Part shown: positions 1 through 64,000 of the stretch, piece after piece
Numbering within the stretch: position 1 is the stretch's first letter
Layout of the letters: every line of letters starts with the position of its first letter
DNA from: Neoroseomonas lacus
GTDB taxonomy: Bacteria > Pseudomonadota > Alphaproteobacteria > Acetobacterales > Acetobacteraceae
Reading direction: 5' to 3'
NCBI RefSeq assembly: GCF_014644535.1
Contig: NZ_BMKW01000001.1
Location: 558,001 to 622,000 of the forward strand
DNA length: 64,000 nucleotides
Translations under genes and position numbers: made by a program
Notes under the pieces: model-generated
What the model was told of the DNA's origin: nothing
The model's input: only the letters and a program-made list of their open reading frames with translations
Databases searched by the model: none

Positions 1-2
1 TC

Positions 3-782
3 GCCGCCGGTGGGCATGGCCGCGCCAAGGAAGGCCCACCCGCGCTGCTCGACGCCGCCATCGCCGCCGAGCCCGACCGCATCCCCCGCATGGCGCCGGC
101 CGCCCGCCGCGCCGGCCTCATCGCCCTCGCGCTGTGGCTTTGGCCCGTCGTGCTGCTCTTCGGCACGCCGGTCTGGGGCGACATCGCCTGGTTCTTCTCG
201 AAGATGGCGGTGGCCACCTTCGGCGGCGCCTATGCGGTGCTCGCCTATGTCGCGCAGGAAGCGGTCGACCACTACCATTGGCTCACCGCGCCCGAGATGC
301 TGGCCGGGCTCGGCCTCGCCGAGACCACCCCCGGCCCGCTCATCCTCGTGCTGCAATTCGTCGGCTTCCTGGCCGGCTATCGCGAGGGCGGCGTGATGGG
401 CGGCGTCGGCGCCAGCCTGCTGACGCTGTTGGTCACCTTCGCGCCCTGCTTCGCCTGGATCTTTCTCGGCGCCCCCTACGTCGAGAAGCTGCACGAGGCA
501 CCACGGCTGAAGGGCGCGCTGGCGGGGGTGACGGCCGCGGTGGTCGGCGTCATCGCCAACCTCGCCTTCTGGTTCGGGCTGCGCGTGGTCTTCACCGAAG
601 TGCGGCGCATCACGTTCGGCCCGGTGACGATCGATGTACCGGTGCTGGCAACGTTGCAACCCGCCGCGCTCGGCCTCGCGCTGCTCGCCGCCCTCTTGCT
701 GTTCGGGCTGAAATGGGGGCTGGCGCGGGTGCTCGGCGTCAGTGCCCTGGCGGGTCTGGGGGTGTCGTTCCTGGCGGGGTGA
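3..782 (+). CDS. chrA: chromate transporter ChrA, C-terminal half (5' end outside window)
   Basis: This is the last ~259 residues of a CHR-family (ChrA) membrane transporter, which exports chromate from the cytoplasm. The reading frame is open from the first bases of the window, so the gene starts upstream. The visible part has a CHR-domain opening with a TFGGAYAVL stretch, then a TPGPLIL motif and several hydrophobic segments (LLTLLVTFAPCFAWIFL, ALAGVTAAVVGVIANLAFW, and a final Leu/Ala-rich helix). Full-length family members have about 400-450 residues and two CHR halves; this looks like the second half. A strong hairpin follows the stop codon. The family call is firm. Chromate as the real substrate is inferred from the family only. 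Confidence 0.88.
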   Translation, partial: AAGGHGRAKEGPPALLDAAIAAEPDRIPRMAPAARRAGLIALALWLWPVVLLFGTPVWGDIAWFFSKMAVATFGGAYAVLAYVAQEAVDHYHWLTAPEMLAGLGLAETTPGPLILVLQFVGFLAGYREGGVMGGVGASLLTLLVTFAPCFAWIFLGAPYVEKLHEAPRLKGALAGVTAAVVGVIANLAFWFGLRVVFTEVRRITFGPVTIDVPVLATLQPAALGLALLAALLLFGLKWGLARVLGVSALAGLGVSFLAG

Positions 783-843
783 TGGCCGTAGGCGCGGCGG
801 AGGACGCGCCGGAGAGGGCTTTGCCCCCTCCGGACCTCCCCCA

Positions 844-865
844 CCAAAGGCCTAAGGGCCTTTGG
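844..865. terminator. hairpin after chrA, possible bidirectional terminator
   Basis: A perfect 9-bp inverted repeat (CCAAAGGCC / GGCCTTTGG) with a 4-base loop lies about 60 bases after the chrA stop and before the convergent solute-binding protein gene. There is no clear T tract. The surrounding 783-1061 gap also holds imperfect GGGGC...GCCCC pairings of the kind common in intergenic spacers of this group. No gene is seen in the gap. Confidence 0.5.
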
Positions 866-1061
866 AAACCAATACTTGGCGCTGGGCCAGGGACTTTGTC
901 TCCGGGAACGAACGGCGCGTCAGGCAGGGGAACGGGTCTTGGCGCCGATCCCCGCCATGATGCCCGGCGCGAACCAAAGGCCCGCTGGCCTGCGGTGGGG
1001 TGGATTGGAGAGGCAATGCCCCTCCAACCTTCATGTCCACGGGGCAAAGCCCCTCAATTCC

Positions 1062-2660
1062 TCACCGCGCCGCCTTGCGGATATTCCACGCAATGATCGT
1101 CCCCGGCATCGCCAGTACGCCCGAGACGCGCGGGCTGACCGCCGAGGGCAAATACCACTGCCCGAACGGCACATAGGGCACCAGGCGATACGCGCTGGTC
1201 TGCAACTCATCGAGAATCCGCTGCCGCTCCGCCGGGCTCGCCGCATAGGGGAAGGCATCGATCAGCGCCTGATGCGGCGCGTCACACGGCCAGCCCGGCC
1301 AGGCGCGGTCGCAGGATGCCTGCATCGGCACGTTGCCCACCGGGTCCGAGGCGCCAAGCCCGTTCCAATAGGTCAGCCCGATATTCCACCCGCCCTCGGA
1401 TGGCGGCCGCCGATTGGCGCGCCGCCCCGCCATGGAGGCGAAATCCATCGCCTGCACATCGGTGCGGAAGCCGACGGATTGCATCTGCTGCGCCAACACC
1501 AGCGTCGCCGCATGGACGAAGGGATTGTCGGTCGGGTCCATGATGACGACAGGCGTGCCATCATACCCGCTCTCGCGCAGCAGGGCGCGCGCCCGCTCCC
1601 GCGCCGCTGGCGAGCCGAGCCCCGCCGGCACGCCGGCCTGCGTCTCCTGCGCCGACCCGCAGATGAAGAAGGCGTGGCAGACCTGGTACAGCGCCGGGTC
1701 GGGGAACATCGCCTGCAGCATCTCCTCCTGGTCCACCAGCAGCATCAGCGCCTCGCGCGCGCGGGCGTCATTGAAGGGCGGCTGCACATGGTTCGGCCGG
1801 ATCATCCCCGGCGCCCCCAGCGTATTCGTGCGAATGATCTGCATGCCGCGCCGCTGCAGCATCGGCAGAAAATCCACGCCAGGGCTCTCGATGTAGTCGA
1901 GTTCGCCCTGGATTAGCGCCAGCACCGCGGTCTGCGCATTGGCGATGTTCAGCCACTCGACGCGATCGACATGCGCGACCTTGCCTCCCGCCGTCCCCGA
2001 GGCGGGCTCCCCGCGCGGCACGTAGTTCGGATTGCGCCGATACACCACGCGCGACCCTGGCACCCATTCATCCCGCACGAAGATAAACGGGCCGGAACCA
2101 ATGGTCTCGGTGATCGCCGTGAAGGGGTCGGTGGCGGCGATGCGCGCCGGCATGATCGCCGGCATGTTGCCCGCCGGCTTCGACAGCGCATCGAGCATCA
2201 GCCCATAGGGCCGCCGCAGCCGCCAGACGAAGGCCTTGCCATCGCCCTCCGGCTCCAGCGCCTCGGTGATCGCCATGATCTGCCGGCCATGCGGGTCGCG
2301 CGCGCCCCAGCGGCGCAGCGAGGCCACCACATCCGTCGCGGTGACCGGCGCGCCGTCATGGAAGGCCAGCCCGTCGCGCAGCGTGAAGCGCCAGGTGAGC
2401 GCGTCCTCCGAGACCGTCCAGGCACCGACCATCTGCGGCTGCGGCCGCTGGTTCGCGTCGCGCCCGAACAGCTGGTCATAGATCATGTGCGCGTGCGACT
2501 GCACGACCCCGGCCGTGGTGTTGATCGGGTCGAGCGTCTGCAGGTCGGCATTGGGCACCATGCGCAGGACCCGGTCCGGCAGCACGGTTTGCGCGGCCAG
2601 CGGCGCCGCGACGAACGCGGCGGCGGCCACCAGCAGGGCGCGGGCGGTGCGGATGATCAT
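1062..2660 (-). CDS. ABC transporter solute-binding protein, family 5 (peptide/opine type)
   Basis: A 532-residue periplasmic binding protein of the SBP_bac_5 family, which captures peptides, opines or similar solutes for an ABC importer. It has a Sec signal peptide ending near AAPLAAQ and the family features RMVPNADLQTLDPI near the N terminus, then WRFTLRDGLAFHDGAPVTA and a C-terminal PFGQWYLP segment. The ATG is preceded by GGGAGAG about 6 bases upstream. No permease or ATPase genes are adjacent, so it is an orphan binding protein and its ligand cannot be told. It is divergent from the DUF547 gene. Confidence 0.9.
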   Translation of the reverse strand: MIIRTARALLVAAAAFVAAPLAAQTVLPDRVLRMVPNADLQTLDPINTTAGVVQSHAHMIYDQLFGRDANQRPQPQMVGAWTVSEDALTWRFTLRDGLAFHDGAPVTATDVVASLRRWGARDPHGRQIMAITEALEPEGDGKAFVWRLRRPYGLMLDALSKPAGNMPAIMPARIAATDPFTAITETIGSGPFIFVRDEWVPGSRVVYRRNPNYVPRGEPASGTAGGKVAHVDRVEWLNIANAQTAVLALIQGELDYIESPGVDFLPMLQRRGMQIIRTNTLGAPGMIRPNHVQPPFNDARAREALMLLVDQEEMLQAMFPDPALYQVCHAFFICGSAQETQAGVPAGLGSPAARERARALLRESGYDGTPVVIMDPTDNPFVHAATLVLAQQMQSVGFRTDVQAMDFASMAGRRANRRPPSEGGWNIGLTYWNGLGASDPVGNVPMQASCDRAWPGWPCDAPHQALIDAFPYAASPAERQRILDELQTSAYRLVPYVPFGQWYLPSAVSPRVSGVLAMPGTIIAWNIRKAAR

Positions 2661-2796
2661 GCGAGGCTCTCCCGGTCGCGCCGAGCATGGCGCGCGTGTT
2701 TTATGGACCGATCGCTACAGAATTCAAGACAACGGCAGCGTAACCGCCTCCCGCACCGTGGCGAAGCCCGGCCATGGACGGTGGAATTGCCAAGGC

Positions 2797-3594
2797 ATGA
2801 TCGCGACAGCCGCACGGCGCAGCCTGTTCGCCCTCGCCCTGCCGGCCCTGCTGCCGCACCGCGCCACGGCGGTGGAACCGACGCTCGACGCCCTGCTCGC
2901 CCGCCATCTCAGCCTGCCGCCCGATGGCATCGCCCGCGTCGACTACGCCGCCTGGAAGGGCGACAGAAACGCCCTCGCCTCGCTGCATGCCTGGATCGCC
3001 GGCGCCGCCACGTCCCAGCCCTCGGCCATGCCCCGTGCCGAGGCCTTCGCCTTCTGGACCAACCTGTACAACGCACTGACGCTGAGCGTGGTACTCGACC
3101 GCTACCCGGTCGGCTCGATCCGCGACATCCATTCAACCGGCGTGCCCTTCGACCCGCGGCAATTCTTCGGCCCCTGGCGCACGCGCCTCGTCACCGTGGA
3201 GGGGCGGCGGATGTCGCTCGACGACATCGAGCACGGCACGATGCGCCCCACCTACCGCGACCCGCGCCTGCACTACGCGGTGAACTGCGCCTCGCTCGGC
3301 TGCCCCAACCTGCGCCCGCGCGCCTGGCGCGCCGCCACGCTCGAGGCCGATCTCGACGAGGCCGCCCGCGCCTACATCAACCACCCGCGCGGCGTCGGCG
3401 TGCTGTCCGATGGAAGGCTGCGCGTCTCCTCGATCTATCACTGGTTCCGCGAGGATTTCGGCGACAGCGAGGCCGGCGTGCTCGCCCATCTGGCCCGCTA
3501 CGCCGCCCCGGCGCTGGCCGCGCGCCTGCACGGCGCGCGCATCGCCGGGCATGACTACGACTGGACTCTCAACGACGTCGCCGGCCGGCGCTGA
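2797..3594 (+). CDS. DUF547 domain secreted protein
   Basis: A 265-residue protein with an N-terminal signal peptide (MIATAARRSLFALALPALLPHRATA) followed by a DUF547 domain. Recognisable family stretches are FWTNLYNALTLSVVLDRYPVGSIRDI, the ISLDDIEHG-like MSLDDIEHGTMR, and HYAVNCASLGCPNLRP with its conserved Cys pair, then a C-terminal YHWFREDFG. The ATG at 2797 was chosen because it begins the signal peptide; longer in-frame starts give no sensible N terminus. The function of DUF547 is not established, although the fold resembles cysteine-dependent enzymes. The 3' end overlaps the convergent YeeE/YedE gene by 40 bases. Confidence 0.85.
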   Translation: MIATAARRSLFALALPALLPHRATAVEPTLDALLARHLSLPPDGIARVDYAAWKGDRNALASLHAWIAGAATSQPSAMPRAEAFAFWTNLYNALTLSVVLDRYPVGSIRDIHSTGVPFDPRQFFGPWRTRLVTVEGRRMSLDDIEHGTMRPTYRDPRLHYAVNCASLGCPNLRPRAWRAATLEADLDEAARAYINHPRGVGVLSDGRLRVSSIYHWFREDFGDSEAGVLAHLARYAAPALAARLHGARIAGHDYDWTLNDVAGRR

Positions 3595-4682
3595 ACCGCC
3601 GCCGGCCCCGACAGGCCAAACAACGGCCGTAGCCGGATGCCCAGCCAACACCCCGGCAGCACCGCGACGAACCACACGAACCCATGCAGGCTACCTGAGG
3701 AAACCCCACCGAGGAACGCGCCGATATTGCATCCGAAGGAAAGCCGGGCGCCGATCCCCAGCAACACCCCGCCCAGCGCCGCCCCCGCCGTCCCGCGCGC
3801 GCCGATCGCCACCCCGTGGCGCAGCCGCCCGGTCGCCGAGGCTGCCCCCAGCGCGCCCAGCACCAGACCGACATCGCCAAGCGAGCCATGCATGGCCAGC
3901 AGCGGCTCGCTCAGGATCCGCGCCATCCCCGGGTCGGACCAGAATTCCGTCCCCGCCAGCACCGGCACCACGCCCTCGATCGCCTGCGCCCCCCACAGCG
4001 TCAGCCCCATGGTGATGCCCCAAGGGTCGCCGGTGACGAGGAACACCACCACCGCCAGCGCGCCGATCACCGCGCCCCCGCGCAGCGCGGCAGCACTCGG
4101 CACCGCCCCGCGCAACACCACCAGGGCCATCACCAGCAACAACGCCTCGGTCGCCAGCAAGCCACCCCAGGGGCCGAACAGCGCGGCGAAATCCACCGAC
4201 ACCCCGGGCAGCCGCATCGCCGCCGGCACCATCAGGCTGCCCAACACCCCACCGAGGCAGAAGAAGGGCAGCGCCACCCACATGCGCCGCGACCCCTGCC
4301 CCGCCGCTGACAGCGCACCCGAGCCACAACCATTCGCCAGCATCATGCCAATGCCGAAGACCGCCGCACCGACCAGCAGCGACGGCCCAACCGGCATCAC
4401 GAAGCGCCCATAATTCTCCGACAGCGCGCCGACCGGCAGCACCACCAGCGCCGCCACCGCCGGCGCGATGAAGCCGGCGCCGAGCCCGCGACCGTCGCCC
4501 TCGGCAAGGAAGCTGCGGAAGCCGCCACTGAAGCCAAAATCCAGCAGCACGAAGGCGGCGCCGAGCGCGATCGTCACGGCCAGCAGCGGCACCAGGGCGG
4601 GATCCGGCAGGCCGCGGATCCCGGCCAGCACCGCGACGGTCCCGGCGACGGCGAGCACCAGGCCCGGGCGATGGATCGCCAC
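3555..4682 (-). CDS. YeeE/YedE family transporter (TsuA-like thiosulfate or sulfur uptake)
   Basis: A membrane protein of about 375 residues with roughly ten hydrophobic segments arranged as two related halves. Each half carries the conserved cysteine region of the family: ANGCGSGALSAAGQGS in the first and LSFGCNIGAFLGGVSSGS in the second. These cysteines relay thiosulfate in TsuA, the characterised relative. The start is taken as GTG at 4682, one base past the stop of the upstream DUF302 gene; longer starts would run through that gene. The coupling implies joint expression. Sulfur transport is supported by family; the exact substrate is inference. Confidence 0.85.
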   Translation of the reverse strand: MAIHRPGLVLAVAGTVAVLAGIRGLPDPALVPLLAVTIALGAAFVLLDFGFSGGFRSFLAEGDGRGLGAGFIAPAVAALVVLPVGALSENYGRFVMPVGPSLLVGAAVFGIGMMLANGCGSGALSAAGQGSRRMWVALPFFCLGGVLGSLMVPAAMRLPGVSVDFAALFGPWGGLLATEALLLVMALVVLRGAVPSAAALRGGAVIGALAVVVFLVTGDPWGITMGLTLWGAQAIEGVVPVLAGTEFWSDPGMARILSEPLLAMHGSLGDVGLVLGALGAASATGRLRHGVAIGARGTAGAALGGVLLGIGARLSFGCNIGAFLGGVSSGSLHGFVWFVAVLPGCWLGIRLRPLFGLSGPAAVQRRPATSLRVQS

Positions 4683-4683
4683 G

Positions 4684-5193
4684 CTAGCCGGCCGCCTTGC
4701 GCACCAGCGTATCGAGGAAGGCATCGGTCGCCTGCCGCGCCTCCGGCGGCATAGCGATGCCGTGGCGGGCGAAGACGCGCGTGGCGATATCCTCGCCCGT
4801 GCTGCGGGTGACCTGCGTCTGGCCGGCATCGTCCTGCCACACCAGCACGCGCATCGGCAGGTCGAGCGCCAAGGTCGGATTCGACGCCATCGCCCCGGTG
4901 CCCGCGCGCGGATTGCCGAAGAACACCACGATGCGCGGCCGCAGCGTCATGCCGACCGCTTCGGCGGCGGCGGCGTGGTCGATCTCGGTGAAGACCACCC
5001 AATTCGCCTCCCGCACCGCGGCGGCAAAGCGGTCCAGCGTCACCCGCACGGGATGCGCGCTCGGGTGCGTCACCAGGCCGACCTCCTGCGCCGCGGCGGG
5101 GTGGCTCGCCACGATCAGCACGGCGGCGGCGGCCACGCCCAACTGCCGGCGATCCAGGCCCGCGCGCAGCGTCTCGTCGATGGATGGCGTCAT
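4684..5193 (-). CDS. DUF302 domain protein, exported
   Basis: A 169-residue protein with a signal-peptide-like N terminus (GVAAAAVLIVASHPAAAQ) and a DUF302 domain. The family pattern is clear: VRVTLDRFAAAVREANWVVFTEIDHAAAAEAVG, then LRPRIVVFFGNPRAG and LDLPMRVLVWQDDAGQTQV. The start ATG at 5193 has GGGGAGA about 9 bases upstream. It lies immediately before the YeeE/YedE transporter and the two are nearly overlapping. DUF302 proteins have no firmly known activity; pairing with a sulfur-type transporter suggests a periplasmic sulfur role, which is inference. Confidence 0.85.
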   Translation of the reverse strand: MTPSIDETLRAGLDRRQLGVAAAAVLIVASHPAAAQEVGLVTHPSAHPVRVTLDRFAAAVREANWVVFTEIDHAAAAEAVGMTLRPRIVVFFGNPRAGTGAMASNPTLALDLPMRVLVWQDDAGQTQVTRSTGEDIATRVFARHGIAMPPEARQATDAFLDTLVRKAAG

Positions 5194-5378
5194 GGCGGCA
5201 TTCTCCCCTGGCAACCCATCTGGGCCATCCGGGACTTCGTCGCGCATCGCCCCGACGTTACGGAGGGGTTCACTGTACCGGGCGAGAGGTCCGGCAGAGC
5301 GCGCGGTCGAGCCCGCCACCTGCCGGCATCAACAAGCCGTCGCCCCCGGGCCGGGACATCGACCGTCGGTCCTCCCCC

Positions 5379-6482
5379 TCAGCCCGGCGTGAACGCCTCA
5401 TGCACCGAGGTCTGGATCCCGCCGCCGACGATCGGCCCGCCGCCCGCCACATGGATGCTCCCGCCCAGCAGCGCCGCGCCAAGGCCGTGGCGCGGCGTGG
5501 GCATCGGCGCGTGGCTCATCCAGCTGTCGCTCGCGGGGTCGTAGGATTCCAGCGTGCCGATGACACGGTCGATGGGCCGGTTCTGTGCGTCATACAACCG
5601 TTCCTCGCCGCCGAAGCACCACATCCGCCCGTTCAGCAGCACCATGCCGTGGCCCGACCGCGGCGTCGGGATGGGCGCGCGCAGCCGCCAGGTATCGGCC
5701 GCCGGGTCATAGACATGGTGCAGGTTGGTGTTGTTCTCGAAGGTGTTGAAGCGGCCGCCGATGATGTGGATGCGCCCCTCCCACACCGCGATGCCGACAT
5801 GGTCGCGCGCAGCGGGCATGGCGCGCAGGATGCTCCAGCGGTCCGCCTGCGGATCATAGACCTCGGTCCAGCCGACGGAGGCGCGTTCGGGCGCCGGGTC
5901 CGAGGCACCGCCCACATGATAGATCTTCCCGCCCACGGCGACGACGCCACCGGCCCCGCGCGGGCGCGGCATGGGCGCGACGGTCTCCCATTTGTCCTCG
6001 GCCACGACATAGACGAAGGCAAGTGCATCGGAGGCGCGGTTCTGCTCCTGGAAGCCGCCCAGCGCGTAGATGCGCCCCGCATCGGCGACCACGCCGACAT
6101 GGTTGGCGCCACGCGGCAACGGCGCGACTTCCTGCCAGCGATCCGTCGCGGGGTCATAGACATGGTGGTACGGCTTGTTGACCTCGCCGGTCGCATAGCC
6201 GCCGATGACGTGCAGCCGGTCGTTCCACGACGTCGCCCATGCCATTTCGCTGCGCGGCAACGGAAGCGGCGCGCGCGACACCCAGCGTCCGGGCGGGCCG
6301 GCCGGCGCCGGGCTGTCCAGCACGCGCTGGGCGAGTTGCTCCGGCGTGAGCCCCTGCGGGTTGGGGCCGCGCAGGGCGGTCATCTGGTCAGCCGGGATAT
6401 TGCCGCCATGGTGCTGCGCCCTCGCGGCGCCGACGCCGGCCAGCAACGCTGCCCCAGCCCCGACCAACGCCCTGCGGTGCAT
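5379..6482 (-). CDS. kelch-repeat beta-propeller protein, exported
   Basis: A 367-residue protein with a Tat/Sec-like leader (MHRRALVGAGAALLAGVGAARAQ) and six kelch-type blades. Repeats carry the typical signature of hydrophobic strand, GG, and a downstream Y...W pair: RLHVIGGYATG...VYDPATDRWQ, RIYALGGFQEQ, KIYHVGGASD...VYDPQADRW, RIHIIGGRFN...VYDPAADTW, RMWCFGGEE...SYDPASDSW and SIHVAGGGP. The ATG at 6482 has a GGAGGGG ribosome-binding site. Such periplasmic propellers bind proteins or sugars; the target here is unknown. It is divergent from a peptide-binding protein gene, with a 120-base shared promoter region. Confidence 0.88.
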   Translation of the reverse strand: MHRRALVGAGAALLAGVGAARAQHHGGNIPADQMTALRGPNPQGLTPEQLAQRVLDSPAPAGPPGRWVSRAPLPLPRSEMAWATSWNDRLHVIGGYATGEVNKPYHHVYDPATDRWQEVAPLPRGANHVGVVADAGRIYALGGFQEQNRASDALAFVYVVAEDKWETVAPMPRPRGAGGVVAVGGKIYHVGGASDPAPERASVGWTEVYDPQADRWSILRAMPAARDHVGIAVWEGRIHIIGGRFNTFENNTNLHHVYDPAADTWRLRAPIPTPRSGHGMVLLNGRMWCFGGEERLYDAQNRPIDRVIGTLESYDPASDSWMSHAPMPTPRHGLGAALLGGSIHVAGGGPIVGGGIQTSVHEAFTPG

Positions 6483-6602
6483 TGCTGACCCCTCCTCGCC
6501 CGGTTGATCTCGATCTTGGCGCATGATCGCGCCCGATCAAGGCTCCGATATTGCGATGGGCCGTCGCCATGCCATCCTGCCGCCAAGCCGGACAGGACAA
6601 GC

Positions 6603-8171
6603 ATGATGCGCCCGACAAGCCTCGCTCTTCTCCTCGCCGCCGCCTCGGCCCTGCCGGCGGCAGCACAGACCCTGACGATGGGCGCCGGCGCGCCCTCCAC
6701 CTCGCTCGATCCGCATTTCTTCAACGCAGCGCCGAATGCCTCGGTCGCCTCCCACCTCTTCTCCCGCCTGGTCGAACGCGACGCGCAGGTCCGCCCGCAG
6801 CCCGGCCTCGCGCAATCCTGGCGCGCCGTCTCCGACACCGTCTGGGAATTCAAGCTGCGCCCCGGCGTGAAATGGCATGACGGGCGGGACTTCACCGCCG
6901 ACGACGTCGTCTTCACCTTCGAACGCGCGCCCAACGTGCCAAACAGCCCCGGCGGCTTCGGCGGCTTCCTGCGCATGGTCGAACGGGTCGAGGTGGTGGA
7001 CCCGCTCACCCTGCGCATCCACACCAAGGCACCACACCCGCTGCTGCCCGTTGACCTCTCCTACATCTTCATCGTCTCCCGCCACATCGGCCAGGGGGCG
7101 ACGACCGACGACTACAACAGTGGCCGCGCCGCCATCGGCACCGGCCCCTATCGCCTGCGCGCCAACATGGCGGGCGAACGCGTGGAGTTCGAACGCAACG
7201 ACACCTATTGGGGCCCGCGCGAACCCTGGGCGCGCGCCACCTGGCGCGTCATCGCCAATGATTCCGCCCGCACCGCCGCCCTGCTCGCCGGCGATGTGGA
7301 CCTGATCGACCAGGTGCCCTCCTCCGACCTCGAACGCCTGCGCCGCGAAAGCCGCGTCGCCCTGCACCAGATCCAGGGCCTGCGCATGATCTACCTGCAG
7401 GCCGACTTCTCCCGCGACGGCAACCTGCCCGGCATCACCGACAACGCCGGCCAGCCCATCGCCACCAACCCCTTCCGCGACGTCCGCGTGCGCCGTGCCC
7501 TCTCGATCGGCATCAACCGCCCGGCGCTCACCGAACGCGTGATGGAAGGCACCGCCGAACCCTCCGGCCAATGGCTGCCGCCCGGCGTCTACTCCTACAA
7601 CCCCGCTGTCCCGCCACCCGCTTTCGACCCGGACGGCGCAAGGCGCCTGCTCGCCGAGGCCGGCTTCCCGCAGGGCTTCCGCGTGACGCTGACCTCGCCC
7701 AACGACCGCTACCCCAACGACGCCCGCACCGCCCAGGCCGTCGCCCAGATGTGGACGCGCATCGGCATCCGCACCGAAATCCAGGCGCTGCCCTGGTCAT
7801 CCTTCTCCGCCCGCGCATCACGGCAGGAATTCGCCATGCGCCTCGCCGGCTGGGGCTCCTCGACCGGCGAGGCCTCCTATGCCGCCATCAACATCATCGG
7901 CACCTACAACCGCGAGCAGCGGCGCGGCGCCTCGAATGCCGGCCGCTACTCCAACCCGACGATGGACGCGCTGGTCGATCGCGCCACCACCATCCTCGAC
8001 GACGGCGAGCGCGAGCGCGTGCTGCAGGACGTGATCAAGGTCGCGATGGACGACATGGCGGTCATCCCGCTGTTTCACCTGGTGAACACCTGGGCGACAC
8101 GACGCGGCATTACCTACGAGGCGCGGATGGATGAGAGCACCCGGGCGATGGCGGCGCGGGCGGCGCCGTGA
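6603..8171 (+). CDS. ABC transporter solute-binding protein, family 5 (dipeptide/oligopeptide type)
   Basis: A 522-residue SBP_bac_5 protein with a signal peptide (MMRPTSLALLLAAASALPAAAQ). Family landmarks are TSLDPHFFNAAPN, the VWEFKLRPGVKWHDGRDFTADDVVFTFERA block, IGTGPYRLRANMAGERVEFERND, and a late IKVAMDDMAVIPLFH segment. Two adjacent ATG codons (6603, 6606) follow a GGACAGGA ribosome-binding site. As with the gene at 1062, no transporter subunits are next to it, so it probably serves a permease encoded elsewhere. The ligand cannot be inferred. A GC-rich hairpin and T-run follow the stop. Confidence 0.9.
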   Translation: MMRPTSLALLLAAASALPAAAQTLTMGAGAPSTSLDPHFFNAAPNASVASHLFSRLVERDAQVRPQPGLAQSWRAVSDTVWEFKLRPGVKWHDGRDFTADDVVFTFERAPNVPNSPGGFGGFLRMVERVEVVDPLTLRIHTKAPHPLLPVDLSYIFIVSRHIGQGATTDDYNSGRAAIGTGPYRLRANMAGERVEFERNDTYWGPREPWARATWRVIANDSARTAALLAGDVDLIDQVPSSDLERLRRESRVALHQIQGLRMIYLQADFSRDGNLPGITDNAGQPIATNPFRDVRVRRALSIGINRPALTERVMEGTAEPSGQWLPPGVYSYNPAVPPPAFDPDGARRLLAEAGFPQGFRVTLTSPNDRYPNDARTAQAVAQMWTRIGIRTEIQALPWSSFSARASRQEFAMRLAGWGSSTGEASYAAINIIGTYNREQRRGASNAGRYSNPTMDALVDRATTILDDGERERVLQDVIKVAMDDMAVIPLFHLVNTWATRRGITYEARMDESTRAMAARAAP

Positions 8172-8174
8172 AGG

Positions 8175-8215
8175 GCGGGGGAGGAGAACTTCCCCCGCAC
8201 CCCCTCCCTTTTTTT
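8175..8215 (+). terminator. terminator-like hairpin plus T run after the solute-binding gene
   Basis: Arms GCGGGGGA (8175-8182) and TCCCCCGC (8191-8198) form a perfect 8-bp stem just past the stop codon. A run of seven T bases follows at 8209-8215, about ten bases past the stem. The spacing to the T tract is longer than in a classic intrinsic terminator, so strength is uncertain. Confidence 0.55.
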
Positions 8216-8255
8216 GTCTGTCACCAAGCCGCGCCCGGCGCGGTGGGGGCGCCCA

Positions 8256-9005
8256 TCATGTTGTGAAGCTGCGGATCAGGCTGGTGGCCGAGAGCGCGAC
8301 GATGACCACGCCCACCACACCCATCAGGGGGCGCGTCGGCATGTGGCGCGTCGCCAACGCGGCGAAGGGCGCGGCAATCGCGCCGCCGATCACCAGCCCG
8401 ATCACGATCGGCCAGACCCCAATGCCGATGCTGGTCATGAAGGCCGCCGAGACCGCAACGGTGACGAAGAACTCCGCCGCGTTGGACGACCCGATCGCAA
8501 TCTTCGGGTCCAGACCGCGCCCGATCAGCGTGGAGGTGACCAGCGGCCCCCAGCCGCCGCCACCCACCGCATCGAGGAAGCCCCCGCCGAAGCCGATCGG
8601 CGCCGCGTCGCGCGTGGCCAGCGATGGGTCAGGCCGACGCCCCATGACGGCGCGGCGCAGCACGATGAGCCCCATGATGACGAGATAGAAGCTGACCGCC
8701 GGCTTCAGCAGATGCATCGGCAACTCGCTGGCCACCAGGGCACCGAACACGCCGCCGACCACCCCGGGCACCGCCAGCCGCAGCACCAGACGCGGGATGA
8801 CATGGCCAAGCCGCCAATGAGCAGCCCCCGACAAGGCGGTAGTGACGACCTCCGCCGCATGGACCCCGGCCGAAGCCATGGCCGGATGCACGCCCTGCGC
8901 CAACATGACCGAGCTGGCGGTGAGCCCATAGGCCATGCCGATCGCCCCATCGACGAACTGGGCGAGAAAACCGACGACGGCGTAAAATAAGACATCCTGG
9001 GACAG
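8256..9005 (-). CDS. TauE/SafE family sulfite or organosulfonate exporter, probable CTG start
   Basis: A TauE/SafE permease with about seven membrane segments. The family N-terminal motif reads VGFLAQFVDGAIGMAYG and the internal repeat reads GFGGGFLDAVGGGGWGP. The only in-frame ATG (8936) falls after the first motif and would delete the first helix. In the intact frame no ATG, GTG or TTG occurs upstream before a stop. CTG at 9005 gives LSQDVLFYAVVGFLA with GGAGG five bases before it, so I propose that start (249 residues). A one-base T loss after an out-of-frame ATG at 8995 would be the other explanation. Export of sulfur oxyanions is family-level inference. Confidence 0.82.
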   Translation of the reverse strand: MSQDVLFYAVVGFLAQFVDGAIGMAYGLTASSVMLAQGVHPAMASAGVHAAEVVTTALSGAAHWRLGHVIPRLVLRLAVPGVVGGVFGALVASELPMHLLKPAVSFYLVIMGLIVLRRAVMGRRPDPSLATRDAAPIGFGGGFLDAVGGGGWGPLVTSTLIGRGLDPKIAIGSSNAAEFFVTVAVSAAFMTSIGIGVWPIVIGLVIGGAIAAPFAALATRHMPTRPLMGVVGVVIVALSATSLIRSFTT

Positions 9006-9143
9006 ATGCGCCTCCGCTGAAACGGAACCGCGGTGCCATCGCCGCGTATCCGGCGACGCCTCTTCCCCTGGAGGTAGTATCCCGTATCACGCCTGCCCGT
9101 AGCAAGCGGTGTCGCTGCAGCGCGAAGCTGCAGCGACGCGGCG

Positions 9144-10550
9144 TTACCGCTGCAGCGCCTGGACGATCTCCTGAGTCACCTTCTTGGCGTCGCCGAACAG
9201 CATCATGGTGTTGGGCCGGAAGAACAGCTCGTTCTCCACGCCAGCATACCCGCTCGCCATGCCGCGCTTAATGAAGAACACCGTCTTGGCGCGCTCCACA
9301 TCGAGGATCGGCATGCCGTAAATCGCCGAGGACTTGTCCGTCTTCGCCGCCGGGTTGGTCACGTCATTGGCGCCAATGACGAAGGCCACATCCGCGTCGG
9401 CGAATTCCGGATTGATCTCCTCCAGCTCAAACACCTCGTCATAGGGCACGTTCGCCTCGGCCAGCAGCACGTTCATGTGGCCGGGCATGCGGCCCGCGAC
9501 GGGGTGGATAGCGTACTTGATGTCGACGCCTTCCTTCTTGAGCAGGTCGCCCATTTCGCGCAGCACCTGCTGCGCCTGCGCGACCGCCATGCCGTAGCCT
9601 GGCACGACGATGATCTTCTGCGCGTTCTTCATCATGAAGGCGGCATCTTCCGGCGACCCGGCCTTGACCGGCGGCCGGTCGGCATCGCCGCCGCCCGCCG
9701 CGGCCGCGCCGGATTCAGACCCAAAGCCGCCCAGCAGCACGTTGATGATGCTGCGGTTCATGCCCTTGCACATGATGTAGGACAGGATGGCACCCGAAGC
9801 GCCGACCAGCGCGCCCGTGATGATCAGCAGCAGGTTGCCGATGGTGAAGCCGATGCCCGCCGCCGCCCAGCCCGAGTAGCTGTTCAGCATGGACACGACG
9901 ACCGGCATGTCCGCCCCGCCGATCGGGATGATCAGCAGGAAGCCGAGCGCGAAGGACAGCAGCGCGATCATCCAGAACAGCGCCGCATTGCCGGTCGCGA
10001 CGAAGCTGATGATCAGCACCAGCAGCAGCAACCCGAGGCCGAGATTGAGCCAATGCTGCCCGCCGAAGGTGATCGGCGCCCCCGACATGCGCCCCGCCAG
10101 CTTGGCGAAGGCGATGACCGAGCCCGAGAAGGTGATCGCACCGATCGCCAGGCCGAGTGACATCTCCACGAGTGACTGGCCATGGATATGCCCATGCGTG
10201 CCGATGCCGAAGCTCTCCGGCGCGTAGAACGCGGCCGCGGCGACGAACACCGCCGCCATGCCGACCAGCGAATGGAAGGCCGCCACCAGTTGCGGCAGCG
10301 CCGTCATCTGGATGCGCCGGGCGACGACGGTGCCGACCGTGCCGCCGATCGCCAACCCGGCGATGACCAGCACGATGCCGCCGAGATCCATGCCGTGATG
10401 GAACAGCGTGGCCAGGATGGCGATGCCCATCCCGATCATGCCGAAGGTATTGCCGCGGCGGCTGGTCTCCGGATGGCTCAGCCCGCGCAGCGCCAGGATG
10501 AACAGGACGGACGCGACCAGATACGACAGTGTCGAGAGCGTGGCACCCAT
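9144..10550 (-). CDS. pntB: NAD(P) transhydrogenase subunit beta
   Basis: A 468-residue PntB, the beta subunit of the proton-translocating transhydrogenase that moves hydride between NADH and NADP+ at the inner membrane. The N-terminal ~260 residues contain about eight membrane helices. The C-terminal NADP(H)-binding domain (dIII) shows VVPGYGMAVAQAQ, IHPVAGRMPGHMNVLLAEA, VIGANDVTNPAAK and GMPILDVERAKTVFFIKRGM. Length matches the family (about 460). It is the last gene of pntA1-pntA2-pntB, with a 4-base gap to pntA2. The three-subunit split is usual in alphaproteobacteria. Confidence 0.97.
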   Translation of the reverse strand: MGATLSTLSYLVASVLFILALRGLSHPETSRRGNTFGMIGMGIAILATLFHHGMDLGGIVLVIAGLAIGGTVGTVVARRIQMTALPQLVAAFHSLVGMAAVFVAAAAFYAPESFGIGTHGHIHGQSLVEMSLGLAIGAITFSGSVIAFAKLAGRMSGAPITFGGQHWLNLGLGLLLLVLIISFVATGNAALFWMIALLSFALGFLLIIPIGGADMPVVVSMLNSYSGWAAAGIGFTIGNLLLIITGALVGASGAILSYIMCKGMNRSIINVLLGGFGSESGAAAAGGGDADRPPVKAGSPEDAAFMMKNAQKIIVVPGYGMAVAQAQQVLREMGDLLKKEGVDIKYAIHPVAGRMPGHMNVLLAEANVPYDEVFELEEINPEFADADVAFVIGANDVTNPAAKTDKSSAIYGMPILDVERAKTVFFIKRGMASGYAGVENELFFRPNTMMLFGDAKKVTQEIVQALQR

Positions 10551-10554
10551 GGCG

Positions 10555-10950
10555 TCAGCTCCCCTTCTTCTTGAACATCGCCAGCATCCGTCGCGTCACC
10601 ATGAAGCCGCCGAAGATGTTCACCGAGGCGAGTGTGACGGCAATGAAGCCGAAGATCCGCGCCGCCGCCCCATCCGCCGTCCCTGCCGCGAGGATCGCAC
10701 CCACCACGATCACCGAGGAGATCGCGTTGGTCACGCCCATTAGCGGCGAATGCAGCGCCGGCGTGACGTTCCACACCACGTGGTAGCCGACGAAGCAGGC
10801 CAGGAGGAAGATCGTCAGCAGATAGAGAAAGGGCTCGGCAGCCGCGGCGACCGGGGCCACGGCCTCGGCGGCGGCGCGCGCCTGCGCGGCCAGTTCCAGC
10901 GCGCGCTGCGCGGTCGCCTGCGCCTGGTTGGCGAGTTCCGTTGCGTTCAT
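10555..10950 (-). CDS. pntA2: NAD(P) transhydrogenase subunit alpha part 2 (membrane)
   Basis: A 131-residue protein matching the membrane portion that is fused to the C terminus of PntA in enterobacteria but separate here. An alanine-rich amphipathic N terminus is followed by three to four helices, including [40 protein letters not shown], the very conserved stretch of the family. It helps form the proton channel with PntB. It starts 11 bases after pntA1 and ends 4 bases before pntB, consistent with one transcript. Confidence 0.95.
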
Positions 10951-10961
10951 CGTCCGTGCCC

Positions 10962-12113
10962 CTATGCCGCCGGCTTCATCGCGGGGTGCACGACCGCACC
11001 CCCGCGGGTGAGTGTGACGCCCTTCACGATGTCATCATCCTCCGGCAGCTTCGGCGCCTTGGCTTCCTTGTCCCAGAAGGTCGACAGGAAGGTCAGCAGG
11101 TTGCGCGCATACAGTGCCGAGGCCGCCGCCGGCAGCCGCCCCGCCCAATTGGTGTAGCCGAGCACCTTCACGCCATTGTCGGTGACGAACAGCTCGCCCG
11201 GCTTGGTCAGTGCGCAATTGCCGCCGGCATCCGAGGCGATGTCCACGATCACCGAGCCCGGCTTCATCGAGGCGACCATCGCGGCGGTGACCAGGATCGG
11301 CGCGCGCCGTCCCTGTACCAGCGCCGTGCAGACCACGACATCCTGCTTGGCGATATGCGTCGCCACCACTTCCGCCTGCTTGGCGTAGAACTCGGCCGAG
11401 AGCTGCTTGGCGTAGCCGCCCGCGGTCTGCGCCGCCTTGCTCTCCTCATCCTCGTAGCCGACGAAGCTGGCGCCGAGGGACTTGATCTCCTCCTTCGCCG
11501 CCGGCCGCACATCGGTCGCGGATACCCGCCCGCCAAGCCGCCGCGCGGTGGCGATCGCCTGCAACCCGGCAACGCCGGCCCCCATGATGAATGCATTGGC
11601 CGCGGGCACCGTGCCGGCGGCCGTCATCATCATCGGGAAACCCTTGTCATAGGCGCCCGCACCCTCGATCACCGCGCGATACCCGGCGAGGTTCGCCTGG
11701 GACGACAGCACGTCCATCGACTGCGCGCGGGTGATGCGCGGCGCCAGCTCCATCGAACAGGCCTCGATGCCGAGATTGGCGTAGGTCGCGGCACCCGCCG
11801 CATCGGCGCCGAGCGTGCCGATCAGCAGCGCCCCGCGCGGGATCAGCGACAGCTCATCCACCGCGCCTTCCCCGGTGCCGAGCGGTGCGCGCACCTTCAG
11901 CACGATCGCGGCGCCGGCCAGCGCGGTGGCGGCATCAGCGGCCATCGTGGCGCCCGCCTCGGCATAGGCCGCATCGGTGAAGCCGGAGGCGACACCCGCC
12001 CCGGTCTCGACCGCGACCTCGAGCCCCATGCCGATGTATTTCTTCACCGTCTCGGGCGTTGCCGCGACCCGGGTCTCCCCGTTCCGCCGTTCCGTCAGAA
12101 CCGCAAGCTTCAT
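10962..12113 (-). CDS. pntA1: NAD(P) transhydrogenase subunit alpha part 1 (NAD-binding)
   Basis: A 383-residue soluble subunit that binds NAD(H). The N terminus [26 protein letters not shown] is the family start; ATG 12113 has AGGGAGA upstream, so the 13-residue longer reading was not used. Further landmarks are [24 protein letters not shown], a Rossmann stretch [41 protein letters not shown], and [15 protein letters not shown]. It heads the operon with pntA2 and pntB and is divergent from a glycosyltransferase-like gene. Confidence 0.96.
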
Positions 12114-12230
12114 GCGGGAGATCTCCCTGCGCCGAGATATGAAGCAACGCACCTACAGGGGGCGCGGCGGGGTGTCCAGCGCACTGCCTGGTGCCACCGG
12201 CTGCAAGGCGCTTTTCAGTGGCGCGAGCCC

Positions 12231-13613
12231 ATGGGGACCGAATATATGCACACCATGGCATTAATTCGCGCACTACGATTCCTGGCTTGCGCCCTGCCAT
12301 TTCTGCTCGGCTTCAGTGCCGTGCTTCTTAATGCTTCGTATCGACGCCCGCTCTGGATCGACGAGGTCACCCAGTTCGTCTTTGGGGCCGAACCCAGCAC
12401 TGCCGAAGCATGGTCCCTGTTCCTGTCGATCGCGGATACAATCCAGCATGGCCATACCGGCATCTACATCATGCTGAACTACTGGACATTGAACTATCTT
12501 GGACTTGAGACTTTGCTATTGCGCCTACCCTCGATATTTTCAGGATTATTTTTGTTGTCGGCGGCAATCCTTCTGTTTCGGACCCTGGGTTTCTCTGTTT
12601 TATGGCAGGTTATCCTCGTACTAGCCCTAAGCGGCCAGCACATGCTGCTGTATTTCATGGGCGAGGCGCGCGCCTATGTACCCATCGCCGCCGCCTCGAT
12701 GGGGTTGCTGCTGTTCTACGTCGCCTACCCGATGCATCCCGCAAGCCGCGCGGTGCTGCTGCTCGGCATTGTCTCGGCGGTGCTGGGCGCGACCATCCAT
12801 CCCTATTTCGCCGTCTACTGGCCGGCGGTCTGTCTCGTCGCCTATGTCCATCGTGTCGCGACCACCGAAGAAGCCGTCAGCCTGCGCGGGCTGATCCTCT
12901 TCTCCAGGCCCTGGCTGGTTGCCCTGGGTGCGGGCCTCTACCTGCTCCTCGCTGCGATCACCTGGCTACGCGGTCATCCAGTGTTCAGTTACGACCCGTT
13001 CCAATGGCTCTGGGCGGTCGGCCCGCTCACGCATTTCACCGACTACAGCCACACACAGTTCCTGGATGGGAGGTATCTGAAGGCTGCCGCCTTCACGCTC
13101 ATCGCCGTCGCCGGCGCCCTGCTGTTGCCCATAAGGCTGCGTGGAGCGGTGGGGGCCCTATGTGCACCCATCCTGTTGATGTTGCTGTCCATCGGCATTT
13201 CGCTGCTGCTCAGCTGGATCTCCTACCGCGCCAACTACTGGATCCTGCCCCGCCAATGGGTAGGTTCCGTCGCGCTGTTCGCCGTCGGCGTGGTCTGGCT
13301 CTGGGCCGAGGCGGCGAAGATCTGGTCGAGGCTGTCGCCACTGCTCAGCCTCACGGCCGCCGCCATCGCCGTCTCGCTCGTCTTCGGCCAAGCATTCCAG
13401 ATCCACCGCCTCCGGGTGGCTGAACTGCGCGCGCGCCTCGCCGAGCCGAGCCTCGCCCTGTCCGCTTCGGATTGCACTCCCGTGACGCGTCTCGACACCT
13501 CGGCCATGACGAACGACCAGAGGAACGACGCCTTCGTCGCCCTCGCCAACCGCAACGTTGCGTGTGGCGGCCGGGTCTGGCCGGTATTCAGGGCCTACTA
13601 CCGCCCTGGCTAG
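12231..13613 (+). CDS. GT-C fold membrane glycosyltransferase-like protein
   Basis: A protein of about 460 residues with ten or more hydrophobic helices. After the first helix it has RRPLWIDEVTQF, where the acidic DE pair matches the first periplasmic loop motif of ArnT/PMT-type (GT39-like) lipid-linked sugar transferases. Helices such as LLLRLPSIFSGLFLLSAAILL and the HPYFAVYWPA stretch fit that group. The substrate is unknown. ATG 12231 is the longest start; ATG 12246 and 12255 are alternatives and none has a strong ribosome-binding site. The first ~400 bases are AT-richer than neighbours, hinting at transfer. A dispersed repeat begins right after the stop. Confidence 0.7.
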   Translation: MGTEYMHTMALIRALRFLACALPFLLGFSAVLLNASYRRPLWIDEVTQFVFGAEPSTAEAWSLFLSIADTIQHGHTGIYIMLNYWTLNYLGLETLLLRLPSIFSGLFLLSAAILLFRTLGFSVLWQVILVLALSGQHMLLYFMGEARAYVPIAAASMGLLLFYVAYPMHPASRAVLLLGIVSAVLGATIHPYFAVYWPAVCLVAYVHRVATTEEAVSLRGLILFSRPWLVALGAGLYLLLAAITWLRGHPVFSYDPFQWLWAVGPLTHFTDYSHTQFLDGRYLKAAAFTLIAVAGALLLPIRLRGAVGALCAPILLMLLSIGISLLLSWISYRANYWILPRQWVGSVALFAVGVVWLWAEAAKIWSRLSPLLSLTAAAIAVSLVFGQAFQIHRLRVAELRARLAEPSLALSASDCTPVTRLDTSAMTNDQRNDAFVALANRNVACGGRVWPVFRAYYRPG

Positions 13614-13614
13614 A

Positions 13615-13667
13615 GCAGATCGCGCCTCACTGGGATCAGCCGGGCGCGTGAAGATGCTGGATCAAAC
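13615..13667. repeat. dispersed 53-bp repeat, copy 1 of 2
   Basis: These 53 bases match 42529-42581 without gaps at about 47 positions. The central part (GCGCC...GGATC...GGCGC) is an imperfect dyad. The copy begins two bases after the stop of the glycosyltransferase-like gene, between convergent genes, as the second copy also does. It resembles a REP-like or terminator element. Confidence 0.7.
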
Positions 13668-13720
13668 GGGGACTTATGCCAGCGGCATGATGCCATGATT
13701 CCTGCCGAGGCCGCCACTGC

Positions 13721-13739
13721 GGCCCGCCGGAGGCGGGCC
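13721..13739. terminator. strong hairpin between convergent genes
   Basis: Perfect 8-bp arms GGCCCGCC and GGCGGGCC flank a 3-base loop in the gap between the glycosyltransferase-like gene and ubiB, which face each other. It has no T tract on either strand. The rest of 13614-13874 shows no gene. Confidence 0.45.
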
Positions 13740-13874
13740 TTCGGCACGACGCTAGGCAAAGCGGAGATTTGCGCCCGGCGTCTGGGGGCTTGAGAAGGTT
13801 CATACCAGCGGTCCAAGCATTCGGCCCCTGGCATCGGAACGGTCTGCCAGAGCGCCGTCGCACGCAAGCCGCAA

Positions 13875-15260
13875 CTAGGAGGGTTGATCCGTCCGCACCG
13901 CCGGCACGCGCGCCTCGGCCAGCGCCGCCGCCTGTCGCTCGGCGAGCTTCGCCTCGTCGAACCCCTCGATCAGCTCATGGAACAGATTGTGCCAGTTCTG
14001 CTTCGCGTCGAGCCGCACGAAAACCGAACCAAGCCCGATCGCCGCCCGGTCCATCAGCGGGAATTCGCGCGGCACCCGCACACCCCCGGTGCGCTTGAGG
14101 CCCGCATGGACTTCCTCGGCGATCCTGCGGCCGAACATCGGGTCGTCATTCGGCTGGATCGGCCGCACCCGGTCATCCAGCAGCGGCTCGTACAGGAACC
14201 GCGCCCACATGTTCAGCACGTCCATCGTCTCGCGGCTGAGATTCTTGAAGCCCCAGATCCGATACGCTTCGGCGGCCTTGTCCATGTCGTCGTCGCGCAT
14301 CGCCTCGTACAGCATGATGACGCCGCCGATGAAGCTGGGCGGGAACACTCGCACCACGCCGAAATCGAGCAGGTTGATGCCGAAGCCGTCATTCTCCGGG
14401 CAATCGCCGCGCACCTGGTAATTGCCCAGATGCGGGTCGCCATGGATCACGCCATAGCCGTACAGCGGCACATACCAGGCGCGGAACAGCGCGCGGGCAT
14501 AGGCGTTGCGCTCCTCCGCCGGCGGGTTCTCGTCGATGCGGGCCTGGATGGCGCGGCCATCGAGCCAGGTCATGGTCAGCAGCCGGCGGGTGGAATGCGT
14601 CTCGATCGGGCTCGGCACATGCACGCCCGGCACGTCCTTCAGCATCAGCCCATACAGGCGCTGCTGTGCCGCCTCGCGCAGGTAATCCAGCTCCTCGCGC
14701 AGCCGGTCCTGTAACTCGCCGAAGGCGTCCTCATTTTCCAGCGTCGAATCCATGCGCCGGTACAGCGCCATGGCGATCTTCAACTGGCGAAGATCCGCCT
14801 CCACCACGCTCGCCATGTCCGGATATTGCAGCTTGCAGGCAACGCGCGTGCCGTCATGCAGCACCGCGCGATGCACCTGGCCCAGCGAGGCCGCCGCCGC
14901 CGCCTCCCGCTCGAAACTGGCGAATTTGATTTCCCAGTCCGGCCCCAACTCGCTCGCCATCCGCCGGCGCACGAAGGGCCAGCCCATCGGCGGCGCATTG
15001 GCCTGAAGCGTGGCCAGTTCCTTGGCGTATTCCGCCGGCAGCGCATCCGGCACGGTGGACAGGAACTGCGCCACCTTCATCATCGGGCCCTTCAGCCCGC
15101 CGAGTATGGCCTTCAGATCCTCCGCATGCGCCGCCTTGTCGGATTTCATCCCAAGGAAGCGCTGCCCCGCATACCGCGCGGCAATGCCGCCCACCGCCCC
15201 CGAGGTGCGCAGCATCCGCCGCGCCTCCCCGAAAATGGTGCTGCCCTCGCGATCAGCCAT
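13875..15260 (-). CDS. ABC1/UbiB-family atypical kinase
   Basis: A 461-residue protein of the AarF/UbiB/ABC1 kinase-like family, which supports ubiquinone synthesis and related lipid functions. Motifs in order: KVAQ at 62-65 in place of the usual KxGQ, the alanine-rich loop AAAS near 122-125, ATP lysine in VACKLQYPD at 143, REELDYLREA near 188-197, HGDPHLGN at 273-280 and DFG at 299-301. The kinase core is therefore complete. Unlike classic UbiB it lacks C-terminal membrane helices. Its start overlaps the end of pepF by 8 bases, so translation is probably coupled. The lipid pathway served is inference. Confidence 0.88.
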   Translation of the reverse strand: MADREGSTIFGEARRMLRTSGAVGGIAARYAGQRFLGMKSDKAAHAEDLKAILGGLKGPMMKVAQFLSTVPDALPAEYAKELATLQANAPPMGWPFVRRRMASELGPDWEIKFASFEREAAAAASLGQVHRAVLHDGTRVACKLQYPDMASVVEADLRQLKIAMALYRRMDSTLENEDAFGELQDRLREELDYLREAAQQRLYGLMLKDVPGVHVPSPIETHSTRRLLTMTWLDGRAIQARIDENPPAEERNAYARALFRAWYVPLYGYGVIHGDPHLGNYQVRGDCPENDGFGINLLDFGVVRVFPPSFIGGVIMLYEAMRDDDMDKAAEAYRIWGFKNLSRETMDVLNMWARFLYEPLLDDRVRPIQPNDDPMFGRRIAEEVHAGLKRTGGVRVPREFPLMDRAAIGLGSVFVRLDAKQNWHNLFHELIEGFDEAKLAERQAAALAEARVPAVRTDQPS

Positions 15261-17079
15261 CCGTCTTCTCGAGCTCGTCGATAAAGCCGGAAATGACGTC
15301 CAGCCCCTTCATCCAGAAGGACGGCTCCGCCGCATTCAGCCCGAAGGGCGCGAGCAGCTCCGTATGCCGCTTGGTCCCGCCCGCGCGCAGCATGTCCAGG
15401 TACTTGCCCTGGAAATCCTTCACGGTGCCGTCGCGATAGACGCCATACAGCGCATTCACCAGGCAATCCCCGAAGGCATAGGCATAGACATAGAAGGGCG
15501 AGTGGATGAAGTGCGGGATATACGCCCAGTACACCCCGTAATCCGGCGTGAACTCGAAGGCCGGCCCCAGGCTCTCCACCTGCACCTGCATCCACAGCTC
15601 GGCGATCCGCTCGGAGGAAATCTCCCCCTTCCGCCGCTCGTCATGCAGCAGCGTCTCGAAACGGTAGAAGGCGATCTGCCGGACCACCGTGTTCAGCATG
15701 TCCTCGACCTTGCCGGCCAGCATCGCACGACGCCGCCTGGGGTCGGTCTCGGCATCGAGCACGGCGCGGAAGGTCAGCATCTCGCCGAACACGGAGGCCG
15801 TCTCCGCCAGCGTCAGCGGCGTGGACGACAACAGATACCCCTGCGCCCCGGCCAGGATCTGATGCACCCCATGCCCCAGCTCATGCGCCAGCGTCATCAC
15901 GTCGCGCGCCTTGCCGTGATAATTCAGCAGCAGGTACGGATGCGCCGAGGGCACCGTCGGATGCGCGAAGGCGCCCGACGCCTTGCCCGGCCGCAACGCC
16001 GCGTCGATCCATGGCTTGTCGAAGAACCGCCGGCCGATCTGCGACAGCTCCGGGCTGAACGCCGCATAGGAATTCAGCACCCGCTCCACCGCCTCGGACC
16101 ACGGCACCAGACGGTCATCCTCATCCGGCAGCGGCGCGTTGCGGTCCCAATGCTGGAGCTTCTCCATCCCCAGCCATTTCGCCTTCATCGCATAATAGCG
16201 ATGCGACAGCCGCGGATAGGATGCCGTGACCGCGCTCACCAGCGCGTCCACCACCTCGTCCTCGACCATGTTGGACCGGTTTCGATAGGACCCCGGGCGC
16301 GGATAGTGGCGCCACTTGTCCTCGATCTCCTTGTCCTTCGCGAGCGTGTTGGTGATCAGCGTGAACAGCCGCACCCGCTCGGCGAATGCCGCCGAAACGC
16401 CCTTGGCCGAGGCCGCCCGCTTCGCCCTGTCCCGGTCCGACAACCCGTTCAGCGCGGCGGAGACCGTCACCTCCTCCTCGCCGACCTTTACCTTCATATT
16501 GGCGATGGTCTCGTCGAACAGTCGGTTCCAGGCCGAGGCGCCGGCAACCTCCTTCTCATGCAGCAGCTTCTCCATCTCGTCGGAAAGCTGGTGCGGGCGG
16601 AACACGCGCAGGTCGCGCAGCCAGGGCCGCCAATGGCCAAGTGCGGCCGACCCGCCGATCTTCTTCTCCAGCGCCGGCTCTTCCAGCCGGTTGATCTCCA
16701 GCGTGAAGAACAACAGATGCGAGGAGATCGTCGTCACCCGCTCCTGCATGGTCTGGTAGAAGCGGCCATTCGCCGCGTCCTGCGCATCGCCGCTGAACAC
16801 GAGCCCGGCGAAGGACGTCACGCGCCCCAGCCGCTCCCACAGCGCCTCATACTCGCCGATCGCCTGCGCCAGCGCATCGCCGGCCAGCGCCGCGAGCCGG
16901 CCGGACAGCCGCTTCTCGAAGGCGCGGGCATCGGCCTCCGCGCGGTCAAGGTCAGCCGCCAGCCGCGGGTCATCCACCCCGGCATAGAGGTCCGACAAAT
17001 CCCAAACCGGCAGCGCGGCATCGCCGGCTGCGGCATCAAGGGGGGAACGGGCGAGGGAGGGAGCGGTGCGGTGGGTCAC
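15253..17079 (-). CDS. pepF: M3-family oligoendopeptidase (PepF/oligoendopeptidase F)
   Basis: A zinc metallopeptidase of about 608 residues that degrades short peptides in the cytoplasm. The HEXXH zinc site is seen as LAHELGHGVHQ near residue 400, followed by the third ligand region in TASVFGEMLTF. Upstream landmarks are LPVWDLSDLYAGVDDPRL at the N terminus, typical for PepF. The start is taken as GTG 17079, giving the usual family length; a longer reading would extend across the divergent ligase gene and looks non-coding. It is followed by the overlapping ubiB-like kinase gene. Confidence 0.9.
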   Translation of the reverse strand: MTHRTAPSLARSPLDAAAGDAALPVWDLSDLYAGVDDPRLAADLDRAEADARAFEKRLSGRLAALAGDALAQAIGEYEALWERLGRVTSFAGLVFSGDAQDAANGRFYQTMQERVTTISSHLLFFTLEINRLEEPALEKKIGGSAALGHWRPWLRDLRVFRPHQLSDEMEKLLHEKEVAGASAWNRLFDETIANMKVKVGEEEVTVSAALNGLSDRDRAKRAASAKGVSAAFAERVRLFTLITNTLAKDKEIEDKWRHYPRPGSYRNRSNMVEDEVVDALVSAVTASYPRLSHRYYAMKAKWLGMEKLQHWDRNAPLPDEDDRLVPWSEAVERVLNSYAAFSPELSQIGRRFFDKPWIDAALRPGKASGAFAHPTVPSAHPYLLLNYHGKARDVMTLAHELGHGVHQILAGAQGYLLSSTPLTLAETASVFGEMLTFRAVLDAETDPRRRRAMLAGKVEDMLNTVVRQIAFYRFETLLHDERRKGEISSERIAELWMQVQVESLGPAFEFTPDYGVYWAYIPHFIHSPFYVYAYAFGDCLVNALYGVYRDGTVKDFQGKYLDMLRAGGTKRHTELLAPFGLNAAEPSFWMKGLDVISGFIDELEKTDG

Positions 17080-17173
17080 GTCCGTCCATATAGGCCAATC
17101 GGAGTGATGGCCAAGCGCCGCGCCGCACCTTACATCGTCCCCAGGGTGCAACACGGGGGGAACCGGACGCCAC

Positions 17174-18898
17174 ATGTCACACGCGCCCGAGAATTGGCCG
17201 ACGCTGCCGGCGATGATGCTGGCGCGCGCCGCGCAATGGGCCGACCGGCCGCTGTTCCGCCATTGGCACGGCGGCGCGTGGCGCAGCCTGAGCTGGGGCG
17301 ACTTCGCCCTGCAGACCGCCTCGGTGGCCGCCTTCCTGCGCGCCCGCGGCATCGGCCCGGGAGACCGCGTCCTGCTGGTCAGCGAGAACCGCCCGGAATT
17401 CCCGATCGCCGACACCGCCATCATGGCGATCGGCGCCATCACCGTGCCGACCTACACCACCAACCTGCCGGGCGACCACGCGCATATCCTGCGCGATTCG
17501 GGCGCGCGGGCCGCGGTGGTCTCCACCCGCAAACTGGCCGAAAAGGTTCTCGAAGGCGCCGCCCTGGCCGAGGGCCTCGACCTGCTCATCTGCATCGAGG
17601 AACCGCCCACCGCCGCCGGCCTCACTGGCCACCGCTGGGAGGAAGCCATTGCCACCCCCGGCGACGTCGCCATGCTGGCCGCCGAATGCGCCTCGGCGCC
17701 CACCGACAGCCTAGCCTGCCTGATCTACACCTCCGGCACCGGCGGCCTGCCCAAGGGCGTCATGCTGCCGCACCGCGCGCTGCTGGCGAACCGCGCCGGC
17801 GTGGTGCCGCTGGTCAAGCGGCTCGGCATCGAGAACCAGCCCTACCTCTCCTTCCTGCCGCTCTCCCACGCCTATGAGCACACGGTGGGTGGCTTCCTGC
17901 TGCCCTCGGCCGGACTGGAGGTGGTCTATTCGCGCGGCGCTGACCGCCTCTCCCACGAACTCGCCGAGATCACGCCCGCCATCCTCACCGCCGTCCCCCG
18001 CCTGTTCGAGCTGCTGCGCGCGCGCATCCTCGCCGGGCTGGAGAAGGAGAGCCCCTTCAAGCGGCGGCTCTTCGACCGCGCGCTGGCCCTCGGCCTGCGC
18101 CGGATGGACGGCCCGCCGCTCAACCTGTTCCAGAAACTGCAGGACCGCGTGCTCGACCGCCTCGTGCGGCAGAAGATGCGCGACCGGTTCGGCGGCAAGC
18201 TGCGCGCCATGGTCTCCGGCGGCGCCCGCCTCGACCCCGACCTGTCCGGCTTCTTCATCGCCCTCGGCCTGCCCGTCATCCAGGGCTACGGCCAGACCGA
18301 GGCCGGCCCCGTGATCAGCGTCAACCTGCCCTGGGCCAACCGCCGCCACACCGTCGGCCCGGCCCTACGTGGCGTCGAATGCCGCATCGCCGAGGACGGC
18401 GAAGTCCTGGTGCGCGGCGACCTCGTCATGACCGGCTACTGGAACAACCCCGAGGCCACCGCCGCCGCCCTGCAGACCCTGCCCGGCGAGGACACGCCCT
18501 GGCTGCACACCGGCGATGTCGGCGTCATCGAGGACGGTTACCTGCGCATCACCGACCGCAAGCGGGACTTCATCAAGACCCTCGGCGGCGACATGGTCAG
18601 CCCCGCCAAGGTCGAATGCCTGTTGATGGCCGAACCCGAGATCCACCAGGCGCTCGTCGCCGGCGAAGGCAAGCCCGCCCTGGTCGCCCTGCTCGTCCCG
18701 GCCGAAGGCATGGCGGATAAAGTGGCCGACGCCGTGCGCCGGGTGAACGCCAAACTGCCCACCATCGAACGCATCCGCCACTTCAGCGCCACCGAAGCCT
18801 TCACCATCGAGAACGGCCTGCTGACCCCGACGATGAAGGTGAAGCGCCGCGCGGTGATCGAGGCGCGCGGCGCGGAGGTGGAGGGGATGTATCGCTGA
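17174..18898 (+). CDS. AMP-dependent acyl-CoA synthetase (long-chain FadD15-like)
   Basis: A 574-residue adenylate-forming ligase that activates a carboxylic acid to its CoA thioester through an acyl-AMP. The P-loop is YTSGTGGLPKGVML (about residues 186-199). Later motifs are YGQTEAGPVIS (A5), HTGDVGVIEDGYLRITDRKRDFIKTLGG (A7-A8) and a C-terminal PTMKVKRRAV with the catalytic lysine. The second motif includes SGGARLDPDLSGFF, typical of long-chain types. It is divergent from pepF with a 94-base spacer. Chain length is not determinable by reading alone. Confidence 0.9.
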   Translation: MSHAPENWPTLPAMMLARAAQWADRPLFRHWHGGAWRSLSWGDFALQTASVAAFLRARGIGPGDRVLLVSENRPEFPIADTAIMAIGAITVPTYTTNLPGDHAHILRDSGARAAVVSTRKLAEKVLEGAALAEGLDLLICIEEPPTAAGLTGHRWEEAIATPGDVAMLAAECASAPTDSLACLIYTSGTGGLPKGVMLPHRALLANRAGVVPLVKRLGIENQPYLSFLPLSHAYEHTVGGFLLPSAGLEVVYSRGADRLSHELAEITPAILTAVPRLFELLRARILAGLEKESPFKRRLFDRALALGLRRMDGPPLNLFQKLQDRVLDRLVRQKMRDRFGGKLRAMVSGGARLDPDLSGFFIALGLPVIQGYGQTEAGPVISVNLPWANRRHTVGPALRGVECRIAEDGEVLVRGDLVMTGYWNNPEATAAALQTLPGEDTPWLHTGDVGVIEDGYLRITDRKRDFIKTLGGDMVSPAKVECLLMAEPEIHQALVAGEGKPALVALLVPAEGMADKVADAVRRVNAKLPTIERIRHFSATEAFTIENGLLTPTMKVKRRAVIEARGAEVEGMYR

Positions 18899-19011
18899 AA
18901 GCTTGAATCGGCGCAGGGCCACACAGTTCTGCCAGGACGGAAATGTGGCACCGGGCAGGACCCGGCGCGGCACGACGAAAGGGCGGTCCGGCGCCGACCT
19001 TGGCCTCCACA

Positions 19012-19044
19012 TATGATTCATATATAGTTTAAATATGAATCATA
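19012..19044. promoter_or_regulatory. perfect inverted repeat, likely operator of the ParD-like/map pair
   Basis: Arms TATGATTCATAT (19012-19023) and ATATGAATCATA (19033-19044) are exact reverse complements with a 9-base spacer. Each arm also contains a near-palindromic ATGANTCAT, and the two centres are 22 bases apart, about two helical turns. The element ends 13 bases before the ParD-like start codon and is followed by the ribosome-binding site CGGAGG. The AT-rich sequence stands out from its surroundings. The position fits an autoregulatory operator of the toxin-antitoxin type. Confidence 0.75.
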
Positions 19045-19057
19045 CGCGGAGGCCCCA

Positions 19058-19270
19058 ATGGGCATCGTGAACATTGATGACGATCTGCACGATCTGCTGC
19101 GCAGGGCGAGCAAGGTATCGCTTCGTTCGATCAATGCGCAGGCCGCCTACTGGATCAAGGTAGGCATGCTCTGCGAGACCAATCCGACGCTCAGCTTCAC
19201 CGGGATCATGGCGCGCGAGCTCAGTGCCGCCGGCGTTTCGGTGCAACCACTGGCCGTCATCGACGCATGA
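19058..19270 (+). CDS. ParD-like family protein (antitoxin-like)
   Basis: A 70-residue protein matching the ParD-like family: MGIVNIDDDLHDLLRRASKV, then RSINAQAAYWIKVGMLCE and NPTLSFTGIMARELSAAG. The N-terminal strand followed by two helices is the expected ribbon-helix-helix DNA-binding form of ParD-type antitoxins. GGAGG lies 5-6 bases upstream of the ATG. Its stop overlaps the start of a methionine aminopeptidase gene (ATGA), so the two are translated together. A palindrome just upstream suggests self-repression. Codon use is less GC-rich than in neighbours. Confidence 0.85.
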   Translation: MGIVNIDDDLHDLLRRASKVSLRSINAQAAYWIKVGMLCETNPTLSFTGIMARELSAAGVSVQPLAVIDA

Positions 19271-20043
19271 CGAAGCGGCCCCAGGAACTGGCATTGCTGG
19301 CCGAATCCGGTCGGCTACTGGCCTCCGTGTTCCGGTTGCTGGACCGAACCTCGCTCGGCGGGCTGTCGACCCTTCAGATCAATGACATGGTCGATCATTT
19401 CATCGTCCACGACCTCCAGGCCCGGCCCGCGAGCAAGGGCCAGTATGGCTATGGCTTCGTATTGAATGCCTCGTTGAACAATGTGGTCTGCCACGGCGTT
19501 CCATCGCCATCGGACGTGCTGCGGGACGGCGATATCGTCAACTTCGACATCACGCTCGAGAAGAATGGCTACATTGCCGACTCAAGCAAAACCTATCTCG
19601 TCGGCGATGTAGAACCTGCCGCCAGAAGGCTGGTCCAGACCACCCACGAAGCCCTGTGGAGGGGCATCCGGGCGGTTCGTCCGGGCGCGCGGCTCGGAGA
19701 CATCGGCTGGGCGATCGAACGCCATGCCAAGCGACACGGCTACTCCGTGGTGCGCGAATACTGCGGCCACGGCATCGGCAGAGAGATGCATGAGCAGCCG
19801 CAGGTCCTGCACTTCGGAATGCCGGGAACCGGCCTCGCCCTCCGCGAGGGCATGGTGTTCACCATCGAGCCGATGCTCAATCGAGGCCGACGCCGCGTAA
19901 GAACCGAAGCTGACGGCTGGACTGTCGTGACGAGCGACGGGTCGCTTTCCGCGCAGTTCGAGCACACCGTTGCCGTGACGGCTTCCGGCGTATCGGTGCT
20001 GACGCTGCGTCCTGACGAACTGGGCCTCGGACCGCCGGAGTGA
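19267..20043 (+). CDS. map: type I methionine aminopeptidase, paired with a ParD-like protein
   Basis: A 258-residue metallopeptidase that removes N-terminal methionine from new proteins. All five expected metal ligands are visible: two Asp in VNFDITLEKNGYIADSSK, His in YCGHGIGREMHEQPQVLHFG, Glu in VFTIEPMLNRG and Glu in AQFEHTVAVT. It should thus be active. The N-terminal ~60 residues differ from housekeeping enzymes, and the protein is probably a second, accessory copy. It overlaps the ParD-like gene by 4 bases in an operon that looks like a toxin-antitoxin pair. Whether it acts as a toxin is not known. Confidence 0.93.
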   Translation: MTKRPQELALLAESGRLLASVFRLLDRTSLGGLSTLQINDMVDHFIVHDLQARPASKGQYGYGFVLNASLNNVVCHGVPSPSDVLRDGDIVNFDITLEKNGYIADSSKTYLVGDVEPAARRLVQTTHEALWRGIRAVRPGARLGDIGWAIERHAKRHGYSVVREYCGHGIGREMHEQPQVLHFGMPGTGLALREGMVFTIEPMLNRGRRRVRTEADGWTVVTSDGSLSAQFEHTVAVTASGVSVLTLRPDELGLGPPE

Positions 20044-20154
20044 CGACCGGTGGCGCAACGGCCAGGTGAGGCAGCGCCGCCACCGTCATCTTCCGGTGCT
20101 GATCAATGGGTCCAGAGCCTGGACGGCCGCTGCCGTTGGCGCGACGCTCGCCCC

Positions 20155-21531
20155 ATGACCACGACCCCACAAACCGCCCTCGCCGACCTCCTCACCCTCG
20201 CCGGCCTCCCCACCGCCGAAGCCACCCTGACCGGCGCCGACCCGCTGATGCCCTCGACCTATGCCGTCGGCACCGCCGCCTCGGCTTCGATCGCCGCCGC
20301 CGCCTTGGCCGCCGCCGCCATCCATCGCGCCCGCGGTGGCCCGGCGCAAACCGTCTCGGTCGACATGCCGCATGCGCTGTCCGAGTTCCATTCCGAACGC
20401 CACATGCATGTCCCCGGCTTCGAATCGCATGAATGGGACCCGATCGCCGGCCTGTATCGCTGCGGCGGCGGCCGTTGGATCCGTCTCCACACCAACCACG
20501 AACACCATCGCGATGTCGTGCTCCGTGTCCTCGGCTGCGCCTATGCGCGCGAGGCGGTCGCCGCCGCCCTGCAATCCTGGAATGCCGAAGCCGCCGAAAC
20601 CGCCATCTACGCCGCCGGCGGCGTCGCCACCATGACGCGCTCCCTGGCGGAATGGCAGGCGCACCCGCAGGGCATCGCCGTGGCGGCCCTGCCACCCGTG
20701 CTGATCGAACGCATCGGCGACGCCCCGCCAACGCCCTTGCCGCCACTCGCCGCCCGCCCGCTCGAAGGCATCCGCGTGCTCGACCTGACCAAGGTCATCG
20801 CCGGCCCGGTGGCCGGCCGCACGCTCGCGGCCCATGGCGCCGATGTCCTGCATGTGACCGCACCCCACCTGCCGACCTTGCCGGCACTGTCGATGGACAC
20901 CGGCCGCGGCAAGCGCTGCACTTCGCTCGACCTGCGCGATCCGGCGCAGCGCGGGACGCTGCGTGCCCTGGCTGCCGGGGCGGACGTATTCCTGCAAGGC
21001 TACCGACCCGGCGCGATCGGCGCCCACGGCTTCGCGCCGGAGGCCCTGGCGGCGCTCCATCCCGGCATCGTCTGCGTCTCGCTCTCGGCGTTCGGCCATG
21101 CCGGCCCCTGGTCCACCCGTCGCGGCTTCGATTCCCTGACGCAGAACGCCAATGGCATGAATGACGAGGAACGCATCGCCGCCGGCGAGGACAAGCCGCG
21201 CCCCCTGCCCTGCCAGGCCCTGGACCATGCCTCCGGCTACCTGCTCGCCTTCGGCGCGATGGCGGCCCTGCTGCGACGCGCCGAGGAAGGCGGCTCCTGG
21301 CTGGTGCGGGTATCCCTGGCGGGCACCGGCGAATGGATCAAGCGCCTGGGCCGGGTCGAGGCTGGCCTGTCGGCCCCCGGCATCGCCGATGTGACGCCCT
21401 GGCTGGAGCAGCACGACAGCGGCTACGGCCGCATGACCGCGCTGCGCCACAGTGCGATCCTGAGCGCGACGCCGGCCCATTGGTCGCTGCCCTCGGTGCC
21501 CCTGGGCAGTCACGCGCCTGCCTGGGCCTGA
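20155..21531 (+). CDS. CaiB/BaiF family (class III) CoA-transferase
   Basis: A 458-residue CoA-transferase family protein. Class III signatures are seen in the second half: LEGIRVLDLTKVIAGPVAGRTLAAHGADVLHV, GRGKRCTSLDLRDPAQR, and ADVFLQGYRPGAIGAHGF, followed by GIVCVSLSAFGHAGPW and RRGFDSLTQNANGMN. The first ~190 residues resemble a degenerate extra half, so the enzyme is of the rearranged or fused type. The start ATG 20155 begins the conserved region; the longer frame to 20050 was not chosen. The CoA donor and acceptor are not known. Confidence 0.85.
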   Translation: MTTTPQTALADLLTLAGLPTAEATLTGADPLMPSTYAVGTAASASIAAAALAAAAIHRARGGPAQTVSVDMPHALSEFHSERHMHVPGFESHEWDPIAGLYRCGGGRWIRLHTNHEHHRDVVLRVLGCAYAREAVAAALQSWNAEAAETAIYAAGGVATMTRSLAEWQAHPQGIAVAALPPVLIERIGDAPPTPLPPLAARPLEGIRVLDLTKVIAGPVAGRTLAAHGADVLHVTAPHLPTLPALSMDTGRGKRCTSLDLRDPAQRGTLRALAAGADVFLQGYRPGAIGAHGFAPEALAALHPGIVCVSLSAFGHAGPWSTRRGFDSLTQNANGMNDEERIAAGEDKPRPLPCQALDHASGYLLAFGAMAALLRRAEEGGSWLVRVSLAGTGEWIKRLGRVEAGLSAPGIADVTPWLEQHDSGYGRMTALRHSAILSATPAHWSLPSVPLGSHAPAWA

Positions 21532-21873
21532 TGGGGCGGGAACGCAGCCCCGCCTCACTGGCTCCCCCGCCGAGGAACCGCAAAATGAGCAGCCCCGGGC
21601 TCATCCTTCCTTCACGCCGAACGCATGGCCACGCCCGCCGCGCCGTTCGGCAGTGACCATGAAGCGCACGCCCGCGCGGCCCTGAATGCGCGGGCGCAAC
21701 CGGCGCCGCCAAGGCCTCGAAGCCTTGGAATCGTGGCCTTGCGCACACACGGCGACGTACCGCCTGTGATCGCCGCATTTCTGTGCGCGTTCGCATCGAA
21801 TTGCCGGCGCTCCCCTCGCATTCTCCCCTTACCGCTTCGGCGAAGGGTCGTCGGGCGAGCAAGGAGACAGGCA
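21532..21873. other. intergenic spacer with a hairpin, no gene seen
   Basis: No credible coding sequence is seen in these 342 bases. A hairpin with 7-bp arms CCAAGGC and GCCTTGG at 21709-21728, loop CTCGAA, may end transcription of the CoA-transferase gene. The ribosome-binding site AAGGAGA of the next gene is at the right end. Confidence 0.5.
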
Positions 21874-22260
21874 ATGACGCTCACCAACAACACGATGCGC
21901 TCCGCCATTCTCGCGAGCGCGCTTCTCGGTCAGCCGGTCCTGGCACAGGATCGTGTCGCGGTCTTCGTCGGCAGCGGCGAAGGCGCCGAGGTCATGTATG
22001 TCGCCCCGGGCGATCCGCGGGCACGCAGCGCCACCGGCAACGTGGCTGACCTCAAGGCGCCGCTGATCGCGACCTGGGAAGGCCAGGGCGAGAGCGGTGG
22101 GGTGGCCTACTTCGAGGCGACCTCGGCGCGGACGAACGTGACGCCATCGGCGTTCGGCGTGATGCCGCTCAGCGGCCAGCAGCAGACGCGGCGCATCGCG
22201 ACCTATGTTGGCTCGGGCGAAAGCGCCGAGGTCGTCTACACCGAGGTTCCGGTCGACTAG
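21874..22260 (+). CDS. small secreted protein with a duplicated VGSGE motif
   Basis: A 128-residue protein with a signal peptide ending near ALLGQPVLAQ. The mature part carries two similar segments, VAVFVGSGEGAEVMYV near the start and IATYVGSGESAEVVYTEV at the C terminus, and a middle variant IATWEGQGESGGVAYFEA. It may therefore consist of three short beta-rich repeats. AAGGAGA lies about 6 bases before the ATG. I do not recognise a family. Function is unknown, and the export signal is the only clue. Confidence 0.75.
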   Translation: MTLTNNTMRSAILASALLGQPVLAQDRVAVFVGSGEGAEVMYVAPGDPRARSATGNVADLKAPLIATWEGQGESGGVAYFEATSARTNVTPSAFGVMPLSGQQQTRRIATYVGSGESAEVVYTEVPVD

Positions 22261-22918
22261 GCCCGTAGCCTCGGGGGCGGGCATGGCGCCCGGCATGGAG
22301 CATCGCCCAATCAGGCCCGGCCGCCCACGCGGTCGGGCCTGTGATGCGCGTGGAGGCACCGCACCGCGGCCTTTTCATCCCCCACGATCGACCCACGGGC
22401 GAGCACCTGTCGCAGCACCTCTACACGAAGCATTTCGCTCGCGGCATGCGCCTGGCCGACCCTGGTAATCCAGCCCGTCCTCAAAAGCCTGGCATCTTCG
22501 TTTCACGATCGCCATGATACCGGCGAGCGTGGCGCATGATCGTCACGCCGGGCCGGCGACCATGTGGGGATCGCTGCTGTGATGGCCATTGCTGCGACAT
22601 CGGGTCGAGGCCCATGGATCCCACGCCTCGACCAACGGCGCCCGACGGCGATCGCCGTCGCGGAGATGGCCCGCTGCTCCTCCCTGATGCGGTCGGCGCC
22701 GCACCGCACCGACGCGCGCCGGTTGGCGCTGCCACGCATGCTGATCGCGCGCGCAGGCGGGAAGCGGATGCCCGCCCATGTCCTGCCCACTAAGTTCGTT
22801 GGGTTTCCAACGAACAAATCGGACAGGCAGGCCACTGAATACAAAGGCTGATGGCCTGAGAACGACGTCCGCAGGACGTCAGAATCAGGACACCAGCAAC
22901 CGCGCAAGGGAGCCGGGG
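22261..22918. other. long intergenic region with three perfect palindromes
   Basis: No convincing gene is seen in 658 bases. The region holds an 18-bp palindrome centred near 22651 (arms CGACGGCGA and TCGCCGTCG), a stem with arms GTTCGTTGG and CCAACGAAC near 22794-22815 with loop GTTT, and GACGTCC/GGACGTC at 22864-22880 with a 3-base spacer. The last two lie about 40-125 bases before the Crp/Fnr-type regulator and could be its operators or an RNA leader. Confidence 0.4.
22864..22880. promoter_or_regulatory. 17-bp dyad upstream of the Crp/Fnr gene
   Basis: Perfect arms GACGTCC and GGACGTC separated by GCA sit 38 bases before the start codon of the Crp/Fnr-type regulator. The site does not match the classic TGTGA-N6-TCACA or FNR box, but this divergent regulator may have another target. 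Autoregulation is inference. Confidence 0.4.
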
Positions 22919-23707
22919 ATGCCCTCAGACGATGCCACTCACCGGAACCCAGGCCCCACCGCGCCAGGCACCCCGCCCCGCGCCGACACCTCCCGCATCG
23001 ACCAGCTGCGCCGCATGCCCGTCCTGCGCGACGCATCCGAGGAAACCCTGCGGCGCGTTGCCGCCGCTGCGGCTTGGCGCAGCTACGGCCCAGGCGGGAT
23101 GATCCTCGATCTCGATGACCCATCCGGCGATGTCTGGTTCGTCCTGGAGGGCGTGGTCCGCATCCAGGTCCGAACCCCGTCCGGGCGCGAGGTGATCCTC
23201 AGCGATATCAGCGCCGGCGGCATGTTCGGCGAAATCGCGGCGATCGACGGTGCCGCGCGGACGGCGGGTGCGACCGCGCTGGTGCAGTCGCGGCTCTGCA
23301 CTGTTCCCGCCGCCGCCTTCCTCGACGCCGCGTGCAGCACGCCGGCGGCCTGCCTCGCGCTGCTGCGGACGGTCACCGCGATCCTGCGACGGCAATCGAA
23401 GCGCCTGATCGAGCGCGAGACCCTGCCCGTTCGCCTGCGCATCTACGCGGAACTCCTCCGCCTGTCGCGCCCGCGCCTCACCCAGGCCGCGGCGGCGAAC
23501 CCCGATGAACGCGTGGTGAGTCCGCCGCCGCGACGGCACATCCTCGCCGCGCGGATCGGCGCACGACGGGAAGCCGTGTCGCGCGAATTCGCCGACCTCA
23601 CGCGCCGCGGCCTGATCGCCAAGGAGCGTGGCGCGATCGTGCTGCTCCAGCCGCAGGCGCTGCGCCATGCGGTCGAGGCGGAACTGGAAGCGGAAGCGGG
23701 CCTGTGA
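22919..23707 (+). CDS. Crp/Fnr-family transcription regulator
   Basis: A 262-residue regulator. Residues ~30-145 form a cyclic-nucleotide-binding-like beta barrel (MILDLDDPSGDVWFVLEGVVRIQVRTPSGREVILSDISAGGMFGEIAAIDG), including the GEIAAIDG phosphate-cassette region, followed by RTAGATALVQSRLCTV, which resembles the family pattern. A long helix follows, and the C-terminal winged helix has HILAARIGARREAVSREFADLTRRGLIAKERGAIVLL. No FNR cysteine cluster is present, so an iron-sulfur sensor is unlikely. The ATG has AGGGAG upstream. Targets and ligand are unknown; palindromes upstream may be its own sites. Confidence 0.88.
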   Translation: MPSDDATHRNPGPTAPGTPPRADTSRIDQLRRMPVLRDASEETLRRVAAAAAWRSYGPGGMILDLDDPSGDVWFVLEGVVRIQVRTPSGREVILSDISAGGMFGEIAAIDGAARTAGATALVQSRLCTVPAAAFLDAACSTPAACLALLRTVTAILRRQSKRLIERETLPVRLRIYAELLRLSRPRLTQAAAANPDERVVSPPPRRHILAARIGARREAVSREFADLTRRGLIAKERGAIVLLQPQALRHAVEAELEAEAGL

Positions 23708-23922
23708 CGGTGGTGGCACGCCGCACGGCAAGCTGCCTGCCGTTCCTGGACAACCCCGCCCCCGGCGCGTCCAGCCCAGGTCGAGACCAGGCCCCGCGAC
23801 TTGGAACGAGGCTTCGGTCGTCGCTGATCCGGCCCCCGGCATAAGTCAAAGCCTCATGCCGTCGGTTTTGCTCCCATGCCCTCACATGCCGAACGGGGCA
23901 GTGCCGTCTTCCCGGGCCTGCT

Positions 23923-24270
23923 TCAATCGGGCAGCACGGAAGCATCCAGCGGCAATACCGCCCCCATCCACAGCGCGTGGTGCAGATGGTCCGCCTTGGC
24001 GTGCCCGGTATCGGGATGCACCAACACGGTCAGCCCCTCGCGGTTCAACGCGATGAAGGGCAGCAAACCGGCCAACAGGCCCGGCGCGAAGGCCACCTGG
24101 TACATCGCCCGCGCGTGCGGCCCAACCGGCACATCGTGCCAGCGCCCGAGCACCGCCTCAGGAAACGCCAGCCCGATCGCCTCGCGCAGCCGCTCGGCGG
24201 CCGGGCGCGAGGCGGGGTCGAAATAGACATGCGCATGCCAGCCACTGATCGTATCGGGTGCGGCGAGCAT
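23923..24270 (-). CDS. DOPA 4,5-dioxygenase family protein
   Basis: A 115-residue protein matching the small DOPA 4,5-dioxygenase family, in which an extradiol-type cleavage of catechols is described in fungi and plants. Family signs are WHAHVYFDPASRPAAERLREAI, VGPHARAMYQVAFAPGLLAGLLPFIALNREGLTVLVHPDTG and HLHHALWMG, with several conserved His. Either ATG 24270 or GTG 24285, which overlaps the gapR stop, may be the start. It probably shares a transcript with gapR. The bacterial substrate is not known. Confidence 0.82.
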   Translation of the reverse strand: MLAAPDTISGWHAHVYFDPASRPAAERLREAIGLAFPEAVLGRWHDVPVGPHARAMYQVAFAPGLLAGLLPFIALNREGLTVLVHPDTGHAKADHLHHALWMGAVLPLDASVLPD

Positions 24271-24281
24271 GCGCTGTCCCC

Positions 24282-24551
24282 TCACATGCCGAGGGCGCGG
24301 CGATACAGGTCGAGCAGCGCTTCCTGCTCCTCGACATCGGCCGGTTCCTGCTTGCGGATGCGCAGGATGGCGCGGATCACCGCCACGTCGAAGCCGGCCG
24401 ACTTCGCCTCGGCCATGATGTCCTTGATGTCGGAGGAGAGGGCCTTCTTTTCCTCCTCTAACCGCTCGACCCGCTCGATGATCGAACGGAGCCGATCGGC
24501 CGCGATGCCGCCGACCTCGGTATCCTGTTGTTTCTCTGCCGTCTGCGACAT
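24282..24551 (-). CDS. gapR: GapR-like nucleoid-associated protein (DUF2312)
   Basis: An 89-residue protein of the DUF2312 family. GapR in Caulobacter binds overtwisted DNA ahead of replication and transcription and stimulates type II topoisomerases. The family core is plain: IAADRLRSIIERVERLEEEKKALSSDIKDIMAEAKSAGFDVAVIRAILRIRK and the end EEALLDLY-like EQEALLDLYRRALGM. The first half is a coiled coil. ATG 24551 gives normal family length; an in-frame ATG 18 codons earlier is less likely. It lies between DUF1244 and the dioxygenase gene. Confidence 0.9.
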   Translation of the reverse strand: MSQTAEKQQDTEVGGIAADRLRSIIERVERLEEEKKALSSDIKDIMAEAKSAGFDVAVIRAILRIRKQEPADVEEQEALLDLYRRALGM

Positions 24552-24619
24552 GTTGCGCGCCTCTGTCTGAAGGGCGGCGGGTTTAGACCTCGGCTTCCTC
24601 GCCATCAACCTTGCCCCTG

Positions 24620-24931
24620 TTAGTGGCCGGGATTCGCGGCGACGAACTTGGCCTTCTGTTCCGCAGTCGCCTCCTTCTGGTGCAGCGCCTGCCATTCCTT
24701 GTACGGCATGCCGTAGACGATCTCCCGGGCATCGGCGTCGGCGATCGCGATGCCCTTCGCCTCGGCACCTTCGCGATACCAGCGCGACAGGCAATTCCGG
24801 CAGAATCCCGCCAAATTCATCATGTCGATGTTCTGCACATCCGACCGTTCGCGCAGATGCTGCACCAACCGGCGGAAGGCCGCGGCCTCAAGTTCAGTGC
24901 GGGTGGCGTCGTCCATTTCGGGTACGGGCAT
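24620..24931 (-). CDS. DUF1244 family protein
   Basis: A 103-residue helical protein of the DUF1244 family, found mainly in proteobacteria. Its signature is LVQHLRERSDVQNIDMMNLAGFCRNCLSRWYREGA, with a conserved CxxC, followed by IVYGMPYKEWQALHQKEATAEQKAKF. ATG 24931 has GAGGAGA 8 bases upstream. No biochemical function is established. It is the first gene of a three-gene run with gapR and the dioxygenase family gene. Confidence 0.9.
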   Translation of the reverse strand: MPVPEMDDATRTELEAAAFRRLVQHLRERSDVQNIDMMNLAGFCRNCLSRWYREGAEAKGIAIADADAREIVYGMPYKEWQALHQKEATAEQKAKFVAANPGH

Positions 24932-25085
24932 GACATGGTCTCCTCGTCCGGTGTCAATCTGGTGCAGACGCCCCTCGGCGCCAACCTCCGGTTTCGACGG
25001 ATTTGCCGCCCCGGCCGCCGGGCGGGCGGTGTAGGCTCCTCCTGCGCGCGGCGGAACGGCCGCCGCGCCGGCAGGAGAGGCCAGG

Positions 25086-25469
25086 ATGTCCACCGCGCAA
25101 CGCGCCACGGCCGCCTTCGATCTCGCGGCCCTGACCCACGCACTCGAAACCAGCGACGCAGCCTCGATCGTCTCGTTCTACGACGAGGACGCCGAGATGG
25201 AGATCATCGACCGCAACCGCCCACCCAGCGCGCCGATGCGCCTGGTCGGCCGGCCGGCGATCGAAGCCTTCTGGCGCGACGTCTGCGCCCGGGAAATGAC
25301 CCACGCGGTGGGGGAGGCGATTAGTGATGCGCGCCGCGCCGCCTTCGTCGAGCGCTGCGCCTATCCGGATGGTTGCCATGTGGTCTCGGCCATGACGCTC
25401 GAACTGCATGACGGGCGCATCCACCGCCATCTGACGGTGCAGGCCTGGGACGAGACGAGCTGCGGGTAA
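25086..25469 (+). CDS. SnoaL/NTF2-like domain protein
   Basis: A 127-residue protein of the cone-shaped NTF2-like (SnoaL) fold. The typical order is seen: an N-terminal helix (TAAFDLAALTHALETSDAASIVSFYDEDAEMEI), a loop with PMRLVGRPAIEAFWRDV, and strands ending VVSAMTLELHDGRIHRHLTVQAWD. AGGAGAGG precedes the ATG. Such proteins serve as small enzymes or binding modules, and the role here is unknown. It is divergent from DUF1244. Confidence 0.85.
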   Translation: MSTAQRATAAFDLAALTHALETSDAASIVSFYDEDAEMEIIDRNRPPSAPMRLVGRPAIEAFWRDVCAREMTHAVGEAISDARRAAFVERCAYPDGCHVVSAMTLELHDGRIHRHLTVQAWDETSCG

Positions 25470-25559
25470 CGGGCCCGCCCGTCGCGCCGTCATCGCACGG
25501 CATTGCCTCGCGGGCCGGAGAAGCGATGATGTGGCCTGCCGGAATCGAGGACGGAACGC

Positions 25560-26840
25560 ATGGCCCTGGACGACGTATCGGCCCGCGCCGTGCTGCGGCG
25601 CCTGTTCGACGCTGCGGTTGCGAGTGCTGATCCGCGCGTCGTGCTGGCGCGCCACCTGCCCGACAGGCCGCCCGGCCGCGTCCTGGTGCTCGGCGCGGGC
25701 AAATCCGCCGCGGTGATGGCCGCCGCCGTCGAGGCCGCCTGGCCCGACATCCCCCTCTCCGGCCTGGTCGTCACCCGCTACGGCCACGGCCACCCGACGT
25801 CGCGCATCGAGGTCGCCGAAGCCTCCCACCCCGTCCCCGATGAGGCCGGCGCCCGCGCCGCCCAACGCATGCTCGACCTCGCGACGCAAGCCGGTCCCGA
25901 CGACCTGGTCCTCTTCCTGGTCTCCGGCGGCGGCTCCTCCCTCACCACGCTGCCCGCCCCCGGCCTCTCCCTGCCCGACCTCATCGCAGTCAACCGTGCC
26001 CTGCTCGCCTCCGGCGCCACCATCAACGAGATGAACTGCATCCGCCGCCACCTCTCCGCCTTCTCCGGCGGGCGCCTGGCCGCCGCCGCCCACCCCGCCC
26101 GCGTCGTCACCCTCGCCATCTCCGACGTCCCCGGCGACGACCCCACCGTCATCGCCTCCGGCCCCACCGTCCCCGACCCCTCCACCTTCGCCCAGGCCCG
26201 CGCCCTCGCCGCCCACTACCGCATGCCCCTCCCCGACGCCGTCACCACCCACCTCGCCGCCGCGGCCGATGAATCCCCCAAACCCGGCGACCCGCGCCTC
26301 GCCACGACCGACTTCCGCTTCATCGCCACCCCTCTCATGGCGCTCCAAGCCGCCGCCGAGGCCGCCCGCCCCCTCGGCCTCACCCCCCTCATCCTCGGCG
26401 ACGCCCTCGAAGGCGAGGCCCGCGAACTCGGCACGGTGCTGGCCGGCATCGCGCTGTCCGCCCACACCCACGGCCACCCCTTGCCCGCCCCCTGCGTCCT
26501 CCTCTCGGGCGGCGAGACCACTGTCACCATCCGCACCACCCCGCCCGGCCGCGGCGGCCGCAACGGTGAATGCCTCCTCGGCGCCACCCTCGCTTTGGCC
26601 GCCACCCCCGGCGTCTATGCCCTCATGGCCGACACCGACGGCATCGACGGCTCCGAAGACAACGCCGGCGCTATCGCCACCCCCACCACCCTCGCCCGCG
26701 CCCACACCGCCGGCCTCGACCCGCGCACGCTGCTGGCCGCCCACGACAGCCATACCCTCTTCGCCACCCTCAGCGACCTGCTGACCACCGGCCCCACCCT
26801 GACCAACGTCAACGACTTCCGCGCCATCCTCATCACCTGA
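25560..26840 (+). CDS. ttuD: glycerate 2-kinase (MOFRL family, TtuD type)
   Basis: A 426-residue enzyme that phosphorylates D-glycerate to 2-phosphoglycerate. The N-terminal GckA/TtuD domain shows RVLVLGAGKSAAVMAAAVE, a GHPTSRIEVAEASHPVPDEAG loop and LFLVSGGGSSLTTLPAPG. The C-terminal MOFRL domain shows CVLLSGGETTVTIRTTPPGRGGRNGECLLG and ALMADTDGIDGSEDNAGA. It lies 70 bases before a pyruvate kinase gene, as in tartrate or hydroxypyruvate gene sets, so the pair could lead glycerate through 2-phosphoglycerate and PEP to pyruvate. Codons are extremely rich in C at third positions. Confidence 0.93.
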   Translation: MALDDVSARAVLRRLFDAAVASADPRVVLARHLPDRPPGRVLVLGAGKSAAVMAAAVEAAWPDIPLSGLVVTRYGHGHPTSRIEVAEASHPVPDEAGARAAQRMLDLATQAGPDDLVLFLVSGGGSSLTTLPAPGLSLPDLIAVNRALLASGATINEMNCIRRHLSAFSGGRLAAAAHPARVVTLAISDVPGDDPTVIASGPTVPDPSTFAQARALAAHYRMPLPDAVTTHLAAAADESPKPGDPRLATTDFRFIATPLMALQAAAEAARPLGLTPLILGDALEGEARELGTVLAGIALSAHTHGHPLPAPCVLLSGGETTVTIRTTPPGRGGRNGECLLGATLALAATPGVYALMADTDGIDGSEDNAGAIATPTTLARAHTAGLDPRTLLAAHDSHTLFATLSDLLTTGPTLTNVNDFRAILIT

Positions 26841-26847
26841 CGTGCAA

Positions 26848-26902
26848 CTTAATTATTGTAAGTAAAAATAAACCTCGGCAGCCGTCGCTTAATCAGGGTA
26901 AG
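26848..26902. promoter_or_regulatory. two CTTA-N7-TAAG sites upstream of the HTH-pyruvate kinase gene
   Basis: Two 15-base sites, CTTAATTATTGTAAG (26848-26862) and CTTAATCAGGGTAAG (26888-26902), share CTTAAT-A--GTAAG with inverted CTTA/TAAG ends and start exactly 40 bases apart, near four helical turns. The AT-rich first site lies in the likely promoter and the second ends 8 bases before the ATG. They are good candidates for binding by the HTH domain encoded at the start of the gene itself. Binding is untested. Confidence 0.55.
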
Positions 26903-26910
26903 ACACGCCC

Positions 26911-28560
26911 ATGCGCGACCCAACCCTCGAAGACCTCTTCGCCCGCCGCGGCGCCATCACCCGCATCGCCACCGAGCTCGGCATCTCCACCGCCGCCGTC
27001 TCCCAATGGAAACGCGTCCCCGACGACCGCGTCACGGACGTCGCCCGCATCCTCGGCGTCGCCACCCAAACCCTGCGCCCCGACCTCACCGAACCGCCCG
27101 CCCCGAAGCCGGAAGGATACGTCCGCATGGTCGCCCGCCCCGTCCTGCGCCGCCGCCGCCGCACCAAGATCATCGCGACCCTCGGCCCCGCCTCCTCCAC
27201 CATCGAGGTCATCGAACGCCTCTACCGCGCCGGCGCCGACGTCTTCCGCCTCAACTTCTCCCACGGCTCCCACGAGGACCACGCACAGCGCATCCTCATG
27301 ATCCGCGAAGTCGAACGCCGCGTCGGCCGCCCCATCGGCATCCTCGTGGACGTCCAGGGCCCCAAACTCCGCGTCGGCCAGTTCCAGGGCGGCCGCGTCC
27401 AACTGCAAACCGGCCAGACCTTCCGCCTCGACCTCAACCCCACCCCGGGCGACGTCCGCCGCGTCAACCTCCCCCACAAGGAGATCATCGCCGCTGCCCA
27501 GATCGGCACCACCCTCCTCCTCGACGACGGCAAGCTCCGCCTGCGCGTCACCCGCGTCCGCCCCGACCACCTGGAAACCGAAGTCGTCGTCGGCGGCCCG
27601 CTCTCCGACCGCAAGGGCGTCAACGTCCCCGACGTCGCCCTCCCCATCCCCGCCCTGACCGAAAAAGACCGCGCCGACCTCGACTTCGTCCTGCCCCTCG
27701 GCATCGAATACATCGGCCTGTCCTTCGTCCAACGCGCCGAGGACGTCGCCGAAACCAAGCGCATCGCCGCCGGCCGCGCCTGGGTCATGGTCAAGATGGA
27801 AAAACCCCAGGCCGTCGAAAACCTCGACAGCATCCTCGCCCTGACCGACTGCGTCATGGTCGCCCGCGGCGACCTCGGCGTCGAACTCCCCCCCGAGGAA
27901 GTCCCCCTCGTCCAGAAGCGCATCGTCCGCGCCGCCCGCGCCCTCGGCAAACCCGTGGTCGTGGCAACCCAAATGCTCGAATCCATGATCACGGCCCCAT
28001 CGCCGACCCGCGCCGAAGTCTCCGACGTCGGCACCGCGGTCTTCGACGGCGCCGACGCCGTCATGCTCTCCGCCGAGACCGCCGCCGGCCAATACCCCTA
28101 CGAAGCCGTCAACATGATGGACCGCATCGTCGCCCGCGTGGAACAGGACCCCGACTGGCGCCGCCTCACCGACACCTCCCGCCCCGCCCCCGAACGCACC
28201 AGCGCCGGCGCCATCGCCACCGCCGCCCGCCAGGTCGCCGAAACCATCGAGGCCGAGGTGATCGCCACCTTCTCCTCCACCGGCTCCACCACCCTGCGCG
28301 TCGCCCGCGAACGCCCCAACTGCCCCATCCTCGGCCTGACCGCGAGCGGCACCGCCGCCCGCCGCATGGCGGTCGTGTGGGGCGTCCACCCCCTCGAGGT
28401 CAGCGAAATCCACTCGATGACGGAAATGGTCGCCCGCGCCGTCCGCGCCGCCCAACACGAAGGCTTCGCCCAGACCGGCGACGAAGTGGTGGTCACCGCC
28501 GGGGTGCCCTTCGGCACACCAGGGACGACGAACGCATTGCGGGTGGCCGTGGTGAGGTGA
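26911..28560 (+). CDS. pyk: pyruvate kinase with N-terminal YdaS/Cro-like helix-turn-helix domain
   Basis: A 549-residue reading frame. Residues 1-57 form a YdaS/Cro-like DNA-binding domain (ITRIATELGISTAAVSQWKRV, then RVTDVARILGVATQTLRPDL). A Pro-rich linker leads into a complete pyruvate kinase from about residue 80: RRTKIIATLGPASS, FRLNFSHGSHEDH, VDVQGPKLRVG, VMVKMEKPQAV, ARGDLGVELP and TQMLESMITAPSPTRAEVSDVG. Normal enzymes (470-480 residues) begin at the kinase part. An internal ATG at 27127 with GGAAGGA upstream would give a normal 477-residue enzyme, so two products are possible. Paired sites upstream suggest self-regulation. It follows glycerate kinase. Confidence 0.93.
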   Translation: MRDPTLEDLFARRGAITRIATELGISTAAVSQWKRVPDDRVTDVARILGVATQTLRPDLTEPPAPKPEGYVRMVARPVLRRRRRTKIIATLGPASSTIEVIERLYRAGADVFRLNFSHGSHEDHAQRILMIREVERRVGRPIGILVDVQGPKLRVGQFQGGRVQLQTGQTFRLDLNPTPGDVRRVNLPHKEIIAAAQIGTTLLLDDGKLRLRVTRVRPDHLETEVVVGGPLSDRKGVNVPDVALPIPALTEKDRADLDFVLPLGIEYIGLSFVQRAEDVAETKRIAAGRAWVMVKMEKPQAVENLDSILALTDCVMVARGDLGVELPPEEVPLVQKRIVRAARALGKPVVVATQMLESMITAPSPTRAEVSDVGTAVFDGADAVMLSAETAAGQYPYEAVNMMDRIVARVEQDPDWRRLTDTSRPAPERTSAGAIATAARQVAETIEAEVIATFSSTGSTTLRVARERPNCPILGLTASGTAARRMAVVWGVHPLEVSEIHSMTEMVARAVRAAQHEGFAQTGDEVVVTAGVPFGTPGTTNALRVAVVR

Positions 28561-28569
28561 AGGACCGTG

Positions 28570-28652
28570 TCGCGCCGATGTCGAGCGCGTAACACGCAGG
28601 CGCCCTACCCCCGCGCCCCGGCAGGAAACTCAGCGTCCTGCACCTTCGGGCT
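28570..28652. repeat. dispersed 83-bp repeat, copy 1 of 2
   Basis: This stretch aligns without gaps to 30460-30542, with the last 37 bases differing at only two positions. That part can fold as a stem (GCAGGA...TCCTGC). It starts 10 bases after the pyruvate kinase stop; the other copy starts 21 bases after the L,D-transpeptidase stop. The two copies bracket the lipoprotein/transpeptidase pair. Confidence 0.75.
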
Positions 28653-28774
28653 GCGGTGCCGATCGCACGGCGGTGCCCATCCCGCCGCCACGCCAAACGG
28701 CGCCTGACCAAACTCAGCCAGGCGCCCGCCTCTCTCCGCTCAACCCGCGCGATCGCGGCTGAGCGCCATCCGCC

Positions 28775-28915
28775 CTACCCGCGGGCCGGCGGAACCGGCG
28801 CCGGCGCCGGCGCGACATAGGCAGGCGCCGGAGGCGGCGGCGGCGGCGGCGACGCACAGGCCGCGAGCAGCGCGAGGGGAACCACAAGAGCCACCAACTT
28901 GGAAACGCCGGACAT
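28775..28915 (-). CDS. tiny proline-rich lipoprotein
   Basis: A 46-residue protein, very short but with a complete lipoprotein leader: MSGVSKLVALVVPLALLAAC, with the lipobox LAAC and Cys20 as the acylation site. The mature part is only 27 residues, almost entirely proline and alanine (a run of seven prolines, then PAPAYVAPAPAPVPPARG). GGAGA lies 6-7 bases before the ATG. Similar tiny Pro/Ala-rich lipoproteins are often overlooked; a role at the cell wall is suggested only by its position, divergent from an L,D-transpeptidase. The leader makes the gene credible. Confidence 0.7.
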   Translation of the reverse strand: MSGVSKLVALVVPLALLAACASPPPPPPPAPAYVAPAPAPVPPARG

Positions 28916-29077
28916 CTGCTTCTCCATCACTGACTTACGCATCGACAACACTGAATTGAACGGTAATTCTCAATGCGAAGTCAAACGACCAATCACGCCG
29001 GCCGCCAAATTTGTGAGGACGTCGAACACCCCCATGCACCCACCCACAGGGTCAACACTGATCCCGACGAACCATCA

Positions 29078-30439
29078 ATGACCACCCACCGCCCCATCTC
29101 CCGCCGCACCGCCCTCACCACCGGCCCGATCGCCCTCGCCGCCGCCTGCGCGCTCTCCGCCTGCAGCGCCACCCCGCGCCCATCCACAACCCTGCGCGCC
29201 CCACCCGCCGACAACCGCCTGCGCGCCCTGCGCGACGCCTCCACCGTCACCGTCGCCGGCGAACCCCTCAACGCCGACCTCCTCCGCCGCTTCTACGAAC
29301 GCCACGACTACGACTGGGTCTGGTCCACCCGCCCCGCCGAGGCCGACGCCCTGATGGAAACCGTCCTGCGCGCCAACACCCACGGCCTCGACCCCGAACT
29401 CTTCCACGCCAGCCTGCTCCAACGCCGCAGCACCTTCCCCGCCCTGCGCCGCGAACTCCTCCTCTCCCACGCCTTCCTCACCTACGCCGACACCCTCGCC
29501 ACCGGCGCCATCCCCCCCGAACGCCGCAAGGACGGCGAAACCCTCACCCCCGACCACATCGACGTCCCCGCCGCGCTCGACCGCATCATCGCCAGCCCCG
29601 ACCCCGCCGCCGCCCTCGAAGCCCTCGCCCCGGCCACCCCCTCCTACACCGCCCTCCGCCAGGCCCTGCGCCAGGCCCGCACCCGCCCGGCCCCGCGCGG
29701 CATCAACCCCGCCACCCGCATCCGCACCATCGAGGTCAACCTCGAACGCCAGCGCTGGCTGCCCCGCCCCCTGCCCGCCAACCGCGTCTGGGTGAACGTC
29801 GCCGACCAGCGCCTGACGCTCTTCCGCGCCGACGACCCCGTCTTCACCACCCGCGTCATCGTCGGCGACCCCGCCCCCATCAACCAAAGCCCCGAATTCA
29901 GCACCCTCATCCAGGCCAGCTTCTTCAACCCGCCCTGGGTCATCCCGGCCGACATCGTCACCGCCGAATACCTGCCCATCATCAACCGGGACCCGACCTA
30001 CCTTGACCGCAACAACATGGTCCTGCGCCCCAACGGCGAGGTCGAACAACGCCCCGGCCCCACCGCCGGCCTCGGCCTCATCATGTTCGACATGCCCAAC
30101 CGCTTCGACGTCTACCTGCACGACACACCGGACCGGCAACTGTTCAACCGCGACAACCGCCGCCTCAGCCACGGCTGCATCCGCGTCCAGAACCCCATCG
30201 AACTCGCCGCCCTGCTGATGCAGCAACCCGTCGACGCCATCCACGACGGCATCGCCGCCGGCGGCACCACCCACCACAAACTGCCAACCCCAGTGCCGGT
30301 CTTCGTGACCTACCAGACCGCCTTCGCGGACACCGCGGGCAAGGTGGAATTCCGGCCGGACTTCTACGGAAGGGACGAGGATGTGTGGCAGCGGATGCAG
30401 CGCCGGGGGGCGGCAGCGCAGGAGCGGCCCTTATGGTGA
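29078..30439 (+). CDS. L,D-transpeptidase, YcbB-like, Tat-type lipoprotein
   Basis: A 453-residue protein with a twin-arginine leader (ISRRTALTTGPIALAAACALSAC) that also ends in a lipobox, so it is probably a Tat-exported lipoprotein. The N-terminal scaffold (RRFYERHDYDWVWSTRPAEADALMETVLRANTHGLDPELF) is typical of the YcbB group. The YkuD catalytic domain begins with NRVWVNVADQRLTLFRADDPVFTTRVIVGDPA and ends with the active-site SHGCIRV. These enzymes make 3-3 cross-links in peptidoglycan or anchor proteins to it. A peptidoglycan-binding module is not obvious. The stop is followed by an 83-bp repeat copy. Confidence 0.9.
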   Translation: MTTHRPISRRTALTTGPIALAAACALSACSATPRPSTTLRAPPADNRLRALRDASTVTVAGEPLNADLLRRFYERHDYDWVWSTRPAEADALMETVLRANTHGLDPELFHASLLQRRSTFPALRRELLLSHAFLTYADTLATGAIPPERRKDGETLTPDHIDVPAALDRIIASPDPAAALEALAPATPSYTALRQALRQARTRPAPRGINPATRIRTIEVNLERQRWLPRPLPANRVWVNVADQRLTLFRADDPVFTTRVIVGDPAPINQSPEFSTLIQASFFNPPWVIPADIVTAEYLPIINRDPTYLDRNNMVLRPNGEVEQRPGPTAGLGLIMFDMPNRFDVYLHDTPDRQLFNRDNRRLSHGCIRVQNPIELAALLMQQPVDAIHDGIAAGGTTHHKLPTPVPVFVTYQTAFADTAGKVEFRPDFYGRDEDVWQRMQRRGAAAQERPLW

Positions 30440-30459
30440 TGGTGCCGCGCGGCGCGGCG

Positions 30460-30542
30460 TCGCGCTGATGGTAAGCGCGTCAGACGCAGAGGCTCTGCCC
30501 CTGCACCCCGGCAGGAAACTCAGTTTCCTGCACCTTCGGGCT
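30460..30542. repeat. dispersed 83-bp repeat, copy 2 of 2
   Basis: Gapless match to 28570-28652. Here the hairpin is longer and perfect over 8 bp (GCAGGAAA / TTTCCTGC, loop CTCAG). The copy lies 21 bases past the transpeptidase stop and about 190 bases before the AT-rich helicase-nuclease gene, near the left border of that insert. Confidence 0.75.
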
Positions 30543-30670
30543 ATTGGCTTTCACGCCGACTGGAAATTCAGCCCCATCCTGCTCCATGGAGCACAGCGAA
30601 GCCGTTACGCAATTGCGGTGGCCTGCCCTCTACATGGAAATCGCGCCGACCGAAGACGGAACCTCTTTCC

Positions 30671-30712
30671 TTGACGCAAATGAGCATATAACGTGCAATC
30701 TGAACGTATAAT
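30671..30712 (+). promoter_or_regulatory. AT-rich promoter region of the helicase-nuclease gene
   Basis: TTGACG at 30671 with TGCAAT 17 bases later (30694) makes a reasonable -35/-10 pair. A consensus TATAAT also occurs at 30707-30712, which would start transcription only about 10 bases before the ATG at 30729. The change from GC-rich to AT-rich sequence occurs in this region. Which element is used cannot be decided by reading. Confidence 0.45.
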
Positions 30713-30728
30713 TCAACCGAGGCGCAAG

Positions 30729-33203
30729 ATGGCTTTAGATTTTGACAAACTAAGGGCAGGTTCAACAGCAAAACAAACAGATCCGCGCAAAATATTCACA
30801 ACCCTGAAGCGCGATGCGCGATTTAAGCGACCCTTAGATGAACAATCCGACGTTCTAGATGCTTGGTATGCAAGAAAAAATTCAAAAGATATTACAATTA
30901 AAATGAATACTGGAGGCGGAAAAACGGTCGTTGGCCTTCTCTGCCTTCAAAGTTCATTGAATGAAAATTTGAAACCAGCGGTATATATTACGCCGGATAA
31001 TTTCCTAGTAGCTCAAGTTATAGAAGAGGCATCAGCACTCGGAATCGCCGCAACGGACAATGAAAAAGATCCTGATTTTTTGTCTGGACGCTCGATTTTT
31101 GTCGCCAATGTTCACAAGTTAATTAATGGTCGCTCAGTTTTCGGGGTTGGTGAGAAAAAGATTCCGATAGGCGCCATAGTAATCGACGACGCCCATGCCT
31201 GTTTAAATGTAGTTAACGAACAGTTTTGTATTAAAGCAAAATCTGGGAGTAAAGTTTACGAAAGTCTTCTATCATTTTTTGAAGAAGACTTAAAATTCCA
31301 ATCTCCGGCCGGCCTGCTCGATCTCAAGGCTGACGAACCGTCGAGCGTGATGTCCGTACCGTACTGGTCTTGGCAGGCACATCAAGACGAGGTAATTGCG
31401 TTATTGCATAGTGAAAAAAACAGCAAGGAGCTCGAATGGACATGGCCGCTATTAAGTGAGTCAATTCCGCTATGCACCTGTGTATTTGGAGGTGGTCGAC
31501 TGGAAATTGCCCCACACTTTGTTCCTATCGACCGCATTCCAGCCTTCTCGAGCGCGCAACGGCGCATATATATGACGGCAACCCTGGCTGACGATACAAT
31601 ACTTGTAAGTCATTTTCAGGCAAATGCCGCCGAAATTGAGAAACCAATCCGCCCGAAGGGAGGCGGGGACATTGGAGATCGAATGATTCTCGCGCCCCAA
31701 GAGATAAATCCAAACTATACAGATGTAGAAATTAGACAGTTAATATCTGAAATTTCCAAGTCTTTGAATGTTGTTGTCATCGTTCCCTCCAAACAGCGCA
31801 CTGATTTTTGGAAAACAGCGGCCTCTCAAATATTGGATAAAGATAATATTCAAGAAGGTGTTGGCTTTTTGAGAGCAGGGCACGTCGGGCTTACCGTATT
31901 AATCAACAAATATGATGGTGTTGATTTACCTGGTGCTGCCTGTGAAATGCTCGTGATAGACGGTCTTCCAGAAACAAACGGCCTACTGGAAAGATTGGAA
32001 ATGATCTATCTGGACGGGACGAAGAGGCAGCTTGTCCGTCAAGTACAGAGAATAGAGCAAGGTATGGGTCGCGGCGTTCGATCGAGCGATGATCACTGCG
32101 TGGTACTGCTCCTCGGCGCGAGATTGACACAGCGACTGCATCAACCGGAAGCGGATGCGATGTTCTCGTCAGCTACCCGAGCTCAGATTGCACTCGGCAA
32201 AGACGTGGCTTCACAAGTCAGAGGAAAATCTATTAAGGAGTTAGAGTCAATTTTGAATTTATGTTTGACGCAAAACGACGAATGGGTTGAAGCAGGTCGC
32301 AATGCAATCGTAAACGCGCCACCCATTACCGACGCCAATCTCGACAAATCTCAGGTTAAGCTCCGAGAAGCCTTCGATGCCGCCCGCATACACAGATATG
32401 ACGTAGCGGCCGAACGGGCTCAAGATGCGGTCAATGGAACCGCAGACCCGCAACTAAAAGGCTATTTAAAACAACAATTGGCCGAGTACATTAATTTCAG
32501 GAACCCTGCAATGGCTCAGGAATTGCAGTTATCCGCGCTCGGCATAAATTCGCGCCTCTTGAAACCAATTGCAGGTGCCACCTACAACAAACTCAACGCA
32601 CCCACCGTAGGCCAAGCAGCCGCAGCAGTTCGGTTTAACGAACGATTTCTTGAGGCAAATGACCTAGTAATATGGATAAATGGCCTTCTCGATGATTTGG
32701 ATTGGGGCGAAGAAGGGTCGAAGCGCTTCGAAGCCGCTGTGTCTGAACTTGGTAAGTTCCTGGGTTTTGGTTCACAACGACCTGAGGACGAAGTCGGCCG
32801 CGGACCTGATAACCTCTGGGCTCTCGGCGGCCTGAAGTACCTCGTGATCGAGTGTAAGAGCGGAGCAGTCCTAGCTGACAAAATTTCGAAGGCTGACACC
32901 AACCAACTGAACGGATCAATGATTTGGTTTACCGAAAAATACGATAATTCATGCTCCGCCACACCATTAATGGTTCATCCCAAGACCGTTTTTGAGTACG
33001 CCGCCTCGCCTCACGCCGATTTGCGCATCATCAACGGACTTGGCCTCAAACGACTGCGAGATGCAGTGCGCGCATACTCTGTATCGCTGGCAACCTCTGG
33101 ACGATTTAAAGAACAAAGAGAGGTGGAAATTCAACTACAACATCATAATTTGTCGGCGAATTCGATCGTTGCTTTATGCAGTGTTGCCCAGTGGACAAAA
33201 TGA
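30729..33203 (+). CDS. SF2 (XPD/DinG-like) helicase fused to PD-(D/E)XK nuclease, Hna-like
   Basis: An 824-residue protein. Helicase motifs: GGGKT (62-66), DDAH as motif II in place of DEAH (153-156), TAT (283-285), DGVDLPG (396-402) and QGMGRGVR (444-451); the last two resemble XPD/DinG helicases. After a helical middle region (470-660) a PD-(D/E)XK nuclease core follows: an acidic helix FEAAVSELGKFLGF, PD in GRGPDNLWAL (Asp ~694) and ECK (Glu ~708, Lys ~710). This order matches the phage-defence protein Hna, a single-gene abortive-infection system; that match is from memory. ATG 30729 has GAGG upstream. Codon use is far AT-richer than both neighbours, so it was probably acquired. Confidence 0.82.
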   Translation: MALDFDKLRAGSTAKQTDPRKIFTTLKRDARFKRPLDEQSDVLDAWYARKNSKDITIKMNTGGGKTVVGLLCLQSSLNENLKPAVYITPDNFLVAQVIEEASALGIAATDNEKDPDFLSGRSIFVANVHKLINGRSVFGVGEKKIPIGAIVIDDAHACLNVVNEQFCIKAKSGSKVYESLLSFFEEDLKFQSPAGLLDLKADEPSSVMSVPYWSWQAHQDEVIALLHSEKNSKELEWTWPLLSESIPLCTCVFGGGRLEIAPHFVPIDRIPAFSSAQRRIYMTATLADDTILVSHFQANAAEIEKPIRPKGGGDIGDRMILAPQEINPNYTDVEIRQLISEISKSLNVVVIVPSKQRTDFWKTAASQILDKDNIQEGVGFLRAGHVGLTVLINKYDGVDLPGAACEMLVIDGLPETNGLLERLEMIYLDGTKRQLVRQVQRIEQGMGRGVRSSDDHCVVLLLGARLTQRLHQPEADAMFSSATRAQIALGKDVASQVRGKSIKELESILNLCLTQNDEWVEAGRNAIVNAPPITDANLDKSQVKLREAFDAARIHRYDVAAERAQDAVNGTADPQLKGYLKQQLAEYINFRNPAMAQELQLSALGINSRLLKPIAGATYNKLNAPTVGQAAAAVRFNERFLEANDLVIWINGLLDDLDWGEEGSKRFEAAVSELGKFLGFGSQRPEDEVGRGPDNLWALGGLKYLVIECKSGAVLADKISKADTNQLNGSMIWFTEKYDNSCSATPLMVHPKTVFEYAASPHADLRIINGLGLKRLRDAVRAYSVSLATSGRFKEQREVEIQLQHHNLSANSIVALCSVAQWTK

Positions 33204-33377
33204 CGATTCAACTTCGAGGCTTTCTATCGCAACAGCGACTGATTTAGCCATCTCGCCTTCAGAGGACTCAGTTGCGACCTGACGGCCGCAACTGGGGAGC
33301 AAGTTTGCCTATCTGCGAGCGGCGGCGTAATATAGGATTTTATTGCTTTTTATCTGCCGATTGCGCATACTCCCCCC

Positions 33378-33944
33378 ATGCGCCCCCACCCCCTCACCCA
33401 CCCCCAATTCCTCGCCATCCTCCCCTACATCCTCCCCGCCTCCCCCGCTGGCCGTCAGATCGGTGACCTCCGCGCCCGCCTGAACGCTATATTCCACCTG
33501 GCCTGCACCACGGACCCCTGGCGCTGCCTCCCGCCCGAACACGGCAAGCCCGACACCGTCTCCCGCTACTTCCGCCGCCTCACCCACGCCGGCACCTGGG
33601 AAAAACTCCTCACGGCCATCAAGGAATCCCCTCCCAACAGCCCCTTGCGAGAGATCGCCCCCCTCATCTGCCGCGCCTGCCGCCGTGCCATCCGCCTCAG
33701 GGGGCTGAAATTCATCGCCCTCGCCCGCCGCCTCGGCTTCCTCTCGGCCCTGAACGGCCCGCCGGGCAAACTCCCCAACCCCGATTTGTCCGAAAAGCTG
33801 AAGCGCCTGCCCCTGCCGCCCAACCCCCGCTCGAAAAAGGAAACCAAGGCCTTCCTGGCCCTCATCAGGACGCGCCGCTACCTCCACCGCCTGGCCGGAG
33901 GCATCAAGCACATCCCCCGCCGCCTCCGCCTCGGCTGGTCATGA
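33378..33944 (+). CDS. orphan DUF4096 protein, related to the N-terminus of IS5-type transposases
   Basis: A 188-residue basic protein. Residues ~7-80 match the DUF4096 N-terminal domain of IS5-family transposases: FLAILPYILPASPAGRQIGDLRARLNAIFHLACTTDPWRCLPPEHGKPDTVSRYFRRLTHAGTWEKL. The catalytic DDE domain that should follow is absent; instead there is a Cys pair (CRACRR) and a very basic tail (RRYLHRLAGGIKHIPRRLRLGW). No terminal inverted repeats or target duplication were seen. No ribosome-binding site precedes the ATG. It may be a transposase remnant or a domesticated DNA-binding protein. It directly follows the foreign helicase-nuclease gene. Confidence 0.65.
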   Translation: MRPHPLTHPQFLAILPYILPASPAGRQIGDLRARLNAIFHLACTTDPWRCLPPEHGKPDTVSRYFRRLTHAGTWEKLLTAIKESPPNSPLREIAPLICRACRRAIRLRGLKFIALARRLGFLSALNGPPGKLPNPDLSEKLKRLPLPPNPRSKKETKAFLALIRTRRYLHRLAGGIKHIPRRLRLGWS

Positions 33945-33957
33945 ACGCCCCGCGGCC

Positions 33958-34911
33958 TCACCCCACCGCCGGCACCACATTCCCCGGCCGCTCCCCGGCG
34001 AAGAACGCCGCCAGCGCATCCAGCATCACCTGCGCCTGCGCCCGCTGCGCGGACAGCGTGAAGGCCGCCATATGCGGCGTCAGCACGGCATTCGGCAGCG
34101 CCCGCAACCGCTCCGGCACCTCCGGCTCATGCTCGAACACATCGAGGCCCGCGGCGGCAATCACCCCGCCCTCCAACGCCTCGATCAGCGCGGCCTCATC
34201 CACCACCAACCCGCGCGCGACATTCACCAGCACCCCATCCTTGCCGAGCGCCGCCAACACCTCGCGCCCCACCGCATGCCGCGTCTCCGCATTGGCCCGC
34301 ACCGCGACCACCAACACGTCGCACCACGCGGCAAGCCCCAGCAGCGTCGGATGATAGGCAAACCCCACCCCCTCCCGCGCCGCCCGCCCATGGTAGCCAA
34401 CCTCCATCTCGAAGGCCGCCGCCCGCGTCGCGACCTTCATCCCGATCGCCCCCAGCCCATAGATGCCGATCCGCCGCCCCGCGAGCCCCGGCACCAACGG
34501 CATCCGGTCGATCCGCCGGCTCGCCCAGTCCCCCGCGCGCACCAGCCGCTCGCCCTTGCCCATGTCCCGCGAGGCCGCGATCACCAGCCCCATCGCGAAC
34601 TCCGCCACGCTCGTCGCATTGGCATCCTTCGCATGCGTCACCATGATGCCCCGCGCGGCGGCGGCCTCCAGGTCCACCCCCTCGAACCCCGTGCCATAGC
34701 AGGCGATCAGCCCGAGCTCCGGCAGCGCATCCATCATCGCCCCATCGGTCCGGTGCCCCCCGAGGGTGATCAGCGCCCTGGCCCCCCGCGCACTCTCCGG
34801 CACCGCCTCGGGTGTGACGGGCGTCAGCGGCCCATGCACCTCGTACAAGGCATCAAGCCGCGACCGCAGCCGAGGCGTCACAGGCATGGCAAGAAGAATA
34901 GGGGAGGTCAT
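33958..34911 (-). CDS. D-isomer-specific 2-hydroxyacid dehydrogenase
   Basis: A 317-residue NAD(P)-dependent oxidoreductase that reduces 2-keto acids such as glyoxylate or hydroxypyruvate. The Rossmann motif is GLAGRRIGIYGLGAIGMKVATRAAAF. Catalytic residues are present: Arg in LVNVARGLVVDE, Glu in DVFEHEPEVPERL and His in LTPHMAAFT. The N-terminal substrate domain shows LGLIACYGTGFEGVDLEAAAARGI. ATG 34911 follows GGAA; GTG 34920 is an alternative. The length is normal. The substrate remains open, with glyoxylate/hydroxypyruvate suggested by glycerate kinase and glcF in the same window. Confidence 0.9.
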   Translation of the reverse strand: MTSPILLAMPVTPRLRSRLDALYEVHGPLTPVTPEAVPESARGARALITLGGHRTDGAMMDALPELGLIACYGTGFEGVDLEAAAARGIMVTHAKDANATSVAEFAMGLVIAASRDMGKGERLVRAGDWASRRIDRMPLVPGLAGRRIGIYGLGAIGMKVATRAAAFEMEVGYHGRAAREGVGFAYHPTLLGLAAWCDVLVVAVRANAETRHAVGREVLAALGKDGVLVNVARGLVVDEAALIEALEGGVIAAAGLDVFEHEPEVPERLRALPNAVLTPHMAAFTLSAQRAQAQVMLDALAAFFAGERPGNVVPAVG

Positions 34912-35068
34912 GGGCTTCACTTCCGGCTGCGGTTCGGCGCCGACGTTTCATTCCCCGGGGCCCATCGCAGCACGCCCCCGCCAACCCCTCAACCCCCTGC
35001 CGCGGCGACGGCCCTCACCGCCACCCCGCCCGCCCATCGACCCACGCAACCCACCGCCGGCGCCCGGA

Positions 35069-36148
35069 TCAACCCTTCCCCGACCGCGCGGCGCGCTCGC
35101 CTGCGAGCAGCGCCCGCTTGCGCTCCACCCCCCAGCGATACCCCGTCAGGTCGCCATCCTTCCCCACCACCCGGTGGCAAGGCACGGCGAGCGACACCTT
35201 GTTCTGCGCACAAGCCCGCGCCACCGCCCGCGTCGCCCGAGGCATCCCCATCTCCGCCGCGAGCCCGCCATAGCTCCGCGTCTCCCCGAGCGGGATGCCC
35301 CGCAACGCCTCCCACACCTGCCGCTGGAACGCCGTCCCGCGCAGGTCCAGCGGCAGGTCCAACGCCGCCTTGGGTTCGGCGATGAACGCCACCACCTCCC
35401 GCATCGCCCCCGCCAGTTCCTCCGGTGCATCAACGATCTGCGCCATCGGGAACCGATGCATCACATCCCCCCGCAGCCCGGCTTCATCCTCGCCGAACCC
35501 CAGGAAGCAGATCCCCGCCTCCGTCGCCCCGATCATCAACAGCCCCAGCGCACTCTCGGCCAGCGCGACGCGGATCACCTCCCCCGCGCCACCCCGCCGT
35601 GCTGCCCCTGGCGTCATCCCCAGCACCCGGCCGGGCTCCTCATACACCCGGCTCTCGCTGCCATACCCCGCCTCCGCCACCGCATCCGCCACGCGCGACC
35701 CGCCGGCCAGCGCCGCCGACAACCGCCGCGCCCGCACGCTCTCGGCAAAGGACCGGGGCGTCACCCCGGTGATGTCGCGGAACAGCCGCAGGAAATGGTG
35801 CCGCGCATACCCCGCCCGGTCGGCGAGCGTGGCGAGCGATGGAATGGTCTCGCTCCCCTCGATCAGGTCGCAGGCGGCGCGGATGGCCGCGGCATGAATG
35901 GCGGCGCGCTCCCCCTTCGGGTCGCAGCGCTTGCAGGCCCGGAAGCCGGCCGCCTCGGCTCCTGCGACATCAGCGAAGAAGCGCGTGTTGCGCCGCAGCG
36001 GCGCGCGCGAAGGACAGCCAGGCTTGCAGAACACGCCCTGCGTCGTGACGGCATACAGGAACGTGCCGGTTGCGGGGGCCGGGTCGCGGGCCAGCACGGC
36101 GGCCCAGCGGGCGGCATCGGGATCAGCGGGGGCATGATCGTCAGGCAT
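35069..36148 (-). CDS. ada: bifunctional Ada protein (alkylation response regulator and O6-methylguanine methyltransferase)
   Basis: A 359-residue Ada. The N-terminal zinc domain has the four cysteines C41, C45, C72 and C75 (FCKPGCPSR...CKRC), one of which takes methyl groups from phosphotriesters. An AraC-type helix-turn-helix follows (LADRAGYARHHFLRLFRDITGVTPRSF). The C-terminal methyltransferase has GTAFQRQVWEALRGIPLGETRSYGGLA and the active-site PCHRV near residue 325. All functions therefore look intact. It both repairs alkylated DNA and activates alkylation-response genes. No alkA or alkB gene is adjacent. Confidence 0.95.
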   Translation of the reverse strand: MPDDHAPADPDAARWAAVLARDPAPATGTFLYAVTTQGVFCKPGCPSRAPLRRNTRFFADVAGAEAAGFRACKRCDPKGERAAIHAAAIRAACDLIEGSETIPSLATLADRAGYARHHFLRLFRDITGVTPRSFAESVRARRLSAALAGGSRVADAVAEAGYGSESRVYEEPGRVLGMTPGAARRGGAGEVIRVALAESALGLLMIGATEAGICFLGFGEDEAGLRGDVMHRFPMAQIVDAPEELAGAMREVVAFIAEPKAALDLPLDLRGTAFQRQVWEALRGIPLGETRSYGGLAAEMGMPRATRAVARACAQNKVSLAVPCHRVVGKDGDLTGYRWGVERKRALLAGERAARSGKG

Positions 36149-36387
36149 GGTTATCGTGTGCCATGGACGGGACCGAGCGGGCCATCCGCGCGTTGCTTCG
36201 GCACGGCCCGAACCCCGCCCCCGGCTGTCGTACCCACATCCGGCCTTCGGGCAGGTCGATCGCAGGGAGCGGAATCCCGCCGCGATTGTCGTTTCTGTTC
36301 AGTACAACGGTGCGCACGTCACCAGACGATGCACGCTCGCATTGCTGGCACAGGTAGTATCAACGGCCGAGGAATCCAGCCGTGATA

Positions 36388-36957
36388 TCAGGTCGCGTCG
36401 CCCTCCGCCTTGCGGCGCAATTCACGCACCCGTTCCGCGCCGCCGCGCAGACGCGGGTTCAACGCCAGCGCGGCCTGCATGCTGCGCAGGGCGCCGGCCG
36501 CGTCTCCGCGCTGCTCCTGCAGGATCGACAGCGTGATCAGCGCGCCGAAATGCCGCGGCTCCAACCGCAGCGCCTCCTGCAGGTCGCGCGCGGCCGCCGG
36601 CGCATCGCCGAGCGCGGCATAGGCCTGGGCGCGCTGGTGCCAAGCCTCGGCACTGTCCGGGCTGAGGATGATGGCGGCGTCGAAATCCTCCAGGGCCTCG
36701 TCATTGGTGTGGGCCGCGAGGTTGCGCGCGCCGCGGCGCAGCAGCAGCACGGCGGCCGGCGAGGCGCTCTCGATCCACAGGGTGCGGATGCGGCTTTCCA
36801 TCACCAGCGCCGTCGCGTCGTCCGGAGCTGTCTTGAGGGCTTCCAGCAGGCTGTCCAACTCCGCCTGCCGGCTTTGCTGCTGCCGGGTCGGCGCCGGCTG
36901 TGCATCGGCAACGGCGGGCAGCAACAGCAACGGCAGGGCGATCAGGGCGGCGCGCAT
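36388..36957 (-). CDS. exported TPR-repeat protein
   Basis: A 189-residue protein with a signal peptide (MRAALIALPLLLLPAVADAQ) and three TPR-like units, most clearly EALEDFDAAIILSPDSAEAWHQRAQAYAALGD, APAARDLQEALRLEPRHFGALITLSILQEQRGD and AAGALRSMQAALALNPRLRGG. It is probably a periplasmic scaffold. The frame extends upstream to a GTG at 37008 that overlaps the glcF stop (GTGA), so translational coupling with a longer N terminus is possible; I chose the ATG that begins the signal peptide. Its partner is unknown. Confidence 0.8.
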   Translation of the reverse strand: MRAALIALPLLLLPAVADAQPAPTRQQQSRQAELDSLLEALKTAPDDATALVMESRIRTLWIESASPAAVLLLRRGARNLAAHTNDEALEDFDAAIILSPDSAEAWHQRAQAYAALGDAPAAARDLQEALRLEPRHFGALITLSILQEQRGDAAGALRSMQAALALNPRLRGGAERVRELRRKAEGDAT

Positions 36958-37004
36958 GGCGCCATGCTCGGCCATCGCGCGTGGGCGGGGCAAGCGCCGC
37001 GTCG

Positions 37005-38321
37005 TCACGCCGCCGCCCGAGCGCGGGCGATGGCGGCGGGTTCCGGGCCGCCGGCCATCCAGTCCAGCAGTTCGACGGTGTGCACCGCCGGGATGGTGCC
37101 GTCGCCAAGCTGCGTCAGGCAGCCGATATTGCCCGAGGCGATCAGCGCCGCCCCGGTGCGCTCGATGTTGGCCTGCTTGCGCGCCTTGAGCTGCCCGGCG
37201 ATCTCCGGCTGCATCAGGTTGTAGGTGCCGGCCGAACCGCAGCAGATATGACCCTCCGCCGGTTCCTTCACGGTGAAGCCGGCGGCCTTCAGCAACGCCT
37301 TCGGCTCGTTGGTGATCTTCTGGCCATGCTGCAGCGAGCAGGCGGCGTGGTAGGCGATTGTCAGCCCTGGTGCGGGCCGGCTCGGCGCATAGGCGAAGCG
37401 GGTCAGAACCTCGGAGATGTCGGCGGCCAGGGCGGCGACCTTCGCGGCGGCCTCGCGCTCCGGCTCCTCACGGAACATGAAGCCGTAATCCTTGACCGTG
37501 GTGCCGCAGCCGGACGCGTTGATGACGATGGCATCGAGCCCCTCCCCGGCCATCTCGCGGCTCCAGGCGGTGATGTTGGCGCGGGCCAGGCGCATCGCCG
37601 GGTCGTGGTGGCCCATGTGGTGGTCGAGCGCCCCGCAGCAGCCCTGGTCTCGGGTGACGACCACCTCGATGCCCATGCGGGTCAGCAGGCGGATCGTCGC
37701 CTCGTTGATCGAGGGTGCGAGCACCTGTTGCGCGCAGCCGGCCAGCAGACCGACGCGTGCGCGACGCGGGCCGATCGCCGGATGTACACGGGGCCGTTCG
37801 AAATCGGATGGCGCGGGCACCGAGGCGGGAGCGAGCCGCAGCATCGCACGCAGCCGCTGCGCGGTGGCGGAGCGGCCCGGCACCAGGCGGGCCATCGGCC
37901 GAGCCAGCCGGGCACCGACCAGCGCCAAGCGGAAGCGGCCCGGATGCGGCAGCACGAAGGACAGCACGCGGCGCAGCGCGCGATCCGGCCAGGGGCGGGT
38001 ATAGGTCCGGTCGATATAGGCCCGCGCATGGTCGACCAGATGCATGTAGTTCACGCCCGAGGGGCAGGTCGTCATGCAGGACAGGCAGGACAGGCAGCGG
38101 TCGACATGGCGGACCACCTGCTCGGTCGCCGGCTGGCCGCCTTCGAGCATTTCCTTGATCAGGTAGATGCGCCCGCGTGGGGAATCCAGCTCGTCGCCGA
38201 GCAGCAGGAAGGTCGGGCAGGTCGCCGTGCACATCCCGCAATGGACGCAGCTGCGCAGGATGCGGTTGCTCTCCGCCGTATCGGGATCGGCCAGTTGGGC
38301 GGGTGAGAAGGTGGTCTGCAT
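37005..38321 (-). CDS. glcF: glycolate oxidase iron-sulfur subunit
   Basis: A 438-residue GlcF. Two [4Fe-4S] motifs are complete: CVHCGMCTATCP (C25, C28, C31, C35) and CLSCLSCMTTCP (C76, C79, C82, C86). Two CCG domains follow (VVTRDQGCCGALDHHMGHH and YHAACSLQHGQKI ... GHICCGSAGTYNL). The subunit carries electrons from the flavin subunits GlcD/GlcE when glycolate is oxidised to glyoxylate. glcD and glcE are not in the window, so they are elsewhere or upstream partners are unlinked. It runs into a TPR gene by a GTGA overlap. Confidence 0.93.
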   Translation of the reverse strand: MQTTFSPAQLADPDTAESNRILRSCVHCGMCTATCPTFLLLGDELDSPRGRIYLIKEMLEGGQPATEQVVRHVDRCLSCLSCMTTCPSGVNYMHLVDHARAYIDRTYTRPWPDRALRRVLSFVLPHPGRFRLALVGARLARPMARLVPGRSATAQRLRAMLRLAPASVPAPSDFERPRVHPAIGPRRARVGLLAGCAQQVLAPSINEATIRLLTRMGIEVVVTRDQGCCGALDHHMGHHDPAMRLARANITAWSREMAGEGLDAIVINASGCGTTVKDYGFMFREEPEREAAAKVAALAADISEVLTRFAYAPSRPAPGLTIAYHAACSLQHGQKITNEPKALLKAAGFTVKEPAEGHICCGSAGTYNLMQPEIAGQLKARKQANIERTGAALIASGNIGCLTQLGDGTIPAVHTVELLDWMAGGPEPAAIARARAAA

Positions 38322-38425
38322 TCGGTCAATCTAGGAGCGCGCGCGCCGGGCCGCCAGCGTTCCGCCCGATGGACGCCGCCATGCACCGAGCCCTATCGTC
38401 ACGGCGCCACCCGGAGTCTCGCGGC

Positions 38426-39244
38426 ATGCTGAACCAGACCGTCCTCGTCATCGCGAGCCAGGGCGTGTTGTATTTCGCCGCGGGGCTGGTGGCGGTGCAG
38501 ATGCTGTCGAAGGAGATCGGCTACTTCTTCGGCCATCGCCTTGCCCAGCGGCGGGAAAATCCGGGGGAAGGCGTCAGCGTCGTGGTCGGCGGCATGCTCG
38601 GCCTGCTCGCCTTCGTGCTCGCCCTGACCCTGTCCTTTTCCAGCGCGCGGTTCCAGGAACGGCGCGAGGGCACCCTCGCCGAGGCCAATGCGATCGGCAC
38701 CGCCTGGTTGCAGGCACAGGCCATCGGCCACCCGCGCGGGGCGGAGATCGCCCGGCTGCTGGAGACCTACACGGTCCAGCGGCGGGACTTCGTGCGGGCG
38801 GACCACGGATCCCCGGTCCTGGCCGAGACGACGCAGCGCACCAATGCGCTGCAATCGGAAATCTGGGGCCATGTGACGGCAATCGTGCGGGAAAGGCCGG
38901 ACCCGGTCGCGTCGTCGCTGATGAACGCGCTGAACACCGCCTTCGACATGGGCACGGCGGAACGCTTCGCGTTTTCCACCACCCTGCCGCCACAGCTGTT
39001 CTGGCTGCTTATCGGCATGGGGGCGATCTCGATGGCGGCCCTGGGCTTCCAACTGGGGCTGCGGCAGAAGCCGCTGCGGCTGCTGACATTGCTGTTGCTG
39101 TGCATGTGGTCAGCGACGATGACCGTGATCCTCGACATGGGCTCGGCGCGGATCGGCAATGTCCGCATCAGCACCCAGGCGCTGGACTGGACGATCGAGG
39201 GTTTCCAGGGCGGCGTGACCATCCCGCCGGCGCCCGGGCGCTGA
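38426..39244 (+). CDS. membrane protein of unknown function, DUF4239/bestrophin-like
   Basis: A 272-residue protein with two hydrophobic helices near the N terminus (VLYFAAGLVAVQML and VVVGGMLGLLAFVLALTLSFSSARF) and two near the C terminus (LFWLLIGMGAISMAALGFQLGL and LLTLLLLCMWSATMTVILDM). Between them lies a soluble segment with EANAIGTAWLQAQAIG and LNTAFDMGTAERFAF. The layout and the EANAIGTA stretch resemble DUF4239 bestrophin-like proteins; I am not certain of the family. GGAG lies about 9 bases before the ATG. No functional clue comes from neighbours. Confidence 0.7.
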   Translation: MLNQTVLVIASQGVLYFAAGLVAVQMLSKEIGYFFGHRLAQRRENPGEGVSVVVGGMLGLLAFVLALTLSFSSARFQERREGTLAEANAIGTAWLQAQAIGHPRGAEIARLLETYTVQRRDFVRADHGSPVLAETTQRTNALQSEIWGHVTAIVRERPDPVASSLMNALNTAFDMGTAERFAFSTTLPPQLFWLLIGMGAISMAALGFQLGLRQKPLRLLTLLLLCMWSATMTVILDMGSARIGNVRISTQALDWTIEGFQGGVTIPPAPGR

Positions 39245-39290
39245 CGGGCCCTCCCGCCCGGGCTGCGTCTGTGCTATCGGCGGCCTGAGA

Positions 39291-40958
39291 ATGGCTCGCA
39301 ACATCACCTTGGAGCGGCTGCCCCCCATGGCACGACGGCGGCGCGCCCCGGCCTGGGCCTGGGGCTCGCTGCTGGTCGCCGGCGCGATCACCGCGCCAAT
39401 GCTCGCCGTGGCGTTGACCGCCGTCTCCCTGCCCGGCGCAAGCTTCTTGCACATCGCCACTACCACCCTGCCCGAGATGCTGCGCAATTCGGTGCTGCTC
39501 GCACTGCTGGTCGGGCTGATGGCGGGGTCGGCCGGGGCAGTTTCGGCCTGGATCGTCTCGACCTGCGACTTCCGCGGCCGCCGGGTGCTGGAGGTGGCGC
39601 TGCTGCTGCCCATGGCGATCCCGGCCTACCTCAACGGCTACGTCTATACGTGGCTGCTCGATGTCGCGGGGCCGGTGCAGGAGACCTTCCGCAGCCTGAC
39701 CGGTCTGCGGTATGGCCAGTACTGGATGCCGGAGATCCGTTCACTGCCCGGAGCGGCTGTGATGCTGGCGATGGTGCTCTATCCCTATGTCTACCTGCTG
39801 TGCCGCGCCGCCTTCCTGCAGCAGAGCGTCTGCCTGCTGGAGGCCTCGCGGACGCTGGGGCATGGCTTGCCGCGCACCTTCATCCATGTCGCGCTGCCGC
39901 TCGCGCGTCCGGCGCTGGCCGCGGGCATCGGCCTCGCGCTGATGGAGACGCTGGCGGATTTCGGCACGGTGCAGCATTTCGGCGTGCGCACCTTCACCAC
40001 GGGCATCTACGAGGCCTGGTTCGGCATGGGCGATCGCGGCGCGGCGGCACAGCTTTCGGTCGCGCTGCTGGGCTGCGTGTTCCTGGCGCTTGGGTTGGAG
40101 CACATCTCGCGCGGCGGGCGGCGCTTCCATGCCACCACGACGCGCCACCCGCCGCTGCGGCCGGTGCGGTTGCATCGCTGGAAGCAGGCGGCGGCGATAC
40201 TCGCCTGCGCCATGCCGGTGTTGCTCGGCTTCGTGGTACCGGCCGCGGCGCTGGCCTGGCTGGCGGTGACGGCGGGCGACCCGCTCGACCCGCGCCGCTT
40301 CCTGCCCTTCGCCATCAATTCACTGGTCCTGTCGAGCATCACCGCGGTCCTCGCCGTGATGCTGGCGGCGATGATGGCCTGGGCGGCGCGGATGCATCCC
40401 TCGCCACTGCGCCACGTCGCCAACCGCATCGCGGCGCTCGGATATGCGCTGCCGGGGTCGGTGATCGCGGTCGGCACGCTGGTGCCCTTCGGGGTGTTCG
40501 ACAATGTGCTCGATGCCTGGATGCGGCAGAGTTTTGGGGTCTCGACCGGGCTGCTGCTGTCGGGGACGATCGTCGCGCTGGTCTTCGCCTATCTGGTGCG
40601 CTTCCTGGCGGTGGCACTGTCGGCGGTGGAATCGGGGCTGGCGCGGCTGCGGCCATCGCTGTTCGCCGCCGCGCGGGTGCTGGGGCGCACGCCCGGCCAG
40701 GCGGTGCGGGAGGTCGAGCTGCCGCTGGCGCGCGGTGCGCTGTTGACTGCCGGCGTGCTGGTGTTCGTGGACACGATGAAGGAATTGCCGGCGACGCTGA
40801 TCGTGCGGCCCTTCGATTTCGACACGCTGGCGGTGCGGCTGTACAACCTCGCCTCGGATGAGCGGTTGGCGGAGGCTTCGACCGCGGCGCTGCTGATCGT
40901 TGTGGTCGGGCTGCTGCCGGTGGCGGCGCTGACGCGGGCGATGCGGCGGCAGGACTGA
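39291..40958 (+). CDS. fbpB: ferric iron ABC transporter permease (FbpB/SfuB type)
   Basis: A 555-residue membrane permease with about twelve helices and two copies of the binding-protein-dependent transport domain. Each half carries an EAA loop for contact with the ATPase: LLEASRTLGHGLPRTFIHVALPLARPALAAG and LFAAARVLGRTPGQAVREVELPLARGALL. The double-length fused form is typical of iron(III) importers. An iron-binding protein gene of the matching type lies 3.5 kb away on the other strand; an ATPase gene (fbpC) is not in the window. ATG 39327 is an alternative start. Confidence 0.88.
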   Translation: MARNITLERLPPMARRRRAPAWAWGSLLVAGAITAPMLAVALTAVSLPGASFLHIATTTLPEMLRNSVLLALLVGLMAGSAGAVSAWIVSTCDFRGRRVLEVALLLPMAIPAYLNGYVYTWLLDVAGPVQETFRSLTGLRYGQYWMPEIRSLPGAAVMLAMVLYPYVYLLCRAAFLQQSVCLLEASRTLGHGLPRTFIHVALPLARPALAAGIGLALMETLADFGTVQHFGVRTFTTGIYEAWFGMGDRGAAAQLSVALLGCVFLALGLEHISRGGRRFHATTTRHPPLRPVRLHRWKQAAAILACAMPVLLGFVVPAAALAWLAVTAGDPLDPRRFLPFAINSLVLSSITAVLAVMLAAMMAWAARMHPSPLRHVANRIAALGYALPGSVIAVGTLVPFGVFDNVLDAWMRQSFGVSTGLLLSGTIVALVFAYLVRFLAVALSAVESGLARLRPSLFAAARVLGRTPGQAVREVELPLARGALLTAGVLVFVDTMKELPATLIVRPFDFDTLAVRLYNLASDERLAEASTAALLIVVVGLLPVAALTRAMRRQD

Positions 40959-41034
40959 AGGCGGCCGATCGAAACCCATCGGCCCGCCCGGGGTGGCCGG
41001 GAGGGGCGCGCGCCGCCAGTATGCCCCCATCATC

Positions 41035-42543
41035 ATGACAGTCCCCTTCGACTCGACACCATTCCTGAGGGCCTTCGCCGTACACCGGCTCTGGCGGTTG
41101 CGCGGCATGGACCCTGCCGCCGAGCAGGAAGGTCTGCTGTTGGCGCTGCTGCGGCGGGCGGCGGATACGCAGTTCGGGCGGGATCATCGCTTCGCCGCCA
41201 TCCGCTCCGTCGCCGCCTTCCAGCGCGCCGTGCCGCTGCGGCGGTATGAGGCGCTGCACGACGCCTACCTCGCCGCCGAGCTGCCGGTGCTGGAGAATGT
41301 GCTGTGGCCCGGGCGGACGCCCTATCTGGCGCTGTCCTCGGGCACCACGGCGGGGCGGACCAAGCGGATACCGGTGACGCGGGAAATGCTGCGCGCCAAC
41401 CGCGATGCGACGCTTGACCTGATGGCGTGGCATGTCGCGGCGAATCCGGCCGCCCGGCCGCTCGCGGGCATGTCCTTCATGCTGGGCGGTTCGACGGCGC
41501 TCGACACGGTGGCGCCCGGCGTGCGGCAGGGCGACCTGTCGGGCATCGCGGCCCATGAGGTGCCGGCCCTGCTGCGTCCCTGGACCTGGCCGCCGGAAGA
41601 CCTCGCGCTGATGCCGGACTGGGATGCCAAGCTCGACGCGCTGGCCCGGCGGACGCCGGTCGATGACATCACTACGTTGTCGGGCACGCCATCCTGGCTG
41701 CTGGTGCTGCTCGAGCGCCTCGCCGCCCGCGCCGGCACGCCGCCGCTGCCGACGCTGGAACTGCTGATCCATGGCGGCGTTGCCTGGGCGCCCTATCGCG
41801 ACCGCATCGCGCGCTACCTGCCGCCGGGGTGCAGCACCCGGGAGGTGTACGCGGCGAGCGAGGGCTTCATCGCCATCGCCGACCGTGGCGATGGCGAGGG
41901 GATGCGGCTCAGCCTCGACCATGGCTGCTTCTTCGAGTTCGTGCCCGTTGCGGAACTCGACTCCGACAATCCGACGCGCCACTGGGTCGCGACCATCGAA
42001 ACCGGCATCGACTATGCGGTGGTGGTGTCGTCCTGCGCCGGGCTGTTCGGCTATCTGATCGGCGACACGGTGCGCTTCATCGACCGTTCCCCACCGCGGC
42101 TGCTGGTGACGGGGCGGACGTCATGGACTCTGTCGGCCTTCGGCGAACACCTCTCGGGCGAGGAGATCGAGACGGGGCTGCGCGATGCCGCGGACAGCGC
42201 CGGGATCGCCGTTGCGGAATATGCCGTGGGGCCGGAATTCATCGGCAGCGCGGGCCGGCATCGCTGGTTCGTCGAGCCCGTCGGCGCCGCGCCGGCTGGC
42301 ACCGCCAGGCGCATGGCCGCCGCCCTGGACGCCGCCTTGCGGGCAACGAATGACGACTACGCCGCGCATCGCGATGGGGCGCAACTGGCCCCGCCGCAGG
42401 TGGTGGTGGTCTCCGAAGGCGCCTTCGCCGCCTGGATGCGGGCTGAAGGCAAGATCGGCGGCCAGCACAAGGTGCCGCGCGTCATCGCCGACCCGGACCG
42501 ATTCGCTGCGATGGCGGCCGCGCTTGGCGCAGATCGCGCCTGA
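41035..42543 (+). CDS. GH3 auxin-responsive promoter family protein (acyl-adenylate ligase fold)
   Basis: A 502-residue GH3-family protein. In plants these enzymes adenylate hormones and join them to amino acids; bacterial members are mostly unstudied. Visible motifs are the ATP-binding LALSSGTTAGRTKRIPVT, the middle EVYAASEGFIAIAD and the later GLFGYLIGDTVRFIDRSPPRLLVTGRTSWTLSAFGEHLSGEEIE. The C-terminal KIGGQHKVPRV is also family-typical. ATG 41035 begins the conserved part. The stop codon lies inside a dispersed 53-bp repeat. Substrate and role are unknown. Confidence 0.85.
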   Translation: MTVPFDSTPFLRAFAVHRLWRLRGMDPAAEQEGLLLALLRRAADTQFGRDHRFAAIRSVAAFQRAVPLRRYEALHDAYLAAELPVLENVLWPGRTPYLALSSGTTAGRTKRIPVTREMLRANRDATLDLMAWHVAANPAARPLAGMSFMLGGSTALDTVAPGVRQGDLSGIAAHEVPALLRPWTWPPEDLALMPDWDAKLDALARRTPVDDITTLSGTPSWLLVLLERLAARAGTPPLPTLELLIHGGVAWAPYRDRIARYLPPGCSTREVYAASEGFIAIADRGDGEGMRLSLDHGCFFEFVPVAELDSDNPTRHWVATIETGIDYAVVVSSCAGLFGYLIGDTVRFIDRSPPRLLVTGRTSWTLSAFGEHLSGEEIETGLRDAADSAGIAVAEYAVGPEFIGSAGRHRWFVEPVGAAPAGTARRMAAALDAALRATNDDYAAHRDGAQLAPPQVVVVSEGAFAAWMRAEGKIGGQHKVPRVIADPDRFAAMAAALGADRA

Positions 42544-42581
42544 CTGGGATCAGTCAGGCGCGTGCAAATGCTCGATCAAAC
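42529..42581. repeat. dispersed 53-bp repeat, copy 2 of 2, overlapping the GH3 stop
   Basis: Gapless match to 13615-13667. In this copy the dyad is perfect over 10 bp: GCGCCTGACT (42536-42545) and AGTCAGGCGC (42552-42561) with spacer GGGATC. The GH3 stop codon is part of the left arm. Both copies end plus-strand genes that face convergent genes. Confidence 0.7.
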
Positions 42582-42592
42582 TAGAGGTTTGG

Positions 42593-42628
42593 AGCGGCTT
42601 GCGTGACCGCAGCCGAACGCAAACCGCT
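42593..42628. terminator. hairpin directly after bfr
   Basis: Arms AGCGGCTTGCGT and ACGCAAACCGCT pair over 12 bases with one mismatch around a 12-base loop. The stem touches the bfr stop codon, so it probably ends the fbpA-bfd-bfr transcript. Confidence 0.5.
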
Positions 42629-43117
42629 TCAGTGCCCCTGGTCGGGGGCGGCATCCGAGTTGAGCAACGTGTAGCGCTCGATGCCGATGCGTTCGATCAG
42701 GTCGAACTGGGTATCGACGAAATCGGCGTGGTGTTCCTCATCCTTCAGGATGGAGGCGAAGAGGTCGCGCGAGATGTAGTCGCGCACGGATTCGCAATAG
42801 GCGATGGCCTCGCGCAGGTCGGCGATAGCCTTCTCCTCGAGCTTCTGGTCGCATTCGAGGACCTCGCGCACGCCCTCGCCGATCAGCACCGGGTTCAGAC
42901 GCTGCACGTTCGGATGGCCGCCGAGGAACAGGATGCGTTCGATCAGCGCATCGGCGTGGCGCATTTCCTCGATCGATTCCTCGTACTCATGCTTGCCAAG
43001 CTTGGTCACGCCCCAGTGACGCAGCATCCGCGCATGCAGAAAGTACTGGTTGATGGCGGTCAGCTCGTTGGTGAGCTGGGTGTTCAGATGCTCGATGACT
43101 TTGGGGTCGCGCAGCAT
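42629..43117 (-). CDS. bfr: bacterioferritin
   Basis: A 162-residue bacterioferritin, which stores iron as a ferric mineral in a 24-subunit shell with haem at the subunit interface. The haem ligand Met52 is present (ESIEEMRHADALIERILFLGG). Ferroxidase residues are in place: Glu18, Glu51, His54, Glu94, Glu127 and His130 (from EHHADF). Length is normal. It follows bfd by 116 bases, and an iron-binding protein gene lies ahead of bfd. Storage, release and uptake functions are thus together. Confidence 0.97.
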   Translation of the reverse strand: MLRDPKVIEHLNTQLTNELTAINQYFLHARMLRHWGVTKLGKHEYEESIEEMRHADALIERILFLGGHPNVQRLNPVLIGEGVREVLECDQKLEEKAIADLREAIAYCESVRDYISRDLFASILKDEEHHADFVDTQFDLIERIGIERYTLLNSDAAPDQGH

Positions 43118-43233
43118 GGTGGCCCTCGCATTTGCGTGACGCGCATTGGCGCGCCGGTCCTCATCTTTGAAGACTGGCGCGCCGGGCTGTCAAGCAAAGC
43201 GCGAGCATGCTCCTTGGCCGTCTCGCCAGCGAT

Positions 43234-43413
43234 TCAGCTCGACTGGCAGGCACCTTCGCCGCCGCGCAGCAGGTCGAGGATGGTGCGGCAGCAGCAACCG
43301 CATTGGGCGCCGCAGCCGCAGCCGGCATAGACCTCTGCCGGGCGGGAGGCGCCGGCGGCGATCACCGCCGTGATCTGCGCATGGGTCAGGCGATTGCACT
43401 GGCAGACGACCAT
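43234..43413 (-). CDS. bfd: bacterioferritin-associated ferredoxin
   Basis: A 59-residue [2Fe-2S] protein that delivers electrons to bacterioferritin for iron release. The N terminus MVVCQCNRLTHAQITAVIAAG carries the first Cys pair (C4, C6), and YAGCGCGAQCGCCCRTILDLL carries the rest, with more cysteines than usual (C32, C34, C38, C40, C41, C42). The start has GAGGAGG 8 bases upstream, overlapping the stop of the iron-binding protein gene. The position ahead of bfr is the common arrangement. Short length makes the gene easy to miss. Confidence 0.9.
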   Translation of the reverse strand: MVVCQCNRLTHAQITAVIAAGASRPAEVYAGCGCGAQCGCCCRTILDLLRGGEGACQSS

Positions 43414-43426
43414 CGCCGCGGCCTCC

Positions 43427-44449
43427 TCAGCGCCAGCCGGAACGCTGCATGATCTGCAACGCCTCGGCCGCGCGGGCCGGGTCGAGCAGCGCCGCGATGG
43501 AGTCGGCGCGGAAGCTGCCCATGGCTGTCAGGATTGGGTCGGTCGGCGCGCCGGGCACGGCGGGGTATTCCATGTTGCCCAGTGCCACGATGCGCTGTGC
43601 CTCGTCGGAGACCAGGAAGTCGAGGAAGCGGCGCGCGGCTTCGGCATGCGGCGCCGTCTTCACCAGCCCCGCGCCGGAGACGTTGATGTGGGTGCCGCGG
43701 TCGCCGGCGGCCTGGTTGGGGAAGATCACGCCGATGCGTTCGAAGATCGCGCGGTCCGCCGGGCTCTCCGACTTGCCGACATGGCCGAGATAGTAGGTGT
43801 TGGCGATGGCGATGCGGCACTGGCCGGAGGGGATGGCGCGGAACTGGTCCCGGTCGCCGCCCTGCGGCGGGCGGGCCAGGTTGGCGGCGACGCCGCGCGC
43901 CCAGGCTTCGGTCGCCTCGGTACCGTCGGCGGCGAGCATGTCGGTCGCCAGGGCGATGTTGTAGGGGTGGTTGGAGGCGCGCACGCAGATCTGGCCGCGG
44001 AAGCGCGGGTCCGCCAGGTCCTCGTAGCGGGTCAGGCCTGGCGGCGGGCCGGCTTGGCGGTCATACATGATGACGCGGCCGCGCTTGGTGATGGCGAACC
44101 ACAGCCCGTTCGGGTCGCGCAACCCGGCGGGAACGCGCTCGTCCACATGTGGGATCGCGTAGGGCTGCAGGATGCCGGCCTGGGCGGCGCGGGCGAGGCG
44201 CGTGGCATCGACGGTGATGAACACATCGGCCGGGCTGTTCGCGCCCTCGGACTGGATGCGCGCCATCAGCTGGTCGGCATCGCCCTGGATGGTGCGGACG
44301 CGGATGCCGGTCTCGCGGGTGAAGGCCTCATAGAGCTGCGCGTCGGTGTCGTAGTGGCGCGCCGAATAGACATTCACCTCCTGCGTCTGGGCGGAAGCGG
44401 CGACGGGTGCGGCGATGACGGCCAGGGCAAGCAGGTGGCGACGGAGCAT
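43427..44449 (-). CDS. fbpA: ferric iron ABC transporter solute-binding protein (FbpA/FutA type)
   Basis: A 340-residue periplasmic iron-binding protein with a signal peptide (MLRRHLLALAVIAAPVAASAQ). Mature landmarks are EVNVYSARHYDTDAQLYEAFTRETGI, a GDADQLMARIQSEG loop, PADVFITVDATRL and the adjacent tyrosines of IANTYYLGHVG that bind Fe(III) in this family. ATG 44449 has GAGG upstream. It heads a probable fbpA-bfd-bfr operon, with only 13 bases to bfd. The likely permease gene is nearby on the other strand. The promoter region has a TGCGA-type dyad, possibly iron-controlled. Confidence 0.92.
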   Translation of the reverse strand: MLRRHLLALAVIAAPVAASAQTQEVNVYSARHYDTDAQLYEAFTRETGIRVRTIQGDADQLMARIQSEGANSPADVFITVDATRLARAAQAGILQPYAIPHVDERVPAGLRDPNGLWFAITKRGRVIMYDRQAGPPPGLTRYEDLADPRFRGQICVRASNHPYNIALATDMLAADGTEATEAWARGVAANLARPPQGGDRDQFRAIPSGQCRIAIANTYYLGHVGKSESPADRAIFERIGVIFPNQAAGDRGTHINVSGAGLVKTAPHAEAARRFLDFLVSDEAQRIVALGNMEYPAVPGAPTDPILTAMGSFRADSIAALLDPARAAEALQIMQRSGWR

Positions 44450-44479
44450 GAAGACCTCGTGGCTGGTGGCGCTGGCGTA

Positions 44480-44501
44480 TCGCAGATGCGACGCGTTCGC
44501 A
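44480..44501. promoter_or_regulatory. three half-site TCGCA/TGCGA element upstream of fbpA
   Basis: TCGCA-GA-TGCGA (44480-44491) and TGCGA-CGCGT-TCGCA (44487-44501) overlap, giving three alternating half sites 31-52 bases upstream of the fbpA start. It is a candidate operator for an iron-responsive regulator of the Fur family. It is GC-rich and differs from the classic Fur box, so the regulator is only a guess. Confidence 0.4.
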
Positions 44502-44569
44502 AGTGTGGTTGCCATGCGCCGGCATGGATCGCCTGACGGGGCCGGACCGCCCCGCCTGGCCGCCCTGCC

Positions 44570-45355
44570 CTACTTCTTCAGGCCGCGCAGGAACTTCGCT
44601 CGCGCCCCGCTGCCGGCCATCAGGAAGGCGTGGTCGGAGCCGGACAGCACGAAATGCGCGCCGAGAGCGATGTAGTCGGGTGCGACTTTCTCATCATAGA
44701 CGCCGCCCATGCCCATGTACTTGCCATGCGCCGTGCAGGCAGCGGCGACCTTGGCATAGGCGGCGCGCACATCCGGGTGGCCGATCTGTCCGGCAATGCC
44801 CATCGAGGCGGTGAGGTCGGAGGTGCCGATCATCAGGCTGTCCACGCCGGGCACGGCGGCGATGGCGTCGGCATTCGCCACGGCCTCGGGCGTCTCGATC
44901 ATGACGCAGACTAGGATTTCTTTGTTCAGTTCGACCTGCGCGGCGGCGGTGTCGGCGACGACGAAGCCGTATTGCGCCGGCGGGCCGCCCCAGGAGCGTT
45001 CGCCGATCGGCGGGTAGCGGAAGGCGCGCACGACCGTCGCGGCTTCCTCTGGCGTGTCGACATGCGGGACGACGACGCCCATCGCGCCGTTGTCGAGGCA
45101 GCGCGTGCCTTCGAACAACGCGTCCTTGCAGCAGCGCACGATGGGGGTGACGCCCTGCGAAAGCGCGGCCATGCACATCTTCGTCGCATCATCGATGCTC
45201 ATCGCGCCGTGTTCCATGTCGATGAACAGCCAGTCGAAGCCGCCGGCGGCAGCGATCATGCCGACAGCGGGCGTGCGCAGGTGATGCACGCCGAAGCCGA
45301 GGGCGAGTTCGCCCTTCTCAAGCCTGCGGCGGGCGAGGTTGGGTGCGAGCGGCAT
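44570..45355 (-). CDS. HpcH/HpaI family class II aldolase
   Basis: A 261-residue metal-dependent aldolase of the group that includes 4-hydroxy-2-oxoheptanedioate aldolase and 2-keto-3-deoxy-sugar acid aldolases. It has FDWLFIDMEHGAMSID (catalytic His region), GVVVPHVDTPEEAATVVRAFRYPPIGERSWGG, and the metal-ligand parts CVMIETPEAVANADAIAAV and DSLMIGTSDLTASMGI. GGGGAA precedes the ATG by about 9 bases. Reaction: cleavage of a 2-keto-4-hydroxy acid to pyruvate and an aldehyde. The natural substrate is unknown. Confidence 0.9.
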   Translation of the reverse strand: MPLAPNLARRRLEKGELALGFGVHHLRTPAVGMIAAAGGFDWLFIDMEHGAMSIDDATKMCMAALSQGVTPIVRCCKDALFEGTRCLDNGAMGVVVPHVDTPEEAATVVRAFRYPPIGERSWGGPPAQYGFVVADTAAAQVELNKEILVCVMIETPEAVANADAIAAVPGVDSLMIGTSDLTASMGIAGQIGHPDVRAAYAKVAAACTAHGKYMGMGGVYDEKVAPDYIALGAHFVLSGSDHAFLMAGSGARAKFLRGLKK

Positions 45356-45411
45356 GGTGGCGTTTCCCCTTTGTGGCACTGGCGCCACGGCACCACGCGC
45401 GCGGGGGGTGG

Positions 45412-47007
45412 TCAATCGGCGGCGGGGCGGTTCTCGACGAGGGCCATGACGGTGGCCAGGTTGTCCGCCTCTTCCACCGGCTTATCGCGGCGGATGCGCG
45501 CGATGCGCGGGAAGCGCAGCGCGACGCCGGATTTGTGGCGCGATGAGAGTTGCGCGGCGTCGAAGGCGACTTCGAAGACGATGCCGCGCTCGACTTCCCG
45601 CACCGGGCCGAAGCGGTTGATCGTGTTGTTGCGTATCCAGCGGTCGAGCCAGCCGAGTTCCTCATCGGTATAGCCGGAATAGGCCTTGCCGATCGGCACC
45701 AGCTCGCCGTCCTCGCGCCAGACGCCGAAGGTGTAGTCGGAATAGAAGCTGGACCGCTTGCCGTGGCCGCGCTGGGCGTACATCAGCACGGCATCGACGG
45801 TGAGCGGGTCGCGCTTCCACTTCCACCACAGGCCTTTCACACGGCCGGCGACATAGGGTGCGTCGGCGCGCTTGAGCATCAGCCCCTCGATCGAGGCGGC
45901 GCGGGCGCCATCGCGGATGCCGGCGAGCGTGTCGATGCTGTCGAACGGCACCAGGGCGGAGAGGTCCATGCGCGGAGGCGCTGTGCGGGCGTGCCAGGCT
46001 TCCAGCCGCGCGCGGCGGGCGTCGAAGGGCAGCGCGCGCAGGTCCTCTTGGGCCTCGAACAACTGGTCGTAGAGGCGCACGACGGCGGGGTGGTCGCGCT
46101 GCATCTTCGCCGTGACGGTCTTGCGGTTCAGCCGCTGCTGAAGGTCTGCGAAGGGGGCGACGGCCCCGTCGCGCGCCACCAGCAATTCGCCGTCGAGCAC
46201 GGCGTGGAAATCCATCGCGGCGATGATCTCGGGGAAAGCCGCCGAGATGTCCTCGCCGCCGCGGGAGAAGAGGCGCTTGCCGCCGGGCCCGGCGGTCAGT
46301 TGCACGCGGATGCCGTCCCATTTCCATTCGGCGCGCCATTCCCCGGGGCGCAGCGCGGCGAGGTCGGCTTCCTCCAGCGGATGAGCGAGCATCAATGGGC
46401 GGAAGATGGGTGCGTCGCGCGGGTCGGGGGGCGCGCCCTGCCCTTCCAGCCAGCGGAACAGCGGGGTGTAGGGCTGGGCGACACCGTGCCAGACTTCCTC
46501 GATCTCCTCGACTGCCTGGCTGGACCATTCGGCCAGTGCGACCCGCGCCAGACGCGCCGAGACGCCGACGCGCAGCCCGCCGGTGACCAGCTTGATGAGC
46601 GCCAACCGCGCGCCGGCGTCGAGCGTGTCGAGCCAGCCGGCGATCAGCGCGGGGATCTCGGCCTTGGGCGTCGTCTCCAGCGCCTCGACCACCTCGGCAA
46701 GCGTCGGTGGCGGGGCGTTCACACCCGCACGCGGCTGCCAGATCAGCGCGACGGTCTCGGCCAGGTCACCGACGTAGTCGTAGGACAGGCGCCACAATTC
46801 GGGATCGGTGCGGCTGGCGACCAACTCGCGGATCATGGCGGGCTTGGCGGCGGTGAAGGTCAGCTCGCCGGTCAGCGCGGCGAGGCCTATGCCGCGGTCA
46901 GGGTCCGGCTGTTGCGCGAACCATTGGCCCAGCAGGGCAAGCTTCGCGTTGCGGCCGGGCGTGAAGACCAGGCGTTCGAGGAGTTCGGCGAAGGCGGGTA
47001 GGCTCAT
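45412..47007 (-). CDS. ATP-dependent DNA ligase of the Lhr/PdeM/exonuclease repair set
   Basis: A 531-residue ATP-dependent ligase (cisplatin-type bacterial family). Active-site KxDG is seen as EWKWDGIRVQL near residue 228, and later nucleotidyltransferase motifs follow (AVLDGELLVA, EGLMLKRADAPYV, GLWWKWKRDPLTVDAVLMYAQRG). An N-terminal helical domain precedes and an OB-fold domain follows. It joins DNA breaks and is separate from the essential NAD ligase. The start overlaps the exonuclease stop by ATGA, so the two are translated together. Confidence 0.93.
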   Translation of the reverse strand: MSLPAFAELLERLVFTPGRNAKLALLGQWFAQQPDPDRGIGLAALTGELTFTAAKPAMIRELVASRTDPELWRLSYDYVGDLAETVALIWQPRAGVNAPPPTLAEVVEALETTPKAEIPALIAGWLDTLDAGARLALIKLVTGGLRVGVSARLARVALAEWSSQAVEEIEEVWHGVAQPYTPLFRWLEGQGAPPDPRDAPIFRPLMLAHPLEEADLAALRPGEWRAEWKWDGIRVQLTAGPGGKRLFSRGGEDISAAFPEIIAAMDFHAVLDGELLVARDGAVAPFADLQQRLNRKTVTAKMQRDHPAVVRLYDQLFEAQEDLRALPFDARRARLEAWHARTAPPRMDLSALVPFDSIDTLAGIRDGARAASIEGLMLKRADAPYVAGRVKGLWWKWKRDPLTVDAVLMYAQRGHGKRSSFYSDYTFGVWREDGELVPIGKAYSGYTDEELGWLDRWIRNNTINRFGPVREVERGIVFEVAFDAAQLSSRHKSGVALRFPRIARIRRDKPVEEADNLATVMALVENRPAAD

Positions 47008-48047
47008 GTGGCGGCCGGCTCCTCGGCCTCGTCTTCCTCGCCGCGGCCGACCAGATGCAGGGCGCGGCCACGGATGCCACGCAGAGACAAGGCATGGATC
47101 AGCGCGTCCTCGCGGCCATGGGTGACCCAGATCTCGGGGGCCTCGACCTGCTCGGCGGTGGCGAGCAATTCGTCCCAATCGGCGTGGTCGGAGATGACCA
47201 GCGGCAATTCCACCCCGCCCTGCCTGGCGCGCTGGCGCACGCGCATCCAGCCCGAGGCGACGGCGACGACGGGTTCCGCGAGCCGCCGCGCCCAGCGATC
47301 CGCCACCGCCGCGGGTGGGGCGAGCACGATGGCACCCTGCAACTCCTCCTTCTTCGCGACGGTCGCGGTGCGCAGCTCGCCGAGCCTGATGCCGAGCTCC
47401 TCGTACACCCGGCACAGCGCGACATGCGCGCCATGCAGATGGATCGGCCGGTCCCAGCCGGCCTGGCGCAGCATGGCGATCAGCCGCTGGCATTTGCCGA
47501 GCGAATAGCAGCCGACGACATGGGTGCGCTCGGGGAACAGGGCGACGGAGCGGAGCAGCCGGGCGATCTCGGCCTCGGCCGGTGGGTGGCGGAACACCGG
47601 CAGGGCGAAGGTTGCCTCGGTGACGAAGACGTCGCAGGGCTCGACCTCGAAGCCGGCGGCGGTTGGGTCGGGGCTGCGCTTGTAGTCCCCGGAGACGACG
47701 GCGCGCGACCCTTGCCATTCCATGCAGATTTGCGCGGAACCGAGCACATGCCCGGCTGGGCGCAACCAGACGCGCACGCCATTGATCGTGACCGGGTCGC
47801 CGAATGGCAGCGCCTGCTGGGTGGCGCCGGCCCGGCCCTCGCCCATCCGCGCGGTCATGATGGCGAGCGTATCGCGGGTGGCCAGGACGTGCCGGTGGCC
47901 AGGGCGGGCGTGGTCGGAGTGGCCGTGGCTGATGACGGCACGGTCCACGGCGCGGGTGGGGTCGATGAAGAACCCGCCGGGCTCGCAGAGCAGCCCGGCG
48001 GGGGTCACGCGCAACCAATCCTGGGGGTGTGGGGCGATGCCGGCCAT
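47004..48047 (-). CDS. ligase-associated DNA exonuclease (metallo-beta-lactamase fold)
   Basis: A 347-residue metallo-beta-lactamase/beta-CASP nuclease. The HxHxDH motif is ISHGHSDHA; further ligand motifs are RPAGHVLGSAQICMEW and VVSGDYKRSPDPTAAGFE, then VFVTEATFALP and the beta-CASP VVGCYSLGKCQRLIAML and LPLVISDHADWDELL. It belongs to the ligase-associated exonuclease family and probably trims DNA ends before sealing. The gene overlaps the ligase start. The divergent Lhr helicase and PdeM complete the set. Confidence 0.92.
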   Translation of the reverse strand: MAGIAPHPQDWLRVTPAGLLCEPGGFFIDPTRAVDRAVISHGHSDHARPGHRHVLATRDTLAIMTARMGEGRAGATQQALPFGDPVTINGVRVWLRPAGHVLGSAQICMEWQGSRAVVSGDYKRSPDPTAAGFEVEPCDVFVTEATFALPVFRHPPAEAEIARLLRSVALFPERTHVVGCYSLGKCQRLIAMLRQAGWDRPIHLHGAHVALCRVYEELGIRLGELRTATVAKKEELQGAIVLAPPAAVADRWARRLAEPVVAVASGWMRVRQRARQGGVELPLVISDHADWDELLATAEQVEAPEIWVTHGREDALIHALSLRGIRGRALHLVGRGEEDEAEEPAAT

Positions 48048-48089
48048 CCCGGCAGAGGTGCGCCTCCGCCGCCCCGGATCAAGCCCCGG

Positions 48090-48509
48090 TCAGGCCGGCA
48101 TGAGCAGGAAGAAGCGGCCATGGGCTGCCCACTCCCGCTTCCAGGCCTGCGCGGCGAGTGCCACGGAGCTCACGCCCCAGAACACCAGGTACTCGATGCC
48201 GCCGAGGTTCCACAGCCAGCCCATGCCCTTGGTCATCAGGGTCGCATAGACCGCGATCCCCATGATGCCGGCCGAGACCAGGCCCAGCCACTTCACCAGG
48301 ATGTTCAGGGTCAGCCCGACCAGGCAGGCGGTCTCGGCGACGAGGGCCAGGTAGAGCATCACCTCCCCATAGGGCAGCACGCGCCCGAAGAAGGCGGCCG
48401 AACCCGCCATGTTGCCGAGCTTGAACAGGATGTGCGGGGCATAGAACAGGCCGCACATCAGGCGAAGCACGACGGACGGGTCGGAGAGGTCGAAATCGGA
48501 TTTGCGCAT
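48090..48509 (-). CDS. DoxX-like membrane protein
   Basis: A 139-residue protein with four hydrophobic helices of the DoxX type: PSVVLRLMCGLFYAPHILFKLGN, GEVMLYLALVAETACLVGLTL, KWLGLVSAGIMGIAVYATLM and YLVFWGVSSVALAAQAW. GGGAGA lies 8 bases before the ATG at 48509. Its stop is 42 bases ahead of the exonuclease gene, so they may share a transcript starting from the divergent promoter region with Lhr. A function in DNA repair is not known for this family. Its presence in the set is notable. Confidence 0.85.
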   Translation of the reverse strand: MRKSDFDLSDPSVVLRLMCGLFYAPHILFKLGNMAGSAAFFGRVLPYGEVMLYLALVAETACLVGLTLNILVKWLGLVSAGIMGIAVYATLMTKGMGWLWNLGGIEYLVFWGVSSVALAAQAWKREWAAHGRFFLLMPA

Positions 48510-48539
48510 CACACGGATCTCCCATCCTCGATGGATGTG

Positions 48540-48555
48540 GGGCCTGCGTAGGCCC
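48540..48555. promoter_or_regulatory. palindrome in the divergent promoter region of doxX and lhr
   Basis: Perfect arms GGGCCT and AGGCCC around GCGT lie in the 119-base gap between the divergent DoxX-like and Lhr genes. It could be a regulatory site for both repair half-operons. No SOS box of the alphaproteobacterial GTTC-N7-GTTC or GAAC-N7-GAAC type was seen. Confidence 0.3.
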
Positions 48556-48628
48556 GCCCCGCGCGCACGGATTTGTTGCAGCGCAAACGGCTTTCGCCGG
48601 CCGTGAATGGCCGTCATAGTCAGTGCGA

Positions 48629-51169
48629 ATGAGAACATTGCCAGAACCATTCGCCGGCTGGTTCGCCGCGCGCGGCTGGACCCCGCGCAGGCACCAATTG
48701 GCCCTGTTGGACGCCGCGAAGCAGGGCGAGCATGTGCTGCTGCTCGCGCCGACCGGTGGTGGCAAGACGCTGGCGGGGTTCCTGCCCTCCCTGGTGGATC
48801 TGGCGGGTAATCCGCGCGACGGGCTGCACACCATCTACATCTCGCCGCTCAAGGCCCTGGCGGTGGACATCGCGCGCAACCTGACCGCGCCGGTCGAGGA
48901 GATGGGCCTGCCCATCACCATCGAGACCCGCACCGGCGACACCCCGGTCAATCGCCGCGCGAGGCAGCGGGAGAACCCACCCAACCTGCTGTTGACCACG
49001 CCGGAGAGCCTGACGCTGCTGCTCTCGCTGCCTGAGGCGCCGGCGCTGTTCGGCGGACTGGCGGCGATCGTGGTGGATGAGGCGCATGCGCTGGCCGGGA
49101 CCAAGCGCGGGGACCAGCTGGCTCTGTGCATCTCCCGGCTGGCGGCGCTCGCGCCGGGGGCCCGCCGGGTTGGGCTTTCGGCGACCGTGGCGCATCCCGA
49201 GGCGTTGCGCGCCTGGCTGTCCCCGACCGCGCGAGCCGAGGATGTCCGGCTGGTGGAGACGCGCGGCGGCGCGCTGCCTGTCTTCGATCTGCAATTGCCC
49301 GAAGGCCGCCTGCCCTGGGGCGGGCATATGGGGCTGGCGTCGGCGCCCGAAATCTATCGGCGCATCGAGGCCGCGCGGGTGACCATCGTCTTCGTCAACA
49401 CGCGTGCCCAGGCAGAGCTGATCTTCGCCGCGCTGTGGCGGCTGAACGAGGCGGCGCTGCCCATCGCCATGCATCATGGCAGCCTGGAGATCGGCCTGCG
49501 CCGCAAGGTGGAGGCCGCGATGGCCGAAGGGCGGCTGCGCGCGGTCGTGGCGACGGCCTCGCTCGACCTCGGCATCGACTGGGGAAATGTCGACCAGGTG
49601 ATCCAGGTTGGCGCGCCCAAGGGCGTGTCGCGGCTGTTGCAGCGGGTCGGGCGGGCCAATCATCGGATGGATGAACCCTCCCGCGCCGTGCTGGTACCAG
49701 CCAACCGTTTCGAGGTGGTGGAATGCGTCGCTGCGACCGAGGCCGTCGAGGCCGGCGATCTGGATGGCGAGGCACCGCGGCCCGGCGGACTCGATGTGCT
49801 CGCCCAGCATGTGCTGGCGGTGGCGTGCTCGGCGCCGTTCCACCCGGATGAGCTGTACGCCGAGGTCATCCACGCCGGCGCCTATGCCACGCTGACGCGG
49901 CGCGACTTCGACGATGTGGTGGGCTTTGTCGAGGATGGCGGCTATGCGCTCGCCGCCTATGACCGCTTCCGCCGGCTGTTCCGGGATTCCGAAGGGCGGC
50001 TGCATGTCCGCGGCAAGCAGGTCGAGCGGCAGTTCCGCATGAATCTCGGCACCATCGTCGAGACGCCGATGCTCAAGGTGCGGTTGCGCGGCGGCGGCGT
50101 GGTGGGCGAGGTGGAGGAGTGGTTCGTCTCCACGCTGGAGCCGGGCGACTGCTTCCTGTTTGGCGGGCAGGTGCTGCGGTATGAACGGCTCGATCCCGGC
50201 GCGGTCATTGTCGGGCGCGGCGGGGAGGGTGAACCGCGCGTGCCGGTCTATGCCGGCAGCCGCATGCCGCTGACGACCTATCTCGCCGCCCGGGTGCGCG
50301 CCATCCTGTCCGACCCGCGCCGCTGGCGGCAACTGCCCGAACCGGTGAAGGAATGGCTGCGGCTGCAACGATTGAAATCCGAATTGCCGCCCGGGGACGG
50401 GTTGCTCATCGAGACCTTCCCGCGCGGCGGCAAATGGTTCCTGGTCGCCTATACCTTCGAGGGCAAGCTGGCGCATCAGACGCTCGGCATGCTGGTGACC
50501 AAGCGGATGGAAAAGCTCGGCATGGCGCCGCTCGGCTATGTCGGCACGGACTACGTGCTGGCGATCTGGTCCGCCTTCGAGCCGGCCAACGTCGAGGCCC
50601 TGTTCACCGAAGACATTCTCGGCGACGAGATGGAGGAGTGGCTCGCCGAATCCTCCATGCTGCGGCGGACCTTCCGCAACATCGCGACGATCGCCGGGCT
50701 GATCGAGAAGAACCACCCTGGCCAGGAGAAATCAGGCCGCCAGATGACGATGAATTCGGATTTGATCTACGACGTGCTGCGCCGGCACCAGCCGGACCAC
50801 ATCCTGCTGCGTGCGACGCGTGCTGAGGCGGCGCAGGGGCTGACCGATGTCGCGCGCATCGCGACGCTGCTGGCACGCGTGAAGGGGCGCATCCGGCATC
50901 GGGTGCTGGAGCAGGTCTCGCCGCTGGCAGTACCCGCGCTGATCGAGGAAGGCCGCGAATGGGTGGCCGGCGGGGCGGAGGATGCGCTGCTCGCCGAGGC
51001 CGCCGCACTGGTGGAGGAGGCGACCGATGGCGCCGAGCATTTCGCCGAGACGCTGGCCGAGGTGACCGACCCCCTGCCGGTGCGCGGTACCTCCGTCGCG
51101 CGGGCGAGGTCGCGCGACAAGCGGCGGTCGCGCTATATCCGCGGCGCTCCGAAGATGGTGACAGGCTGA
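48629..51169 (+). CDS. lhr: Lhr-like ligase-associated DEXH-box helicase
   Basis: An 846-residue SF2 helicase. Motifs: LLLAPTGGGKTLAGFLP (Walker A), VVDEAHAL (DEAH box), VGLSATVAHPE (III), VFVNTRAQAELIF, DLGIDWGNVDQVIQVGAPKGVSRLLQRVGRANHRM (V and VI). The winged-helix and beta-barrel domains typical of Lhr-core proteins follow in the second half. It is likely a 3'-5' DNA translocase. The next gene, pdeM, overlaps (TGATG). The set Lhr/PdeM/exonuclease/ligase is a recognised repair module. GTG 48623 is an alternative start. Confidence 0.94.
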   Translation: MRTLPEPFAGWFAARGWTPRRHQLALLDAAKQGEHVLLLAPTGGGKTLAGFLPSLVDLAGNPRDGLHTIYISPLKALAVDIARNLTAPVEEMGLPITIETRTGDTPVNRRARQRENPPNLLLTTPESLTLLLSLPEAPALFGGLAAIVVDEAHALAGTKRGDQLALCISRLAALAPGARRVGLSATVAHPEALRAWLSPTARAEDVRLVETRGGALPVFDLQLPEGRLPWGGHMGLASAPEIYRRIEAARVTIVFVNTRAQAELIFAALWRLNEAALPIAMHHGSLEIGLRRKVEAAMAEGRLRAVVATASLDLGIDWGNVDQVIQVGAPKGVSRLLQRVGRANHRMDEPSRAVLVPANRFEVVECVAATEAVEAGDLDGEAPRPGGLDVLAQHVLAVACSAPFHPDELYAEVIHAGAYATLTRRDFDDVVGFVEDGGYALAAYDRFRRLFRDSEGRLHVRGKQVERQFRMNLGTIVETPMLKVRLRGGGVVGEVEEWFVSTLEPGDCFLFGGQVLRYERLDPGAVIVGRGGEGEPRVPVYAGSRMPLTTYLAARVRAILSDPRRWRQLPEPVKEWLRLQRLKSELPPGDGLLIETFPRGGKWFLVAYTFEGKLAHQTLGMLVTKRMEKLGMAPLGYVGTDYVLAIWSAFEPANVEALFTEDILGDEMEEWLAESSMLRRTFRNIATIAGLIEKNHPGQEKSGRQMTMNSDLIYDVLRRHQPDHILLRATRAEAAQGLTDVARIATLLARVKGRIRHRVLEQVSPLAVPALIEEGREWVAGGAEDALLAEAAALVEEATDGAEHFAETLAEVTDPLPVRGTSVARARSRDKRRSRYIRGAPKMVTG

Positions 51170-51888
51170 TGATCGCGGCTCCGATTCACATCGCTGGCGA
51201 AAGGCTGATGCTCGACCCGGCCGGCGTGCTGCACTGGCCGGCGCGGCGGACGCTGGTGGTCGCCGACCTGCATCTGGAAAAGGGCAGCGCCTTCGCCGCG
51301 CGTGGGCAGTTGCTGCCGCCCTTTGACACGCGGGAGACGCTGGCGCGCTTCGTGCCGCTGCTGCGCCGCTACGGGCCTCGGCGCGTGGTGTTCCTTGGCG
51401 ATTCGTTCCACGACGATGACGGTGTCGCGCGCTTGCAGGCGCAGGACCGGGTGGCGCTGGTGCAGGCGCTGGAGGGCGCCGAGGTGGTCTGGGTCGCCGG
51501 CAATCACGACCCCTCCCCGCCGGCCGGATTGCCCGGCGTGGTGGTGGCGGAATTGCGCGACGGCCCCTTCACCTTCCGCCATGTGCCGACGGCGGGCGCG
51601 ATGGGCGAGGTGGCGGGCCATCTGCATCCGAAGGCGACGGCGCCGACGCGGGCTGGTGGCGTCACCCGTGCCTGTTTCGTCACCGATGCGCGGCGCGTGC
51701 TGATGCCGGCCTTCGGCGCCTTCACCGGGGGGCTCGATGTCGGCGACATGGCGATCGCCGGGCTGTTCCCGCGCGGGTCGCGCGCCTTCCTGCTCGGGCC
51801 GGAGCGGCTGTACAGCTTCCCGCTCGCTGCGCGCCGGACGGCGGCGCGCAGCGTGACCTACACGCAGCCGACACTGACGATCGGGTAA
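51169..51888 (+). CDS. pdeM: ligase-associated metallophosphoesterase/endonuclease PdeM
   Basis: A 239-residue calcineurin-like phosphoesterase. All metal-binding motifs are visible: VVADLHLEKGS (D, H), VFLGDSFHDDDG (GD), WVAGNHDPSPP (GNHD) and VAGHLHPKATA (GHLH). It is the endonuclease partner of the Lhr/ligase repair set and overlaps the Lhr stop. The expected reaction is DNA or phosphodiester cleavage with Mn. The length fits the family. Confidence 0.94.
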   Translation: MIAAPIHIAGERLMLDPAGVLHWPARRTLVVADLHLEKGSAFAARGQLLPPFDTRETLARFVPLLRRYGPRRVVFLGDSFHDDDGVARLQAQDRVALVQALEGAEVVWVAGNHDPSPPAGLPGVVVAELRDGPFTFRHVPTAGAMGEVAGHLHPKATAPTRAGGVTRACFVTDARRVLMPAFGAFTGGLDVGDMAIAGLFPRGSRAFLLGPERLYSFPLAARRTAARSVTYTQPTLTIG

Positions 51889-51895
51889 TGCCGCG

Positions 51896-52867
51896 TCAGA
51901 CGCCCCGGCGCTGGCCGGTGGCGAGCCACTGCGCGGCTTCCTCGCCCAGTTCGGCCCGCGCGCGGGCTTCATAGGCGCGGCTGTCCTCGGCCGTCAGCAC
52001 GTCGCGCCAGCGGCCATTGGTGCCCTTGTTGATGAAGACCTCGGGGCCGCCATCCCAGAACACGCCGCCGAGCGGCGCGGACATGGCCGCATGCGCCTTC
52101 ATCCAGTCGAAGCTGCAATGTTCGAGGATGGCGGGCCAGCGATCCTCCTCGACCTGGATGTCGAGGAATTCGGCGATGCGGCGCATCTGTCCGGGCAGAT
52201 CGGATTTCAGCGTCTCGAAATGCAGCAGCATCAAGTTCGGCAGGTCGCGGATCGCCCACCAGGACCGGACATTCTCCCAGAACGGCCAGAAGGGATGCCC
52301 GTCCCGCGCCAGCCATTCGAGGAAGTAGTCGCGCACAGATTCAGGCGGCGGTTCGATCGGCGGGCCGACGCGGCCGGGCGAATCGTTCAGCGCCTCGTAC
52401 CAGAGCGCATTCGCATTGGCGTGGTGGTTGTGCATGCTCCAGACCACGTCGCGGCCGTCGCGCGCGATGTAGATGTATTTGACCTTCGGTGAATAGACGA
52501 GCGCATCCACCGGCAGATGGGTCTTGAGGAAGCGCCGCCCCTGCTGCGCATCGATGGCGGCGATCTTCTCCGCCTTGGGCGGCACGCGCAGATCAACCCA
52601 GGGTGAGACCGCGCCGACATCGACCTCCGGATCACCGCCGGACAGCAACTGCCCGACGATCTGCTGGGTCCAGGTGGTGCCTGACTTCGCATAAGTCGCG
52701 ATGACGATATCGCCGTCACGGATGGCGAGGTCGTTCCACACCGTGGAATCGAAATGGTGGTTGTGCAGTTCGCGCGTCTTGCGCGGCCAAGCGACGGTGC
52801 CCGCGCTCGTCAGGGAAGGCGTCGCGTCGGCAACGCCGAGATCAGTCCTGTGTTCCAGCATGTCCAT
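51896..52867 (-). CDS. sulfotransferase family protein (PAPS-dependent)
   Basis: A 323-residue cytosolic-type sulfotransferase that moves sulfate from PAPS to an acceptor. The 5'-phosphosulfate loop is IATYAKSGTTWTQQIV (normally TYPKSGTTW), the 3'-phosphate site is YIYIARDGRDVVWSMH, and the C-terminal FINKGTNGRWRDVL matches RKGxxGDWK. The likely catalytic His is in RFLKTHLPVDALVY. The start is either ATG 52867 or 52882. It converges on pdeM with only 7 bases between stops. The acceptor is unknown. Confidence 0.88.
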   Translation of the reverse strand: MDMLEHRTDLGVADATPSLTSAGTVAWPRKTRELHNHHFDSTVWNDLAIRDGDIVIATYAKSGTTWTQQIVGQLLSGGDPEVDVGAVSPWVDLRVPPKAEKIAAIDAQQGRRFLKTHLPVDALVYSPKVKYIYIARDGRDVVWSMHNHHANANALWYEALNDSPGRVGPPIEPPPESVRDYFLEWLARDGHPFWPFWENVRSWWAIRDLPNLMLLHFETLKSDLPGQMRRIAEFLDIQVEEDRWPAILEHCSFDWMKAHAAMSAPLGGVFWDGGPEVFINKGTNGRWRDVLTAEDSRAYEARARAELGEEAAQWLATGQRRGV

Positions 52868-53011
52868 GATCCCTGCCAGCATCGCTGGGCCGACGCTGCG
52901 TCACGTCCGTCGCGCCGCGATGCGGTCGCGGCGAAACATGGCGCCATCGCCGTCGCGACGCCAGAGGCGAAACGTTCCCCGTTCGTGCGCGGGATCACAG
53001 AATGCGAAGGG

Positions 53012-54220
53012 TCAGGCGGCAAGGAACTTCGCCGCCGCGTTGCCCAGCACCTGGCAGCACAGGGCCAGATCCTCTTCCTTCGTGTCCTCCGCCCAATGGT
53101 GGCTTATGCCGCCGATGGACGGCGTGAACAGCATGGCCGCGGGCATGCGCTTGGCGATGTATTGCGCGTCATGGCCAGCGCCCGAGGGCATCCGCGTCCA
53201 GGCGCCCGGCGCTTCCTCCTGCGCTGCCGCTTCCAGCGCGGCCATCATCGCCGGGTCGCAGATCGCCGGGGTGGCGCGGGATTTCTGCATCAGGGATGCC
53301 AGGCACTTCTCGCGCCGGTTGTTCTCCTGCACCAGCGACCTCAGCGTCGCCTCCATCCGTTCGAGCACCGGGACGGAGACGTCGCGGAACTGGAAGAGCA
53401 CCTCGGCCGTGCCGGGGATGATCGAGGGCGCACCGGGGTCGAGACTGATCCGCCCCGTCGTCCAGGTTGAGCGTTCGCCACAGACGCGGGGGAATTCCTG
53501 GTCGATCGCCGAGAGCAACCGTACCGCCGAGAGGCCGGCGTCCTTGCGCTCGGCCATGGAGGTGCCGCCGGCATGGTCCTGCTGGCCCTCGAAGCGGATC
53601 AGCCATTGCCAGATGGCGACGATGCCGGTGACCACGCCGACGCGCAGACCCTTCGATTCCAGGTTGGTGCCCTGTTCGATGTGCATCTCGAAGAAGCCCT
53701 TGTGGCGGCCTGGTTCGAGTTGCATGCGTGGCTTGCCGGCGAGGCCCGCCTCGGCCAGCGCGTCACGCAGGGGCTGGCCGTCATTGCGGCTGCGCGAGCG
53801 GTCGATCTCTTCTTCCGACAGTTCGCCAATGATCGAGCGCGAGCCAAGGAAACCGCCCTCGAAATGCCCTTCCTCATCGGCGAAGGCGCAGACATCGACG
53901 GGCAGGCCGGCCCGGGCCAATGCAACCGCGGTCATGACGCCGAGCGCGCCGTCCAGCCAGCCGGCCTGGTTCTGGCTTTCGATGTGGCTGCCCACCAGCA
54001 GATGCGGCCCGGGCCCCTTGTGTCGGCCATAGACATTGCCGATGCCGTCGATTGAGGCTTCCAGCCCGCATTCCGTCAGGCGTTCCATCAGCCAGCGGCG
54101 CGATTCCATGTCCTGCGGCGAATAGGTCGGGCGATGGACGCCGGTCTTGTACGCGCCGATCTTCCGCAACTCGTTGAGGTCGCGCAGGAAGCGCTCGGTA
54201 TCGATCCTCGGCATGGGCAT
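53012..54220 (-). CDS. M20-family amidase/carbamoylase (hydantoinase-type N-carbamoyl-L-amino acid hydrolase)
   Basis: A 402-residue Zn-dependent hydrolase of the M20/AmaB group. Metal and active-site motifs: GSHIESQNQAGWLDGALGV, CAFADEEGHFEGGFLGSR, FFEMHIEQGTNLE, and late SGAGHDAQYIA and GGISHHWAEDTK. Members hydrolyse N-carbamoyl amino acids, allantoate or ureidoglycolate-like substrates. Nearby D-aminoacylase and hydantoinase genes support a role in amide and hydantoin breakdown. The ATG is preceded by a weak ribosome-binding site. Confidence 0.88.
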   Translation of the reverse strand: MPMPRIDTERFLRDLNELRKIGAYKTGVHRPTYSPQDMESRRWLMERLTECGLEASIDGIGNVYGRHKGPGPHLLVGSHIESQNQAGWLDGALGVMTAVALARAGLPVDVCAFADEEGHFEGGFLGSRSIIGELSEEEIDRSRSRNDGQPLRDALAEAGLAGKPRMQLEPGRHKGFFEMHIEQGTNLESKGLRVGVVTGIVAIWQWLIRFEGQQDHAGGTSMAERKDAGLSAVRLLSAIDQEFPRVCGERSTWTTGRISLDPGAPSIIPGTAEVLFQFRDVSVPVLERMEATLRSLVQENNRREKCLASLMQKSRATPAICDPAMMAALEAAAQEEAPGAWTRMPSGAGHDAQYIAKRMPAAMLFTPSIGGISHHWAEDTKEEDLALCCQVLGNAAAKFLAA

Positions 54221-54353
54221 GGTCCTTCACTTTGCCGGCCATGCTGCGGCGCAAAATCGCCTGCTGCAAGACGCAAGCTTAACGCTTCGGCAAGGTTGTT
54301 GGTCTTTCGTAGGGAGGCCGCAAACCGCGGCGATCCTGTCGGAGGCCGAAAAA

Positions 54354-54563
54354 ATGACCGCCCTCGCGCACCCCCATCGTCAGCCCGAAGACCTGTCCTC
54401 GGTTGCCCTTCTCGAATCCGCGAAAGGGGCCGAACTGCATCTGCGTGGCCAGGCCGGAACGCTGCTGCGCGTGCCCCTTGGCAAGGCCAACCATCGGCGC
54501 GGGCTCACCGCGCTGGCGATGATGGCGGGCGCCCTGGGCGGCAAACCGGGCGGGCGCGCCTGA
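54354..54563 (+). CDS. small hypothetical protein
   Basis: A possible 69-residue protein: MTALAHPHRQPEDLSSVALL start, a VLLESAKGAELHLRGQ-like centre and a basic, alanine- and glycine-rich end. It starts 133 bases from the divergent M20 hydrolase gene and has a strong ribosome-binding site (GGAGG, 8 bases before ATG). I recognise no family. The good start context makes translation plausible, but the short length leaves real doubt. It lies 77 bases ahead of the TctC-type gene. Confidence 0.45.
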   Translation: MTALAHPHRQPEDLSSVALLESAKGAELHLRGQAGTLLRVPLGKANHRRGLTALAMMAGALGGKPGGRA

Positions 54564-54640
54564 CAGCGGGCTATCGCGCCGCTTCCACCTGCCGCTAGGC
54601 TTCCCCCGAACCCGCGACCACAGCGGGCCGGAGGAAGCGC

Positions 54641-55573
54641 ATGAAACGACGTTGTGCCGCGATCATCGCGGCTGTGCTGCTGGCCGCGACGCCCGTGCGG
54701 GCGCAGGTCCAGATGATCGTCAACTTCTCCGCAGGCGGGCCGACCGACATCGTCGCCCGCCTCATGCAGAACGAAATGGCCGCCGCCCTCGGGCAGACGA
54801 TGGTAATCCGGAATGTCGCCGGCGCGGGCGGCACCATCGGCACGGCCGAAGCGGCGCGCGCCAGGCCGGATGGCCAGACCATCCTGTTCAGCCCGGTCGG
54901 GCCGGTGGCGATCCAGCCGCATTTCCGGCGCGACCTGACCTATACCCTCGCGAACCTCGCCGCGATCTGCCAGGTGGCCGACAGCCCGGTCGTGATGATG
55001 ACGCAGAAGAATTCCGGTCTGCGCACGGTGGCGGATGTGGTGGCGCGCGGCCGTGCCCAGGGGATGGACTTCCCCTTCGCCTCGACCGGCGCCGGTTCCA
55101 TCCCGCATATCTCGATGGTCGGGCTGATGCGGCTGGCGAACATGCAGATGAACCACATCCCGTATCGCGGGTCGGGCGAGGTGATGCTCGCCTTCCAGCA
55201 GGGCCAGGTGCAGCTGTTCACCGACCAGACGCTGCTGATCCGGCAATACGACCTGCACCCGATCGCCTTCCTGACCGAGGCGCGCAATCCGGACTTCCCC
55301 GATGTGCCGACGATGCGCGAACAGGGCTACGACCTCGTCTACACTATCTGGTCGGGCCTTTACGCGCCGGCCGGTACGCCGGAGGCGGTGATGGCGCGCC
55401 TTGAGGCCGCCTGCGCGCGCACCATGCGCCACCCCGAAGTGGTGGCCGGCATGAACCGCGTTGCGCAGCCGATCCTCTATCGCGACCGCGCTGCCTTTGC
55501 CGCCTTCTCGCAAAGCGAGAGCGAGAAGTTCCGCTCGCTGATCGAAGCCGCCGGACTGCGCGCGGCGGAGTGA
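54641..55573 (+). CDS. tripartite tricarboxylate transporter substrate-binding protein (Bug/TctC family)
   Basis: A 310-residue periplasmic protein with a signal peptide (MKRRCAAIIAAVLLAATPVRAQ). Family hallmarks: VNFSAGGPTDIVARLMQNEM, VIRNVAGAGGTIGTAEAARARPDGQTILF, MNHIPYRGSGEVMLAFQQGQVQLF and YDLVYTIWSGLYAPAGTPEAVMARL. These orphan receptors are very many in Roseomonas-like and Burkholderiales genomes. The ligand is unknown, but the following D-aminoacylase gene on the same strand suggests an amide or carboxylate. Confidence 0.92.
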   Translation: MKRRCAAIIAAVLLAATPVRAQVQMIVNFSAGGPTDIVARLMQNEMAAALGQTMVIRNVAGAGGTIGTAEAARARPDGQTILFSPVGPVAIQPHFRRDLTYTLANLAAICQVADSPVVMMTQKNSGLRTVADVVARGRAQGMDFPFASTGAGSIPHISMVGLMRLANMQMNHIPYRGSGEVMLAFQQGQVQLFTDQTLLIRQYDLHPIAFLTEARNPDFPDVPTMREQGYDLVYTIWSGLYAPAGTPEAVMARLEAACARTMRHPEVVAGMNRVAQPILYRDRAAFAAFSQSESEKFRSLIEAAGLRAAE

Positions 55574-55749
55574 GAGCGGCGCGGTGGATCTCCAGGTCGA
55601 ACGGCCTCGGCCCTCCTCCAGACCGCCCGCGGCCTGGGACGCCTGAACGCCCCTGGGCCTCGTGCCCTGGAGCCTGCCGAGGCAGGTGCGTCATGTTCCC
55701 AAGCCGGGCGGGGTGACGCAGGATGTGCGCGGTACAGGAGACCACGCAC

Positions 55750-57201
55750 ATGGCGCTTCGCTGCGACCTCGTCATCCGCGACGCGACGATCATTGACGGT
55801 TCCGGCCGCTCCGGCTTTCGCGGCGATGTGGGCGTCGATGGCGACCGCATCGTGGCCGTGGGTGATTTGGGCGCCGCGGTCGGGCAGCGCGAGGTTGCAG
55901 CCGGTGGCCGTGTCCTCGCCCCGGGCTTCATCGACGCGCATACCCATGACGACCAGATTGTCCTGCAGGGTGCGCAATGCATGTGCTGCAAGCTGTCGCA
56001 GGGCGTCACCAGCGTCGTCGTCGGCAATTGTGGCATCAGCCTGTCGCCGGTGCGGATGCCGACGCGGCCGCCCGCGCCGCTCGACCAGATCTGCGCGCCT
56101 GAATGGTGGCACTTCGGGTCGTTCGGCGAGTATGCGGAGCATCTGCGGCGCGAACCGCCGGCGGTGAATACGCTGGCGCTGATCGGCCACATGTCGCTGC
56201 GCGTCGGCGCGATGGGCGGCGATACGCAGCGTGCCGCGACGGACGGCGAGGCGGAACGCATGCGCGGCTGGCTGGCCGAGAGCCTCGCCGAGGGAGCGGC
56301 GGGATTCTCGACAGGCTTGTTCTACCCGCCATCGAAGCATGCGCCGACCGATGAGGTGATCGCCGTGGCCGAGGCGCTGCGCGCGCATCGCGGCCTCTAC
56401 GTCACGCATATGCGCGACGAGGCGAACCACGTCCTCGACAGCATCGAGGAGACGCTGCGCATCGGCGAAAGCGTCGGCGCGCCCGTCATCATCAGCCATC
56501 ACAAATGCGCCCAGCCGGAGAACCACGGACGGTCGCGCGAGACGCTGCCGCTGATCGAGAGCTACGCGGCCCGTTACCCGGTCGCCTTCGATGTCTATCC
56601 CTACACCGCGTCCTCGACCTCGCTCGCCGCGCGCGACCCGCGGCCGGATGTGCCCGTGCAGGTGACCAATTCCCTGCCCCACCCGGCCATGGCCGGGCGC
56701 ATGCTGGCCGACATCGCCGGCGACTGGGGTGTGTCACTGATCGAGGCGCGCGACCGGCTGCTGCCGGCGACCGGCGTCTTCCACAACATGGCTGAGGAGG
56801 ATGTGCGCCGCATCATGGCGCATCCGCTCTCGATGATCGGCAGCGATGGCGGGCCGCTCGCCAGCAAGCCGCATCCGCGGTTGTGGGGGACGTTCCCGCG
56901 CGTGCTCGGCCACTATGTGCGTGAGCTCGGGTTGATGGATCTGGAGATGGCGATCCACAAGATGACCGGCCGCACCGCGATGGTCTTCGGCATCGCCGAT
57001 CGCGGCACGATCAGCCCCGGCGCCTTCGCCGATCTCGTGCTGCTCGATGCCGCGACGGTGAAGGACCGCTCTAGCTGGGACGATCCGATCCAGCCGGCGG
57101 ACGGGATCATCGAGACCTGGGTAAACGGGCAGTCGGCCTATGTGCACGGGGCCGGCGTCACCGGGGCATGCGCGGGGCGGCTGCTGCATCGGCACGCGTG
57201 A
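55750..57201 (+). CDS. N-acyl-D-amino-acid deacylase/D-aminoacylase family amidohydrolase
   Basis: A 483-residue amidohydrolase. Metal-binding and catalytic motifs: FIDAHTHDDQIVL, GVTSVVVGNCGISL (with the conserved Cys), YVTHMRDEANHVLDSIEETLRIGE, PVIISHHKCAQPENHG and MIGSDGGPLASKPHPRLWGTFPRVLGHYV. Enzymes of this group hydrolyse N-acyl-D-amino acids, and some act on dihydropyrimidines or ureido compounds. GGAGA precedes ATG 55750. It follows the TctC-type gene on the same strand. The substrate is not established. Confidence 0.9.
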   Translation: MALRCDLVIRDATIIDGSGRSGFRGDVGVDGDRIVAVGDLGAAVGQREVAAGGRVLAPGFIDAHTHDDQIVLQGAQCMCCKLSQGVTSVVVGNCGISLSPVRMPTRPPAPLDQICAPEWWHFGSFGEYAEHLRREPPAVNTLALIGHMSLRVGAMGGDTQRAATDGEAERMRGWLAESLAEGAAGFSTGLFYPPSKHAPTDEVIAVAEALRAHRGLYVTHMRDEANHVLDSIEETLRIGESVGAPVIISHHKCAQPENHGRSRETLPLIESYAARYPVAFDVYPYTASSTSLAARDPRPDVPVQVTNSLPHPAMAGRMLADIAGDWGVSLIEARDRLLPATGVFHNMAEEDVRRIMAHPLSMIGSDGGPLASKPHPRLWGTFPRVLGHYVRELGLMDLEMAIHKMTGRTAMVFGIADRGTISPGAFADLVLLDAATVKDRSSWDDPIQPADGIIETWVNGQSAYVHGAGVTGACAGRLLHRHA

Positions 57202-57247
57202 CGCAAGGAGGGCGCGCCCTCCCCCGCCGCGCGGTCGGACGGCGGGC

Positions 57248-57781
57248 TCAGGCCTCGGGTAGAGGGTCAGCGCCGTTGATCTCCAGCGCCTCCAGCACCC
57301 GGGAGACGCAGTTGTAGCCGGCGATGGTGACCGTGAGTTCCACCAACTCGCGCGGGGGGAACAAGGCGCGCACCGCCGCGGCCACATCGTCGGGCACATG
57401 CACGTGCCGCGTCATCGCGTCGCAATAGGCAAGGGCTGCGCGTTCCGTCGCATCGAAGGCATCGCTGCCGTGCCAGTCGCGCAGCGCGTCGAGCTGCGCC
57501 TGGGTCGCGCCCTCCTTCAAGGCGATCGGCGCATGGGCCTCCCACTCATAGGGCGCGTCGTTGATCGCCGCGACGCGGCACATCATCAACTCGCGGATCT
57601 TGCCAGAGAGCGTGGAGTTCCAGCGCACCGCGTCGAACATGGTGATCCAGCCCTGCGCGACCGGCGGGGCGTGCAGCAGCATGCGGTGCAGATGGCCGAT
57701 CTTCCGGCGCGATGCGCGGATCGTCTCAGCGGCCTCGCGCAGATCGGGCTGCGCGGGGTCGGCATAGGGAATGCGGGCCAT
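57248..57781 (-). CDS. carboxymuconolactone decarboxylase family protein
   Basis: A 177-residue all-helical CMD/AhpD-like protein. It reads RKIGHLHRMLLHAPPVAQGWITMFDAVRWNSTLSGKIRELMMCRVAAINDAPYEWEAHAPIAL, then LAYCDAMTRHVHVPDDVAAAVRALF and RELVELTVTIAGYNCVSRVL. The AhpD CxxC redox pair is absent, so it is closer to decarboxylase-type members. GGAGG lies 10 bases upstream. It is the last gene of the hyuA-hyuB-maoC run, 54 bases after maoC. Its reaction is unknown. Confidence 0.88.
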   Translation of the reverse strand: MARIPYADPAQPDLREAAETIRASRRKIGHLHRMLLHAPPVAQGWITMFDAVRWNSTLSGKIRELMMCRVAAINDAPYEWEAHAPIALKEGATQAQLDALRDWHGSDAFDATERAALAYCDAMTRHVHVPDDVAAAVRALFPPRELVELTVTIAGYNCVSRVLEALEINGADPLPEA

Positions 57782-57835
57782 GGGGTTCGTTCCTCCGTTG
57801 CGCTGAGTGTGGCGCGGCGGAGGATCGCCGTGAAG

Positions 57836-58315
57836 TCAGTCGGGACGACGGCGCAGCAGGTAGCGCTGGCGGCCATCCATCACCAATTCGCCCTTCTGGT
57901 TGTGCACGGTGCTGCGCAAGCCGATGACGCCGGTGGACCGCTGCGGCGTCACCTCATCCACTTCCAGCGCGGCATAGAGCGTGTCGCCGACGAAGACCGG
58001 ATGCAGGAAGCGGCTGGATTGTTCGAGGAAGCCCTTCAGCGATTCCTCGACCATGTGCGGGAACATTCCCGCCCCCGCCGCGGTCTGGATCACCACCTGG
58101 AAGCCATGGGCGAGCATGTGCGGCATGCCGCGGGCGCGGCAATATTCCACGTCGTAATGGACGGGATGGTTGTCGCCGGAGGCGGCCTGGAAGGCGAGGA
58201 AGATCGCCTCCGTCATGGTGCGGCTGGGCAGGATGAAGCGTTCGCCGAGGACGAAATTTTCGAACCAGCGCTGCTGCGGCACCATGTGGTGCGCGGTGGG
58301 GTCGAAGTCGGTCAT
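57836..58315 (-). CDS. MaoC-like hot-dog fold dehydratase
   Basis: A 159-residue protein of the MaoC hydratase family. The hydratase-2 signature is seen as AFQAASGDNHPVHYDVEYCRARGMPHMLAHGF, with likely catalytic Asp and His. The C-terminal VTPQRSTGVIGLRSTVHNQKGELVMDGRQRYLL is also typical. It hydrates or dehydrates an enoyl-type CoA substrate, or a relative. Its ATG overlaps the hyuB stop (ATGA), so it is co-translated with the hydantoinase pair. Confidence 0.9.
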   Translation of the reverse strand: MTDFDPTAHHMVPQQRWFENFVLGERFILPSRTMTEAIFLAFQAASGDNHPVHYDVEYCRARGMPHMLAHGFQVVIQTAAGAGMFPHMVEESLKGFLEQSSRFLHPVFVGDTLYAALEVDEVTPQRSTGVIGLRSTVHNQKGELVMDGRQRYLLRRRPD

Positions 58316-59937
58316 GCGTAGCCCTGTTCTGCATCGCGCGTCCGCGCCGCCGGGTCGCGTGCGGCCGGCGCGCCGAAGCCGCCGCCGCCCGAGGTCTCCA
58401 GCCGCACGATGTCGCCCTTGAGCAGCCGAACGCCATCCGACTTCGGCGGGATCGGCGTCTCGACGCCGTCGCGGATGCGCAGCAGTCGGCCGAGGCTGCC
58501 TGGCTGCCCGCCGGCCAGGCCGTAGGGCGGGAAGCGGAAGCGGTCCATGTTCGCGGTGAACACGCCGGCCGGGCTGTCCACCCGCCATTCGCGCACCAGC
58601 CCGAGCCCGCCGCGATGCTGCCCCGCCCCGCCCGAACCGGGCACCAGCCCGTAATGGGTGATGGTCAGCGGCATCTGGCTCTCGATCATCTCGACCGGGA
58701 TGTTGGAGTTGTTGTGCATACCGAAGGACCAGGCGTTGACGCCATCCTTCGCCGGGCTCGCGCCGGTGCCGCCGATCTCGATCTCGACCAGCACCTCGCG
58801 CGATCCGTCCTCGCCCTCGGTCTGGAAGGTCGCGACATAGGAGCCGCCGTAATAGGCCGCGGGCATCCGGTCCGGCAGTGCCTGGTGCAGGCAGCCGAAC
58901 ATGACATTGGCCAGCCGGTGCGAGACCGCGACCCGGTGCGCGACAGAGGCCGGCGCGCGGCATGACGTCACACTGCCCTCGCGATGGATGATGCGGATGG
59001 GCCGATAGCAGCCGGCATTGGCCGGCATCGCGCCATCGGTCGCGGCGATGATCGAGTAGTACACAGCGCAATTGGACATCGCCGGCGTGCAGTTGATCGG
59101 ACCGCGCTGCTGGTCAGCGCAGCCCGAGAGGTCGACGGTGATCTCGTCTCCCGCGACCGTCAGCGACACATGCAGCCGCACCGGATCGGCCGAGATGCCG
59201 TCATCGTCGAGGAAATCCACGAACTCATAGGTGCCGTCGGGCATGTCGCGGATCGCGGCGCGCATCGCCGTCTCGCTCATGTCGAGGATGCGCCCCGCCG
59301 CCTCGATCAGCGCCGCCGCGCCATAGCGCGTGGTCAGCCTCCGGATCGACGCCGAGCCGACCTCGAGGCTCGCCAACTGCGACTGCAGATCCCCCAGCAT
59401 CAGGGCCGGCTTGCGGACGTTCTGGCCGATCATCGCCCAGAGCGCCTTGTTCAGTACGCCCTTCTCGATCAGCTTCAGCGGCGGGATGCGGATGCCTTCC
59501 TGGAACACCTCGGTCGCCGTCGCGGCGTAGGAGCCAGGCGCCATGCCGCCCATGTCGATGTGGTGGCACAACGTGCCGACATAGGCGATGCGTTGGCCTT
59601 GGTGGTCGACCGGCTTGAAGGCCAGCACGTCGTTCAGGTGCTGCCCGCCGCAATAAGGGTCGTTGGTGATGACGACATCGCCCTCATCCCAATCCGACGC
59701 ATCGACGAAGCGGTCGAGCAGCGTGCGCAACGCCGCGCCCATGGAATTCAGATGCTGCGGGATGCGCGCGGATTGCGCGACGTTGTTGCCGGCCGCGTCG
59801 AACACCGCGGTCGAGTAATCCAGCAACTCGCGCACGGTGGTCGATCGGCTGGTGCGCCAGATGGTGATGTCCATCTCGGCGGCGGCGGCGGTCAGAGCAT
59901 TGCGGATGACCTCGATTTCGATCGGGCCGAGCGTCAT
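58312..59937 (-). CDS. hyuB: hydantoinase B/oxoprolinase family protein
   Basis: A 541-residue HyuB-type subunit. It begins MTLGPIEIEVIRNALTAAAAEM and shows WDEGDVVITNDPYCGGQHLNDVLAF, VGTLCHHIDMGGMAPGSYA, MLGDLQSQLASLEVG, and the C-terminal GGAGQHRGGLGLVREWRV. Together with HyuA it forms ATP-dependent hydantoinase, oxoprolinase or acetophenone carboxylase-like complexes. It overlaps hyuA at its start (ATGA) and maoC at its end. Substrate: a cyclic amide or ketone, not decided. Confidence 0.93.
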   Translation of the reverse strand: MTLGPIEIEVIRNALTAAAAEMDITIWRTSRSTTVRELLDYSTAVFDAAGNNVAQSARIPQHLNSMGAALRTLLDRFVDASDWDEGDVVITNDPYCGGQHLNDVLAFKPVDHQGQRIAYVGTLCHHIDMGGMAPGSYAATATEVFQEGIRIPPLKLIEKGVLNKALWAMIGQNVRKPALMLGDLQSQLASLEVGSASIRRLTTRYGAAALIEAAGRILDMSETAMRAAIRDMPDGTYEFVDFLDDDGISADPVRLHVSLTVAGDEITVDLSGCADQQRGPINCTPAMSNCAVYYSIIAATDGAMPANAGCYRPIRIIHREGSVTSCRAPASVAHRVAVSHRLANVMFGCLHQALPDRMPAAYYGGSYVATFQTEGEDGSREVLVEIEIGGTGASPAKDGVNAWSFGMHNNSNIPVEMIESQMPLTITHYGLVPGSGGAGQHRGGLGLVREWRVDSPAGVFTANMDRFRFPPYGLAGGQPGSLGRLLRIRDGVETPIPPKSDGVRLLKGDIVRLETSGGGGFGAPAARDPAARTRDAEQGYA

Positions 59938-62003
59938 GGCGTCTCCCTCCGCGCGATCAACGTGCCCGCGGCGCCAAGACGCGCGGTCCAGCCGCGCGTG
60001 ATCCAATGGGTGGCGAAGGCTTCCTCCACCACGGCCGGGCCTTCGATGGTGTCGGCCGCGGTCATCGCCTCGCGGTCCCAGATGGGGATGTCGCGCCAGG
60101 CACCGGTCTCGAAGACACGGCGCGTGCCCTTGCGCGCCGGGCGCTCGGCCGGTGGCGGGTCGCCCAGTTCGGGTTTCTCCAGTAGCCCGGTCGCGATGGC
60201 GCGCAGCGTGACGATCTCCACCGGGTCGCCCGGATTGGCATAGGAGAAGCGCTGGCGATGGGTGTCGTGGAAGGTCTCGACCAGCGCGGCGAGATCCGCG
60301 GCGTCCGGCGCGCTGAGCTCGCCCCAGCGAATCAGCAATTCAAAGGCCTGGCCGTGGTAGCGCATGTCGGCGGCGATCGTGATGCGCCGGCGCTCGGACG
60401 GGATGCCGTCCTCGGCCAGCCGCGCATCGGCCTCCGCCCGCAGGGCGGCGATCGCTTCGGTGATGGCGGTGAGGTTCACCGGCTCGGCGCGCACCAGGCG
60501 CGACCGCGCGATGTCCTGCGTCAGGTCGGAGAACAGGATGCCATAGGCCGACAGCGTGCCGGGCTCGCGAGGAAAGGCGACCTCGGTGATGCCGAGTTCG
60601 CCCGCCACCTCGGTCGCATGCAGCCCGCCGGCACCACCGAAGGACAGCAGGCAGAATTCCCGTGGGTCGAGCCCCTTCTCGAACAGCGACAGGCGGATCG
60701 CAGCACCCAGGCTCGCGTTGGTGACGGTCAGGATGCCTTCCGCCGCCTGCTCGACGCCGAGACCGAGCGGCGTGCCGACGCGCAATTGCAGCGCCGCCCG
60801 CGTGCCCGGCATGTCGAGCTTCATCATCCCGCCGAGGAAGAAATCCGGATCGAGCCGGCCCAAGGCGAGGTTGGCATCTGTCACCGTCGGCTCGGTGCCG
60901 CCGCGGCCATAGGAGACCGGCCCCGGCCGCGCGCCCGCGCTGCGCGGCCCGACCGTCAGGCGGTTTCCGGCATCGACCGACGCGATGGACCCGCCGCCGG
61001 CACCGATGGTGCGCATCTCGACCATCGGCAGGCGCACCGGCAGGCGGTCGATCTCGCCCTGGGTGATCACTGCGACGCGGCCATCCTGCACGACCGACAC
61101 GTCGAAGGACGTCCCGCCCATATCGACCGCGACGAGGTTCGGCCGGTCCAGCAACCCGGCGAGCCGCCCCGCCGCCAGCGCCCCACCCGAGGGGCCCGAC
61201 AGCAGCAGCCGCGCCGGCTGGTTGGCGGCCATGCGCAGGCTGCACACCCCGCCATTGGACTGCACGAGGAACACCAGCGGCCGGAACCCGCCCTCCCCGA
61301 GCCGCGCTTCCAGCCGGTCGAGATAGGCCTTCACTACCGGCACCAGCAGCGCGTTCAGCACCGTGGTCGAGGTGCGTTCGTATTCGCGGATCTCCGGCGA
61401 TATCTCCGACGACAGCGAGACCGGCAAGTCCGGCCGCGCGGCGCGCAGCATCGCCGCGAGGCGCTGTTCATGCGCCGGATTGGCGTAGGCATGCAGCAGC
61501 GACACCGCGACGCATTCTGCTCCGAGCGTGGCTATGCGGTCGAGCAAGGCGGGCATCGCGGCCTCGTCCAGCGCTACCTCGACCGTGCCATCGGCGCGCA
61601 GGCGTTCCGGCACGCCGAGGCGCCGGTCGCGCGGGATCAGCGTCGGGAACGGGTCCGGCGACAGGCCGTAGATGTCGCGGCGGACATGGCGGTTGATCTC
61701 GAGCACATCCTCGAAGCCGGCCGTGGTTAGCAGCACGCCCTTGGCCAATCTGCGTTCGAGCACCGCATTGGTCGCGATGGTGGTGCCATGCAGCAGCAGC
61801 CCGACCTCGGACAGGGCGAAGCCGAAGCGTTCCGATGCCTCGGTCACCCCGCGCAGCAGGCCGATCGAGGGGTCCTCTGGCGTGGTCGGCGTCTTCCAGG
61901 CCCGCGCGATGCCGTGCCGGGCGTCGAGGATCTGCAGATCGGTGAAGGTGCCGCCGATGTCGACGGCGATGCGCACGGGACGCGGTGTGGCGGCAAGTGT
62001 CAC
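59934..62003 (-). CDS. hyuA: hydantoinase A/oxoprolinase family protein
   Basis: A 689-residue HyuA-type ATPase subunit with an actin-like fold. Motifs: RIAVDIGGTFTDLQILD (phosphate 1), HGTTIATNAVLERR, LSLLHAYANPAHE-like, VAVDMGGTSFDVSVV (phosphate 2), GAGGGSIASVD and LLSFGGAGGLHATEVA. GTG 62003, with AAAGG about 6 bases upstream, begins the conserved part; longer readings were not used. First gene of hyuA-hyuB-maoC-CMD on the minus strand. ATP-dependent amide or ketone activation is inferred from the family. Confidence 0.93.
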   Translation of the reverse strand: MTLAATPRPVRIAVDIGGTFTDLQILDARHGIARAWKTPTTPEDPSIGLLRGVTEASERFGFALSEVGLLLHGTTIATNAVLERRLAKGVLLTTAGFEDVLEINRHVRRDIYGLSPDPFPTLIPRDRRLGVPERLRADGTVEVALDEAAMPALLDRIATLGAECVAVSLLHAYANPAHEQRLAAMLRAARPDLPVSLSSEISPEIREYERTSTTVLNALLVPVVKAYLDRLEARLGEGGFRPLVFLVQSNGGVCSLRMAANQPARLLLSGPSGGALAAGRLAGLLDRPNLVAVDMGGTSFDVSVVQDGRVAVITQGEIDRLPVRLPMVEMRTIGAGGGSIASVDAGNRLTVGPRSAGARPGPVSYGRGGTEPTVTDANLALGRLDPDFFLGGMMKLDMPGTRAALQLRVGTPLGLGVEQAAEGILTVTNASLGAAIRLSLFEKGLDPREFCLLSFGGAGGLHATEVAGELGITEVAFPREPGTLSAYGILFSDLTQDIARSRLVRAEPVNLTAITEAIAALRAEADARLAEDGIPSERRRITIAADMRYHGQAFELLIRWGELSAPDAADLAALVETFHDTHRQRFSYANPGDPVEIVTLRAIATGLLEKPELGDPPPAERPARKGTRRVFETGAWRDIPIWDREAMTAADTIEGPAVVEEAFATHWITRGWTARLGAAGTLIARRETP

Positions 62004-62141
62004 GCGGGGCCTTTCCCAGCACGGTTCGAGTGAGCGCGGCGGCGCGCGGCGCATGCGCGGCCTTCGCGCACTCGACCATGCGAGGACCGCCACGTCGAGG
62101 GCCGGCCTCCCGCCGAGCCGCGCGGCGCGCCGACGCGGCGT

Positions 62142-63128
62142 TCAGCAGGGGTCGTTGCGCACGCGGTCCGCGGCGCCAACCAGGCGGAAGCTCCACGGAT
62201 CGACGGCCTCGGGGTCCACCGTCACCACCACGGCCCGGACATCCCGTTCACCAGGAACCATGATGCGGGTGAGATTCGTCGCGGTGGCGAATGGGCGGTC
62301 CTGCAACCAGGTGTGGCTGTCGCCATGGATCAGTAGCACGGGGCGGCCGAAGGCGGCGGCCTCGCTCGCCAATGCGGCGCGCATGGCGACCAGGCCGCTG
62401 GTCTGGCCACGGCCGCAGCGGGCCGGGTAGTCGATATCGGCTTGCATCGCCAGCACCACGGCGCGGGCATTGCCCTGCCGCGCCGCCGCGAACGTGGCGG
62501 CCAGCCAGACGCGGTTGGCGGCGTCGCGCGCCTCGAATTCGGCCATCGCCCCTTCCGGCGGGCGCGAAGCCGGGCGTTCATCCGGGTCGGTCGGCCGGTT
62601 GTTGTTGCTGCCGATCACATGCAGGGTCGCGAAGACGACGCCGCCGCGCTCCCAGCGGGCGTTCTCGACGAAGGCGGCGTGAGTCGGGTCGGCATCGGCC
62701 TGGCGGGTGACGGGCATGGGCCGGCCCAGGCTGCGCGCGTCGCGGAAGAACCGCGCCCGGATCAATGCCAGGCGTTCCAGCGGGTCGAAGCGGCCGGCGC
62801 GGTCCTGCCAGCAATCGGTCCATTCATTGTCGCCCGGCGTATAGACCAGTGGGTGATTGGCGAGGGTCATCCAGGTGAAGGCGCGCAGCACGCGTTCATC
62901 GGTGCAGAGTTCCGACCCACCCTTGGTGTCGCCGACAAAGATGGAAAACGCCGGACGTGCCGCGTTGATCTCGCGCATCAGCGCCGCGACACGGCCTTCC
63001 TCGGCCGGGCAGTCCTGCGGCGCACCCGGAGTGCAATAGGGCATGTCGCCGAAGGCGACGAAGTGGAAGGGTTCGGCCGAGGCGGGCATGGCCAGCAAGG
63101 TGGCGATCAGGGCAAGGGCGTAGCGCAT
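62142..63128 (-). CDS. secreted calcineurin-like metallophosphoesterase
   Basis: A 328-residue exported protein (signal peptide MRYALALIATLLAMPASA). Calcineurin-like metal motifs appear in order: HFVAFGDMPYC (D), IFVGDTKGGSELC (GD), PGDNEWTDCW (GDNE, replacing GNHE) and LIHGDSHTWLQ (GDSH, replacing GHxH). Four cysteines suggest disulfides. GGAGG precedes the ATG. Such proteins are periplasmic phosphoesterases of unknown target. It is divergent from a small secreted protein gene. Confidence 0.85.
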   Translation of the reverse strand: MRYALALIATLLAMPASAEPFHFVAFGDMPYCTPGAPQDCPAEEGRVAALMREINAARPAFSIFVGDTKGGSELCTDERVLRAFTWMTLANHPLVYTPGDNEWTDCWQDRAGRFDPLERLALIRARFFRDARSLGRPMPVTRQADADPTHAAFVENARWERGGVVFATLHVIGSNNNRPTDPDERPASRPPEGAMAEFEARDAANRVWLAATFAAARQGNARAVVLAMQADIDYPARCGRGQTSGLVAMRAALASEAAAFGRPVLLIHGDSHTWLQDRPFATATNLTRIMVPGERDVRAVVVTVDPEAVDPWSFRLVGAADRVRNDPC

Positions 63129-63269
63129 GCGGGCCTCCGTGGAAGGTCAGGTTGGCCGAGCCGCCGGGTCCGCACCATCCCACCTTCGTGACAATTGGCG
63201 CAGCTCGATACGCAATCCATCCGTTCCGATATAGGATTGATGATTTTCTCCCTGATGTAAGGAGCCGCC

Positions 63270-63641
63270 ATGCACGCCACCCTATTTCTCGCCCTCGCCC
63301 TTTCCGCCCCGGCTGACTTGGTGATCCCGGTCCAGGCCAGCACGGCCTTCGACGGCACCTGGTCGGGCACCGGCACGCTGACCCAGCGTCGCGGCCGAGG
63401 AACTTCGTGCGGCCCGGAGACCACCAACCGCCGCTTCACGATCCAGGGCGGGCAGATCACCTGGGCGTATGACAACCGCTATGGGGTCAGCTTCAGCGGC
63501 CCGATCCAGGCCAATGGCAGCTTCGATCTGGCCAGTGGGAACAATCGGCTGCAGGGCCAGGCCACCGGGTCCGACATGACCGCCACCTACACCAGTTCGG
63601 AATGCGTGCGCAGCTTCCAGATGCGCCGGCGGCGGGACTGA
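63270..63641 (+). CDS. small secreted beta-rich protein
   Basis: A 123-residue protein with a signal peptide (MHATLFLALALSAPADLVIPVQA). The mature part begins STAFDGTWSGTGTLTQ, similar in style to secreted beta-barrel domains that start with F-G-W-G, and has two cysteines (in SCGPETT and SECVRSF) that may pair. AAGGAG lies 6 bases before the ATG. No family is recognised. It lies just ahead of queA. Confidence 0.75.
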   Translation: MHATLFLALALSAPADLVIPVQASTAFDGTWSGTGTLTQRRGRGTSCGPETTNRRFTIQGGQITWAYDNRYGVSFSGPIQANGSFDLASGNNRLQGQATGSDMTATYTSSECVRSFQMRRRRD

Positions 63642-63687
63642 AGCGCGGCGGTTGCGTCAGGCGGCCGCGCGGGTTACCGCCCCGCCC

Positions 63688-64000
63688 GTGACCGCCACCC
63701 CCAGCGCGCCCCTGCGCACCGCCGATTTCGACTTCGACCTGCCCGATGCCCTGATCGCCCAGGCGCCGGCCCGGCCGCGCGATACCGCGCGCCTGCTGGT
63801 GGTGCGGCCTGACGGCGTGGCCGATGCCGGCATCCGCGCCCTGCCCGACCTGCTCCGCCCGGGCGATGTGATGGTGGTGAACGACACCCGCGTCATTCCC
63901 GCCAGACTGCGCGCCAGGCGCGGCCAGGCGCGGATCGAGGTGATGCTGAACCGCGCCGAGGATGGCGGCGTCTGGCAGGCGCTGGTGCGCAATGCCCGCC
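63688..64000 (+). CDS. queA: S-adenosylmethionine:tRNA ribosyltransferase-isomerase, N-terminal part (cut by window end)
   Basis: The first ~104 residues of QueA, which transfers and isomerises the ribosyl group of SAM to make epoxyqueuosine in tRNA. The start reads (GTG) LRTADFDFDLPDALIAQAPARPRDTARLLVV, then LPDLLRPGDVMVVNDTRVIPARL, the family signature, then a second part with RIEVMLNRAEDGGVWQALV. GTG at 63688 was chosen because there is no ATG that fits. The gene continues beyond the window. Confidence 0.93.
   Translation, partial: MTATPSAPLRTADFDFDLPDALIAQAPARPRDTARLLVVRPDGVADAGIRALPDLLRPGDVMVVNDTRVIPARLRARRGQARIEVMLNRAEDGGVWQALVRNAR

Follow-up and report, generated by a model that had tools for sequence, protein, structure and literature searches.

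Why does a pyruvate kinase (PK) carry a phage-type DNA-binding domain, and on which DNA could such an enzyme act? The question is raised by an open reading frame of Neoroseomonas lacus located in the window, i.e., the whole stretch of 64,000 nucleotides that was analysed. The frame 26911-28560 (plus strand) is open from ATG 26911 to its stop codon, and its product of 549 aa comprises, in this order, a Cro/YdaS-type helix-turn-helix (HTH), a flexible linker and a complete PK; this protein is called HTH-PK below. The initial annotation had reported an unbroken frame containing an HTH, a linker and a whole PK, and this description is confirmed by matches to P22_Cro over residues 14-47 and to PRK06247 over residues 80-548. 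The answer that we consider likely is that HTH-PK is an autoregulating trigger enzyme, a PK that would bind both CTTA-N7-TAAG palindromes in its own promoter via its Cro-like domain.

Domain architecture of HTH-PK

The PK part comprises residues 83-549 plus the stop codon (27157..28560, plus strand; PRK06247, E 3.8e-209). Residues 80-548 match the NCBIfam family PRK06247 with 695 bits, above the cut-off of 623, over the full-length barrel and C-terminal domains, and the PK and PK_C domains of Pfam are both matched in the 549-aa protein. The residues R113, N115, S117, D147, K295, E297, D321, and T353, which we take to be those acting in PK catalysis, are all present and are invariant in an alignment of 20 sequences. 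Judging from its sequence, HTH-PK is a PK of the PRK06247 subfamily with intact catalytic residues. A search of the N. lacus genome (6.4 Mb) at E 0.001 revealed no second PK, HTH-PK being the sole match. In G001, the complete HTH-PK gene is accompanied, some 3 kb away, by a C-terminal PK fragment (C1:710439-710900; query residues 395-549, 80% identity).

The HTH corresponds to residues 1-55 (26911..27075, plus strand), on the evidence of Pfam P22_Cro, PDB sequence matches and a structural model. When the N-terminal 72 aa were compared alone with Pfam, a comparison with HTH profiles having been proposed in the initial annotation, P22_Cro was matched with E 3.3e-8 and 33.6 bits, above its cut-off of 30.2; in the whole 549-aa protein, the score of 28.3 bits is slightly under this cut-off. 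YdaS_toxin remained below its own cut-off (26.8 vs 30). The closest PDB sequences are phage Cro 3bd1 (E 5.4e-5) and P22 Cro 1rzs (E 0.0065), and the recognition helix of HTH-PK, LGISTAAVSQWK, is nearly the same as that of P22 Cro, LGISDAAVSQWK. The structural models exhibit a five-helix HTH (residues 4-10, 15-23, 27-31, 38-48, and 52-55; mean pLDDT 73), followed by a low-confidence linker and then the kinase. Foldseek with the HTH model gave Cro 3bd1 as the top PDB match, with TM 0.56 and 0.67 and an E of only 0.13, and a PHROGs search returned regulator matches, all of them weak.

The linker (residues 56-82; 27076..27156, plus strand) contains the internal ATG 27127 (M73) and is characterised by low confidence and fast evolution, the mean pLDDT of residues 61-80 being 45-47. 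For these residues, pN/pS is 0.55 in clade 1 of the genus, 0.79 in clade 2 and 0.82 across the other genera, compared with 0.22, 0.14 and 0.43, respectively, for the HTH, and 0.20, 0.05 and 0.29 for the start of the kinase. The HTH is thus under purifying selection and the linker is relaxed.

This constraint bears on the reading in which the main product starts at ATG 27127 and is an ordinary PK, the HTH form being minor or silent. The initial annotation had leaned in this direction, as it described the internal ATG with its GGAAGGA, which are both present (GGAAGGA at 27111-27117), and suggested that the long form could act as a minor regulator. Indeed, 65 of 79 loci contain an ATG after residue 56 and before the kinase begins, 33 of the 79 exhibit a strict Shine-Dalgarno (SD) core in front of it, and the first ATG has no SD core in 79 of 80. 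However, the HTH is constrained to the same degree as the kinase start in clade 1, if roughly three times less so in clade 2; moreover, 14 of the 79 loci lack the internal ATG, and its strict SD core occurs in just the 33 mentioned. In addition, all 80 proteins start with MRD, and wherever the proximal palindrome (see below) is exact, as it is in 67 of 80 loci, the first ATG lies 8-9 nt behind it. An HTH form that is minor or silent therefore appears very improbable, and the suggestion of a minor regulator is weakened; a second, short product from ATG 27127 is possible.

Distribution of the fusion

The unbroken 1-549 reading is present in 31 of the 35 genomes of the genus, so the fusion is not due to chance; three further readings end at contig ends, and one genome (77% complete) is without a match. 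In a survey of 200 genomes of the family, 190 showed a match. Among the matches listed, 26 begin at residue 1, across 13 genera, and the remaining listed ones begin at residue 37 or beyond, mostly at 56-81, the weakest matches lying outside those listed.

A scan with an HTH alignment of the genome_contigs collection, which comprises 84,980 species with one genome each, yielded 106 relatives. The best 80 of these 106 are all HTH-PK fusions, 76 of full length and four cut by contig ends. By title, they belong to Neoroseomonas, Falsiroseomonas, Roseococcus, Belnapia, Siccirubricoccus, Humitalea, Plastoroseomonas, Paeniroseomonas, Pararoseomonas, Dankookia and other Acetobacteraceae (Roseomonas-like bacteria), and they also include metagenome bins with looser or odd titles (Rhodospirillales, Alphaproteobacteria, two as Asaia). 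Conservation in related Acetobacteraceae had been put forward as a check on the fusion, and both the genus genomes and these relatives bear it out. Stop codons between the HTH and the kinase of homologues had been named as evidence against it, and none is observed in the best 80 of the 106 relatives.

At the level of the class, 13 of 385 genomes showed an HTH match at E 1e-7. Apart from that of N. lacus, the sole frame among these 13 that is long enough for a comparable fusion is one of 588 aa in G050 (L067), which encodes an HTH-NAD(P)HX dehydratase and not a PK; the other frames are of 79-346 aa. In the 20 non-genus genomes of the class with a PK (of 24), the matches begin at residue 61 or beyond. 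On plasmids, only the kinase part was matched, among the best 5 of 104 matches. A tree built on about 150 residues, whose bootstrap had not settled, implies that the fusion label changed 12 times, no fewer than four of these changes being forced. Several unfused PK genes (among L107-L152) also seem to lie close behind the end of a glycerate kinase-like gene, as judged by eye from a similar translated tail. This suggests that the gene pair may have stayed constant while the HTH and its palindromes were acquired or lost.

Paired palindromes in front of the gene

The upstream gene (25560..26840, plus strand) encodes a DUF4147/MOFRL glycerate 2-kinase-like protein (Pfam DUF4147 2.2e-84, MOFRL 1.1e-34), presumably of the ttuD type. 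Its stop at 26840 is separated from ATG 26911 by a gap of 70 bp, in which we found paired CTTA-N7-TAAG palindromes, a new feature that is absent from the initial annotation. The distal palindrome (CTTAATTATTGTAAG; 26848..26862, no strand assigned) and the proximal palindrome (CTTAATCAGGGTAAG; 26888..26902, no strand assigned), both proposed operators, are located 3' of that stop. The proximal one begins 40 bp after the start of the distal one and ends 8 nt 5' of the ATG. In P22, the half-site is ATTTAAG.

At least one exact palindrome is present in 76 of the 79 distinct upstream regions of fused genes, and mononucleotide shuffles of these regions gave a mean of 0.11 with a palindrome and a maximum of 2. 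As a spacing control, the same arms were sought at N1-N6, N8-N11 and N13-N15, where they occur in 0-6 of the 79; at N12 they occur in 29, which we attribute to one clade with the variant CTTAACTTTTAAAAGTTAAG. Both arms are conserved and the middle is variable. Among the 79 distinct upstream regions, 66 (67 of the 80 loci) carry an exact proximal site, which begins at -23 or -24; the left arm of the site is exact in 74 regions and the right arm in 69. Eight of the 13 upstreams without an exact proximal site change only TAAG to TAAC, and two (L214 and L227) look unrelated at that offset. In 43 of the 80 named loci, an exact distal site lies between -60 and -65, and 36 of the 79 distinct upstreams are without one. 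When both sites are present (33 loci), the start-to-start spacing is 41 bp in 25, 40 or 42 bp in six, and 37 or 38 bp in two; the usual 41 bp correspond to about four helical turns. Of the five palindromes of the N. lacus genome, two are at the HTH-PK gene, and the only two in the 5.9 Mb of G003 are both at pyk.

Part of this conservation may stem from the promoter, since 56 of the 66 exact proximal sites have T as the second base beyond the right arm, which gives a TAAGNT resembling a -10 box, and since the SD core is missing before the first ATG in all but one of 80 fused loci. For the same reasons, the HTH-PK mRNA may be leaderless. The proximal site of N. lacus continues as TAAGAC, with C and not T at that base. 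The -10-like sequence and the missing SD core would suit an explanation in which a different regulator binds the palindromes, or in which they belong to the promoter, the HTH being used for oligomerisation, nucleoid tethering or another purpose. Nevertheless, the left arm, which lies beyond the -10-like box, is retained in more upstreams than the right one (74 vs 69 of 79), and the association described in the next section also argues against this explanation, which we regard as rather improbable.

Co-occurrence of the palindromes with the HTH

In a set of 77 genes, an exact palindrome is present upstream of 26 of 30 fused genes vs none of 47 unfused genes, and at least three half-sites are present upstream of 30 of 30 vs one of 47. 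The unfused genes were given a wider window of 200 nt, because their earlier starts were the nearest ATG or GTG. The lone unfused gene with at least three half-sites is L152, whose upstream region is 75% A+T, and the fused genes without an exact palindrome, which exhibit half-sites only, are three loci of genus g49 and L106. When only the other genera of the family are considered, 19 of 23 fused genes have an exact palindrome and all 23 have at least three half-sites, whereas the 46 unfused genes include none with a palindrome and 42 without any half-site. The same difference is observed within genera: the fused G061 and the unfused G176 and G232 of genus g28, and the fused G247 and the unfused G118 and G197 of genus g85, differ in palindromes accordingly.

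The related rows of this set are not independent. A phylogeny-corrected test, which used supported branches only, gave four supported independent pairs, with an average of 3.9 as expected and none against (p 0.125); this test is weak and, alone, not significant. Separate support comes from the specificity of the paired arrangement. Paired palindromes with a gap of 18-34 bp occur in nine of the 200 family genomes, once in each, and all nine directly precede an HTH-PK gene, the reversed-pattern control giving none. Single palindromes are also rare, with 2-7 per genome in 33 genomes of the genus vs 5-43 for the reversed control pattern; as GC-rich coding DNA contains few TAA and TTA triplets, we do not interpret this excess of the control as a sign of selection. 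The three other palindromes of N. lacus (L081, L082, and L083) were considered as a possible regulon and rejected since, as judged by eye from the open reading frames, one sits between convergent genes, one precedes a FAD oxidoreductase gene and one is within a coding frame.

The comparative sequence evidence for a dedicated palindrome, a putative operator, at the pyk promoter is strong, and the co-occurrence of the palindromes with the HTH suggests that the enzyme probably controls its own production. It had been proposed that HTH-PK controls its own gene or neighbouring genes. The first part of this proposal is upheld, at the level of sequence comparison, and the second is left unsupported, as the pairs are found solely before HTH-PK genes in the 200 family genomes and single copies, whose contexts were inspected in N. 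lacus, are rare.

Proposed mechanism

The DNA-binding module would be a Cro-like domain of phage type that was captured by the enzyme. Acting in pairs, the N-terminal HTH domains are predicted to bind the putative CTTA-N7-TAAG operators. Since PKs are usually tetramers and the two sites are about four turns apart, a single PK tetramer could contribute two pairs of HTH domains and thereby link both sites on one face of the DNA. Kinase ligands may, speculatively, alter DNA binding, and the protein might, as initially suggested, report on PEP or pyruvate flux. In its most developed form, which we put forward as conceivable rather than probable, the four Cro-like domains of the tetramer would bridge the two operators, and a ligand (PEP, ADP or a sugar phosphate) would switch the enzyme between catalysis and promoter binding, which would couple flux to the synthesis of the enzyme with no separate regulator.

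As the proximal site probably covers the promoter start, an HTH bound there would repress pyk; this direction of control, as opposed to activation, is conjectured from where the site lies. The opposite possibility, that the HTH activates pyk or switches with ligand, seems unlikely. Lying some 64 nt before the ATG, the distal site would be well placed for an activator, and a proximal site alone would suit repression; yet the exact distal site is missing in 36 of 79 upstreams and the exact proximal site is present in 66. Cro-type proteins, moreover, are usually repressors. The related YdaS, a Cro analogue, is reported to repress PRM933P and, at higher concentration, to bind its own promoter (PMC8630535).

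Comparison with known systems

Enzymes that also bind DNA are already known. PutA, BirA, and NadR of E. coli are among the trigger enzymes listed in PMC8249747, and they resemble HTH-PK in combining a catalytic enzyme with a DNA-binding function, which is predicted in the case of HTH-PK. According to the same paper, PutA binds only the putA-putP spacer, i.e., at its own gene and one neighbour, which makes it a close precedent (PMC8249747). In contrast, these proteins are other enzymes with other DNA-binding domains, whereas HTH-PK would join a core glycolytic enzyme to a phage Cro-like HTH.

BzdR, as presented in PMC3602430, is an HTH-XRE fused to a shikimate kinase-like domain, an ancestral kinase domain that turned regulatory and for which the loss of enzymatic activity was essential. 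BzdR and HTH-PK both exhibit an N-terminal HTH, a linker and a kinase-like domain. Unlike BzdR, which lost its activity according to that paper, HTH-PK has intact catalytic residues and is the sole PK match in its genome. A BzdR-type kinase turned sensor was rejected as an identity for HTH-PK by residues only, on the basis of this intact catalytic set.

The phage Cro proteins (Xfaso 1 Cro 3bd1, P22 Cro 1rzs) and YdaS share the HTH family of HTH-PK, but they are stand-alone phage regulators, whereas in HTH-PK the domain is fused to an enzyme. An N-terminal Cro/YdaS domain is likewise observed in HTH-TorD, HTH-NAD(P)HX dehydratase and HTH-CcdA proteins, whose partners and half-sites differ from those of HTH-PK. 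HTH-TorD proteins (Nitrate_red_del, Pfam) are encoded at L062:979-1734, L063:4600-5379, L064:3730-4512, and L066:4623-5417. An ATAG-N7-CTAT palindrome, with the N7 geometry of the HTH-PK sites and a different half-site, is present upstream of the Pfam-confirmed L064 (two copies) and L066, as well as of the relatives L237, L238, and L239 (outside the Pfam scan); none was seen before L062, L063, and L234. L067:3323-5047 encodes an HTH with an NAD(P)H-hydrate epimerase/dehydratase (YjeF_N plus Carb_kinase), and the 13-mer GTAAGCATAACTT occurs twice just upstream of it. L060:5517-5855 and L061:4521-4922 encode an HTH with CcdA-type antitoxin domains.

Biological significance

PK is among the best studied enzymes, yet we found no PK with a built-in DNA-binding domain in open-access papers. 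Fusions of an enzyme with a DNA binder being known from PutA and BirA, the apparent novelty is that a central glycolytic enzyme would form the basis of a trigger enzyme. A housekeeping gene has here been joined by a regulator domain of phage type and by matching sites, and the two co-occur across the family. Species of the same genus with and without the domain plus palindrome provide natural controls. If the proposal is true, these bacteria could use PK itself as a sensor of lower glycolysis, and single-gene feedback on a central enzyme would be open to direct testing, given an operator of 15 bp and a domain that can be separated.
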